Part shown: positions 1 through 41,568 of the stretch, piece after piece | How the letters are laid out: the number at the start of each line of letters is the position of its first letter | Numbering within the stretch: the stretch's first letter is position 1 | NCBI GenBank assembly: GCA_016929445.1 | Contig: JAFGIU010000131.1 | Coordinates: 1-41,568 of the forward strand | DNA from: Candidatus Omnitrophota bacterium | Lineage (GTDB): Bacteria > Omnitrophota > Gorgyraeia > JAFGIU01 | DNA: 41,568 nucleotides | Reading direction: 5' to 3' | Notes under the pieces: model-generated | Databases searched by the model: none | The model's input: the letters and a program-made list of their open reading frames with translations, nothing else | What the model was told of the DNA's origin: nothing | Position numbers and translations under genes: made by a program

Positions 1-515
1 AGGGAGAGCTGCATTTTAATATCCCTGAACATCAGGATGAACGCATCGGATTTGGGATGGCCAAGGTCAAAGGAGGCTTGCCTGTTTATTTCGGAGCACA
101 GGCGGGTTCAGATCCAGGGTCCGCTCCTTTTATCCGGATTTCCAGCCTGGATTGGAGGGGCGTGCGCTTTGAAGATATCCGGATCACAGGGCAGCTAAGC
201 GGCCGGGAACTGAATATTTCGCGATTGGCCGGCCGCGTGCAAGGCGCTTCAGTGGAAGCCCGACTCAGACTGTGGGCCGAACCCCAGGGCATGGCGCACC
301 AAGGCCATGTGGAGTGGAAACCGATGCAGTCCGAGTTGGCTCAGCGTGTTTCTCCGCTCAGTTTTGTGGGGGTTGCCGGCCGGGTGAGCGGGGAGGCCGA
401 TTGGACAGGCCAGGGAGCGCAGTTTTCCGATCTGGAAGTCCGGGTGGAGTCCGCTGAAGAATCAGGAGGCCATTGGGTCTTCCGTCAAAGAGCTGCAAAG
501 CAAACAGGGGAGTGA
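1..515 (+). CDS. C-terminal part of an AsmA/TamB-like envelope protein (5' end outside window)
   Basis: The reading frame is open from the first bases of the window (codons begin at position 3) and ends with TGA at 513-515, so only the last ~170 residues are visible. The sequence alternates hydrophobic and polar residues and contains phrases such as ISRLAGRVQGASVEARL and FVGVAGRVSGEADW. These recall the beta-rich repeats near the C-terminus of AsmA/TamB/DUF748 proteins, which in diderm bacteria span the periplasm and are linked to lipid transport or outer-membrane assembly. No membrane anchor is seen because the N-terminus is missing. The next gene starts 3 bases downstream, so the two are probably co-transcribed. 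The family call rests on composition and pattern only and is tentative; the protein is called partial because of the window edge, not because it is broken. Confidence 0.5.
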   Translation, partial: GELHFNIPEHQDERIGFGMAKVKGGLPVYFGAQAGSDPGSAPFIRISSLDWRGVRFEDIRITGQLSGRELNISRLAGRVQGASVEARLRLWAEPQGMAHQGHVEWKPMQSELAQRVSPLSFVGVAGRVSGEADWTGQGAQFSDLEVRVESAEESGGHWVFRQRAAKQTGE

Positions 516-517
516 TC

Positions 518-835
518 ATGTCAGCAAAGGCCAATATCCGCAAGTGGTGCGAATTGGATTGGCAGCAGATTTGGAACGAGCTCCTTGTGGTGGGCCAGCT
601 TTCCGGTAGCTGTGGAAAATGCCGGGCCTTGGGCGTGGAACTCACAGCGCATCGGTGTCCGGAGTGCGGCACAGGTTTTAAGTATGCAGCGATCCGTTTA
701 GAGGGAGGAAGACCGGGTGATTACTATGCAGCCGTGAAGCGCTTGCGCCAGAATCGGCCCGAACTCACTTTGCTGGAGCTGGCAGATCTGGAGAATGCGC
801 GCGGCCAAGCAAAATCCCGGGAGATCTTTGGTTGA
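518..835 (+). CDS. Small zinc-ribbon protein, 105 aa
   Basis: The ATG at 518 is chosen because CAGGGGAG lies a few bases upstream and the previous stop ends at 515; the same frame is open further upstream but without a ribosome site. The protein has two CxxC knuckles, CGKC at about residues 32-35 and CPEC at about 48-51, which look like a zinc ribbon. They are followed by a helical, charged C-terminal half. There is no signal peptide or membrane segment, so it is probably cytoplasmic. Its stop overlaps the TTG start of the transporter gene in a TTGA tetranucleotide, which suggests translational coupling. No specific function is recognised; nucleic-acid binding or a structural zinc site are both possible. 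Confidence 0.65.
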   Translation: MSAKANIRKWCELDWQQIWNELLVVGQLSGSCGKCRALGVELTAHRCPECGTGFKYAAIRLEGGRPGDYYAAVKRLRQNRPELTLLELADLENARGQAKSREIFG

Positions 836-2043
836 AGAAGACAGCCGCGGTCTTTTCCTGGTCGCTCTACGATTTTGCCAACAGTATTTTTGCCATCAAT
901 ATTATTTCCTACCACTTTGCCCTTTGGGTCACCGTGGAAAAGGGCGGTTCTGATCTGCTTTACAGCTCAGCCATTACAATTTCGATTATTGTCTCCGGCT
1001 TTCTAATGCCCGGATTAGGGGCCTGGTCCGACCGTTTGCGCAAACGCATACCTTTTTTGGCGGTGATGACCTGCCTGTGCGTCGCATTTACGGCAGCCAT
1101 GGGTTATGTCAGCAGCCTGATGCTGGGACTGGCATTCTTTTGTGTGGCCAACGTGGCTTTCCAGACTGCAGGAGTTTTTTACAATGCCCTTTTGCCCGAG
1201 ATCAGCGATGCAAAAAACAGGGGGAAAATTTCAGGATATGGAGTGGGACTGGGCTATGTCGGAACCATTATCGGAGTGATCGTCGCCAAACCCTTCCTCA
1301 ATGCCGGCGGGCATCAGGCGACTTTTGTGCCCACGGCCGTGCTGTTTCTGGTGGGAGCCTTGCCCTGTCTCCTATTCATCAAAGAGCCTGGGACAGGGGA
1401 GTCGCAGCTCAGACTGAGTTATACCCTCAAGGATTTTAAAAATGCCTTGGCACGGATAAAGGGAGTGCCTGGGGGTGTGGTGCTGCTCTGGTGTGCCTTT
1501 TTGGCATTTAACGCAGTCAGCGCTATCAACGTTTTCATGTCGGTTTATGCTCAAAAGATTATAGGACTCAAGCCCGACGAAATGCATTGGTTCATAATCC
1601 TTTCAACGGTATTTGCAATCCTCAGCGCCCTGGCTTTCGGACAAATAACGGATAAGAGGGGATCCCACTTTGCGATGCGGCTGACGCTGGCATTTTGGGC
1701 ATTAACCATGGTCCTGGCCGCCACCAGCTTCAGTCCCGGGGTATTGTGGGTTGTCGGCCCCCTTGCAGGCACCTGCTTCGGGGCCATTTGGGTGTGTTCG
1801 AGAACCCTGATCATCGAGATGTTCCCCGAGGAGGTCATAGGGGAGGTTTTCGGCATTTTCGGCCTTGTAGGGCGGATTTCGGCCATTGTGGGGCCCATGG
1901 TGTGGGCCCTGACCACCTTGGTGTTTAGCCGGATAAATGCCCCGGAAATGGGCTACCGCATTGCTGTAATGACCTTGGTAGGGTATATGTGTGTGGCCGC
2001 AGTCTTGTTCAGGAAGATCCCGGATAGTCGTGTGAAAGCCTAA
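832..2043 (+). CDS. MFS transporter, UMF1/Atg22-like family, 403 aa
   Basis: The start is TTG at 832, overlapping the previous stop (TTGA). The N-terminus has the WSLYDFANS motif in the first helix, typical of the UMF1 family (relatives of yeast vacuolar Atg22). It is followed by about twelve hydrophobic segments. The loop GAWSDRLRKR between helices 2 and 3 matches the usual MFS loop between those helices, and a second copy-like loop, GQITDKRGS, occurs midway, marking the two six-helix halves. The length fits the family. It should act in the inner membrane as an exporter or permease; the substrate cannot be read from the sequence. It is the last plus-strand gene before the convergent carB gene. 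Confidence 0.85.
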   Translation: MKKTAAVFSWSLYDFANSIFAINIISYHFALWVTVEKGGSDLLYSSAITISIIVSGFLMPGLGAWSDRLRKRIPFLAVMTCLCVAFTAAMGYVSSLMLGLAFFCVANVAFQTAGVFYNALLPEISDAKNRGKISGYGVGLGYVGTIIGVIVAKPFLNAGGHQATFVPTAVLFLVGALPCLLFIKEPGTGESQLRLSYTLKDFKNALARIKGVPGGVVLLWCAFLAFNAVSAINVFMSVYAQKIIGLKPDEMHWFIILSTVFAILSALAFGQITDKRGSHFAMRLTLAFWALTMVLAATSFSPGVLWVVGPLAGTCFGAIWVCSRTLIIEMFPEEVIGEVFGIFGLVGRISAIVGPMVWALTTLVFSRINAPEMGYRIAVMTLVGYMCVAAVLFRKIPDSRVKA

Positions 2044-2154
2044 GAAGAGGCATGCCGGTAAACCGGTGCTGAGGCCAATTACTGTGTCCTATAATACATA
2101 TTATGTTAACTACAGGGTAAAACGGCCAAAAATCAGGGGACTCTGTCTTCTAGC
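2044..2154. other. Convergent intergenic spacer with short inverted repeats
   Basis: This 111-base gap lies between the ends of the MFS gene (plus) and carB (minus). It holds a CCGGT/ACCGG inverted repeat around 2055-2067 and an ATAATA-CA-TATTAT repeat around 2091-2104. Neither is followed by a convincing T-run on either strand, so no factor-independent terminator is called. Confidence 0.4.
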
Positions 2155-5100
2155 CTATTTTGCGTTGCTTAGGTTTTCTGAGTGGTATTCCTGGATGGAG
2201 CAAACAGGGATTCCCCCGCTGCTTTGGCTCAAGTACTCCAAGGCCTCCACACTGGCATCTGCGGCATTGAGCGTGGTGACCAGCGGGACGCCGTGAAAGA
2301 CAGCCGTGCTGCGGATTTTGGTTTCATCCTTCTTGGTTTGTTTTCCCGACGGTGTGTTGATCACCAGGTGAATTTCCCCTGCCTTAATGGCGTCCACGAC
2401 ATTGGGGTGGCCTTCATAGAGTTTATTGATTTGGGTGACTTTAAGCCCCCTCTTGTCATTGAGGTACTGGGCAGTCCCCTTTGTGGCTGCGAGATTAAAT
2501 CCGAGGTCTGTGAGGCGTTTGGCCAGCGGTAATAAGGCTGCTTTGTCTGAATCGGTTACGCTGAGAAAAACAGTGCCGGTTTTGGGCAGGATCTGGCCTG
2601 CCGCAAACTGCGATTTGGCAAAGGCCATGCCGAAATTGTGGTCAATGCCCATGACTTCTCCGGTACTGCGCATTTCCGGCCCGAGGACTGCGTCCACACC
2701 CGGAAACCGGACAAAGGGGAATACGGATTCCTTGACTGCATAGTGTTTGGGTGAAATCTCCCCTGCTTTGAGGTCCTTGAGTTTTGCGCCGAGCATGACC
2801 TTGGTTGCGATTTTAGCCCAGGGAATGCCTGTGGTCTTGCTCACAAAGGGAACAGTCCGGCTTGCGCGCGGATTGACTTCGAGGATGTAGACTTGGTTTT
2901 GCTTGACGGCGAACTGGATATTCATGAGGCCGATTACGCCGAGTTCCAGAGCGAGGAGCCTGGTTTGGCGTTTCAGCTCTTTGATGACTGAATCCGTCAA
3001 GCTATGGGGCGGCAGAACCATGGCAGCGTCCCCGGAGTGGGTTCCGGCGTGTTCTATGTGCTCCAGGATTCCTGCGACGCAGACGGTTTCGCCGTCGGAG
3101 ACAGCGTCTACATCCACCTCGATCGCCTGTTCGAGGAATTTGTCGATCAAGATTGGGTGTTTGCCGGAGACCTTGAGTGCGGTTTTTGCAAAAGTCTGGA
3201 GATCTTCGTCGTCATAGACAATTTCCATGGCGCGTCCACCGAGCACATAGGATGGGCGGATGAGTACGGGATAGCCGATTTGTGTTGCAATCTCCTGGGC
3301 TTGTTTGAGGGAAGTGGCGGTGGCGCTCTCGGGCTGGCGGAGTTTAAGCTTGGTGATGAGTTGGTGAAAGCGCTCCCGGTCCTCTGCGCGGTCAATGGCA
3401 TCGGAAGGGGTCCCCAAGATGGGCACGCCGGCCTCTTGCAGGGCCACAGCGAGCTTGAGGGGAGTCTGGCCGCCCAGCTGTACGATGACTCCCCTGGGCT
3501 TCTCCTTTTCCACGACGTTGAGGACTTCCTCCAGAGTAATAGGCTCAAAATACAGCCGGTCCGAAGTGTCGTAGTCCGTGCTGACGGTTTCGGGATTGGA
3601 GTTGTACATGATGCTCGTGAGTCCGAGCTCGCGTACGGCAAAGCTCGCATGCACACAGCAATAATCAAATTCGATCCCCTGCCCGATGCGGTTGGGGCCT
3701 GCACCGAGTATCAGGACACTTTTTCCCTCGGACGCGGCCTGCAGCTCGTCCTCAGGATCGTAGTTGGAGTAGAAATAGGGGGTGTAGGCCTCGAATTCCG
3801 CAGCACAGGTATCCACAAGCTTGAAGCTGGGCGCCACCTTCTGTTTGAGGCGTTCTTTTCGAATTTCCAGTTCTGATTTACCGTACCAGCGGGCAATCTC
3901 CGGATCCGAGAATCCCTCGGACTTGATCTTGCGCCAAGTCCTTTCGTCCCATTGTTCCCCTGCCTGGGCGCTCTTGCGCCAGCGCAATTCTTGTTCACAA
4001 ATGATAGCCAATTGATCCAGAAACCAGGGGTCGATGGCGGTTTCAGCAAAGATTTGTTCGGTAGTCCATCCCGACTGAAAGGCCATCATAATCTGATGGA
4101 GGCGCTGGGCATTGGGCTTCCGCAGACCTGCGAGCATTTCGCTTTCGTTAAAGGTCATATTGCGTGGATCCGATAGACCGTCTCCCCCGATCTCTAAGGA
4201 ACGCACGGCCTTTTGCAGAGACTCGCGGAAAGTGCGTCCAATGGCCATGACTTCGCCCACAGATTTCATCTGGGTAGTGAGTTCGGAATCCGCTTCCGGG
4301 AATTTCTCAAAGGCCCAGCGGGGTATCTTGACCACGCAGTAATCAATGGTGGGTTCAAAGGCGGCCGGGGTCTGGCGGGTAATGTCATTGGGCAGTTCGT
4401 CCAGGGTATATCCCACGGCCAACTTGGCTGCAATTTTGGCAATGGGAAATCCCGTGGCTTTCGAAGCCAACGCCGAGCTGCGGGAGACCCGCGGGTTCAT
4501 TTCAATGACGACCAGGCGTCCGTCCTGGGGATTGACGGCAAATTGGATATTCGACCCGCCGGTTTCCACACCGATTTCACGGATCACCTTGATCGCCGCA
4601 TCGCGCATTTCTTGGTAGCACCGATCGGTGAGCGTCTGGGCAGGCGCTACGGTAATGCTGTCGCCTGTGTGTACGCCCATCGGGTCAAAGTTCTCAATGG
4701 AGCAGATAATGACCACGTTGTCGGCCAGATCGCGCATCACCTCGAGCTCGAATTCCTTCCAGCCTTTCACGGATTCCTCGAGCAGTACCTGGGAAATAGG
4801 GCTGTATTCCAGGCCCTTCAAAATCTTGGCTTCGAACTCTTCCTCGGAGTTGGCAATGCTGCCCCCCACGCCGCCCAAAGTAAAAGCAGGCCGGATAATG
4901 ACCGGACATCCTCCGAGCTCAGCCAGGATTTTTTTGGCAGATTCCAGATCGCGCACAATTCCGGAGCGGGGGACTTCCAAATGGATATTCGCCATGGCCT
5001 CCTTGAACAGCTCGCGATCCTCTGCTTTCTTAATGACCTCCACATTGGCCCCGATGAGTTCAACCCCATATTTTTTGAGGACGCCCTTATCGGCCAGTTC

Positions 5101-5400
5101 CACGGTCGCATTCAGGGCTGTTTGTCCTCCCAGCGTCGGAAGAAGCGCATCGGGCCGCTCCCTTTCAATGATGGATTCGAGGGCCTCAGCCACAATAGGC
5201 TCAATATAGGTTCTGTGCGCAAACTCCGGGTCGGTCATGATCGTTGCAGGGTTGGAGTTGACGAGCACCACTTCATAGCCTTCTTCAGCCAGGGCTTTGC
5301 AGGCTTGAGTACCGGAGTAATCGAACTCGCAAGCCTGGCCGATCACGATGGGGCCGGATCCAATGAGGAGAATCTTGTGGATGTCAGTTCTTTTTGGCAT
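2155..5400 (-). CDS. carB: Carbamoyl-phosphate synthase large subunit, 1081 aa
   Basis: This is the large, synthetase subunit that makes carbamoyl phosphate from bicarbonate, ATP and ammonia passed from CarA, feeding pyrimidine and arginine synthesis. Two homologous halves are plain: each has an ATP-grasp module with LGGQT motifs and the metal/ATP loops [17 protein letters not shown] (first half) and [18 protein letters not shown] (second half). The C-terminus holds the methylglyoxal-synthase-like allosteric domain (about residues 940-1081). Length matches the family. The ATG at 5400 lies inside the end of carA (17-base overlap) and lacks a clear ribosome site, so translation is probably coupled to carA. 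No frameshift is seen. It is the last gene of the long minus-strand run. Confidence 0.98.
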
Positions 5401-6526
5401 GCTTTTTCACAAGGTCAAGGAATTCATCAAATAGGTATCGGGAGTCGTGGGGTCCTGCGGCTGCCTCGGGGTGATACTGAACTGAGACAATCGGAAGTTC
5501 CTTGTGCCGGATCCCCTCCACGGTCTTGTCATAGAGGCTGATATGGGAGACATCAATGTCTTTGGCCTTGTCAAAGGATTCGGGATCTACGCAGAAGCCG
5601 TGATTTTGGCTGGTAATCTCCACCCTGCGTGTGGATAGGTCCATTACCGGATGATTGATTCCCCTGTGCCCGAATTTGAGCTTGTAAGTCTTTGCTCCCA
5701 GAGCCAGACCCAAAATCTGATGGCCCAGGCAGATTCCCATAAGGGGCCAGCGTCCAAAAAGCTGTTGGGTCAGTTCGATCCCCGGCGTAACCGCGGCAGG
5801 ATCCCCGGGGCCATTGGAAAGAAGAACACCATCGGGATTCAGCTTTTGAATATCGGAAAGACTGCTTGTGCCGGGCAGTACATGCACTTCGCAACCCCGG
5901 CTGTGCAGCGAGCGGAGAATGTTCCACTTCACTCCAAAGTCAATAACGGCGATCTTTAGGGGACTCTTTGACGGAGTCCCCTGCCGGGTGCTGAAATTCC
6001 AGGCTTCCCCGCAGCTGACTTCACTTGCCAGGTTGGCGCCCACCATTGAGGGCACTGCGCGGGCTTGGGCCACCAAGGCCTCTGCCCCCTCCTCCTCTGT
6101 CCCGATTACTCCGCGAAGGGAGCCGTGAATACGCAAGCGGCGGGTCAGGGATCGCGTATCAATCCCCTGCAGGAGGGGCACGCCGGCCTCGTTGAGAAAC
6201 TCCTCCAGGCTGCGCTCCGCCCGCCAATTGCTGGGCCTCGGGGAGAGCTGGCGGACCACAAAGCCTGCCAGCCAGATTCCAGCGGATTCGCTGTCTTCCG
6301 CAACCACGCCGTAATTGCCGATTAACGGGTAGGTTAGGGCGACGATTTGGCCGCGATAGGATGGGTCCGTCAATACCTCCTGGTAGCCTACCATGGAGGT
6401 GTTGAACACGACTTCTCCCGAGGTTTGAGCCTTCGGAAACTGAGAAAAACCCCGAAAGACGCTTCCGTCTTCCAGGGCAAGTAGGGTGGGGAATTCTTTA
6501 TACATCAATGCATTGTACCAAATCAT
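5384..6526 (-). CDS. carA: Carbamoyl-phosphate synthase small (glutaminase) subunit, 380 aa
   Basis: CarA hydrolyses glutamine and channels ammonia to CarB. The N-terminal CPSase small-chain domain begins [13 protein letters not shown] and contains [17 protein letters not shown]. The C-terminal class I glutamine amidotransferase domain has SNGPGDP, the nucleophile motif GICLGHQ with Cys266, and SVQYHPEA carrying the catalytic His. The ATG at 6526 is used because it overlaps the upstream stop (ATGA) and has GGAAG nearby; a second ATG at 6505 would give a start closer to the usual family N-terminus and cannot be excluded. It overlaps carB by 17 bases, the usual carAB arrangement. Confidence 0.97.
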
Positions 6527-7098
6527 TCATAGGCTTCCAATCCCTGTAGGATCCCTTTCTCAGGATTGAGGATACGTTCATTCAGGCGGACCTCGAAATG
6601 CAAGTGCGGGATCATTTGGGGGTGGCTGGCGTTCCCTGTGTTCCCTACCGTTCCGATCAGGTCCCCCTGGTGCACCCAGGCAATCTCGGGCAGGCTGAGG
6701 CTGTCTAAATGAGCATAACGGGTCCAATATCCATCCATGTGATGGATCTCGACGTATTTCCCGTATCCGTCCTCTTTGACGATGGATCGGGCCCACCCGC
6801 TGCGTCCGGCAATCACCGGACTGCCCATAGGCGCGGCCAGATCCACCCCCAGGTGCTTGCGCCTCCCGCCGGAACGCCGCGCTAAGAAGTGGCCGCTTCC
6901 CCGGGAGTCCGAGCGGATTTGAAGCTTTCCGCCGATGAGTTCTCCTGTGGGCAGAACAAAGCGGGCTTCAGTTGCGGCAACACCGTAAGACAATCCGGTA
7001 TACAAGCTCCGCGGGAACACCAGTGTAAAGAGAAGGGCTAGGAGGAGGATTCGCCATCCCCGGCGACCTTGGGGGCGCCGACGCGGTCGGAGATCCAT
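6523..7098 (-). CDS. Membrane-anchored M23 family metallopeptidase, about 191 aa
   Basis: This is a LytM/M23 peptidase domain that should cut peptide cross-links in peptidoglycan. The metal ligands are intact: His82 and Asp86 in KHLGVDLAAP and the HLH pair His165/His167 in HLHFEVR, with YAHLDS between. A basic N-terminus followed by the hydrophobic stretch ILLLALLFTLVF gives a signal anchor, placing the domain in the periplasm. The start at 7098 (ATG, MDLRPRRR) is preferred because it puts the basic region and helix at the N-terminus; the frame is open to 7167 but those residues overlap the upstream hydrolase more deeply. No strong ribosome site is visible, so coupling with the upstream gene (7038-7904) is likely. 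Confidence 0.85.
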   Translation of the reverse strand: MDLRPRRRPQGRRGWRILLLALLFTLVFPRSLYTGLSYGVAATEARFVLPTGELIGGKLQIRSDSRGSGHFLARRSGGRRKHLGVDLAAPMGSPVIAGRSGWARSIVKEDGYGKYVEIHHMDGYWTRYAHLDSLSLPEIAWVHQGDLIGTVGNTGNASHPQMIPHLHFEVRLNERILNPEKGILQGLEAYE

Positions 7099-7904
7099 CG
7101 TGATACAAGCTCGTAGACCTGGGAGCGTTCTGTCTCGTTCAATACTTCGTGATAACACCCTGGACACAACTCCATATGCTTGTCCGTACTGGACACAGAT
7201 TCAAAATACGCATTTACCCAATCCACACGCACCACCGGATCCTCTGATCCCTGCAAAAGGAGCAGGGGCGTGAAGAGTTCGGTTCCCCGTCCGGCGTGCG
7301 CCTCCCCTGTCTGGATCAGATTTCGATAAAGACCCAGGCTGATCTTGTGAACTGCTAAGGGATCCTCCCTGTGCCGGGCAATAATCTCCGGGTCGTGGGT
7401 GCCCATAGAAGGATCTGTCCCGGTCTTGAACTTCAGACCAGGATGGATTGCCTGCCCTGCTTTGTCGAGCAGGAGTTTTTGGACTTTGGAGGGCTGGTGC
7501 GCAATGCCGAAGGCCGGGGCTGAGAGAATTAAACCGTCCACATTGAGCCTGAAATCCAGAATCAAATCCAGAGCAATGAGGGTTCCCATGCTGTGTCCCA
7601 GTAAAAACTGGGGCAGTTCATTGTTCCGGTTGGCTTCTATGATTGCCAGGCCGTCCCGGGCATAGGCAGAAAAGTCATCTACATGCCCGCGGCTTCCTTG
7701 GGACTCCCCAAAACCCTGATGGTCCCAGGAAAAGACCTCGCACCCGGCACCGGTCATATGCCCGGCGAATTCGTCATAACGGCCGCTATGCTCTCCGAAT
7801 CCGTGGGAAATCCAAAGTTGTGCCGCGGGACTGGATTCTACGCTCCATTTCCGTAACCTCAGTTCGAGGCCGTGCTCTGTCTTCCAAGTTTCGGATAGGC
7901 TCAT
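7038..7904 (-). CDS. Alpha/beta hydrolase, monoacylglycerol lipase/lysophospholipase-like, 288 aa
   Basis: This is a Hydrolase_4 (serine aminopeptidase S33-like) fold. The HGFGEHSGRY motif near residues 34-43 matches the oxyanion region of monoacylglycerol lipases. The nucleophile elbow is GHSMG with Ser105. The acid is expected in GSEDPV and the catalytic His in CYHEVLNE. There is no signal peptide. The start ATG overlaps the stop of the acyl-CoA synthetase gene (ATGA), and a lipase next to a fatty-acyl-CoA ligase suggests recycling of membrane lipid fatty acids. The exact substrate is inferred. Its 3' end overlaps the start of the M23 gene by about 60 bases. Confidence 0.88.
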   Translation of the reverse strand: MSLSETWKTEHGLELRLRKWSVESSPAAQLWISHGFGEHSGRYDEFAGHMTGAGCEVFSWDHQGFGESQGSRGHVDDFSAYARDGLAIIEANRNNELPQFLLGHSMGTLIALDLILDFRLNVDGLILSAPAFGIAHQPSKVQKLLLDKAGQAIHPGLKFKTGTDPSMGTHDPEIIARHREDPLAVHKISLGLYRNLIQTGEAHAGRGTELFTPLLLLQGSEDPVVRVDWVNAYFESVSSTDKHMELCPGCYHEVLNETERSQVYELVSRWISDRVGAPKVAGDGESSS

Positions 7905-9700
7905 TGTCTGTTTTTGCGCGCCCGCTCATAGGCGGACTTGATTAGGTCCGCGTATTTTTCCGCAATGACCTGGCGTTTAAGTTTCAATGTAGGAGTTAAC
8001 TCCCCGAATTCCCTGCCCCAATCGTGATCGAGGAATTCAAATTCCTTCACTTGTTCATAACTGGATAAGCCCGGCGCTAGTGCCTCCAAATGTTTATAGA
8101 TTAGTTGACGAATGCGGTCATCCCGGACCAATGCCGCACGGTCTTCTGTGCTGATGTTGTTTTGGAGAGCATAGGATTCAAGCCGGGTCCAATCCGGGAC
8201 CAGGAGTGCTACCAGAAAGTTATTCCAGTCTCCGTAGACCATGGCTTCTGCCACAAAGGGGGACTCCTTGAGCAAGGCTTCTATTTTTTGGGGAGCCACG
8301 TTCTTCCCGCCGCTGGTCACGATCAAATCTTTCTTCCGGTCGGTGATTACGAGAAAACCGTCCTCATCCATGAGCCCGATATCTCCGGTATGAAACCAGC
8401 CGTCAACGATAGCGGCCTCGGTCTTCTCTTGATTCCGGAAATAACCTTGCATGACATGAGGACCTCGAGTCAGGATTTCGCCCTCTTCGCTAATCCGTAC
8501 CTCGACACCGGGCAATAGCGGCCCGACAGTTTCCAATTTGCGCTTATCCATACGATTCACGGCGATCACGGGGGAGGTTTCGGTCAAGCCGTAGCCCTCC
8601 AGGATGACTACTCCGGCAGAGGCAAAAAAACGGGCCACTGCGGCGGGCAGCGGGGCTCCTCCGGAGACAAAGAAATGAAGCCGGCCCCCGAGCCGGGCCT
8701 TGAGCTTTCTGAATACAAGCACTTCAGCAATTGCATAAATCAGGCGCAGTTTCAAGTTAGGGATCTTCCGTGCGAGTTGAACCTGAGCCATCTTCCATCC
8801 CACGCCCTTAGCCCAGAGAAAAAGGCGGCGTCTCAAAGGTGCGGCTTCCTCGATAGCGGCCTCGATACGCGCCTGGAGTTTTTCAAAAAAACGCGGGACT
8901 GAGAGCACAACTGTGGGACGCACTTCGAGCATGTTTTCGCCCACAGTGTCCAAAGACTCCGCAAAGCCAATTGTACAGCCCAAATAGAGAGGCAAATAGT
9001 AGTCTGCCATACGTTCAAACACATGGCTCAGCGGCAGCATGGATAAGGTGACATCAGCGTCTGAAATAGGAAGAATCTGGGCACAAGCCTCGGCGTTGGA
9101 AAGGAAATTCTTGTGTGAAAGCATCACCCCTTTGCGCTTACCGGTAGTGCCGGAGGTGTAAATGAGCGTTGCAGTCTCCTCATTGGAGGCTCCGGAAATG
9201 AGTTGATTGAGCCTTTCCTCCGGGGTTGTGCGAGGCTGGTTTAACCATGCGGGGTAAGCTCGGACTCCTTCAGGCAAGGATTCGGGTGGGTCCAGGACAA
9301 ACAGATGACGCAGTGAAGGAACGCTTTGGGGCAGCTCCAAAACCTTGTCAAGTTGCTCCGGTGTGGAGGCCAAAATGCCTACAGCCTCACAGTCTTTGAG
9401 GATTTTGGCGATCTCCGCGGCGGTGTCCGAGGTATAGATTGGGACGCTTAGCGCACGACAGGACATGATCGCGAGATCCCAGAAAATCCACTCCGGGCGG
9501 TTTTCGGAAATAATGGCCCACCGGTCTTCTGGTTGAAGCCCCAGATCCAGAAGTCCGAGCGCAAGGGACCGGACCTCCTTAGCGGATCGCTCCCAGCTGA
9601 AATCCACGTAGCTGCCGGAGCGTTTGGCTCTGTACGCGATACAATGGGCGCGTTTTTGTGCCTGGGAGAAAAAGAGTTGAGGGATCGTGCAAGAAATCAC
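7901..9700 (-). CDS. Long-chain fatty acid-CoA ligase (AMP-forming), 599 aa
   Basis: This is an ANL superfamily adenylating enzyme that activates fatty acids to acyl-CoA through an acyl-AMP. The P-loop-like motif TLIYTSGTTGKRKGVMLSH (about residues 178-196) is perfect. Later come GYGLTETSP, the hinge-region motif DGWFHTGDIG, and the C-terminal lysine region DLIVTSGGKNVAPQKIE. The length is usual for bacterial FadD15-like long-chain ligases. The start is GTG at 9700, overlapping the upstream stop (GTGA). It sits directly upstream of the lipase-like hydrolase, so the two may act in one lipid turnover step. Chain-length preference cannot be read from sequence. Confidence 0.93.
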   Translation of the reverse strand: MISCTIPQLFFSQAQKRAHCIAYRAKRSGSYVDFSWERSAKEVRSLALGLLDLGLQPEDRWAIISENRPEWIFWDLAIMSCRALSVPIYTSDTAAEIAKILKDCEAVGILASTPEQLDKVLELPQSVPSLRHLFVLDPPESLPEGVRAYPAWLNQPRTTPEERLNQLISGASNEETATLIYTSGTTGKRKGVMLSHKNFLSNAEACAQILPISDADVTLSMLPLSHVFERMADYYLPLYLGCTIGFAESLDTVGENMLEVRPTVVLSVPRFFEKLQARIEAAIEEAAPLRRRLFLWAKGVGWKMAQVQLARKIPNLKLRLIYAIAEVLVFRKLKARLGGRLHFFVSGGAPLPAAVARFFASAGVVILEGYGLTETSPVIAVNRMDKRKLETVGPLLPGVEVRISEEGEILTRGPHVMQGYFRNQEKTEAAIVDGWFHTGDIGLMDEDGFLVITDRKKDLIVTSGGKNVAPQKIEALLKESPFVAEAMVYGDWNNFLVALLVPDWTRLESYALQNNISTEDRAALVRDDRIRQLIYKHLEALAPGLSSYEQVKEFEFLDHDWGREFGELTPTLKLKRQVIAEKYADLIKSAYERARKNRQ

Positions 9701-10254
9701 GTGCCGTACCAGTCGGAAAGTGCGGAGTCCACCTGCTTATACAATAAACTCAAATCCCCCGCGTTCGTCCACTCCTGCAAGACCATTTTTCTGCAGGCAT
9801 GAAGTTGCAAGGCATTGGGATCTCTGGAGGACTCAAGCGCCTCTTGGGCCAGAAACTCGCCTAAAGTAGATGCGTTTTCCATACGGCCTCGCTCCATGGC
9901 GCGCTCAAATCTCAACTCGGCCGGGGCGTCGACAAGAAAAAAGCGGAATTCTGTATTCCGCTCAAGCACCCGTGCTTCTTCCGGATTCCGGATGCTGTCC
10001 ACGATGCTTTTGTCCCGGAGGCTCGGCAGTATCCGTTCGGACAAGACGCCCGGACCTTCTGCCTTTCTTAGAGCATTGCCGTATTCGCGCATATTTTCCC
10101 GGCTTTCCGGGTGGCCGTTGCGCTTTAATTCATCGCGAATCGAATCAGAAAGGGAGAAGTAGTGAAAGCCTTTTCTTACCAAATATCTCGCGACTTCCCC
10201 TTTCCCTGAAGCATTAGTACCGGTTAATCCCACCACTCGAATTGCTTCACCCAC
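9697..10254 (-). CDS. Dephospho-CoA-kinase-like P-loop nucleotide kinase, 185 aa
   Basis: The P-loop GLTGTNASGKGEVARYL near the N-terminus and the helical LID-like middle region (ILPSLRDKSIVDSIRNPEEARVL) resemble the dephospho-CoA kinase/deoxynucleotide kinase branch of small P-loop kinases. The family member here is not classical CoaE, because the usual HPxI motif is not seen. The start chosen is GTG at 10254, with AGGA eight bases upstream; it overlaps the end of the preceding PilZ gene by eight bases. The open frame extends upstream to 10311 but without support. Substrate unknown: dephospho-CoA, dNMP or another small nucleotide are all possible. It is tightly coupled to the acyl-CoA ligase gene downstream (GTGA overlap). 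Confidence 0.7.
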   Translation of the reverse strand: MGEAIRVVGLTGTNASGKGEVARYLVRKGFHYFSLSDSIRDELKRNGHPESRENMREYGNALRKAEGPGVLSERILPSLRDKSIVDSIRNPEEARVLERNTEFRFFLVDAPAELRFERAMERGRMENASTLGEFLAQEALESSRDPNALQLHACRKMVLQEWTNAGDLSLLYKQVDSALSDWYGT

Positions 10255-10753
10255 CTGTTGATTCCTGGTCTGGGCTTTTCTCGTTTGCCGGGGTTCCCAG
10301 GGCCGCCTCAATATGCTTGCGCTTGTTTTCGTCCACGTCGAGGAAATCCACGCCTACATAGAAGAGACGCTGCCCGGTTGCAGTCCGGCCGGCGGTTTTA
10401 CGCCAGCGTACCCGGCCTTTCACGGCAAGGGGATTCCCGTCGGGCGGGAGATGAATCGTGAGCACCAAATCCGTCAAGACTTCAAATTTTTCCGGGAGTA
10501 TGAGTCCTGCACCGTAGGTGCTGATGTCTTCGGACAAGGCCTGTTCCACCACCTGCTCTTCCAATGGAAGTTTGTGGTAAGTGATATACAGGTCCGTGCC
10601 CACACGCAGGGCACGACGGCGCTCAGGACCTGTCCACATGTGCGAGACCCGGCCCCAGTTTTCAGTACGGCGCGCTTCTCGAGCCTCTTCCTGGGTCAAA
10701 AACACCCAAGTGAGCGCCAAGAGGGCGATTCCGCCAAAGATGATGAAATACAT
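10247..10753 (-). CDS. Membrane-anchored PilZ domain protein, 168 aa
   Basis: The N-terminus is one hydrophobic helix (about residues 2-20), followed by a PilZ domain with both c-di-GMP contact motifs: RxxxR at Arg46-Arg50 in RRALR, and DxSxxG at Asp76-Gly81 in DISTYG. The C-terminal tail is polar and probably disordered. It should bind c-di-GMP on the cytoplasmic face of the inner membrane; the output partner is unknown. GGGGAGCC precedes the ATG. It lies 27 bases after era and is one of three PilZ genes in this operon. Confidence 0.87.
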   Translation of the reverse strand: MYFIIFGGIALLALTWVFLTQEEAREARRTENWGRVSHMWTGPERRRALRVGTDLYITYHKLPLEEQVVEQALSEDISTYGAGLILPEKFEVLTDLVLTIHLPPDGNPLAVKGRVRWRKTAGRTATGQRLFYVGVDFLDVDENKRKHIEAALGTPANEKSPDQESTGG

Positions 10754-10780
10754 GGCTCCCCTGCCGAGCCCGAACGCTGC

Positions 10781-11671
10781 CTATGAGTAACCCATCCGCC
10801 TCAAGGCGCTCGGATTCTTCCGCCAATTCTCCAAGACCTTAACCCACAACTGCAAGAATACCTTATTTCCTAGCAAGGCTTCAATATCCCGCCTTGCCTC
10901 TGTGCCCACGCGCTTCAGAACTCTTCCATCCTTGCCGATCAGGATGCCTTTTTGGGAGTCGCGTTCCACATGGATGAGCGCTTGGATTTCGAGAAGCTCC
11001 TCAGCCTGATTCCATCCCTCGATTTCTACTGCCACCGAGTGCGGCACTTCTTCATGCGTGCAGGCAAGCACCTTTTCTCGGATTATTTCCGTGACCCGGA
11101 ATTGCGGAGACTGGTCCGTTACTTGGTCCGGTCCATACAGTGCCGGGGACTCGGGTAATGCAGAGGTGATTACTTTGAGCAGGGATTCGAAGTCCTTGTC
11201 CTTAATTGCCGAGATGGGAAAGATGTGTTCAAAGTAACCGAGGTTTGAATACCTCTCGATCAAGGGAAGGAGCGCAGGTTTTGAAACCTTATCAACTTTA
11301 TTGAGCAAAAGAATTTTTTTTTGGGATAGACGGGTGAGTTCAGGAGCCAAAACGGGCTCTGTGTCACGCAGCTCTTTGGTGGTGTCCAGCATGTAAAGAA
11401 TAAGATCAGCACCACTCGCTTCCTGATTGGCCCGCTGAATCAAGGCTTTTCCGAGCAAATGCTTTGGGGTGTGGAGCCCCGGTGTGTCTACAAAGACAAT
11501 TTGACCCTCGGGGCGATTGAGGATACCGAGGATTCGCGAACGGGTGGTCTGGGGTTTGGATGAGACAATGGCGATTTTTTCTCCCACCAATCGGTTCAGG
11601 AGTGTGGACTTTCCGGAGTTAGTGGGTCCGATCAATGCCACAAAACCGGAGTGAAGGGGTTCCCCTGTCAA
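10781..11671 (-). CDS. era: GTPase Era, 296 aa
   Basis: Era binds the 3' end of 16S rRNA and helps mature the 30S subunit. The GTPase domain shows G1 GPTNSGKS (residues 15-22), the G2 region KPQTTRSRI, G3 DTPG and G4 NKVD; the C-terminal KH domain has the GKDGRVLKRVGTEAR segment. The start is set at TTG 11671: GGAGGT lies 9 bases upstream and the TTG overlaps the preceding stop as TTGA, a pattern also seen at 832. An upstream in-frame TTG at 11689 would put the ribosome site inside the gene. The flanking genes on both sides encode PilZ proteins. Confidence 0.96.
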   Translation of the reverse strand: MTGEPLHSGFVALIGPTNSGKSTLLNRLVGEKIAIVSSKPQTTRSRILGILNRPEGQIVFVDTPGLHTPKHLLGKALIQRANQEASGADLILYMLDTTKELRDTEPVLAPELTRLSQKKILLLNKVDKVSKPALLPLIERYSNLGYFEHIFPISAIKDKDFESLLKVITSALPESPALYGPDQVTDQSPQFRVTEIIREKVLACTHEEVPHSVAVEIEGWNQAEELLEIQALIHVERDSQKGILIGKDGRVLKRVGTEARRDIEALLGNKVFLQLWVKVLENWRKNPSALRRMGYS

Positions 11672-12237
11672 AGGTTTCGAACCTCCCAAACCTCCTTATT
11701 GATGATGTGGGCTACGTCGTCAATTTCCCGTACGGCGTTTTCAATCGTCTTGCGGAAGCGTTCGGCTCTGGGATGCTTTTCCTCGATCTCCAAAAGTCTC
11801 CCCGCCATTTCCTTCAGGACAAGGTACATTTCGGTGAGTTCTTTTGCATCGTAATAGTTGCTGATCTTGTGATTGACATAGGACGATATGGCTCTCCGGG
11901 CGGTTTCATCCAATTCCACAAACTCGACGCCCATCCCAGGGTAATAGAAGGGGTGTTTATGGGGATCCGCAATCCAGGCCACCTTCCCTTTGACTTTGTA
12001 TTCTTTTTCGTCCTCCATCATGATTTCAAGATCCAATTCTGATCCGACAGGTTCCACATCCTCGGACCGCAGGAAGAAACCGTTCTCATCCAGATTCTGG
12101 GTGTTCACAATAAAACCCTCGGCTGGGAGGTCCACAGTACTCCCCCGGCGGATCCAGCGAACGGCGATCGTAATGGCCAGTCTCTGAGAGCGTCTGCGTT
12201 TCTGTTGGTCCTTATCAAAATCTATTTTTTCGTCCAT
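11668..12237 (-). CDS. PilZ domain protein with C-terminal helical region, 189 aa
   Basis: The start ATG at 12237 (MDEKIDFDK) is preferred, because the residues encoded upstream belong to the SAM hydrolase in another frame. The PilZ domain has RxxxR at Arg15-Arg19 (RSQR region). Its second motif reads NLDENG at 48-53, with Asp where most PilZ proteins have Ser, so c-di-GMP affinity may differ. From about residue 125 the chain is charged and helical (KELTEMYLVLKEMAGRLLEIEEK), probably a coiled coil for oligomerisation or partner binding. No membrane segment is present. The gene overlaps both neighbours, the SAM hydrolase upstream and era downstream. Confidence 0.8.
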   Translation of the reverse strand: MDEKIDFDKDQQKRRRSQRLAITIAVRWIRRGSTVDLPAEGFIVNTQNLDENGFFLRSEDVEPVGSELDLEIMMEDEKEYKVKGKVAWIADPHKHPFYYPGMGVEFVELDETARRAISSYVNHKISNYYDAKELTEMYLVLKEMAGRLLEIEEKHPRAERFRKTIENAVREIDDVAHIINKEVWEVRNL

Positions 12238-13055
12238 GGCGGTGTGTGCGTGATCCTGATCGGAGTGCCGATCTTTAAACTGAGTTTCTGTGCCCCGTGC
12301 CCGTCTCGCACCGCGATTTCCAAGAGACTGACACTGCCGATAAGTGCTAGGGGGGTCCCTGTATTCACGGATGAGTAACTTGCCAGGATTCCATGCAGCT
12401 TTCTGCGAGCCACCTGGATACTGAGATTCTTCCACTCCTCTTGCGGCCAAAGGCTCAGGAGGGTCTTTGTGTGGATATTGCTTACGGCATTCCCGAAGTG
12501 ATCGATATATTCGATGGCTCCTTCGATTTCCGTTTTTCCCCGGAATTTTGCTTGGGGTAGCTTGAGCTTGCGGAGGGACTGCGCCGGAGTTCCGACATGG
12601 CTCAATGCGGTTCCTTTACAAATTTTGGCCGCAACAGGTGCCAGAATATCGCGCCCGTGAAAGGTATCGCTGATTTCGGTGAGGGAAAGTTTGCTGGGCC
12701 GGATTTCATACGCTTCTTCAAACGTTTCTTCTGCCAGCAAATGAGTCATGATCCCGTTATCCGGCCCCAGATACACATGGTCTTTGTAAAGAACGGCAAG
12801 GAGACGCCGCAGTGTGCCGACTCCGGGATCTACCACACCTACGTGAATAGTGCCTGAAGGGAAACAAGAGTGAACACTGGACCAGAGAAAGGAAGCACGC
12901 CGGACATCTCCCCTCTGCAGTTCGTGGGATATATCAACCAACTGAGCCCGGGGATGAATGCCTAGGATAATGCCCTTCATTGAAGGCACATAGGCGTCTT
13001 TTGCTCCAAAATCTGTTAAGAGTGTAATCAGACCACAAGGTTTAAAAACTCCCAA
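12222..13055 (-). CDS. SAM hydrolase / SAM-dependent chlorinase-fluorinase family protein (DUF62), 277 aa
   Basis: The protein matches the SAM hydroxide adenosyltransferase family, which splits S-adenosylmethionine to adenosine and methionine using water. It opens with ITLLTDFGAKDAYVPSMKG and continues with VDISHELQRGDVRRASFLW, VGVVDPGVG and LGPDNGIM, all family signatures. A second beta domain follows from about residue 165 (AIEYIDHFGNAVSNI). The start is TTG at 13055, with AGGGG eight bases upstream and the previous stop only two bases away; no ATG fits. It lies between two PilZ genes. The physiological role of this family is poorly understood. Confidence 0.88.
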   Translation of the reverse strand: MGVFKPCGLITLLTDFGAKDAYVPSMKGIILGIHPRAQLVDISHELQRGDVRRASFLWSSVHSCFPSGTIHVGVVDPGVGTLRRLLAVLYKDHVYLGPDNGIMTHLLAEETFEEAYEIRPSKLSLTEISDTFHGRDILAPVAAKICKGTALSHVGTPAQSLRKLKLPQAKFRGKTEIEGAIEYIDHFGNAVSNIHTKTLLSLWPQEEWKNLSIQVARRKLHGILASYSSVNTGTPLALIGSVSLLEIAVRDGHGAQKLSLKIGTPIRITHTPPWTKK

Positions 13056-13057
13056 GC

Positions 13058-13417
13058 CTAGTACCCCTGCTGTTGCTGGTGGGTGTCGACATACTCCCGC
13101 AAGAGCTTGGAGTCCGACTCCTTCATATCACTGAAAAAGATGGCAATGTGCCAAGAACCCGGTTCTGCGGTTTGCACGCGCACAACCACCCCCTCGCACT
13201 TGATCCATTTCCTGGATGCCTTATCGCCGCTTCCAAAGGGCAACTCGATGGCGATCCGGTATTTGGTCATTAGGGTAAGTTCTTGATTGACCACACAGAG
13301 TACGCCGGAGCGGCTGATATTGACGCTGGTCGCAAAGATATCCGCTCCCCCGTTTACCAGCTTGAGTTCGAGCTGGCTTTCAATTCGCGGATATCTTCTG
13401 CGTTCCGAGGAATCCAT
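13058..13417 (-). CDS. Single-domain PilZ protein, 119 aa
   Basis: Nearly the whole chain is a PilZ domain. RxxxR is at Arg7-Arg11 (RRYPR) and NxSxxG at Asn33-Gly38 (NISRSG), so c-di-GMP binding is expected. There is no signal peptide or membrane helix. A strong ribosome site (GGAAAGGAAAGG) lies before the ATG at 13417. The C-terminus is glutamine rich (HQQQQGY). It follows the Minf_1886 gene after a 58-base gap that contains a short GACAC/GTGTC hairpin but no terminator. Confidence 0.87.
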   Translation of the reverse strand: MDSSERRRYPRIESQLELKLVNGGADIFATSVNISRSGVLCVVNQELTLMTKYRIAIELPFGSGDKASRKWIKCEGVVVRVQTAEPGSWHIAIFFSDMKESDSKLLREYVDTHQQQQGY

Positions 13418-13475
13418 CTTCCTTTCCTTTCCGACACACGGGTGTCAAACAGTCAAAAGAGTTACGGGAGAATGC

Positions 13476-13895
13476 TTAATTCGGTATGGAGAGGTCAAGA
13501 TAAGGGCCTTCTGCGTTGAGAGTGACGCCCCGCCATTTAAAGGCTTCTGTGAAAGAGAAGACATCCTTGAAATCGTCAATATTGTCGTCTTCTGTTTTTC
13601 CCAGCAATCCAACCTCGACCAGCCGGAATACGATGCTTCCAAAATCTTCCGTGTTCCTGATGTTCCAATGTTTAAAAACCGTGGGCGCCATCGGACCATA
13701 GTGATCCATACCCATATCGCGAATGCCTTCGAGTAATTCTTTGCCGGTGATGTGCCGGGCCTCAGGGAGTCTGTCCACAACAAAGTGAAGGGCTTCCAAG
13801 ACAAACCCATATGCGTCTACGGCATAAGCAGGATTCCTGTGGAGAACTTTCTCCAGTTTTGAAGCGAGTTTGTTCCGATTGATTGAATGACTCAT
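13476..13895 (-). CDS. Minf_1886 family protein, 139 aa
   Basis: The sequence YAVDAYGFVLEAL, HITGKELLEGIRDMGMDHYGPMA and the closing FKWRGVTL fit the small Minf_1886 family (TIGR04138), found in Verrucomicrobia, Planctomycetes and related phyla. Its biochemical role is unknown. No signal, membrane segment or catalytic motif can be named. It is the first gene after a strong sigma-70 type promoter at 13959-13988, so it probably leads the long operon running down to carB. The ATG at 13895 has no clear ribosome site. Confidence 0.8.
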   Translation of the reverse strand: MSHSINRNKLASKLEKVLHRNPAYAVDAYGFVLEALHFVVDRLPEARHITGKELLEGIRDMGMDHYGPMAPTVFKHWNIRNTEDFGSIVFRLVEVGLLGKTEDDNIDDFKDVFSFTEAFKWRGVTLNAEGPYLDLSIPN

Positions 13896-13958
13896 GCTTT
13901 AGATTCTGCTTTCTGCCGGACGTGCGCGGGGTTTTCCTAATTCCCTGCAATCAATAGG

Positions 13959-13988
13959 ATTATAGTTTAGGCCTTGGAGAAGTGTCAA
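13959..13988 (-). promoter_or_regulatory. Sigma-70 type promoter for the 13895-2155 operon
   Basis: Read on the minus strand, TTGACA (13983-13988) and TATAAT (13959-13964) are both perfect, with an 18-base spacer. They lie about 60 bases upstream of the Minf_1886 start. All genes down to carB follow on the same strand with gaps under 60 bases or overlaps, so this may drive the whole run. Confidence 0.75.
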
Positions 13989-14088
13989 GCGCGGTGCTGA
14001 GCGCGTGCTTGGGGCCGCAGTTTACACGGCTCAGAGCTCCATGTTAGGATTGCGGTAAAGTATTATTTCATGGCCATAAGGGGTGCTG

Positions 14089-14910
14089 ATGTATTTGGAG
14101 TACTATGGGTTGCGTGAGTGGCCCTTTAACGTGACCTCGGATCCCAGCTTTCTCTACCTGAGCCGGAAGCACCAAGAGGCCTTTTCACACCTTCTCTTCG
14201 GCATTCAGCAGCGCAAGGGTTTCCTGGAAATTACCGGGGAGATCGGTACGGGCAAGACCACGGTTTGCCGGGCCCTGCTGCAGCAGCTGGATTCCAGCAC
14301 AAAGACGGCGTTCATCCTGAACCCCACCTATTCGGCTTCCGAGTTGCTCCATGCGATTGCGGTTGACTTTGGGGCGCTCAAGACCCAAGGGAAGGGTTCA
14401 GCCAGCATCCAAGACACTCTGAATGAGTTCTTGTTGGATCAGCTTGCTCTTGGCAATAACGTGGTGCTGATCATTGACGAGGCTCAGGACTTGAAACCCG
14501 CAGTCTTGGAGCAGATCCGCTTGCTCTCGAATCTGGAAACGGATAAGGAGAAGTTGATTCAGATTGTGCTTGTGGGGCAGCCTGAACTACGGGATAAGCT
14601 GGCATCCGCCCAGCTGCGGCAGTTGCGGCAGAGGATTGCAGTCCGTTACCACATCTTGCCATTAGATCCGGATGAAGTCACCGAATACGTGGAACATCGC
14701 TTGAATGTGGCAGGATCCAACGGAGAAATTCAGTTCACTCCGGAGGGTTTGGGTGCGGTTTATAACTACTCCCGGGGTATTCCCAGGTTGATCAATATGG
14801 TCTGTGACAAGGCTTTGCTTGCCGGCTATGTTGACGAGACTTGGACTTTGGACCGGCCCTTGATTGTGCGCTGCATCCAGGAGCTGGAGGAGGGTGTGGC
14901 TGTCGCATGA
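14089..14910 (+). CDS. gspA: ExeA/GspA-like AAA ATPase, 273 aa
   Basis: This is an AAA+ ATPase of the ExeA/GspA type, known to work with GspB in peptidoglycan insertion of type II secretion secretins and also found next to exosortase and polysaccharide loci. The typical opening MYLEYYGLREWPF is present, with Walker A GEIGTGKTT (residues 50-58), Walker B VVLIIDEAQDL, and the sensor/arginine region LRQLRQRI. The ATG at 14089 is preferred over GTG 14083, as AAGGGG lies five bases upstream and the product then begins as the family does. It overlaps gspB by ATGA, the expected gspAB pairing. Confidence 0.85.
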   Translation: MYLEYYGLREWPFNVTSDPSFLYLSRKHQEAFSHLLFGIQQRKGFLEITGEIGTGKTTVCRALLQQLDSSTKTAFILNPTYSASELLHAIAVDFGALKTQGKGSASIQDTLNEFLLDQLALGNNVVLIIDEAQDLKPAVLEQIRLLSNLETDKEKLIQIVLVGQPELRDKLASAQLRQLRQRIAVRYHILPLDPDEVTEYVEHRLNVAGSNGEIQFTPEGLGAVYNYSRGIPRLINMVCDKALLAGYVDETWTLDRPLIVRCIQELEEGVAVA

Positions 14911-15620
14911 GTATCATCCATGAGGCTCTCAGAAAGGCTCAAGAGCGATCTCAAAAGGGTATTCTGGCTCGGCCGTATTCCAAAGAGAAGCCCCCCAAAC
15001 CTGTGGCTCCCAAAGCTCCTGCGAGGAATCAACCCAGCAACTTTCCTCCGGAGCCGGAACCCTCAACCGGTGAATTGAATGCTACGCCGGAGCTTGAAAA
15101 GATTCGTTCCGCAGAGCAGCCCCGGCAAAGCACGGCCACATGGCTTTTTCTCATGGGTTTGGGGCTGGTCCTTATTCTGGGCTCGGTGGAATACGCGGTG
15201 TTGCGTCTGCAGAAAGATCCGGGCCTTGGGAATACCGCAGGCGGTAGTGAGGTTTCTCCTGTCCCTGCCTTTGCTCCTAAGGCTCCAGTGGCCGATCCTC
15301 TTCCAATGTCTCCCCATCCTGCGCCTGCGGTCGATTCTAAGGAGCTCGCCAAGGCGGAACAGTCCTTGGAGCGTATCCAGGAGTTGCAACTTTCTCTGAT
15401 CAAAGACACTGCGCTACCGGCCCCTGCCCCGGCCGCTCCGGTGTTTCCCCCTTGCAAGGTGCGCGGGATTGCGGATATCAACGGCGCGCAGATGGCCATA
15501 CTCAATGATGAGGTTGTCTTTGAAGGCGATGTGGTGGACGGGATCCGAGTGGAGTCCATCCGGAGCCAGGCAGTTACTCTCGAATTTGAGGGGCTTCGGA
15601 GAGTGGTGAGGATTCGCTAG
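14907..15620 (+). CDS. gspB: GspB-like secretion/assembly protein, 237 aa
   Basis: The N-terminus MSIIHEALRKAQERSQ is characteristic of GspB-type partners of GspA. It is followed by a proline-rich cytoplasmic linker, one membrane helix (about residues 78-98, TWLFLMGLGLVLILG), a long Pro/Ala-rich periplasmic linker and a small C-terminal beta domain (VRGIADINGAQMAILNDE to RRVVRIR) like the GspB C-terminal domain. The ATG at 14907 overlaps the gspA stop (ATGA). Its last 47 bases overlap the end of rnc on the opposite strand. It probably anchors the GspA ATPase to the inner membrane and contacts peptidoglycan or a secretin. Confidence 0.8.
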   Translation: MSIIHEALRKAQERSQKGILARPYSKEKPPKPVAPKAPARNQPSNFPPEPEPSTGELNATPELEKIRSAEQPRQSTATWLFLMGLGLVLILGSVEYAVLRLQKDPGLGNTAGGSEVSPVPAFAPKAPVADPLPMSPHPAPAVDSKELAKAEQSLERIQELQLSLIKDTALPAPAPAAPVFPPCKVRGIADINGAQMAILNDEVVFEGDVVDGIRVESIRSQAVTLEFEGLRRVVRIR

Positions 15621-16410
15621 CCGCTTCTGTCTGTTTGGCGGGCGCGGCCTTTTTGCGTTCTTCGATTAGCGGTTGCAGGATTTTCCCTCGCACCGACACA
15701 CCCAAAAGTTTGAGCGCTTTTTTGGCCGCAGATTGTTCTGCGGCTTTCTTGCTAAGACCGGAGCCCTTGCCATAGGTTCGGTTGCCCACGGAAACGCTGA
15801 CAATAAAACGTTTGCGGTGCTGGGGGCCGGACTCTGAGAGTACGCCGTACTTAGGTGTAATCTTGAAACGGCGCAGGGCGTATTCCTGCAACAAGGATTT
15901 GAAGTCTTGCCTCCCCTCTCCTTTTTCAATGGAACGCAAGGCATCCCTAAAAACTCTTTGGACAAAGGCGACGGCTGCCTCAATCCCGGAATCCAGATAC
16001 ACAGCACCCAGCAGGGATTCCACAGCTCTGGCGGATGCCGAAAGCTTGCCCTGGCGGCGGGTCAGTCCTTTTCCCACCTTGAGGTGTTTGGCGATCTCGA
16101 GCTTTTCGGCACATTGGGCCAGAGTGCTTTTGGAGACGATCTGTGCGCGCAGCTTGGTCAAGTCGCCTTCGTGCGCCAGGGGATATTTCTGATAGAGGGT
16201 GTGACTGACCACGGTCTCGAGCACGGCATCCCCCAAGAATTCCAGGCGTTCGTTATCCTTGAGGTGCAGGTCCAGGTGTTCATTGGCATAAGACTTGTGG
16301 GTCATTGCCTCTTCGAGCAAGCCAGGGTCCGTCCACAGGTGGCCAAAAGCCTTGTGGTGGGCCGGGACCGGGACTGAGGTGTCTGTGTGTGTTCGAGTTG
16401 TCTCGTTCAC
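15574..16410 (-). CDS. rnc: Ribonuclease III, 278 aa
   Basis: RNase III cuts double-stranded RNA in rRNA and mRNA processing. The catalytic domain has the signature NERLEFLGDAVLE (residues 53-65, metal ligands Glu57 and Asp61) and Glu131 in VESLLGAVYLD. The C-terminal dsRNA-binding domain runs from about 175 to 245 (DFKSLLQEYAL to SAAKKALKLL). The usual second Asp three residues before Glu131 is Arg128 here (SARAVES), which is unusual. The start is GTG 16410, with AAGGAG six bases upstream and a GTGA overlap with aroB; a further-upstream ATG at 16497 would lie deep in aroB. A non-conserved polar C-terminal tail (residues 255-278) overlaps gspB tail-to-tail. Confidence 0.93.
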   Translation of the reverse strand: MNETTRTHTDTSVPVPAHHKAFGHLWTDPGLLEEAMTHKSYANEHLDLHLKDNERLEFLGDAVLETVVSHTLYQKYPLAHEGDLTKLRAQIVSKSTLAQCAEKLEIAKHLKVGKGLTRRQGKLSASARAVESLLGAVYLDSGIEAAVAFVQRVFRDALRSIEKGEGRQDFKSLLQEYALRRFKITPKYGVLSESGPQHRKRFIVSVSVGNRTYGKGSGLSKKAAEQSAAKKALKLLGVSVRGKILQPLIEERKKAAPAKQTEAASESSPLSEAPQIRE

Positions 16411-17531
16411 GAACTTCTCCTTTGGCGCGTTGAGGTACAGGCCCAGTCCAGAGTCGCTTTGATTTTGGACGGAGAAGGATTGGGTATGATTGTACAATGC
16501 CCGATGCGTTCTGGCAGTACAAAGCGCATTTTGTCGCCTTGGCGCTTTTTGTCATGGCTTTGTGCTGTAAAAAGCTTTGCCGGGGAGAGTCCATGGATGC
16601 GTGTGGGTAATCCCAGGGTGGTGAGCAGGGCCTCTACGCGCTCCAGAGTCGACCGGGCCCCGAGTCCGAGGGAATGGGCCAAGTGACTGGCGCAGACCAA
16701 ACCCAGGCCCACTGCGGTCCCGTGATCGTATGCCTGAGAATAAGCTGAGACATTTTCGATGGCGTGGGCAAAGGTGTGTCCTAAGTTGAGAAGGGTACGG
16801 AACCCGCTCTGTTCCCGTTCGTCTTCCTCCACCACAGCGGCCTTCATTCCTGCGCACGTGCCTATAATTTTCTTGAGAACGCCTTGATCACGTTGCAGGG
16901 CCTTCTTGCCGTGTTGTTCCAAATAGGTGAAAAAATCTTCGCTGAACAGAAGGGCATACTTGATGACCTCGGCCATACCGGATCGCAGCTGACTCAAGGG
17001 CAAGGAATTTAAGGAACTGACATCTGCCGCGACCAACCGAGGCTGGTAAATGGCTCCCACAAGGTTTTTTCCCTGAGGCAAATCCAGACCGGTCTTGCCC
17101 CCGATGCTCGAATCCACTTGAGCCAGTAGCGTGGTGGGCAGCTGCACCCAAGGGATCCCTCTTCGGTAGCTTGCGGCGGCAAACCCGCCCAAGTCTCCGA
17201 CAACGCCTCCTCCGAGAGCGGCCAAACAAACATCCCCTCCTCCCGAAAATTGCACGAGCTTGCCCAAGAGCTTCAGGTAGTGCTCCGGAGATTTGCTCTT
17301 TTCTCCGTTGGGAACCAGATGCAGGCCTGAGAGATGCGGGTAATTCTTGAGGGCGCGCTGGAGTCTGGGGCCAAGATGCTTCCAGACGGGTCTTTGGCTT
17401 ACGATAAGCAAGGGGGCATTAAGTCCCGCACGCTCCAAATGAGAGGGCAGGGCGTCCAGGACTCCCCTGCCGATAACAATATCGTAGGGGTTAGTGCTCA
17501 GGTTTAGACGAATGCGTTGAGGTCGGTCCAT
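16407..17531 (-). CDS. aroB: 3-dehydroquinate synthase, 374 aa
   Basis: AroB converts DAHP to 3-dehydroquinate, the second shikimate pathway step, using NAD and a divalent metal. Clear motifs are ALGGGVVGDLGGFAAASYRRG, PTTLLAQVDSSIGGKTGLD, GMAEVIKYALL and LLNLGHTFAHAIE (metal-binding His), then YDHGTAVGLG. The length is normal. An ATG at 17531 is used; a TTG directly before it (17534) also follows the upstream stop. The last residues (CTSTRQRRSS) look non-conserved and overlap the rnc start. It lies between the M50 protease and rnc genes with almost no gaps. Confidence 0.96.
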   Translation of the reverse strand: MDRPQRIRLNLSTNPYDIVIGRGVLDALPSHLERAGLNAPLLIVSQRPVWKHLGPRLQRALKNYPHLSGLHLVPNGEKSKSPEHYLKLLGKLVQFSGGGDVCLAALGGGVVGDLGGFAAASYRRGIPWVQLPTTLLAQVDSSIGGKTGLDLPQGKNLVGAIYQPRLVAADVSSLNSLPLSQLRSGMAEVIKYALLFSEDFFTYLEQHGKKALQRDQGVLKKIIGTCAGMKAAVVEEDEREQSGFRTLLNLGHTFAHAIENVSAYSQAYDHGTAVGLGLVCASHLAHSLGLGARSTLERVEALLTTLGLPTRIHGLSPAKLFTAQSHDKKRQGDKMRFVLPERIGHCTIIPNPSPSKIKATLDWACTSTRQRRSS

Positions 17532-17534
17532 CAA

Positions 17535-18143
17535 TTAAGCGGCTCCAAGAAGACCGGCAAGTCTTCCTACGATTGGTAAGACGGTCTTTTCCAGTAATCC
17601 AGCATAAATCAAAGCGAGAAGGATAAGAAAGCCAAAGGGCTCCAACTTCAAGTAACGAAGTCCCCACTTCGGAGGCAACAGACCCAGCACAAACCTGGAG
17701 CCGTCCAGGGGCGGTATGGGCATGAGATTGAATACAGCAAGCAAGAGATTAATCCAAAGACCCAGGTATCCGATCAGGATACCCGTTTTGAAATGCAATC
17801 CCACAGAAAGATGAAACAATGCCGCAAAGAGGACTGCGAGCAGGATATTAGCAAGTGGGCCTGCCATGCCTACCAAGACCATGTCCCGCTTGGGCTGCCG
17901 CAGCGCTCCAAAATTGACCGGCACGGGTTTTGCCCATCCCACCGGAGGCAAGTGCGCAAGAATCAGTAGTCCCGGCACAATGACTGTTCCCATCAAATCC
18001 AGATGAGCCAGGGGGTTAAGGGTGAGGCGTCCAGCCGCTTTGGCCGTGGTGTCTCCGAGCCGGAGTGCCACCCAGCCGTGGGAAACTTCGTGCAAGACAA
18101 CCGCGAGCAACAGCAGGGCCAAACTCAGAACCACGTTGAGCAT
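17535..18143 (-). CDS. Site-2 protease family (M50) membrane metalloprotease, 202 aa
   Basis: The metal-binding motif HEVSHGW lies in the first membrane helix, at about residues 18-24. The second ligand motif is NLMPIPPLDGSR (around residues 138-149). Between them is the GWAKPVPVN segment typical of the short M50 (FtsH-free) family near SpoIVFB. Four to six hydrophobic helices are visible, with no PDZ domain. It should cut substrates within the inner membrane; the target is unknown. It ends where aroB begins (TAA then start) and follows the SH3 gene after 15 bases. Confidence 0.88.
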   Translation of the reverse strand: MLNVVLSLALLLLAVVLHEVSHGWVALRLGDTTAKAAGRLTLNPLAHLDLMGTVIVPGLLILAHLPPVGWAKPVPVNFGALRQPKRDMVLVGMAGPLANILLAVLFAALFHLSVGLHFKTGILIGYLGLWINLLLAVFNLMPIPPLDGSRFVLGLLPPKWGLRYLKLEPFGFLILLALIYAGLLEKTVLPIVGRLAGLLGAA

Positions 18144-18158
18144 GAGTGGCCTCCGGCG

Positions 18159-18671
18159 CTAATGAGCAGGATTTTCCCCAGAAGAGCTGTGCCCGGGAAA
18201 GCTAAGATACTCCTCGTAGATCCATCCACTGCAGTGCGCAAGCGGTTCGATCTCATACCAGTCTCCGGTCTTTTTTCGTATTACAAGCTCTTGGCCGGAC
18301 TGAGCCTGTCCTACGATAGGAGCATTCACAGTGGCCCCGGCGCGGATATTGACTCGATCTCCTGAAATAAAACTCACGGATCCGATACGTCCGACATAGC
18401 GCATATGCACGTAAACAGAAACGGAACTCGGGAGCGCAATGCGAACCCAACTCCCCTCTCTGTCCAAGACATTAACCTGCACACCTTCAGATAGCTTGCC
18501 CAGAACTTCGTAACTCGTATGTGCTCCGGCGCGGATGTTCACTCTTTCGCCGCTGACCACCGCCACAACCGGAGGCGCGCTCTGGTCTTGCAGGGCGGCT
18601 CCAACGCCACCCGGCCCTGAAAAGAGTAGCACAAACGCCAGAAGTCCTCCTGCGAGGGACGGACGAAGCAC
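18159..18671 (-). CDS. Secreted protein with two bacterial SH3 domains, 170 aa
   Basis: The signal peptide is LAGGLLAFVLLFSGPGGVGA, followed by two SH3b repeats. Each opens with the same phrase: GERVNIRAGAHTSYEVLGKL (about residues 41-60) and GDRVNIRAGATVNAPIVGQ (about 105-123), and each has a GxW-type ending (GSWVRI, GDWYEI). Such domains often bind peptidoglycan or peptides in the periplasm. The start is GTG at 18671, with AGGAG eight bases upstream. It lies between the small basic protein and the M50 protease genes. Confidence 0.83.
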   Translation of the reverse strand: MLRPSLAGGLLAFVLLFSGPGGVGAALQDQSAPPVVAVVSGERVNIRAGAHTSYEVLGKLSEGVQVNVLDREGSWVRIALPSSVSVYVHMRYVGRIGSVSFISGDRVNIRAGATVNAPIVGQAQSGQELVIRKKTGDWYEIEPLAHCSGWIYEEYLSFPGHSSSGENPAH

Positions 18672-18682
18672 TGCCGAAGCTC

Positions 18683-18922
18683 CTAGGTTTTGGACTTATC
18701 TGTGGAGGCACTGCCCTCAGCGCCTTCTTCACCCGTGGGCGGTCCGGCCTTCTTCTTTGTAACCTTTATTTTGATCATTTTGACCTTAGGTAAAGCGTAG
18801 ATGGAGCGTCCTTCAGTCCATTCGTCCTTTTCTTGCATTTTTTCGATGCGTTCAAAGCGCTTCAGGACACTTCGACCTAGCCGAGCTCCCTTGCTTGCTT
18901 TCAGACTGGAATGTTGTCCCAT
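18683..18922 (-). CDS. Small basic protein, Chlamydiae/Verrucomicrobia type, 79 aa
   Basis: The first 50 residues (MGQHSSLKASKGARLGRSV, LKRFERIEKM, YALPKVKMIKIK) match the short basic protein family modelled as TIGR04137, known from Chlamydiae, Verrucomicrobia, Lentisphaerae and Planctomycetes and thought to associate with the ribosome. The remaining tail is Lys-rich and then acidic (GEEGAEGSASTDKSKT), longer than usual. A strong ribosome site (AGGAGGAAAGG) precedes the ATG. The gene is preceded by a hairpin at 18961-18978. The family call comes from memory of its pattern and should be checked by profile search. Confidence 0.75.
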   Translation of the reverse strand: MGQHSSLKASKGARLGRSVLKRFERIEKMQEKDEWTEGRSIYALPKVKMIKIKVTKKKAGPPTGEEGAEGSASTDKSKT

Positions 18923-18960
18923 TCCTTTCCTCCTATACCTTAGTTCTCAACTGTAACAGA

Positions 18961-18978
18961 AGAGACCCGGCGGTCTCT
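18961..18978 (-). terminator. Hairpin between the SPOR gene and the small basic protein gene
   Basis: A perfect 7-bp stem AGAGACC/GGTCTCT with a four-base loop follows the SPOR stop codon. The bases after it on the minus strand include only a short T-rich patch, so it may be a weak terminator, an attenuator or an mRNA processing site rather than a full terminator. Confidence 0.45.
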
Positions 18979-19007
18979 CCTGCCTACGTTTGTTTCAAAT
19001 TCTGTGA

Positions 19008-19595
19008 TTAAAGCTTTCTAACGAAGCAGTCGGAGTGGCGGGATCGCAGTTGCTGAACAACCTTAGTGGCTTGTGCCTTTGTTTCAAATCCGACGACAAT
19101 TATCTGGTAATAATCTCCATTGGGGTGCACTTGAGCCCCTTCATGCCCTTGACTCTTCAAAAACTCCACTTCTCGTTCAGCAGCGCTTAAGTGTTTGTAG
19201 GTAGCTACCTGGACGCCGAAATTACCGGTAATCGCGGGCGCCTCAACCCTTTCTTCGCTGGGTTTGGCTGAAGCATTTTGCTGATCCTGGCCAATTGACT
19301 GAGACTCCGCCTTATCCGTATTGGCCTGAGGTATCGACTCCACAATGAATTCTGTGACCACGGCGCTACCTGTGCTCATGCTGTCTAAACTGCGGCCGCG
19401 GTGCACTCCCAGACTAAAAGTGGCCAATAGGACCATTGTGGCGACAAGGGCCGCAATCACAATTTGGTCATAACTGACCGTGAGGTTGATGCTCTTGGAG
19501 CGCACGAGAGCCATCTTTTTCCTTGGCCGTTTATGGGTATCGGAGACTGTCTCCGGAAACAATTCTATCTGCTCGTCTTGTTGTATCTTGGACAT
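19008..19595 (-). CDS. Membrane-anchored SPOR domain protein, 195 aa
   Basis: Layout: a cytoplasmic N-terminus of about 42 residues with a basic patch (KRPRKKMALVRSK), one membrane helix (IVIAALVATMVLLATFSLGV), a polar linker, and a C-terminal SPOR domain (FGVQVATYKHLSAAEREVEFLKSQ to FVRKL, about residues 125-195). SPOR domains bind denuded glycan at division sites, so the protein probably localises to the septum. It begins only 7 bases after the lipoprotein gene, so the two are co-transcribed. Confidence 0.85.
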   Translation of the reverse strand: MSKIQQDEQIELFPETVSDTHKRPRKKMALVRSKSINLTVSYDQIVIAALVATMVLLATFSLGVHRGRSLDSMSTGSAVVTEFIVESIPQANTDKAESQSIGQDQQNASAKPSEERVEAPAITGNFGVQVATYKHLSAAEREVEFLKSQGHEGAQVHPNGDYYQIIVVGFETKAQATKVVQQLRSRHSDCFVRKL

Positions 19596-19602
19596 AAAAC
19601 GA

Positions 19603-20523
19603 CTACTTGGGTTGAATGGATGGCGCTATGGGTGGGGTTGCGGCTTCCGTGACTTGGCCAGCACCAATGCCCTTTTCCCCCGGTAGATCCTTAGCAGTAT
19701 CCGTCATGAAGGTGTTTTCGATCTTTCTTCCCACAGCTTGTTCTGCTTCCGATGCCTCTGGCTTTTCCTCCGCGACAATATCAAACTCAAAATCAAAATC
19801 GTAGGAAACGCCCGGCTCATCCTTGACGTTGAACTTGCTCTTGAAACCCGGGAGAACGACTCGGACTTTGCGTGCCTCTACGTGTGCCTTGAGAAAGGCG
19901 ATGAGGCCGTCATAAATAATCCCATCATGCACATAACCGCCGGTAAATTGAACTTGTCTAAGCAGCACAGTTTTTTTCCGCTGGCCCTGGGAAGCAAGAG
20001 AGCCGGCCAGGTTTGCACCGCTGCCGTAGATTCCGCCGGCGGCAGAGGCCGTGGTCTTGACAAAAGCGTAGGCCCCTCCGGAGGACTTAGCTTCCACAAG
20101 ACCGTTGATTGCGTCAGGATCCATAGTGAGATACTGACTACTCATATCATCGATCATAACAAAATACCTGGGGTCAACCGAGATCTTTCCTCCGGAATTA
20201 TTGGTGATCGTCAGATAAAAGACCACCACATCCGGCGGATAGGGGTTATCCCCGGCATTTTTTCCAAAGAGCTTTTCGTTCGCAAAAATTCGTTCCAGCG
20301 AGGGACCGTCCAAGTGCTTGAGAGTGACCTTGATCCCGCCTTGGTTGCTGACGTGGGAATCGGGGCGAAGAGACATCGTTAAGCGATATCCTGCATCCTC
20401 TCCGAAAAGGTCCATTTGACCGCGGGTCCGGCTCCTTTCGTGGGCCGCTTTTCCTTGAGCCATACAACCCACGGCAGTCAGCACCACACACAGAATGGAG
20501 ATACCCAACCACAATCTTCGCAT
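19603..20523 (-). CDS. Putative lipoprotein of unknown function, 306 aa
   Basis: The N-terminus MRRLWLGISILCVVLTAVGC is a lipoprotein-type signal with a plausible lipobox (AVGC). The mature region holds beta-rich sequence (VVVFYLTITNNSGGKISVDPRYFVMID) resembling domains that tether extracellular or periplasmic proteins, and ends in a Pro/Ala-rich tail. No family was recognised. The ATG follows a near-perfect promoter by only six bases, so its mRNA may be leaderless. It heads the run that continues with SPOR, small basic protein, SH3, M50, aroB and rnc. Confidence 0.65.
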   Translation of the reverse strand: MRRLWLGISILCVVLTAVGCMAQGKAAHERSRTRGQMDLFGEDAGYRLTMSLRPDSHVSNQGGIKVTLKHLDGPSLERIFANEKLFGKNAGDNPYPPDVVVFYLTITNNSGGKISVDPRYFVMIDDMSSQYLTMDPDAINGLVEAKSSGGAYAFVKTTASAAGGIYGSGANLAGSLASQGQRKKTVLLRQVQFTGGYVHDGIIYDGLIAFLKAHVEARKVRVVLPGFKSKFNVKDEPGVSYDFDFEFDIVAEEKPEASEAEQAVGRKIENTFMTDTAKDLPGEKGIGAGQVTEAATPPIAPSIQPK

Positions 20524-20529
20524 AGCTCA

Positions 20530-20557
20530 ATTATACCATGCACTTAGGACAGGTCAA
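20530..20557 (-). promoter_or_regulatory. Sigma-70 type promoter placed for a leaderless transcript
   Basis: On the minus strand TTGACC (20552-20557) and TATAAT (20530-20535) are separated by 16 bases. Only six bases separate TATAAT from the ATG at 20523, so transcription would begin at or next to the start codon. Confidence 0.65.
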
Positions 20558-20579
20558 CTTGGGCCCTGATCTTTCTAAG

Positions 20580-21755
20580 CTAGACCCTTGTATAGGGATC
20601 GAACAATTTTTGATGTTCTGTGAGGGCATAGCGGTCTGTCATCCCGGCAATATAGTCGCAAATAGCCCTTTCCGTGCCCTGTTCTTCCATGCGGCGGCGG
20701 GTGGTTGGGGGCAGTTGCTCAGGCTTTTCCAGGTAAACCTGGAAAAGATCCCGGATAAAGCGCTGGGCCTTGTTTGCCATACGGATCACACGGTAATGGC
20801 GGTACATGCGGTCCAGAAGCAGGCGGCGGAGCGGTTTTCTGATCTCTGTCATACTGGGGCTAAAGGATACCACCCGTTGAGGCCAACGCCGCGCTTCATC
20901 GGGTGTCTTTATCTTAAACTCTGCCAGGCGCTTTGCAGACTCATGCAGAAGATCGGTAATTTGCCGGTTGATGAGGTATCTCACAATTTGATACTTGCGG
21001 CGCGAGGCATCCATTTCTCCGAACTCATGGGCGACATGGTTGTGGGCCTCGCGCCACAGGTCCAGCTCCAGTAGATCCTCTTCCCGGAGGAGCCCGGAAG
21101 TCAGGCCGTCATCTAAATCGTGGTTGTCATAGGCGATTTCGTCCGCCACATCCACGACTTGGGTCTCGAGGCTGGGCTGGGGGAAGGAATCCCCGGATTT
21201 CCCGGGCCGTATTAGAGGGCATCTGCCCTTGTTAATCCCCTCACGGACTTCCCAGCTGAGATTAAGACCCGGGTATTGGGGGGAACGCTCTTCCAGGAGC
21301 TCAACCACCCGGAGTCCCTGCAAATTGTGATCAAAACCTCCGCAGTCCTTCATGAGGGCCCTCAGGGCATCTTCTCCGGCGTGGCCAAAAGGCGGATGCC
21401 CTAAGTCGTGGGCCAGGGAAATGGCCTCGGTCAGATCTTCATTAAGGCCCAAGGCCCGTGCAACACTCCGGGCGATGCCGGCCTCCTCCAGACTGTGAGT
21501 CAATCTTGTCCGGTAATAATCCCCTTCGATATTGACGAAGACCTGAGTCTTGTATTCCAGACGTCTGAAGGCGCTGGAATGAACGATCCGGTCCCTGTCG
21601 CGCTGGTAGGCAGTGCGGTAAGGGTGTTCCTCCTCCGTGTGCACGCGACCTGCGGAGTCCATGCTTCTCATGCCGTAGGACGCCAGATTTTCGGATTCTC
21701 TCTGCTCTTGATCAATGCGTGTCTGAATCTTGACCGGGATTTGTTCAGTGGGCAT
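20580..21755 (-). CDS. dgt: dGTP triphosphohydrolase-like HD protein, 391 aa
   Basis: Dgt-type enzymes hydrolyse dNTPs to the nucleoside and triphosphate. The opening DRDRIVHSSAFRRLEYKTQVF is the family signature. The HD metal site is intact: His87 in RTRLTHSLE, then His116-Asp117 in AHDLGHPPFGH, with a later Asp in VADEIAYDNHDLDDG. Length fits the bacterial dGTPase-like branch. The ATG at 21755 has GGAG seven bases upstream and overlaps the end of the AAA ATPase gene by 11 bases, so both are co-translated. dNTP pool control or phage defence are known roles of the family; neither is shown here. Confidence 0.92.
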   Translation of the reverse strand: MPTEQIPVKIQTRIDQEQRESENLASYGMRSMDSAGRVHTEEEHPYRTAYQRDRDRIVHSSAFRRLEYKTQVFVNIEGDYYRTRLTHSLEEAGIARSVARALGLNEDLTEAISLAHDLGHPPFGHAGEDALRALMKDCGGFDHNLQGLRVVELLEERSPQYPGLNLSWEVREGINKGRCPLIRPGKSGDSFPQPSLETQVVDVADEIAYDNHDLDDGLTSGLLREEDLLELDLWREAHNHVAHEFGEMDASRRKYQIVRYLINRQITDLLHESAKRLAEFKIKTPDEARRWPQRVVSFSPSMTEIRKPLRRLLLDRMYRHYRVIRMANKAQRFIRDLFQVYLEKPEQLPPTTRRRMEEQGTERAICDYIAGMTDRYALTEHQKLFDPYTRV

Positions 21756-23406
21756 TGCCGTTCTCCGATCCGTTCTTCCTCATGATTTTGGGCTTTCCAT
21801 AGGTTTCCAGCAGTTGGTTGATCTGATCGAGATCCCAGGCCCAGATATGAAGTTCTTTTGCGATCAGTCTGGAAGTATTGTCAATCTTATTTGAAGTGGC
21901 GATGATGCGGCGGTGGATTTTTTGACGGGACTCTTGGCACCACCGGGAAAAGGCCCAGACATCCCTATCGCTGGGTTCTTTTTCCAGAAACAGGCAAACC
22001 CAGTTGGCCAGGGGGCTTTGGGCTCGGATGATCCGGCCCAAACCTTCCACATGGGTGCTTCGGACCTCCTGGAACCGTTGGAGCCGGCGCGAGCGGCAGT
22101 CTACTTCAACGACTTCGTTACCAAAGCTCTCAAAGAGATTGATGATTTGTTCGGTTTGATTTTCTGGAAGCTCCGCGCCAAAGGTCTCGATTGCCTCCGC
22201 AGCCCGCTGACGAAAAGCTGTTGCTGCAGCCACTAAGGAATGTGGAAAAAGCATTTCTCTGCACCGATAGGCTGTGTCCAGCCAGAGAGCGAAGACTCCG
22301 TCTGTCAAGGAATAGAGTGTGCTGCGGCGCAGGACCAAATCTGCGTCCTGCAGCCGGGCGAGCTCGGAAGTGACGGATTTGCGGCTTAGGCCTATAGTCT
22401 TAGCCACATGGTCGGAGCGCTGGGGGCCTTCGCTTAGGGCCAGGAGAACGGCTGCGGCGCGTCTCTTCCGGGACGTCTGGGCTACACATTCGAGCATTAA
22501 GGTAAAGTGCTGGTTGAGCACGCCCGTGGGTTGGAAGAGAAGCTGAAAGAGGGCCTCCACCACATACTCTCGAGTCACCTCCTCCCAAGGTTCCGGGGCA
22601 TTGAGGGCGGCCAGTTTTTGCCCAAGGATATCCAAGTAGTACGGATGTCCGCCGCTTACCTCACTCAGGTATTCCTTGACCAAAGGAGAAATCCGCGTTG
22701 ATCCAACGCGTTGCTCGAGAAAGTGACAACTGTCCTCGGCCCCCAGTGCAGCCATTTCCAGGATTTCGAAATTTCCGAAAAGCAGGGTGAGTTTTTCCGC
22801 TAACAAATGTTTTGCGCGTTGAACATGGGAGCTTGTCAAGAGAAACATGGTGTGTTTCTGGATCATGATATGGCTGCTCAGAACCGAAAAGGCATTCCGG
22901 ATACCCAGACTTTCAAGATTATGAAATTCCTCCAATACGAATACACAGGGTTTTTGTGTGACCTCCCTCAAAGAGGATGTCAGGCTCAAGAACTCGGTAA
23001 AGATCTCTGAGGAAGCCTTAACCCGAGTGCTCTTTGCCAAGAGTCTTTTGACTGAGAGCGCCAAGGAAGGCGTGAGTTCATCGGCAATGCGCAAGAGGCT
23101 GTCCAGGCTGCGATCCGGGCTAGGCACGTGATCTTTCACTGCCTGATGGAGCAAAGTGGCTGTCCATCGTCGCGCCAACTGCCGGAAATCTTCGCCGTGC
23201 ACCAGCTCCAAATAGACGGGAATGCACCCTGCTTCGGACGCGTGCGCCAGACAGGAGCGTACAAGAGACGTTTTCCCCATACCCCGAAGGCCTAATAGAG
23301 CAATGTTCTGGCGGTATCCTTCGGAAAGGCCTTGGATTCTCTTGCTGAGAATCTCGCTCTCTTTCCGGAAAACAATGTGCTGTGAATCCGTATCAGACTG
23401 AAACAT
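21745..23406 (-). CDS. AAA/STAND-like ATPase with winged helix, 553 aa
   Basis: Walker A is GLRGMGKTS (residues 39-47) and a Walker B-like strand ends in PCVFVLEE (153-160). The fold pattern resembles the archaeal-type ATPase/ORC-like group. After the ATPase core, a winged-helix region (about 330-385: LALSEGPQRSDHVAKTIGLSRKSVTSELARLQDADLVLRRS) leads to a C-terminal domain (about 430-550) resembling the nuclease-like DUF234 part of that family, though its catalytic residues cannot be named. No membrane segment is present. It lies 16 bases after the NlpD-like gene and overlaps dgt. Function unknown; a DNA- or stress-sensing role is possible. Confidence 0.7.
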   Translation of the reverse strand: MFQSDTDSQHIVFRKESEILSKRIQGLSEGYRQNIALLGLRGMGKTSLVRSCLAHASEAGCIPVYLELVHGEDFRQLARRWTATLLHQAVKDHVPSPDRSLDSLLRIADELTPSLALSVKRLLAKSTRVKASSEIFTEFLSLTSSLREVTQKPCVFVLEEFHNLESLGIRNAFSVLSSHIMIQKHTMFLLTSSHVQRAKHLLAEKLTLLFGNFEILEMAALGAEDSCHFLEQRVGSTRISPLVKEYLSEVSGGHPYYLDILGQKLAALNAPEPWEEVTREYVVEALFQLLFQPTGVLNQHFTLMLECVAQTSRKRRAAAVLLALSEGPQRSDHVAKTIGLSRKSVTSELARLQDADLVLRRSTLYSLTDGVFALWLDTAYRCREMLFPHSLVAAATAFRQRAAEAIETFGAELPENQTEQIINLFESFGNEVVEVDCRSRRLQRFQEVRSTHVEGLGRIIRAQSPLANWVCLFLEKEPSDRDVWAFSRWCQESRQKIHRRIIATSNKIDNTSRLIAKELHIWAWDLDQINQLLETYGKPKIMRKNGSENGNAH

Positions 23407-23422
23407 GGTTATGCCTTAGAGC

Positions 23423-24115
23423 TTACGGCAGGTAGTGCAAGGGATTTTGGGGCACGTGCTTCTTGCGAATCTCAAAGTGCAAGGTGGGCTCTGTTGCCCT
23501 GCCTGTGCTGCCTACCTGTGCAATGACCTGATTCTGCTCCACCCAATCCCCCACGTTGACAAGAATGTCGTCAACGTGTCCGTAGACTGTGCTGTATCCT
23601 TCTGCGTGTTCTACAATCAATAATTTTCCAAGACCGCGGACTTGATCGCTTGCGAATTGGACCTGGCCGCTGCGGCTGGCGCGAATTCCTGTTCCTTCCG
23701 CTGCTTTGATATCAATTCCTTTGCGCGCCACCTGACCTTCTGTATTTCCGTAATAACCCACCACTATTCCGCGCAGAGGCCAAGAAAAGGTTTCATCCTT
23801 GGGCCCGGTAATGGGTGACTTGGCGGTCTTGGCAGTGCGGGGTGCGGTCTTTTGAGGCTTTTGGGCCCCGAGGATGAGCAGGCGCTGCCCCTGCTCTATG
23901 CGCGCGGCGTCGGGAATTCGGTTTGCATCGACTAAGTCTTCGACCTCAATGTTGTAAGTCTTTGCAATACTCCAAAGGGTTTGTCCCTGTTCAACAGTGT
24001 GGTAAATGCCTGAGGGATGAGTGGGAGGCACTTGCGGAATTTGCGTGACGGATGGTGCGGAAGCACATCCCAAAACGAAGAATCCCAGTATGCAGAAGAC
24101 AGGATATCGGGTCAT
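23423..24115 (-). CDS. NlpD-like lipoprotein with LysM and degenerate LytM (M23) domains, 230 aa
   Basis: The lipobox is FVLGC (Cys17). A LysM domain for peptidoglycan binding spans about residues 39-82 (VEQGQTLWSIAKTYNIE). A LytM domain follows (about 110-230), but its metal ligands are changed: the expected HxxxD region reads ARKGIDIKA without the His, and the expected HLH reads TLHFEIR. Such loss is known in E. coli NlpD and EnvC, which activate amidases instead of cutting peptidoglycan, so an activator role is inferred. The ATG at 24115 is used; a TTG at 24124 is in frame. It follows the tRNA-Gly gene and precedes the AAA gene. Confidence 0.87.
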   Translation of the reverse strand: MTRYPVFCILGFFVLGCASAPSVTQIPQVPPTHPSGIYHTVEQGQTLWSIAKTYNIEVEDLVDANRIPDAARIEQGQRLLILGAQKPQKTAPRTAKTAKSPITGPKDETFSWPLRGIVVGYYGNTEGQVARKGIDIKAAEGTGIRASRSGQVQFASDQVRGLGKLLIVEHAEGYSTVYGHVDDILVNVGDWVEQNQVIAQVGSTGRATEPTLHFEIRKKHVPQNPLHYLP

Positions 24116-24161
24116 TGATTCCAAAGGAGCAGTTGAGTGTAGACCCTTTTTATGACAGCGA

Positions 24162-24235
24162 TGGAGCGGGTGAAGGGAATCGAACCCTCGTTCTCAGCTT
24201 GGGAAGCTGACGTTCTACCATTGAACTACACCCGC
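24162..24235 (-). tRNA. tRNA-Gly (anticodon CCC)
   Basis: The minus strand folds into a full cloverleaf: acceptor GCGGGTG/CACCCGC, a D arm with TAGTTCAATGGTAGA, an anticodon stem TCAGC/GCTGA with loop TTCCCAA (anticodon CCC), and a T arm with GGTTCGATTCC. The 3' CCA is encoded (24162-24164). The first ten bases of the tRNA overlap the last codons and the stop of thiE on the same strand, so it sits inside the operon transcript. Confidence 0.95.
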
Positions 24236-24861
24236 TTAGAATGGGGGATCCGGAGCAGATTCTTGAGCTCCTTAGCGGCGAAAGACGGGTCCGCAGCAGC
24301 ACAAACCGCCCGGACTACTGCAATACATCGGGCTCCCTCTTCCACCACGCGCGAGGCATTGGAGAGATCGATCCCCCCAATGGCTACTTTAGGAATCATG
24401 ACAGACTGATGAACCTGTCTGACCAGGTCCAATCCGACCGGCTCGTAACTTGGTTTGGTTGGAGTTGAAAATACAGGCCCCACACCGATGTAATCCGCAC
24501 CCTGCTCTTCGGCTTTCTGTGCCTGTGTCAAACTGTGAGTAGAAACCCCAATGAACGCTTTTGAACCGATCAGGCGCCGTGCTTGCTCAAGTGGCAGATC
24601 GTCTTGGCCTAAATGAATTCCTTCTGCCCCCAATGCTAATGCAACTGCGATTCGATCGTTGACAACAAAGGGCCGGTCAAATTTTCGACAGACCTGTAAA
24701 ATCTTTTCGGCCTGCTGAAAAAATTCTTTTTCAGAGACCAGCTTGGACCGAAACTGAATTACGTCCGCACCGCCGTCTAAAGCTGCGTGTGCCAGCTCAG
24801 CGGGATTACGCTTTCCCGCTGAGGCGGCGTCTACTATAACATAGAGGTTCCAGGCGTTCAA
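24226..24861 (-). CDS. thiE: Thiamine-phosphate synthase, about 211 aa
   Basis: ThiE joins HMP-PP with thiazole phosphate to make thiamine phosphate. The TIM-barrel motifs are clear: DVIQFRSK, VVNDRIAVALALGAEGIHLGQDDLP, GVSTHS, YIGVGPVFSTPTKP and KVAIGGI. The start is most likely TTG at 24861 (MNAWNLYVIVD), which has GGAG ten bases upstream; GTG 24867 is an alternative. It overlaps the end of thiD2 by 56 bases. Its last codons (AAG CGG GTG TAG) overlap the 5' end of tRNA-Gly, so RNase P processing would separate the stop codon from the message. Confidence 0.92.
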   Translation of the reverse strand: MNAWNLYVIVDAASAGKRNPAELAHAALDGGADVIQFRSKLVSEKEFFQQAEKILQVCRKFDRPFVVNDRIAVALALGAEGIHLGQDDLPLEQARRLIGSKAFIGVSTHSLTQAQKAEEQGADYIGVGPVFSTPTKPSYEPVGLDLVRQVHQSVMIPKVAIGGIDLSNASRVVEEGARCIAVVRAVCAAADPSFAAKELKNLLRIPHSKRV

Positions 24862-25258
24862 CGGCACGTTTCTCCAATTGATATAAAGAGTAACGTAAAT
24901 CTTCCAGGCGGTTGTATTGTTTGGAGTCCAGCAGTTTGACACACTCCTCCAAGACGCGCAAGGACTCCTTTGCGCGTCCCGAGTTTGCCAAGAACAGATC
25001 CAGCAGGTTGCTTCGTCTTGGCTGGTGTTTGGAGTAGCTCTTCCCCACATCCTTGAATGAATCTCTTTCCCGGATTATCCGGGCCAAAGGGATGCCTGTT
25101 GCGGTGATGGATTGGGTCAGCTGTCTCCTCAAACTCATGAAGTCTTGGGTAAGGCTCTTGGAATCGATCACAAAGCGGCAGAGGTCTTCGCAAACTCGCA
25201 GTCCCTCTTTGGCGCGGTTGAAATTTGCGTCCAGGACGCGGTAGATATGAGAACTCAT
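24806..25258 (-). CDS. ThiD2-type HMP-phosphate kinase domain protein, stand-alone, 150 aa
   Basis: The opening YRVLDANFNRAKEGLRVCEDLCRF matches the domain fused to the N-terminus of ThiE in cyanobacteria and others, described as ThiD2, an alternative HMP-phosphate kinase unrelated to ThiD. A second family segment is ANSGRAKESLRVLEE. The protein is mostly helical. Here it is a separate gene that overlaps thiE, so the two steps are encoded as a split form of the known fusion. The ATG overlaps the rfaE2 stop (ATGA). The function follows from family knowledge; no catalytic residues are assigned. Confidence 0.8.
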   Translation of the reverse strand: MSSHIYRVLDANFNRAKEGLRVCEDLCRFVIDSKSLTQDFMSLRRQLTQSITATGIPLARIIRERDSFKDVGKSYSKHQPRRSNLLDLFLANSGRAKESLRVLEECVKLLDSKQYNRLEDLRYSLYQLEKRAVERLEPLCYSRRRLSGKA

Positions 25259-25749
25259 TCTAGATCGCGGAGTTTTGAAAGTGTTTCTGTGGTGGAGAAA
25301 CCGTCGACAAAAGGTATGAGGGCAACCTGCCCGCCAATGGATTTAACAAATTTTGCGCCCGCAATCTGGTCTTCTTGCCAATCTCCGCCCTTAGCTAAGA
25401 CCTGTGGCCGGACTTGTTCAATCAGCTTTTCGGGGGTTGCTTCATCAAAAAGAATTACGAGATCCACGCAAGACAGGGCCATGAGAACTTCTGCCCGGGC
25501 CCATTCAGGCTGAACAGGCCGCTGCCCGCCTTTGAGGTGACGTACCGAACGGTCCGTATTAAGACCGATGACAAGGCGTGTTCCCAAACGCTTCGCGTTT
25601 TGCAGACAGCGCACATGGCCGACATGGATTAAATCAAAGCACCCATTGGTGAAAACAATCTGCTCCCCTGCTGATTGCCAGGTTTCAATTTGCTGAAGGG
25701 CTTTGTCTAGTGGGGCATAACTCGCGGAGAGGCCATCAGGAATGGACAT
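25255..25749 (-). CDS. rfaE2: Heptose-1-phosphate adenylyltransferase (RfaE2/HldE C-terminal domain), 164 aa
   Basis: This nucleotidyltransferase makes ADP-heptose from D-glycero-beta-D-manno-heptose 1-phosphate for the LPS inner core. Motifs: FTNGCFDLIHVGHVRCL (the HxGH site, HVGH), GLNTDRSVRHLKGGQRPV, FDEATPEKLI, VLAKGGDW and the C-terminal GFSTT. The kinase half of HldE is absent, so a separate RfaE1 must be elsewhere. AGGAAA precedes the ATG at 25749. The gene follows gmhA by two bases, giving a heptose pair that supports a diderm envelope with LPS. Confidence 0.93.
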   Translation of the reverse strand: MSIPDGLSASYAPLDKALQQIETWQSAGEQIVFTNGCFDLIHVGHVRCLQNAKRLGTRLVIGLNTDRSVRHLKGGQRPVQPEWARAEVLMALSCVDLVILFDEATPEKLIEQVRPQVLAKGGDWQEDQIAGAKFVKSIGGQVALIPFVDGFSTTETLSKLRDLE

Positions 25750-25751
25750 GA

Positions 25752-26366
25752 CTAGTTTCCTGAGCCGCAGCTGAGCACGCTGTCTTCAGCAATCCGGCAA
25801 AGAATATGTCCGATGGCGATATGACATTCCTGGATCAGCTGAGTGTCGTCCGAAGGCACAACAATGGGAATTTCGACTTTGGGCGCCAACGTTCCTCCCC
25901 CCTTCCCTGTGAGGGCGATGGTGCGGCATCCCAGCACACGGCCGTGGTCCATGGCACGGTTTACATTGGGAGACTTTCCGCTCGTGGTGATTCCCAGCAG
26001 GATATCGCCCGTCGAAGCGAAGGCCTCGATCTGCCGGCTGAAGACTTGTTCATAGCCGTCGTCGTTGCCGATGGCGGTTATGGTGGAACTGTTGGCGGTG
26101 AGGGCAATGGCAGGCAGGCCTTTGCGAGGTATCCGGAAATGTCCCACAAACTCGGCTGCGAGATGTTGCGCGTCTGCGGCCGAACCTCCGTTGCCGAACA
26201 AAAGCAGCTTGTGTCCTTTTGTAAGGGCTTCACCGATCATTTGGCCTGCTGCATTGATCTGGGGCACACATTGGTCAAGGACCCCCTGCTTGGCCTTGAT
26301 GGATGCCAAGAGGAGGTCCCGGACCAGAGACTCAGTGCTTGAATCAGCCGAAAAAGATTTTGGCAA
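25752..26366 (-). CDS. gmhA: Phosphoheptose isomerase, 204 aa
   Basis: GmhA converts sedoheptulose 7-phosphate to heptose 7-phosphate, the first step of ADP-heptose synthesis. The SIS domain shows LLFGNGGSAADAQHLAAEFVG, ALTANSSTITAIGNDDGYE, GITTSGKSPNV and IALTGKGGG, and the closing helix has TQLIQECHIAIGHILC with the metal/catalytic residues. The start is TTG at 26366, with GGAG ten bases upstream and a 23-base overlap with pfk. Its neighbour rfaE2 continues the same pathway. Confidence 0.93.
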   Translation of the reverse strand: MPKSFSADSSTESLVRDLLLASIKAKQGVLDQCVPQINAAGQMIGEALTKGHKLLLFGNGGSAADAQHLAAEFVGHFRIPRKGLPAIALTANSSTITAIGNDDGYEQVFSRQIEAFASTGDILLGITTSGKSPNVNRAMDHGRVLGCRTIALTGKGGGTLAPKVEIPIVVPSDDTQLIQECHIAIGHILCRIAEDSVLSCGSGN

Positions 26367-27378
26367 TCTCGTAGAACTCCATATCCAGGGTCTTGAGCTT
26401 TCCCCTAATATTTGCGATCGGAACAGCCTCGATCTTTGTTCCTTTCAGACTGACCATCTTGCCTGTTTCGCCTGCCTTGAGAACTTGATAGGCTTTTACA
26501 CCGAAGCGCGTGCCCAAGATGCGGTCCATTGCCGTAGGAGAACCACCCCGTTGCGTGTGCCCCAAAACCGTCACACGGGTCTCATGGCCGGTCCGTTCTT
26601 CGATGAGCTCGGCAAGTCTTTGACCAATACCGCCCAAGCGCACATGACCAAAAGCATCGAGCTCCTTGTCCACCGTGGCCATATCGCCTTCGGCAAACTG
26701 CGCTCCCTCGGCAACGGCAATAATGCTGAATGTCTTGCCGCGAGCTGTCCGCTCCTCGACTACGCGAACCACTTCATCGATCTGAATCGGAATCTCCGGG
26801 ACCAGGATCATATCCGCGCCGCCCGCTAAACCGGAATACGCCGCAATCCAGCCCGCATGGCGGCCCATGATCTCAACCACCATGACCCGGTCGTGGCTTT
26901 CGGCTGTGGTATGAAGCCGGTCGATCGCATCGGTCACAATATTGATGGCCGTGTCAAAACCGAAAGTGTAATCCGTCTCGGGCAAGTCATTGTCAATGGT
27001 CTTAGGCACGCCCACCACGCTCAGTCCCTCGGCAGAGAGCTTTTCGGCCACGCCCAGAGTGTCCTCTCCGCCGATGGCGACCAAAGCGTCTAATTTGTTG
27101 GCGGCAAAATTTTCTTTGACCTTCTTGACGTCCTCTTCCTTCTTGTAGGGATTGGTGCGTGAGGTTCCCAAGATGGTGCCCCCCCGGTGGAGGATTCCAC
27201 TGACATTGTCCAACCCCAGAGGTTTATACTCATTCTGAATCAGACCTCTCCATCCGTTGAGAAAACCGATGACCTCAACTCCGTCGCGATCCGCAGAGCG
27301 CACAATGGCTCTAATTACTGCATTCAATCCGGGGCAATCGCCTCCGCCTGTCAAAACTCCGATTTTTTTCAAAGTCAT
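26344..27378 (-). CDS. pfk: 6-phosphofructokinase, probably pyrophosphate-dependent, 344 aa
   Basis: The sequence has GGGDCPGLNAVIR near the N-terminus, the catalytic PKTIDNDLPETD loop (residues 125-136), EIMGRHAGWIA and the C-terminal GHTQRGGSP. Two positions that separate ATP- from PPi-users are of the PPi type: Asp106 in GGEDT (ATP enzymes have Gly at the equivalent of E. coli 104) and Lys126 in PKTIDND (ATP enzymes have Gly at 124). Pyrophosphate use is therefore predicted. GGAGGA precedes the ATG, which overlaps the amaP-like stop as ATGA. Confidence 0.92.
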   Translation of the reverse strand: MTLKKIGVLTGGGDCPGLNAVIRAIVRSADRDGVEVIGFLNGWRGLIQNEYKPLGLDNVSGILHRGGTILGTSRTNPYKKEEDVKKVKENFAANKLDALVAIGGEDTLGVAEKLSAEGLSVVGVPKTIDNDLPETDYTFGFDTAINIVTDAIDRLHTTAESHDRVMVVEIMGRHAGWIAAYSGLAGGADMILVPEIPIQIDEVVRVVEERTARGKTFSIIAVAEGAQFAEGDMATVDKELDAFGHVRLGGIGQRLAELIEERTGHETRVTVLGHTQRGGSPTAMDRILGTRFGVKAYQVLKAGETGKMVSLKGTKIEAVPIANIRGKLKTLDMEFYEIAKIFFG

Positions 27379-27989
27379 ACTGCTTGCTCCTCCAGTCCTT
27401 CACCGTATTCGAATGTTCCTTGAAATGTTGAGCCACCGGCTCGTTGTGCTTCTGCGCCCGCGCGTCTTGCAATACGTGTGACACGCACTGCGACGCGGAC
27501 GGCAGTTTCTTCGCCCAAGGCCTGGCGAATCTCGTTGCTAATGACGTCTTGCACATTGCGGGAAGCCGAGGGAAGGTCCGAGTCGGCCCAAAGGGCAGCT
27601 TTAGCCGTGACATAAATCTTTTTGCGACCCGCACGGATTTCGATTTTCAGATCCTTTACCTCTTGCATTAAAGCTGTCGAACGCTTGATGTGCTCCTGGA
27701 TGGCGTTGACCGAAACGCTTACCGGGCCGGACTGATTGGCAAAGGTAATCACTTGACTGTTCTGAAGCCGGTTCAAGGAAATCTGGGCATAGCCCAAACT
27801 GATGAGAATGAGCCCAAGGCCGACGGCCAAAACGAAGAAACGGCCATCTGTTGTCCCCAGAATATATTCCACCTGCTGCGCGAGAGCTTCCGGTGAAATC
27901 CATCCGGAAAATGCGGCAACACAACCGACTCCCACTGCTGCGCAAAGCAGAGTCCAAAATAAAACCCAAACAGTCTTAAGAACAGTCAT
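27375..27989 (-). CDS. Alkaline shock response membrane anchor AmaP-like (Asp23/DUF322) protein, 204 aa
   Basis: Two membrane helices lie at the N-terminus (about residues 5-30 and 51-70). They are followed by an Asp23/Gls24-like region (SVSVNAIQEHIKRSTALMQEVKDLKIEIRAGRKKIYVTAKAAL), as in AmaP, which anchors Asp23 proteins to the membrane. The C-terminal tail is polar. GAGGAGGT precedes the ATG. It lies 27 bases after accC and overlaps pfk. The role of such proteins outside Firmicutes is not established. Confidence 0.8.
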   Translation of the reverse strand: MTVLKTVWVLFWTLLCAAVGVGCVAAFSGWISPEALAQQVEYILGTTDGRFFVLAVGLGLILISLGYAQISLNRLQNSQVITFANQSGPVSVSVNAIQEHIKRSTALMQEVKDLKIEIRAGRKKIYVTAKAALWADSDLPSASRNVQDVISNEIRQALGEETAVRVAVRVTRIARRAGAEAQRAGGSTFQGTFEYGEGLEEQAV

Positions 27990-28016
27990 CCCCTACCTCC
28001 TCTTTCTGAGAGAGCC

Positions 28017-29366
28017 CTACTCCCTCTCCGCCTGTATTTCTGCGACGAGGTCCGTGAAGTGCTGACCATGGATAAATTTGTCTGCGTCGAGTACCCTCCG
28101 GTGCATGGGCACGGTCGTCTTGATCGGCTCCACAATAGTCTCTGTAAGGGCGCGCCGCATGAGCTGAATCGCCTCTTGACGATTTTGCGCCTTGACGATC
28201 ACCTTTGCAATCATGGAGTCGTAATAAGGCGGAATCGAGTAACCGCCGTAAATGTGTGTATCCACGCGTACGCCCGGCCCCCCGGGAAAGCTGAGGAGCT
28301 CGATCTTGCCGGGGCAGGGCCTGAAGTCATCATCCGGATCCTCGGCATTAATGCGGCACTCGATGGCCGAACCGGTGAATTGGATTTCTTCCTGCTTAAA
28401 ACTGAGCTTTTCCCCTGCAGCGACCCGGATCTGTTCCTTGACAATATCGATTCCGGTGACCAATTCGGATACAGGGTGCTCTACCTGCAGGCGTGTATTC
28501 ATCTCCATAAAGTAGAAGTTTCCCTCAGCATCCAGGATATATTCAACGGTCCCCGCATTGGAGTATCCCGCCGCCTTCACACCCTTGACCGTAACGCGGG
28601 TTATCTTGCGCCGTAGCTTGTTGTCAATGGCCGGAGACGGGGATTCTTCAATGAGCTTTTGATGGCGCCGTTGCACGGTGCAATCGCGCTCACCCAAGTG
28701 CACGACATTTCCGTGTTCATCGGCGAGCACCTGAACCTCGACATGCTTGTGGCGCTCCACATACTTCTCAATATAGACGCCCGCGTTGCCGAAGGCCGCT
28801 TCCGCTTCGGCTTGGGCTGTGACAAAGGCGCTGATTAATCGCGCATCGTTGTGGCAGATGCGCATTCCGCGCCCCCCGCCCCCTGCTGTGGCTTTGATGA
28901 TGACGGGGTATTTGATCTTTGCGGCAACCTCCAAGGCCTGTTCCTTGGTGTTGACCAGTCCGTTGCTTCCGGGGACCGTGGGCAAACCGGCTTTGCGCAT
29001 CACTTCCAAAGCGTTTGTCTTGTCACCCATAAGGCGCATGGCCTCAGGGCTGGGGCCGATGAAAGTGATTTTGCAGGAGGCGCAGATCTCGGCAAAGTGC
29101 GCATTTTCCGCCAGGAAACCGTAGCCGGGGTGGATGGCGTCCACATCCGTAATTTCTGCCGCACTGATTACGGCGGGAATGTTCAGATAACTTTGGGCTG
29201 AGGGGCCCTTGCCGATACACACTGCTTCGTCGGCAAAACGCACGTGTAAGGAGCTTGCATCCGGTTCGGAGTACACTGCTACGGTGCGAATGCCCATTTC
29301 GCGGCATGCGCGCATGACCCGTACCGCGATTTCTCCCCGATTGGCAACTAAAATTTTAGAAAACAT
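28017..29366 (-). CDS. accC: Acetyl-CoA carboxylase, biotin carboxylase subunit, 449 aa
   Basis: AccC carboxylates biotin on AccB with bicarbonate and ATP for fatty acid synthesis. The opening [23 protein letters not shown] is canonical. The ATP-grasp core has the glycine loop [33 protein letters not shown], and the active-site [14 protein letters not shown]. Full length, no disruption. No clear ribosome site precedes the ATG at 29366. It is 35 bases downstream of accB, forming the common accBC pair. Confidence 0.98.
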
Positions 29367-29401
29367 ATGAGAGGACCGATGGGGTTATGAAGAGCGTGGG
29401 T

Positions 29402-29845
29402 TCAGACCTGTACGCGGAAAAGCGGTTGGCCGAATTCCACGGGCTCCCCGTTTTCGACCAAGACATCGACAATGGTGCCGGTGACTTCGGCCTTGATCTC
29501 GTTCATCAGTTTCATGGCTTCCAAAATACATACGACCTGTCCGATTTCAACCTTTTGCCCCGTATCCGTAAAGGGCGCGGCGTCCGGTGCAGGGGCACGA
29601 TAGAAGGTCCCCACCATAGGGGCGACGATTTCAACGGTGTTTGCAGCGGGTCTTGCCGGTTCCTGCGTTGCGGCCGCCGGAGCGCCTGCTTGAGGAACAG
29701 GCATGGTCATGGGTGCATAGCCGATTGGGGCTTCTCCGCCCGCCTTCTTGAGTTTGACTTTGAGTCCGTCCCTCTCAAGTTCCAACTCAACGAGCTGGTT
29801 GTCATCCATAAGCTGGATCATCTCGCGAATTTCTTTGAGATTCAT
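29402..29845 (-). CDS. accB: Acetyl-CoA carboxylase biotin carboxyl carrier protein, 147 aa
   Basis: The C-terminal biotinyl domain (about residues 71-147) carries EAMKLMNEI with Lys112 as the biotinylation site. An Ala/Pro-rich linker (residues 40-70) joins it to an N-terminal helix (EIREMIQLMDDNQLVELELERDG), as in AccB. AAGGAG lies before the ATG. It follows efp by nine bases; efp-accB-accC is a frequent bacterial order. Confidence 0.97.
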   Translation of the reverse strand: MNLKEIREMIQLMDDNQLVELELERDGLKVKLKKAGGEAPIGYAPMTMPVPQAGAPAAATQEPARPAANTVEIVAPMVGTFYRAPAPDAAPFTDTGQKVEIGQVVCILEAMKLMNEIKAEVTGTIVDVLVENGEPVEFGQPLFRVQV

Positions 29846-29854
29846 GATGGCTCC

Positions 29855-30415
29855 TTAAACGCGCCCCACATATTTGCATGTGCGGGTATCGATCTTGAGT
29901 GTGTCCCCTTGCTCGACGAAAAGAGGAACCTGCAGGGTTGCGCCGCTTTCTACCGTTGCCGCTTTTGTACCGCCCCGGGCCGTATCCCCTCTAAACCCCG
30001 GCTCAGTGTGAGAGACTTTGAGTTCCACAAAGATCGGGAGAATCACATTCAAAGGGTCGGTACCGTGAAAGGTGCAAGCAACCTCCGTTCCCTCTTTCAT
30101 GAGTTCAACTGCGTTTCCGACCTTGGAGGCAGGGATCACAAGTTGGTCATAGCTTCCCAGGTCCATGAAATGGCAATCTTCATCGGTACGGTACATGAAC
30201 TGGAGTTTGCGTTCCTCAATGAACACATCTTCCAGTTTGTCCCCGTCGCGGAAGGTTCTGTCAATAATGCCGCCCGAATCCACACTGCGCAGCTTTGTGC
30301 GCACAAAAGCCACTCCCTTGCCGGGCTTAACATGCTCGTACTCGACGACTGTATAAAGCTGGCCATCCAGGAGGATGGCCAGGCCTGATTTCAACTGATT
30401 GGTGTTGATAGTCAT
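29855..30415 (-). CDS. efp: Elongation factor P, 186 aa
   Basis: EF-P rescues ribosomes stalled at polyproline stretches. The N-terminal KOW-like domain has EHVKPGKGVAFVRTKL, with the modifiable loop lysine at residue 33. The two OB domains follow, ending in GDTLKIDTRTCKYVGRV. Length is standard. The lysine-containing PGKG loop fits the EpmA-type lysylated class, though no modification gene is in the window. The promoter at 30427-30456 lies so close that the leader would be about five bases. Confidence 0.97.
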   Translation of the reverse strand: MTINTNQLKSGLAILLDGQLYTVVEYEHVKPGKGVAFVRTKLRSVDSGGIIDRTFRDGDKLEDVFIEERKLQFMYRTDEDCHFMDLGSYDQLVIPASKVGNAVELMKEGTEVACTFHGTDPLNVILPIFVELKVSHTEPGFRGDTARGGTKAATVESGATLQVPLFVEQGDTLKIDTRTCKYVGRV

Positions 30416-30426
30416 AATGGACCTAC

Positions 30427-30456
30427 ATTTTAGGGTAGGCCCGTGGCGGGTGTCAA
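30427..30456 (-). promoter_or_regulatory. Sigma-70 type promoter before efp
   Basis: On the minus strand TTGACA (30451-30456) and TAAAAT (30427-30432) are 18 bases apart. Only 11 bases separate the -10 box from the efp ATG, so the leader is predicted to be very short. It probably also drives accB, accC and genes further down. Confidence 0.6.
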
Positions 30457-30478
30457 GAAAGGGGCGGAGCTGGGCGGC

Positions 30479-31882
30479 TCAGAAACCGGAGTGGGCTGGG
30501 CTTTCGAGGTCTTTCTCCAAGCCCAATTCTTTCATCTTGTTATAGAGGGTCGTCCGGTTGATTTGGAGCAGGACTGCGGCTTTTTTGCGGTTGCCCCCGG
30601 CCCGGCGCAGTGCGTCCAAAATGATCTTTCTTTCAGGGTCTTTGAGGGCATCCTTGAGAGAGAGTTCCCCTGTGGGAGTAAAGACTGCGTCTTCTCCTGC
30701 ACGCCTTAAAGTGTCCGGAAGGTCCTCTTCAGTGATGACATCGCCCTGGGTCAGGATCGTTGCGCGCTCGATGGCATTTTCCAGCTCGCGCACATTGCCC
30801 GGCCAGTTGTACTCGGAGATGCGCTTCAGGGCCTCCCGGGTAAAACCAACGATATTGCGGTCCATTTCTTTGCAGAATTTCTTGAGGAAATGTTCTGCCA
30901 AGAGCAAGGAGTCATCTCCCCGTTCTCTGAGAGGAGGGATGTCAATGGCGATGACGTTCAAACGGTAATAAAGGTCTTCCCTGAATTTACCTTTACGGAT
31001 CTCTTCCTGCAGGTCGACATTCGTGGCAGCGATCACTTTGACATCCACTTGGATACTCTGGCTATCCCCGACCTTTTCGAACTCGCGGTGCTGGAGAAAA
31101 CGCAGGAGCTTGACTTGAAGGTCCGGTGCAAAGGTGTCAATTTCATCCAATAGGATTGTTCCGCCTTGAGCCATTTCGAACCGCCCGACGCGGTTGTTGA
31201 TGGCAGAAGTAAAAGAGCCCTTCACATGTCCGAAGAGTTCGCTTTCCAGAATCTCACGCGGCAAGGCCCCGCAACTCACCTCCACAAAAGGTTTGTCCGC
31301 ACGCTTTGGGTCGCTCATATGGATTGCGTGTGCGACCATGCGCTTTCCTGTTCCGCTTTCTCCCCTCAAAAGAACCGTTGCGCGTGTTCCGGAAATCGAC
31401 TTGACCATCTTGTAAATGCTCTGCATTTTTTCGTGTCTGCCGACAATATCGCAGAAGCGGTTTTGCAGAGTTTTGATCTCAGCCTTGAGGCTGACGTTTT
31501 CGCGCATCAAGTCATGCTTGGTGAGGGCATTGCGGATGGTAGTCTTGATTTCATCGTCAACGATCGGCTTGGTGATATAGTCATAAGCCCCGTGGCGCAT
31601 GCATTCCACGGCGTTTTCGATACTGCCGTAGCCGGTTGCTACGATGACCTCGGTGTCGGTATTGCGCTTTCTTACTTCTTCCAGGATTGCCATGCCGTCC
31701 ATTTTGGGCATCTTGAGGTCAGCGATAATGACATCAAAGCCGTCTCGATCCAAAAGCTGCATGGCGTTTTCGCCGTTTAGCGCTGTGTCTACATCATAAC
31801 CTTCGAGCTTGAGGACCTCGTAGAGGGACTTGCGGATCAGCTCGTCGTCATCGACGACCAGAATACGTTTCTGTTCGATCAT
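30479..31882 (-). CDS. Sigma-54-dependent NtrC-family response regulator, 467 aa
   Basis: Three domains: a receiver (residues 1-120; acidic DDD at 11-13, phosphoacceptor Asp55 in IIADLKMP, Lys in YITKPI), an AAA+ sigma-54 activation domain (Walker A GESGTGKR, ESELFGH, Walker B GGTILLDEID, arginine-finger region GKFREDLYYRLNV), and a C-terminal Fis-type HTH (NRKKAAVLLQINRTTLYNKM). The sigma-54 contact loop, normally GAFTGA, reads GSFTSA here. Strong AGGAGGA precedes the ATG, which overlaps the kinase stop by one base. Neighbouring exosortase genes and two -24/-12 promoters suggest it controls PEP-CTERM expression, similar to PrsR; that is inference. Confidence 0.94.
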   Translation of the reverse strand: MIEQKRILVVDDDELIRKSLYEVLKLEGYDVDTALNGENAMQLLDRDGFDVIIADLKMPKMDGMAILEEVRKRNTDTEVIVATGYGSIENAVECMRHGAYDYITKPIVDDEIKTTIRNALTKHDLMRENVSLKAEIKTLQNRFCDIVGRHEKMQSIYKMVKSISGTRATVLLRGESGTGKRMVAHAIHMSDPKRADKPFVEVSCGALPREILESELFGHVKGSFTSAINNRVGRFEMAQGGTILLDEIDTFAPDLQVKLLRFLQHREFEKVGDSQSIQVDVKVIAATNVDLQEEIRKGKFREDLYYRLNVIAIDIPPLRERGDDSLLLAEHFLKKFCKEMDRNIVGFTREALKRISEYNWPGNVRELENAIERATILTQGDVITEEDLPDTLRRAGEDAVFTPTGELSLKDALKDPERKIILDALRRAGGNRKKAAVLLQINRTTLYNKMKELGLEKDLESPAHSGF

Positions 31883-32976
31883 TAGGATTCCTCCTGGCCT
31901 TCCCTGTTTTCATGCCCGGTTCTTTCATGAAGGATGCCGGCCACTTCGTCGGGTACGCAGGGAATGCGGAGCAGAAAAGTCGCTCCTTTGCCGGGCTCTG
32001 ATTCTACTTCAATCGAGCCGTCACAACGATCAATGATTTCTTTGCAGATGGCCAGGCCGAGCCCGGCTCCCTTACCAATTTCTTTGGTGGTGAAAAACGG
32101 TTCAAAAATGGAATCGCGGATATCTTCGGGGATTCCGCCGCCGGTATCGGAAACTGTAACGACGACATACCCGTTTACCCCTTTGCTGGAAATACGGACC
32201 GTTCCGCCGCCCGGCATGGAGTCAATCGCATTTTTCAGAAGGTTGGACACCACGTGCTCCATGCCGTAGTCGGTAATCGGAAGAAGTCCTTTCTCCAAAA
32301 ATGTGACAACCTGCACATCCCGGTGGAGGCGTTGGCAATCGGATAGCTTGATGGCCTCCTGAATGACTTCATTCACGTCCTGGATCGTGGGAGTGCTGAT
32401 TGTGGCGTGGCGTGAAAATTCCAGCAGGGACCGGATAATCTTGACCATCCGGGTGAGGCCCTGTCTTGCGTTCAAAAGGTACTCTTGGGGGCTGCCCTCG
32501 CCTTCCAGCAAATCCAAGGTCAAATTGACATATCGAATAACTCCATCCAAGGGATTATTCAGCTCATGGGCAACGCCGCTGGCGAGCTTTCCGATGGAAG
32601 CGAGCCGCTCAGAGCTAATCAAACGGCGTTCCAGATCCACGCGCTCAGAGATGTCTGAAAAGTAGAGAAGGAGCCCGTCTTCCAACGCCGAGATCCGGAC
32701 CCTGAAGATGCAGCCTGCCCGGGGGCCTGTTCCCTCAGGGCATCGAAGTTCCTGTTCTGAGTGGGATGCAGAGCCCGTGTTGAGGTTGGACCCGGGAAGG
32801 GGGCCTAGATCCTCCAAAAACGGCAGTACGGTCAAAATCGGGCGGCCTAAGGCCTGGGCTGCCTGAATGCCGAAATAGGTCTCCATGGCCCGGTTCCAGA
32901 GCAAAATAATGCCTTCGTGGCTCACAACCGTCAGGCCGTCGTGCAGGGCGTCAATGACGCGATTTCCCACAGTCAT
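31882..32976 (-). CDS. PAS-domain sensor histidine kinase, 364 aa
   Basis: Start ATG 32976 is chosen because GGAGGA lies seven bases upstream; an open frame to 33036 has no such site. A PAS domain fills about residues 4-115 (ALHDGLTVVSHEGIILLWNRAMETYFG). HisKA carries the phosphoacceptor His in LASGVAHELNNPLDG. The HATPase domain has the N box NLLKNAIDSMP, DTGGGIPEDI and the G2 box GKGAGLGLAICKEII. No membrane helix is seen, so the signal is probably cytoplasmic; it therefore differs from the multi-spanning PrsK kinases of classical PEP-CTERM systems. It is co-transcribed with the sigma-54 regulator. Confidence 0.92.
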   Translation of the reverse strand: MTVGNRVIDALHDGLTVVSHEGIILLWNRAMETYFGIQAAQALGRPILTVLPFLEDLGPLPGSNLNTGSASHSEQELRCPEGTGPRAGCIFRVRISALEDGLLLYFSDISERVDLERRLISSERLASIGKLASGVAHELNNPLDGVIRYVNLTLDLLEGEGSPQEYLLNARQGLTRMVKIIRSLLEFSRHATISTPTIQDVNEVIQEAIKLSDCQRLHRDVQVVTFLEKGLLPITDYGMEHVVSNLLKNAIDSMPGGGTVRISSKGVNGYVVVTVSDTGGGIPEDIRDSIFEPFFTTKEIGKGAGLGLAICKEIIDRCDGSIEVESEPGKGATFLLRIPCVPDEVAGILHERTGHENREGQEES

Positions 32977-33082
32977 CGGGAGCTCCTCCGTGCAAGAAGA
33001 GCCCTTCGAGTCTCTCATCAGGCTCATGGGGTTCATCCGGTTAGGTGGAAATAAGGTAACGAGATATCAAATGTTCTTAGTT

Positions 33083-33110
33083 AATATAGCTGATTTGGAC
33101 TCAATGTCAA
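33083..33110 (-). promoter_or_regulatory. Sigma-70 type promoter of the kinase-regulator pair
   Basis: On the minus strand TTGACA (33105-33110) is followed after 16 bases by TATATT (33083-33088). It lies about 107 bases upstream of the kinase start, in the spacer after epsI, so the two-component genes can be expressed apart from the exosortase operon. Confidence 0.6.
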
Positions 33111-33161
33111 GGGCATCTGTTGAAAAAAAACAACTTTGTGTGAATCAGGCGCCACATTTTA

Positions 33162-33812
33162 TTAAGTTTGAGGCCCTGGACCGGTCATTTCCGTGCCCTG
33201 GAAGTGCCCCAGGAGAGCTTGCACGAGGTCTTGAAGTCGATTTTCTGCCTCATTGACCCCGGCCTCCCCTACAGGCACGGAGACACGCACCATGAGGCCC
33301 GAGGCAGGACGTCCTGCCAACTGGGCGCTGACCAGGCGAATCTGTTCCATATAGTAGTTGTGCTGCAATTTGCTGTCTGAAACAAACCAGTAGTAGGCCA
33401 GAAGAGCGGGAATCCCCTCCCGGGTGAGGAGGAGCCGGTTTACCGTGGATTCTTCCTTCTGGTGTGCGACACTGGCCACGCTTTTCTGCTGCACTTCATA
33501 ATTGGATCCCACGTAACAGAGTTCGGGCGGATGGAAGGCTGCCCGGTTTTCAGCAGCTTGAACTGCTGCCAGCCAGGCCAGGCCATATTCCGGGTGCTCG
33601 TACTCGAGGATGAGGACATCTTGGGTGCCCAGGAGCTCGAATGTGCGCTCATCCACGTCGACCGCATTTCCTTGCCAAAGGCCGATTTGTCTCGGAAGGG
33701 TCTCTGTGTCTTTGGCACGCGCCAAAGTGTTGGTATGGCTGAGGCGGGCCAGAAGAATGCAGGCTAGGGCCAAAAGGAGAACTGCCCCAAAGGCTAGGCG
33801 TTGGCTTCGCAT
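33162..33812 (-). CDS. epsI: EpsI-type exosortase-associated protein, 216 aa
   Basis: One N-terminal membrane helix (LAFGAVLLLALACILLARL) is followed by the EpsI/DUF3485 domain: PRQIGLWQGNAVDVDERTFELLG, AFHPPELCYVGSNYEV with the conserved Cys99, and LLAYYWFVSDSK. This domain is known only next to or fused with exosortases; its role is not settled but it is linked to processing or anchoring of PEP-CTERM proteins. GGAGG precedes the ATG. It overlaps the exosortase gene by 19 bases. As a stand-alone gene it differs from the fused exosortase-EpsI form. Confidence 0.92.
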   Translation of the reverse strand: MRSQRLAFGAVLLLALACILLARLSHTNTLARAKDTETLPRQIGLWQGNAVDVDERTFELLGTQDVLILEYEHPEYGLAWLAAVQAAENRAAFHPPELCYVGSNYEVQQKSVASVAHQKEESTVNRLLLTREGIPALLAYYWFVSDSKLQHNYYMEQIRLVSAQLAGRPASGLMVRVSVPVGEAGVNEAENRLQDLVQALLGHFQGTEMTGPGPQT

Positions 33813-34663
33813 GCGGCCTCCGTTTGCGGGCTCAGCAAGTGTCCTATTGAAGTCAATAAGATAAAAGCCAAGGCAAAGACCATAAATCCCGAGGCATCAT
33901 GGAGCCATCCCGAAGCTGCCTCTGTTCCGTAGACAAAGGTGAGGAGTGTGAGAAAAACGACCCGCAGAAAATTGGTAAACAAAGCGATCGGGATTGCGGA
34001 GGCAAATAGGATCCAGCCGCGCCACGCACTTTTTTGGGGCACAATTTGGGTGGTTAGCGCTCCGAGCGCCAACAAGGCAATCAGGGATCGCAATCCGCTG
34101 CAAGGGTCGTCAACGAGCACATCGGCCTGGGGTAAGCGGATGAGTGCGCCGTACTGAACTGCGGGAACCCCCATCGCGGTTACAGAGGCAGTCGCGAGCG
34201 TGGCTGCCCACATCTTGAGTTTGAAACTGACGTGGATGAGCATCACGCTGGGCAACGGCACTGCAAAAAGTAGAAAGACAATGGGAAAGCGCAGGAGACG
34301 GGTCACTTGGGCGCCCCAAAAAGTGAGACAAAGTGCAAAGCAGGTTCCCACGACCGCCAAGCCTGAAACAAAGTGCACGCTCAAGACCGCGGCCAGGTAA
34401 TGGAGGATTAAAAAGAAGGCCAGCAATGCGAGTCCGGTGGCAGAGCTCTTGGCTTGTGTTCTTGCAAGATCATTCCGCTTGGTCCAAACCAGCCACAGGC
34501 TGACAAACGGGATGAGAAAGCCGTGGGAGTAATTGGTGCCGGTTTCGACAAAGCGGGCGCGCATCCACTCAAAGGTGGGCCAGTAGAGGTACAGAAAGCT
34601 GAGCAGCGCTGCGCTGAGGAGCCAGACTGAGATCCCCCCGATGCAGTATCGAGTCCGGGTCAT
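33794..34663 (-). CDS. Exosortase, 289 aa
   Basis: Exosortases are multi-spanning cysteine transpeptidases that process PEP-CTERM proteins at the membrane. About eight hydrophobic helices are seen, with the early family phrase NYSHGFLIPFVSLWL. The catalytic set is complete: Cys188 in DDPCSGLRS, Arg234 in NFLRVV and His255 in WLHDASG. The ATG begins just after the TPR lipoprotein stop, with no clear ribosome site, so translation is probably coupled. Subtype (XrtA to XrtH) cannot be fixed from motifs alone. Its likely substrates are the two PEP-CTERM proteins in this window plus others elsewhere. Confidence 0.95.
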   Translation of the reverse strand: MTRTRYCIGGISVWLLSAALLSFLYLYWPTFEWMRARFVETGTNYSHGFLIPFVSLWLVWTKRNDLARTQAKSSATGLALLAFFLILHYLAAVLSVHFVSGLAVVGTCFALCLTFWGAQVTRLLRFPIVFLLFAVPLPSVMLIHVSFKLKMWAATLATASVTAMGVPAVQYGALIRLPQADVLVDDPCSGLRSLIALLALGALTTQIVPQKSAWRGWILFASAIPIALFTNFLRVVFLTLLTFVYGTEAASGWLHDASGFMVFALAFILLTSIGHLLSPQTEAACEANA

Positions 34664-34664
34664 G

Positions 34665-35594
34665 TTAAGAACCCGGGTTTTCGTCAGTTGTCTTCATTTC
34701 GAGGTTGCGGGTACTGTCCACATCCGCTGGAGAGACACTGAGGTCCTTAAGCGCCCCCTGTTCTTCGTAGGATCTGACCTGAAGGATGGCAAACTGAGTG
34801 AGGCGGTGCTTGGGATAGCGGCTGAGCAGAGTCTTGTAGAGCTGCACAGCCCGGTCCATGTCCTGGAATTTTTGCTGGTAGATGAGGGCTGCCGTGAAGA
34901 GGCTCAGCGGAGCGCGGTCGGACTCGGGATATTCGTTGGCCACGCTCATGTGTGTGTTGAGAGCATTGGCCCAGTCTCCCTCGCTTTCATAGGCCCAGGC
35001 TTTGAATCCGTATGCGTGAGCTTTGAAATTGCCGCTGGATGAATCCTCCGCCCTCTTATCGTAGCCTTTGAGAGCTTTTTCATAGGCGGCCCTGGCTTCC
35101 TCGATCTGCCCGCGTCTCTTGTATCCCTCGGCAATATAAATAGGGACCTGCAAGCCCTTAAGCGTGTCGCCGTAGTAAAGAACGAGATTTTCGTAGCTTT
35201 CGACTGCCTTGTCCCAGTGGTTCTCCAGTTCGTGAGTGCGCCCGATAATAAAGTAGGCCTCGGAGCTTAAGCGCCGGTCTTTCGAATAGTTCTGCAGGAC
35301 TTTGCCGTAGGCTTCCCGGGCTTTTTCCAGATCCAGTTGGCGGAGGTATACCGTGGCAATATTGAATTGCGCTTGGGCCGCAAGTTTGCTCCCCGGTGCT
35401 TTGTCCAAGACTTTTTGGTAGGCCTGGACCACGTTTTCCCACGCTTCCGCGGGCACGAGTTTCGGATCCCCTTGAATAAACCGGGATTCTTGCCTGGCTT
35501 CCCACATGAGCCTCTCTGCCTGGTAGTCCCCTCCGCAGCCGCTGAGTCCGAGGCTACTAATGATTAGGATGCTAAGAGTAGTGATCAATCGCAT
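34665..35594 (-). CDS. TPR-repeat lipoprotein, 309 aa
   Basis: The start ATG at 35594 has GGAGG eight bases upstream; the longer frame to 35657 is not supported. The signal peptide ends in the lipobox GLSGC (Cys at about 20). The rest is a run of tetratricopeptide-like helix pairs (LAAQAQFNIATVYLRQ, AEGYKRRGQIEEARAAYEKA, APLSLFTAALIYQQK) resembling BamD-like or YbgF-like envelope proteins. Within an exosortase operon such TPR lipoproteins are often thought to help polysaccharide or protein export; the role here is inferred. The tail is polar and probably disordered. Confidence 0.85.
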   Translation of the reverse strand: MRLITTLSILIISSLGLSGCGGDYQAERLMWEARQESRFIQGDPKLVPAEAWENVVQAYQKVLDKAPGSKLAAQAQFNIATVYLRQLDLEKAREAYGKVLQNYSKDRRLSSEAYFIIGRTHELENHWDKAVESYENLVLYYGDTLKGLQVPIYIAEGYKRRGQIEEARAAYEKALKGYDKRAEDSSSGNFKAHAYGFKAWAYESEGDWANALNTHMSVANEYPESDRAPLSLFTAALIYQQKFQDMDRAVQLYKTLLSRYPKHRLTQFAILQVRSYEEQGALKDLSVSPADVDSTRNLEMKTTDENPGS

Positions 35595-35607
35595 TGGAAA
35601 AACCTCC

Positions 35608-36480
35608 TCAGCCCTGTTCTCCTGCATCCCGGGCGACCAGGAGCAGAAGAGCGGCACTCATTACGACAACAAAATCCACGACCACGGTCAATATCAGTGA
35701 AGCGGCATGCACCCAGAGCATGGTCTCCGGAACCGTATGGTTCATGAGAAGCACGAGGTTGCGGCGCAGCTGGAAGACTGGAAAAAGTAGAAATGTCGGT
35801 AAGACCACGAGCAGAAGGGTCGGGAGCCACAGCCGGCGCGCAGACTGGAGAGCACGCCCCACGCTTGGCAGAAAACGGCGGTCCCCGTAAAGATACGTGG
35901 GAATAAAATAGATCATGGCCGATTCAAAAACCAAAGCCACAAAAACGGAGATCCAGAATATACCGGTTTGCATGGTTGCCACCCCACCGGGCAGATTCCG
36001 GGCCCAGAGGTGGCCGACGAGTTTGCTGGCCAGCAAGCCTCCGAATTTGAAGATGCCGTTAATCAGAAGAAAATGAAAGATCCAGAGTGCAAATAACGGG
36101 ACATAGATTCGGATAGATTCGGTGAAGCTTTTCCAGGGATGAGGGAGGCGTTCGCTGTGGCTGTCCCGGAGCATCAGAATGGCTGTTGCAGTGAGAAGCA
36201 GGCCCAGTGTGGCTGAGATAACGGAATACCCCACGCCGTACATCTTGGGTATCACAACAAAATTAGCCGGGTAATGGAGATAGGCCTCGCCGAAAAATGC
36301 GCGAACCACCGGAGCCAACACAGTGGAAACCGGGGCCTGCGGGGCAAGATAGATGAGCGTCAGAAGGATTCCGTCCGCCAGTCCAACAATCAAGAAGGGA
36401 AGCAGGAGAGAGGGGTGCTTGCGAACTTCACTCTCAAGAATTCCCCAAATACGACGTACTGTACGATAGCTACGAATCAT
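35608..36480 (-). CDS. Multi-spanning membrane protein of unknown function, 290 aa
   Basis: Start ATG 36480 has AGGGAG just upstream; the in-frame ATG at 36492 lacks a site. After a basic start (MIRSYRTVRRIW) about six hydrophobic helices follow, including LLLPFLIVGLADGILLTLIYL and LTVVVDFVVVMSAALLLLV. No known family was recognised, and no catalytic motif is seen. It lies between the PEP-CTERM lipoprotein and the TPR lipoprotein, in the operon that ends with exosortase, so a role in this pathway is possible. Confidence 0.75.
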   Translation of the reverse strand: MIRSYRTVRRIWGILESEVRKHPSLLLPFLIVGLADGILLTLIYLAPQAPVSTVLAPVVRAFFGEAYLHYPANFVVIPKMYGVGYSVISATLGLLLTATAILMLRDSHSERLPHPWKSFTESIRIYVPLFALWIFHFLLINGIFKFGGLLASKLVGHLWARNLPGGVATMQTGIFWISVFVALVFESAMIYFIPTYLYGDRRFLPSVGRALQSARRLWLPTLLLVVLPTFLLFPVFQLRRNLVLLMNHTVPETMLWVHAASLILTVVVDFVVVMSAALLLLVARDAGEQG

Positions 36481-36500
36481 GATCTCCCTCATTAATAGTT

Positions 36501-36522
36501 GACAGGGCGCATGCGCCCTGTC
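36501..36522. repeat. Perfect 22-base palindrome
   Basis: The sequence reads the same on both strands: arms GACAGGGCGCA and its complement, 11 bp each. It lies just before the start of the membrane protein gene (36480), after the PEP-CTERM lipoprotein gene. It could be a REP-like element, a hairpin in the transcript or a protein site. Confidence 0.75.
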
Positions 36523-36548
36523 TCTACACCTCAGACCGACGATATCGC

Positions 36549-36577
36549 GTGCGACATTGCCCCCACAAGGGTCGCAC
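36549..36577 (-). repeat. Second inverted repeat after the PEP-CTERM lipoprotein gene
   Basis: Seven-base arms GTGCGAC/GTCGCAC surround a 15-base loop, starting 17 bases past the stop codon. There is no T-run, so it is probably an mRNA-stabilising or attenuating hairpin rather than a terminator. Confidence 0.55.
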
Positions 36578-36594
36578 AAAGTGCTGCAGACTGG

Positions 36595-36978
36595 TTATCG
36601 TTGCTGCTTGCGCCGCTTGCGGGCCAATGCCAGCGCACCGGCCCCGAGCAGTAATAATGAAGCGGGCTCGGGATTGGTGACCACGTCCCGCTCACCGGTA
36701 AGGCTTGCAAGGCTTTGTGTGCCGCCTCCGGTCGCGCCGGGTTCATCACTGGATCCGGTGCCGGTGAAAGAGTCTTCCTCCGTGGATCCGTTACCAGGAG
36801 GAGGTGTGTAAGAATCCCCGCCCGGTCCATAGCTGGTTTCGAAATAGCCCACTGTCCCGGCGGCCACCGCAGCAGAGGTCAAATCTCCGGAAACAGAGCT
36901 TCCTCCGCCGCCCTTGCAAGCGCCCAGAGTCAAAGGCAGAGCGAACACCAATAGTATGTATTTCATCCGAACAGGCAT
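36595..36978 (-). CDS. PEP-CTERM protein that also carries a lipoprotein signal, 127 aa
   Basis: The C-terminus is a textbook PEP-CTERM sorting tail: NPEPASLLLLGAGALALARKRRKQQR (PEP motif, helix, basic end; given in pieces: PEPAS, LLLLGAGALALA, RKRRK). The N-terminus, MPVRMKYILLVF followed by LGAC, is a lipobox with Cys21. Between them lies low-complexity Gly/Ser/Thr/Pro sequence, which suits a surface stalk. Start ATG 36978 is preferred as GGGGGA lies six bases upstream; an ATG at 36984 is too close to it. It is the first gene after the sigma-54 promoter at 37104-37119 and leads into the exosortase operon. Confidence 0.85.
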   Translation of the reverse strand: MPVRMKYILLVFALPLTLGACKGGGGSSVSGDLTSAAVAAGTVGYFETSYGPGGDSYTPPPGNGSTEEDSFTGTGSSDEPGATGGGTQSLASLTGERDVVTNPEPASLLLLGAGALALARKRRKQQR

Positions 36979-37040
36979 TCTCATTCCCCCATAACACGCT
37001 GTTTAGTCTGAATGTTCAATGAGACTCTAGGCCTTTTTGC

Positions 37041-37056
37041 GCTAGTTGTCTAGCGG
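37041..37056 (-). promoter_or_regulatory. Hairpin in the leader of the PEP-CTERM lipoprotein mRNA
   Basis: Six-base arms CGCTAG/CTAGCG flank a four-base loop, and on the minus strand the stem can be extended by TTG/CAA with one bulge. It lies about 40 bases after the predicted transcription start, so it may affect message stability. Confidence 0.4.
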
Positions 37057-37103
37057 CAAGCCCCAGCAAAAGAAAGTGCTTTTAGCTTGTGTATATGAAT
37101 TGA

Positions 37104-37119
37104 AGCAGATCCCGTGCCA
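37104..37119 (-). promoter_or_regulatory. Sigma-54 (-24/-12) promoter before the PEP-CTERM lipoprotein and exosortase genes
   Basis: On the minus strand the sequence is TGGCACGGGATCTGCT, matching the consensus TGGCACG-N4-TTGCT at all but one position, with GG and GC at the required spacing. The start of transcription would be near 37093, about 115 bases before the ATG at 36978. The nearby NtrC-type regulator is the obvious candidate activator. Confidence 0.8.
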
Positions 37120-37263
37120 GGCCGGAAAATGGAAGATTTGTAACATATTGTAACTATGTAGCTTAGAAACAGGTTTCCGGGAGCATAAAATTTTGGCTTG
37201 CACATTCTAATACATGATGGCTATATTATTCAAATGTTGATAATACTAGACATTGGACTGTTG

Positions 37264-37269
37264 TATAAT
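37264..37269 (+). promoter_or_regulatory. Possible -10 box for the PilZ-acyltransferase genes
   Basis: A perfect TATAAT lies 80 bases upstream of the PilZ ATG. The -35 at the right distance (TAATAC, 37241-37246) is poor, so activator help may be needed. Confidence 0.4.
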
Positions 37270-37348
37270 TGGCACATTCCTCCATTTGTGCGTTTGTGTG
37301 ATACACTTCCGTTGAAAAGAGAAAACCCGGAAAAGGAGAAGCTTTCTG

Positions 37349-37750
37349 ATGGATGAACCTGAGCAAGACTCGCCGCTGGCGGACCGGCGCAAGGCAGACC
37401 GTTTGCCGGCGCCCTTGAGATTGTACTACGAGGTGCTGGACAAGGCAGGCTCGGTCCAGCTGGAGTGCGAGGTGAGAGCCGCGAACCTGAGCGGGTCAGG
37501 ACTGAAATTCCCCTGTCCCAGGTTGCTTGAGACCGGGACACGGCTGAGGGTCCAGATGTGGCTGCCCGGCCAAGAAGAGCCCGTCGTGGCGGGTGCCCTT
37601 GTTGTCTGGAGCCAAGCCCTGACAGATCCGGAAACAGGCAGCCCTGCGGGCGCTGATTTGGGGGTGCACCTTGAGGAAATGCCGCCGGACGCGGCCCACA
37701 GGTATTTCCAGTTTATCTGTGACCAGCTTCTCACCCGGATGGAGGGTTGA
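37349..37750 (+). CDS. PilZ domain protein, 133 aa
   Basis: A PilZ domain with RxxxR at Arg14-Arg18 (RRKADR) and NxSxxG at Asn46-Gly51 (NLSGSG), so c-di-GMP binding is expected. A later beta segment GADLGVHLEEM completes the fold. AAGGAG precedes the ATG. There is no membrane segment. It shares an operon with the FeeM-like acyltransferase, whose ATG lies three bases after this stop, and is divergent from the exosortase operon, suggesting a c-di-GMP input into surface lipid or polysaccharide formation. Confidence 0.87.
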   Translation: MDEPEQDSPLADRRKADRLPAPLRLYYEVLDKAGSVQLECEVRAANLSGSGLKFPCPRLLETGTRLRVQMWLPGQEEPVVAGALVVWSQALTDPETGSPAGADLGVHLEEMPPDAAHRYFQFICDQLLTRMEG

Positions 37751-37752
37751 CC

Positions 37753-38583
37753 ATGGCGTTTGCAGGCCCTTCCGCCTCCGATTCTTCGTGCCGCAAGTTT
37801 CTCAAAAATATTGAGTTCCGCGTGGCTCAAAATGCCGGGGATCTGGAACAGGCCTATGCCCTGGTTCACAAAGAGTACCTGAGCCGGGGCTATACCCATC
37901 CCAGCGATTCCGGAGTCAAGGTCTCCATTTACAACGCGCTTCCCACAACCACCACGTTTGTCGCTGTAGCCGAAGGACAAGTCATCGGGACGGTCAGTTT
38001 GATCGGGGACAGTACCCTGGGCGTTCCGATGGACCGCATCTACAAGCCCGAGTTGGATGAGCTGAGAAGCCGGAATCTGAAATTGGCTGAGGCCTCCATG
38101 CTGGCTGTGCGGAATGACCTCTTCGGCAAGGGGGTGTTCTTAATGCTCAACTCCAAGAAGCTCTCCCTGGTATTCAATCTCTTTAAGCTGGCCTTTGACT
38201 ATATTCACAATGTGGCCGGCTATGATGAGGTGGTGATTGCGGTGAACCCCAAGCATGATCTGGTTTACCGCTTCCTTTTCTTTGAGGAGCTGGGGCCTTT
38301 ACGGTACTACGAGTCGGCCAACGGGGCCCCGGCCATTGCCAAGCATATCAGCGTCCGGCAGGTCCAGGAGCTGAAAGACCAATGCCTGCTCAGCGGCCGG
38401 CGGGGTCTTTACAAGATGTTCTTCGGCCATCAATTCCCCCAAGAGTCTCTCCAACCCACTCCCCTGTTTTCCCAAAGGGAATTTGAGAATTTCTTTGTGC
38501 AAAAGAGCGCTGTCCTGGCCAAGGCCGATCCGGCTCAGTTGGAGCACCTGCGTTCCGTGTATCCCCGGCTCAAGATCGGATAA
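37753..38583 (+). CDS. FeeM-like N-acyltransferase (GNAT-type), 276 aa
   Basis: After a short polar start, the segment FRVAQNAGDLEQAYALVHKEYLSRGY and FVAVAEGQVIGTVSLIGD resemble the N-acyl amino acid synthase FeeM/GNAT group, which includes acyltransferases tied to exosortase/PEP-CTERM loci. The conserved-looking block LAEASMLAVRNDLFGKG and the region DEVVIAVNPKHDLVYRFLFFEELG follow. The C-terminal 60 residues are a non-conserved helical tail. ATG 37753 has GGAGGG six bases upstream; TTG 37747 overlaps the PilZ stop. No membrane segment. Substrate unknown, likely an acyl-ACP and an amine. Confidence 0.7.
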   Translation: MAFAGPSASDSSCRKFLKNIEFRVAQNAGDLEQAYALVHKEYLSRGYTHPSDSGVKVSIYNALPTTTTFVAVAEGQVIGTVSLIGDSTLGVPMDRIYKPELDELRSRNLKLAEASMLAVRNDLFGKGVFLMLNSKKLSLVFNLFKLAFDYIHNVAGYDEVVIAVNPKHDLVYRFLFFEELGPLRYYESANGAPAIAKHISVRQVQELKDQCLLSGRRGLYKMFFGHQFPQESLQPTPLFSQREFENFFVQKSAVLAKADPAQLEHLRSVYPRLKIG

Positions 38584-38625
38584 AGAGTCCAGCCTGGGTG
38601 TTCAGCACCACAGCCAAGCAACTAG

Positions 38626-38645
38626 ATTCCCGCCTGCGCGGGAAT
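38626..38645. repeat. dRS3-like inverted repeat ATTCCC-N8-GGGAAT
   Basis: Perfect six-base arms surround GCCTGCGC, the form of a short intergenic repeat known in Neisseria and many other genomes. A degraded copy (GTGGGGGAATGACA) follows about 20 bases later. It lies after the acyltransferase stop and could act as its 3' hairpin. Confidence 0.6.
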
Positions 38646-38683
38646 GACACTTTCTTGAGTCTGTGGGGGAATGACAAGTCAAA

Positions 38684-38732
38684 GCAAAAAAAAGAAACAG
38701 CCGGCACAATCCTTGAGGATTGCGCCGGCTGT
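38684..38732 (-). terminator. Strong factor-independent terminator after the PEP-CTERM gene
   Basis: A 17-bp stem (38697-38713 with 38716-38732) closes on a tiny loop. On the minus strand it has only a G-U wobble, and it is followed by TTTCTTTTTTTT (38684-38696), so it ends transcripts of the gene at 38782-39939. Confidence 0.92.
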
Positions 38733-38781
38733 TCTTGTACAGAGGGGATAAAACCCTATTGTCTCTTAATGTACTTGCCTA

Positions 38782-39939
38782 TTAGAGGCGGAAGCGATTA
38801 CGGCGTCCGACCAGAGCCGCGCCCAGAAGACCCATGCCAAACAGGGCTGTGGTTGCAGGCTCAGGAATCACCGGGCCACCCTCGAGAGTCGGAGGGGAAC
38901 CTAGTGGCGGATAACCGAAGGTGAATGTCGAAGGATCGTCCACGCCGCCACTTCTGGAATCCGGGTCGCCAAACACGAGGCTTCCCCCAATATCCCAGGT
39001 GCTCTCGCCAAAGAGGCCCAAGCCGCTGCCGGCAAAAGCCTTGAGAGGGCTGTTAATCCCGATGAAGTTGGACTCGCCTTCGATGTAGTACTTGACGCCG
39101 CCGATGATCACGAAGTTAGGCTCATCCACAATGACTCCGCCCACAACGATCGGGGATGCCCAAGACTCATTCAGGAGCATGATGGACCCACCGGCTGTGT
39201 CGTAGGTGAGCTCCAGGAAGAGCTCTTCATTGGGATCGCCTGCAGTGCCCAGGCTGTTGTACAGCCCGTAGTCGCCGTTGGTGGGGTCAAAACCGGCGGT
39301 GGGCAGCGGCAGTGTTCCGCTCGGATCAAAGTCCGGGGTGGTGTCTTCCACCAGCTTCAGGGACCCTGTTCCTGGCACGAAGTTGGTTTGGATATTGCCA
39401 ACCCCAACACCGGGCGTAATGGAGGAGATAATCAGAGAGTTCAGCGTGTAGGTGAGCTGAGAGCTGATATCATCCGGATTGCCCAAGCTGGAGAGGGCCA
39501 AGGTCGGTCCGCCACCCAGGGCGCTGGTCACGGTGCTGACCGTGCCCACTCCAAAAACTTCGAGGCCGCCGTTGGAGGCCAAATAGTCGTTGAAGCGGAC
39601 GATGTCCGCAGCGGAGCCAAAGATGTCGTTCATGGCGACCGGTGCAATGTCGCCAGGACCCATGTGTGTGACAACGGCGCCGCCGCTGATCACCGCGTAG
39701 CGTCCGCCGTCCAGCGGATTGGTCCAGTCCTTGTCAAACCCGAGCGCCCAATTGATGGCACCCCCGCCGATCCATCCGAGCTCAAACTGCCCGATGTCGG
39801 AGGTAAACTTGATATCCTCGCCCGTGAAGTTGGCGCCGATTGCCGAAGAGAGCGGGCTTGCTTGCGCCCCTCCACTTACGGTCAAAGCGACCAAGACAGC
39901 AACGAAGGCAAGGCTTACCTTACCAAATGTTACTTTCAT
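38782..39939 (-). CDS. PEP-CTERM sorting domain protein, 385 aa
   Basis: An N-terminal signal peptide (VSLAFVAVLVALTVSGGAQA) is followed by about 320 residues of Gly/Asn/Asp-rich, beta-type sequence with no recognised domain. The tail VIPEPATTALFGMGLLGAAL then GRRNRFRL is a classic PEP-CTERM signal for exosortase. It should be secreted and processed at the membrane, possibly remaining in the extracellular matrix. AGAGGGGAG precedes the ATG. It starts 21 bases after the sugar transferase gene, so the sigma-54 promoter at 40771-40786 should drive both; a strong terminator follows. Confidence 0.9.
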   Translation of the reverse strand: MKVTFGKVSLAFVAVLVALTVSGGAQASPLSSAIGANFTGEDIKFTSDIGQFELGWIGGGAINWALGFDKDWTNPLDGGRYAVISGGAVVTHMGPGDIAPVAMNDIFGSAADIVRFNDYLASNGGLEVFGVGTVSTVTSALGGGPTLALSSLGNPDDISSQLTYTLNSLIISSITPGVGVGNIQTNFVPGTGSLKLVEDTTPDFDPSGTLPLPTAGFDPTNGDYGLYNSLGTAGDPNEELFLELTYDTAGGSIMLLNESWASPIVVGGVIVDEPNFVIIGGVKYYIEGESNFIGINSPLKAFAGSGLGLFGESTWDIGGSLVFGDPDSRSGGVDDPSTFTFGYPPLGSPPTLEGGPVIPEPATTALFGMGLLGAALVGRRNRFRL

Positions 39940-39960
39940 GTTCGTTCTCCCCTCTGTTGG

Positions 39961-40659
39961 TTATTTAATTCTTACTTCTGCTAAAGTCCGGCCCTTGCCC
40001 AGGAACACACCCAGAATCAAGGTCGCGGTCTTCCAAATGATTTGCAAATCCAAAAGCAGGCACATACGGCGGACGTAGAGAAGATCATAGCGGAGCTTCT
40101 TCTTCACATCCTCAACCGTGCAGTCGTACCGGTAATGAATTTGCGCCAAGCCGGTAAGTCCGGGTTTGACCAAGAGACGCTGATCATAGCTGGGGACCTG
40201 CTTGTTGAGCTCCTCAGCAAAGGCCGGTCTCTCCGGTCTGGGACCTACCAAACTCATACTCCCTTCCAGCACATTGAAGAGCTGGGGAAGTTCGTCCAGG
40301 TGCGTGCGCCGCAGGAAACCGCCGATCCGGGTCACGCGCGGGTCGTCTGTCTGCGCCCACTGAGGCCCGTTGCTTTCTGCATCCACTCGCATGGTCCTGA
40401 ATTTGTAGATGGTGAACTCGGCTCCGCCCTTGCCCAGGCGTGCCTGCTTGTAAAGCACGGGCCCTTGAGAACTGAATTTCACTGCCAAGGCCACCAGCCC
40501 CATCAAAGGTGCTGCCAGGAGAATTCCCATTCCCGCACCCAGGATGTCCAAACCGCGCTTGAGCACCAGACGGACCTGAAGGTTAAGACCCTCCGGATGT
40601 CCGAAGCTCTGCTGCAGTCTGTATAAGGGAGTTTCTCGAAAAGTTAATGCTGCATCCAT
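39961..40659 (-). CDS. Undecaprenyl-phosphate sugar transferase (exopolysaccharide initiation), 232 aa
   Basis: This is a short bacterial sugar transferase: one membrane helix ([30 protein letters not shown] split across residues 33-62), then the catalytic core with [27 protein letters not shown], and GLTGLAQI. Such enzymes move a sugar-1-phosphate onto undecaprenyl phosphate to start exopolysaccharide or glycan repeat units. It lacks the long multi-helix N-terminal part of WbaP/WcaJ. The gene is next to a PEP-CTERM gene and a family 2 glycosyltransferase, the usual exosortase/EPS setting. Confidence 0.93.
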
Positions 40660-40979
40660 GCTGGACTTCTACTCCTCGCTAACGGGTTTCAAACGACTTT
40701 GTTTCAGTATGAGATCAATCATAGGGTCGTACTCAGGCACAGCATCTCTGAATGAGTACCCCATATACCTAGCAGCTTGTATGCCAATGCCCGGCGACCC
40801 AAAACGGGCAACTTATTTCACTCTATAACCTGTTGTTTAACTTAGAGTTAGGTGTTATTCTGATCGTATTCTTACGTACAATTTACCAATTTTACAAAGA
40901 AACACTGCATGACTTCGGAGCTCCATTACGGATCGTGTTGTCTGAGCGCCTCACTTCGGGAGTTTGGAGTCTGAATCCT
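40660..40979. other. 320-base spacer with a sigma-54 promoter
   Basis: No gene is seen. Besides the -24/-12 promoter (40771-40786), there is AACAGGTT on the minus strand (40827-40834), a TGCCCG/CGGGCA inverted repeat (40788-40810) directly upstream of the promoter, and ACTCTA/TAGAGT arms around 40818-40846. Confidence 0.6.
40771..40786 (-). promoter_or_regulatory. Sigma-54 (-24/-12) promoter before the sugar transferase and PEP-CTERM genes
   Basis: On the minus strand TGGCATACAAGCTGCT keeps the invariant GG and GC at the correct spacing and most other consensus bases. The start would lie near 40760, about 100 bases before the sugar transferase ATG at 40659. Confidence 0.7.
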
Positions 40980-41568
40980 TCAACACTCCTCAGGCCGTTT
41001 CCACAGATGGGAGGGACGCGGGCGCAGGAGTTCGACCACTCCCAACACCCCGGCCACATTGACCAGCAGAAAGTAGAAGGGAATGGTGAGCAGCTTGGAG
41101 CGCAGTCCCAGCCGCTGGAAGGCGGGGGCAGTGAGCCCGAGCCCGTAAAAGGCGGTCTGGCCCAGGGCGGCGGTGCGGTAAAAGACTGCGGGCTCCCCCC
41201 AACTGGCGAAAAACGCGCCGAGCAGCCAGAGCGGCAGAAGGGTCCGGAGCACCTTGTGCGAGAGAAACTGAAAGCCCAGCCAGCCGCGGGGCGGCCACAG
41301 CAGGGAGCGCAGGTGCCAAATCTGCTGGTAATTGCCGGCCGTGATACGCACGCGGCGGCGAAGCTCCCCTTCCACGTTGGTCTGGGATTCCTCCCGGCAC
41401 ACGGCCTTGGGCTCATAGATGCTTCTAAAGCCCTGCGCCCGGATCCTCACAGGGATCAGGTAATCATCGTTGATGGCATTGCGTTCGAGCGGCGGGTAAA
41501 GGGCACGGCGAATCGCATAGAGAGCGCCGTGGGCTCCCAGAATGGAACCCAGCCGGCTGCCCTGTTTC
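40980..41568 (-). CDS. C-terminal part of a membrane family 2 glycosyltransferase (5' end outside window)
   Basis: The frame stays open to the window end beyond the GTG at 41450. The visible part reads GAHGALYAIRRALYPPLE, NAINDDYLIPVRIRAQGF and IYEPKAVCREE, then RRRVRITAGNYQQIW, the typical second half of processive or EPS-type GT-A enzymes with the acidic DD motif before the membrane helices. Three or four helices follow (LLPLWLLGAFFASW, LLTIPFYFLLVNVAGVLGVV). The catalytic first half is outside. It belongs with the sugar transferase downstream in an exopolysaccharide locus. Confidence 0.88.
   Translation of the reverse strand, partial: KQGSRLGSILGAHGALYAIRRALYPPLERNAINDDYLIPVRIRAQGFRSIYEPKAVCREESQTNVEGELRRRVRITAGNYQQIWHLRSLLWPPRGWLGFQFLSHKVLRTLLPLWLLGAFFASWGEPAVFYRTAALGQTAFYGLGLTAPAFQRLGLRSKLLTIPFYFLLVNVAGVLGVVELLRPRPSHLWKRPEEC

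Follow-up and report, generated by a model that had tools for sequence, protein, structure and literature searches.

PEP-CTERM substrates, as described by the models TIGR02595 and PF07589, end in a PEP motif, a helix and a basic end; exosortase chemistry and the destination of PEP-CTERM proteins are poorly known. Sigma-54, PrsK, PrsR and PrsT are tied to PEP-CTERM genes in Proteobacteria, and among the species discussed in the excerpt of that work, the sigma-54 motif was seen solely in Proteobacteria (PMC1569441). According to the excerpt of a second study, pepA is RpoN-dependent and adjoins prsT, the TPR protein PrsT is needed for floc formation, and, in Aquincola, the PEP-CTERM protein PepA moves polymer from the soluble to the bound state (PMC9850573). 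Excerpts of two further reports describe sorting of lipidated proteins: E. coli NlpE in inner-membrane transit is read by Cpx (PMC6538781), and surface sorting in the MYXO-CTERM/myxosortase system involves the lipidation of a Cys as well as the loss of a C-terminal helix, with one C-terminal Cys proposed for the two steps (PMC11980579).

We analyzed a 41,568-nt contig of an Omnitrophota draft assembly (2.43 Mb, 97% complete), JAFGIU010000131.1; this whole stretch is referred to as the window. A compact run of minus-strand genes in the window encodes a short protein with a lipobox and a PEP-CTERM tail (lipoPEP), a polytopic membrane protein, a TPR protein, an exosortase, EpsI, a histidine kinase and a response regulator. 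The features are as follows.

30479..31882, minus strand: response regulator of NtrC type; receiver and AAA+ (GSFTSA) domains, Fis-like end (domains read from sequence)
31882..33036, minus strand: PAS-domain histidine kinase; no evident membrane helix
33083..33110, minus strand: sigma-70-like promoter upstream of the kinase gene, TTGACA-16-TATATT (suggestive)
33162..33812, minus strand: EpsI; TIGR02914 69.8 bits (cut-off 42.8); PF11984
33794..34663, minus strand: exosortase, EpsH family; TIGR02602 165.1 bits (cut-off 105.55); PF09721 212.8 bits
34665..35594, minus strand: TPR-repeat protein with its own lipobox LSGC; long ORF from GTG 35657, ATG 35594 the likelier start
35608..36480, minus strand: polytopic membrane protein, possibly CysZ-like in fold; no Pfam or NCBIfam match
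36595..36984, minus strand: lipoPEP gene, stop included; 129 aa from ATG 36984; lipoPEP-profile match 1.6e-15
36598..36672, minus strand: PEP-CTERM tail of lipoPEP; PEP motif at 36664-36672, hydrophobic helix, basic end
36673..36915, minus strand: low-complexity linker of lipoPEP (from sequence); 81 residues, Gly/Ser/Thr-rich
36916..36927, minus strand: lipobox L-G-A-C of lipoPEP (from sequence); Cys is residue 23 counted from ATG 36984, +2 residue Lys
37104..37119, minus strand: sigma-54-type (-24/-12) promoter-like site TGGCACGGGATCTGCT, 119 nt before ATG 36984
38695..38734, minus strand: terminator-like hairpin behind the ordinary PEP-CTERM gene, closing the second unit
38782..39939, minus strand: ordinary PEP-CTERM protein (IPEPATT), no lipobox (curated models and sequence)
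39961..40659, minus strand: initiating sugar transferase (PF02397), head of the second unit
40771..40786, minus strand: sigma-54-type site TGGCATACAAGCTGCT, the second in the window, upstream of the sugar transferase

LipoPEP resembles other PEP-CTERM substrates in its C-terminal PEP, helix and basic end and in the presence of exosortase and EpsI genes in its operon, but differs from ordinary ones in having a lipobox instead of a signal peptidase I-type signal peptide, almost no mature domain, and N, Q, D or H before PEP. PepA differs from lipoPEP as well, being described in the excerpt of PMC9850573 with an N-terminal signal peptide and with no mention of a lipobox; with the floc_PepA model NF033554, the window lipoPEP scored below the cut-off (24.6 vs 80 bits). 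The combination of a kinase, an NtrC-type regulator, a TPR lipoprotein and sigma-54-type sites with PEP-CTERM genes recalls the PrsK/PrsR/PrsT system and pepA-prsT, where a PEP-CTERM gene likewise adjoins a TPR gene. However, the window kinase and TPR protein fall below the PrsK (TIGR02916, 92.9 vs 300 bits) and PrsT (TIGR02917, 33.0 vs 312.2 bits) cut-offs, the kinase looks soluble, and the Omnitrophota cassette adds the CysZ-fold-like protein and lipoPEP. The likeness to NlpE and CpxAR, as presented in the excerpt of PMC6538781, is one of proposed logic, in which a lipoprotein retained at the inner membrane informs a two-component system about sorting; no homology is claimed, the device holding lipoPEP would be the exosortase tail, and the kinase would be cytoplasmic. 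LipoPEP also differs from MYXO-CTERM proteins in that its two signals lie at opposite ends.

The lipoPEP family and its two signals

The stop codon of the window lipoPEP gene occupies 36595-36597, and translation could start at ATG 36984 or at ATG 36978 (127 aa). The latter, which is the start taken in an earlier, sequence-only reading of this DNA, has a Shine-Dalgarno-like run, GGGGGA, about 6 nt upstream, a better spacing than that of ATG 36984. The N-terminus, MRMPVRMKYILLVFALPLTLGAC-K, consists of a basic n-region, a hydrophobic h-region and the lipobox LGAC ending in Cys, the features by which bacterial lipoproteins are recognized from sequence; the Ala at -1 is less usual (Gly in 56 of 61 family rows). 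Solely low-complexity G/S/T/P/E sequence separates the lipobox from the tail, NPEPASLLLLGAGALALARKRRKQQR, which has the PEP motif, the helix and the basic end, scores above the cut-offs of TIGR02595 (25.0 bits, cut-off 16) and PF07589 (25.6 bits, cut-off 20.7), and carries N before PEP, the mark of a tail subclass. The sequence-only reading had noted the LGAC N-terminus and the full PEP-CTERM tail with low-complexity sequence between them, and the sequence and the curated cut-offs bear this out.

Both signals could be served in this host because its genome encodes Lgt (PF01790, 230.3 bits), LspA (PF01252, 131 bits) and a full-length LolC/E-like protein (314.9 bits, under the curated 362). There are two PF09721 (exosortase) matches in the genome, one of them inside the lipoPEP operon. 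The second exosortase is encoded with EpsI on another contig (G000:C78; L252:5736-7263, plus strand), just downstream of a gene for a PEP-like protein (VAPEPFGG); the lipoPEP cassette genes are absent from the stretch fetched around it. At least six PEP-CTERM proteins of the genome are above the cut-off (6 of the 8 among the matches listed), and among these six, only the window lipoPEP has a lipobox.

When the window lipoPEP alone was compared with 59 genomes, 20 gave matches at E <= 10, which were weak and mainly confined to the tail. Short proteins of four genomes (G051, G011, G022 and G037) follow the same plan, that is, a lipobox, a Gly tract, a linker and an H-[NT]-PEP tail, and the neighboring genes in these four loci repeat those of the window. 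We read 108 stretches around the membrane-protein gene, and searched 384 genomes of the class with a profile built from 34 lipoPEP proteins. Near-full-length matches were found in 56 of the 384 genomes, or 58 with two partial ones (G198 and G135 included; G139, cut at a contig edge, left out). Subtraction of two ordinary PEP-CTERM frames of locus L145 from the 62 profile matches leaves 60 members in 58 loci, 35 of them from loci picked via the membrane protein or the first relatives; counts over 61 rows still include one ordinary PEP-CTERM frame of L145. All members belong to one Omnitrophota class and, by a hand count from the profile matches, to 22 GTDB families; in 364 genomes of the phylum, there was no near-full-length lipoPEP outside this class among the matches listed, most of which came from the same class. 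Usually, there is one copy per genome. Tandem lipoPEP pairs occur in two loci (L115:6137-6794 and L133:6191-7017, both minus strand), and in L181:5466-5947 (plus strand; genome G135), the lipobox and the PEP tail are in different frames, reflecting either a broken gene or an assembly error.

The relatives are only 16-34% identical to the window protein yet keep the Cys and the PEP tail; in the 34-row alignment, a set partly selected on the lipobox, Cys 23 and PEP 105-107 are the sole invariant columns. At E <= 0.01, 27 of the 34 relatives match TIGR02595, and the search for a whole-protein family in NCBIfam (release 20.0) at the same threshold returned for the 34 members only PEP-CTERM-type families and a few single weak ones. 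The sequences make it very likely that these are members of a conserved Omnitrophota family of very small proteins with both signals. In the open subset of PubMed Central, we found no paper describing PEP-CTERM proteins with a lipobox; by this search, the dual-signal family is apparently undescribed so far. The conservation of the Cys and of the PEP tail, which the sequence-only reading had named as a check, thus holds at both ends in the 60 members, with one Cys-less relative (L093:181-729, minus strand). The latter is a Gly-rich protein with an HNPEP tail from genome G009, where no exosortase was found.

The lipobox had helped in selecting the 34 rows of the alignment, so the Cys is more fairly judged from a census of loci chosen by a neighboring gene or as first relatives, without selection on Cys. 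The lipobox is present in 30 of the 35 short PEP-tail frames compared with 4 of the 93 long ones (Fisher p 8e-20), on which grounds a chance lipobox is rejected. By our reading, five short frames lack the lipobox: L120 and L145, for which the start was placed within the gene, the spurious L150, the frame-broken L181 and one true exception, L130, a short ordinary PEP-CTERM frame; the four long frames with a lipobox are L041, where the Cys is internal, and L118, L135 and L146, which have an AxA-type site just after the Cys. Under a stricter rule applied earlier, the counts were 29 of 47 for the short and 5 of 122 for the long frames; the 18 short misses under this rule were mostly contig-cut or spurious frames, although L042 and L103 are true members.

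The tail differs from that of other substrates as well. PEP directly follows N, Q, D or H in 49 of the 61 lipoPEP rows, a count that the lipoPEP profile could have inflated by favoring such tails, compared with 1 of the 115 ordinary PEP-CTERM tails of the same loci, of which 94 have V or I in this position. In the census, which was made without the profile, 25 of the 27 [NQDH]PEP frames have a lipobox vs 9 of the 101 others. Judging by these sequences, the lipoPEP tails form a PEP-CTERM subclass. In E. coli, Asp at +2 keeps lipoproteins in the inner membrane; given this rule and the lack of Asp at +2 in all 61 lipoPEP rows, only the C-terminal helix would hold lipoPEP there. The family linkers are 27% Gly and 18% Ser, and the distance from Cys to PEP is 20-104 residues. 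The tether function, which the sequence-only reading suggested beside that of a dedicated test substrate for the case that both signals work, is, if it means spanning the periplasm, unlikely for most members because the median distance of 51.5 residues corresponds to at most about 18 nm when fully stretched.

Gene neighborhood and sigma-54-type sites

The window exosortase carries the motifs CSG, NFLR and HDASG, which match the three conserved motifs given in the excerpt of PMC1569441. It belongs to the general family TIGR02602 and not to XrtA (TIGR03109, 174.8 vs 208 bits). Beside the exosortase locus (37349-38583, plus strand), a divergent gene pair encodes a PilZ-domain protein and an N-acyl amino acid synthase of the FeeM type (PF21926, 131.3 bits).

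Two layouts recur in the loci. In the first, the order is exosortase, EpsI, sugar transferase, PEP-CTERM genes (in some cases), lipoPEP, membrane protein, TPR protein, kinase, regulator and a PocR-like gene; in the second, which includes the window, it is lipoPEP, membrane protein, TPR protein, exosortase, EpsI, kinase and regulator. The distal genes are those we take to be PocR-like and RpoN from a reading of their sequences rather than from a family search. The membrane protein is encoded by the next gene in 37 of the 60 lipoPEP members, an exosortase lies within 6 kb in 43, a response regulator is found within 6 kb downstream in 37, and none of the cassette is present in the fetched stretch in 12; these gene-order counts partly reflect common descent. 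Many of the loci entered the set because of their membrane-protein gene; a fairer picture comes from the 25 loci that the profile search contributed, of which, by our reading, 13 have an exosortase within 6 kb. The sequence-only reading had placed lipoPEP first in the exosortase operon and had pointed to orthologs at the head of such operons: in the window, lipoPEP indeed heads the minus-strand run, and the head position recurs in relatives, but the commonest next genes are those of the membrane-protein/TPR pair, not the exosortase.

Across the 384 genomes of the class, an exosortase is found in 54 of the 58 genomes with lipoPEP vs 62 of the 326 without it (p 2.8e-28); the corresponding figures for the membrane protein are 52 of 58 and 64 of 326 (p 4.7e-25). 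Conversely, when no more than 12-13 candidates were scored per genome, lipoPEP was detected in at least 50 of the 93 genomes that have both the exosortase and the membrane protein; it went undetected in the others, which suggests that the cassette can function in its absence. In four loci (L194:3376-5151, L247:5234-7102, L190:1717-3573 and L184:5956-7725), the membrane and TPR proteins are fused in one frame of 590-623 codons, which suggests joint action of the two. For most kinases of the loci (65 of 73), no membrane helix is predicted, and therefore, a membrane partner would be needed for sensing.

The membrane-protein profile was found in 116 of the 384 class genomes, and 12 of its 15 named relatives are from Omnitrophota or Omnitrophica, for example, JAGVEL010000009.1 (L080) and JACQQV010000021.1 (L085). 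No good Pfam match was obtained for 16 members, the best single one being 0.00025 with PF10110. The AlphaFold2 model (pLDDT 88.8) is closest to CysZ (3tx3_B; Z 14.4, rmsd 4.1, 220 aligned), followed by choline-transporter-like proteins. Given that Z values up to about 13 may be incidental for helical bundles and that Foldseek gave an E of 0.79, the likeness of the model to CysZ is only a hint of a CysZ-like fold.

The sigma-54-type pattern TGGYAYNNNNNHTGCW occurs twice in the window vs 0.52 expected, and two or more occurrences were seen in 10 of 100 shuffles. Both sites head the units where such control would be expected, namely, lipoPEP, and the sugar transferase with the ordinary PEP-CTERM gene. 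Over all loci, there are 107 sites vs 23 in simple base shuffles, which are laxer than dinucleotide shuffles; 53 of the sites are near a sugar transferase and 19 near lipoPEP. At a strict threshold, such sites were found for 19 of 60 lipoPEP genes, 20 of 114 ordinary PEP-CTERM genes and 5 of 74 exosortase genes. The 98 stretches upstream of sigma-54-type sites are enriched in heptamers, such as TCAACAC and GTCATAG, which are possible activator sites. The strict-threshold and heptamer analyses likewise used simple base shuffles as the control. Among the 90 regulators of the loci, 54 have the motif GAFTGA, 70 have GAFTGA or GSFTGA, and 15 have no such motif; the motif of the window regulator is GSFTSA, not GAFTGA. 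RpoN is present in the window genome as two pieces at contig edges. The sigma-70-like site before the kinase gene is suggestive and would fit regulators that are made constantly.

Possible roles of lipoPEP

The sequences show both sorting signals and their conservation, the distinct type of tail, the order of the genes and the sites of the sigma-54 type; from these, we infer a course of lipidation, cleavage, localization and sensing for lipoPEP. The protein would be exported by Sec and lipidated at the Cys via Lgt and LspA, and its PEP-CTERM helix would keep the C-terminus in the inner membrane until the exosortase cuts at or near NPEP. After the cut, lipoPEP, having no Asp at +2, would be free to exit the inner membrane through a Lol-type pathway; as release would need the cut, the final reach of lipoPEP would depend on the exosortase. 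The adjoining CysZ-fold-like/TPR pair would sense whether lipoPEP is retained or cleaved and signal to the co-encoded kinase and sigma-54 activator, and the activator would control how strongly the lipoPEP operon itself, the sugar transferase and the PEP-CTERM proteins are expressed. We favor this sentinel mechanism, in which a substrate with two keys is read by the cassette much as NlpE is by Cpx, but put the whole of it forward tentatively. The broader claim drawn from it, that a nearly domainless, dedicated substrate couples exosortase activity to sigma-54 transcription and so reports whether sorting keeps up, is possible but doubtful. The gene context of lipoPEP suggests one way in which cells might sense exosortase output. 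Furthermore, as a natural substrate that is small, carries a lipid handle, has almost no folded part and offers a distinct cleavage context, lipoPEP would allow both exosortase chemistry and the destination of the product to be measured directly, and it adds to a little-studied phylum a new marker family and a recurrent cassette of membrane protein, TPR protein, kinase and activator.

The main rival of this sensing role is that of a staple: through the exosortase, the freshly cut C-terminus would become bonded to an exopolysaccharide or a glycolipid, and lipoPEP, with its N-terminal lipid in the outer membrane, would tie the polymer to the cell through the flexible Gly/Ser chain. Two attachment signals without a folded domain between them would suit such a fastener, as would the sigma-54-type control common to lipoPEP and the sugar transferase and the shift of polymer from soluble to bound by PepA in Aquincola (PMC9850573, excerpt). 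However, the closest neighbors of lipoPEP are the membrane/TPR pair and regulators, not polymer export genes, and a protein usually encoded once per genome is more readily seen as a reporter than as a bulk fastener. Moreover, we know of no exosortase that has been shown to join a substrate to a polymer. On balance, we regard this role as somewhat unlikely.

Alternatively, lipoPEP could be a structural lipoprotein that, together with the CysZ-fold-like and TPR proteins, functions in the export of polymer or protein and senses nothing. The membrane/TPR pair is the commonest neighbor of lipoPEP, and the TPR protein PrsT is required for floc formation (PMC9850573, excerpt), but this possibility, which we consider unlikely, explains neither the exosortase tail on a nearly domainless protein nor the linkage with a kinase and a sigma-54 activator.

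Another role, as a resident decoy or brake, would follow if NPEP were bound but poorly cut, such that the doubly anchored lipoPEP occupies the exosortase and limits its activity. The residue before PEP does differ sharply from that of the ordinary substrates of the same loci, and the position at the head of the operon implies co-expression; the lipobox would nevertheless be superfluous for a brake, and this role appears distinctly improbable.

Finally, it is highly improbable that lipoPEP is an ordinary PEP-CTERM protein in which a chance Cys ends a signal peptidase I signal peptide, as might be imagined from L118, L135 and L146, three loci with a long PEP-CTERM protein in which an AxA-type site directly follows a lipobox-like N-terminal Cys, given that the Cys is kept in short PEP proteins of 22 GTDB families and that the lipobox is linked to the tail subclass.
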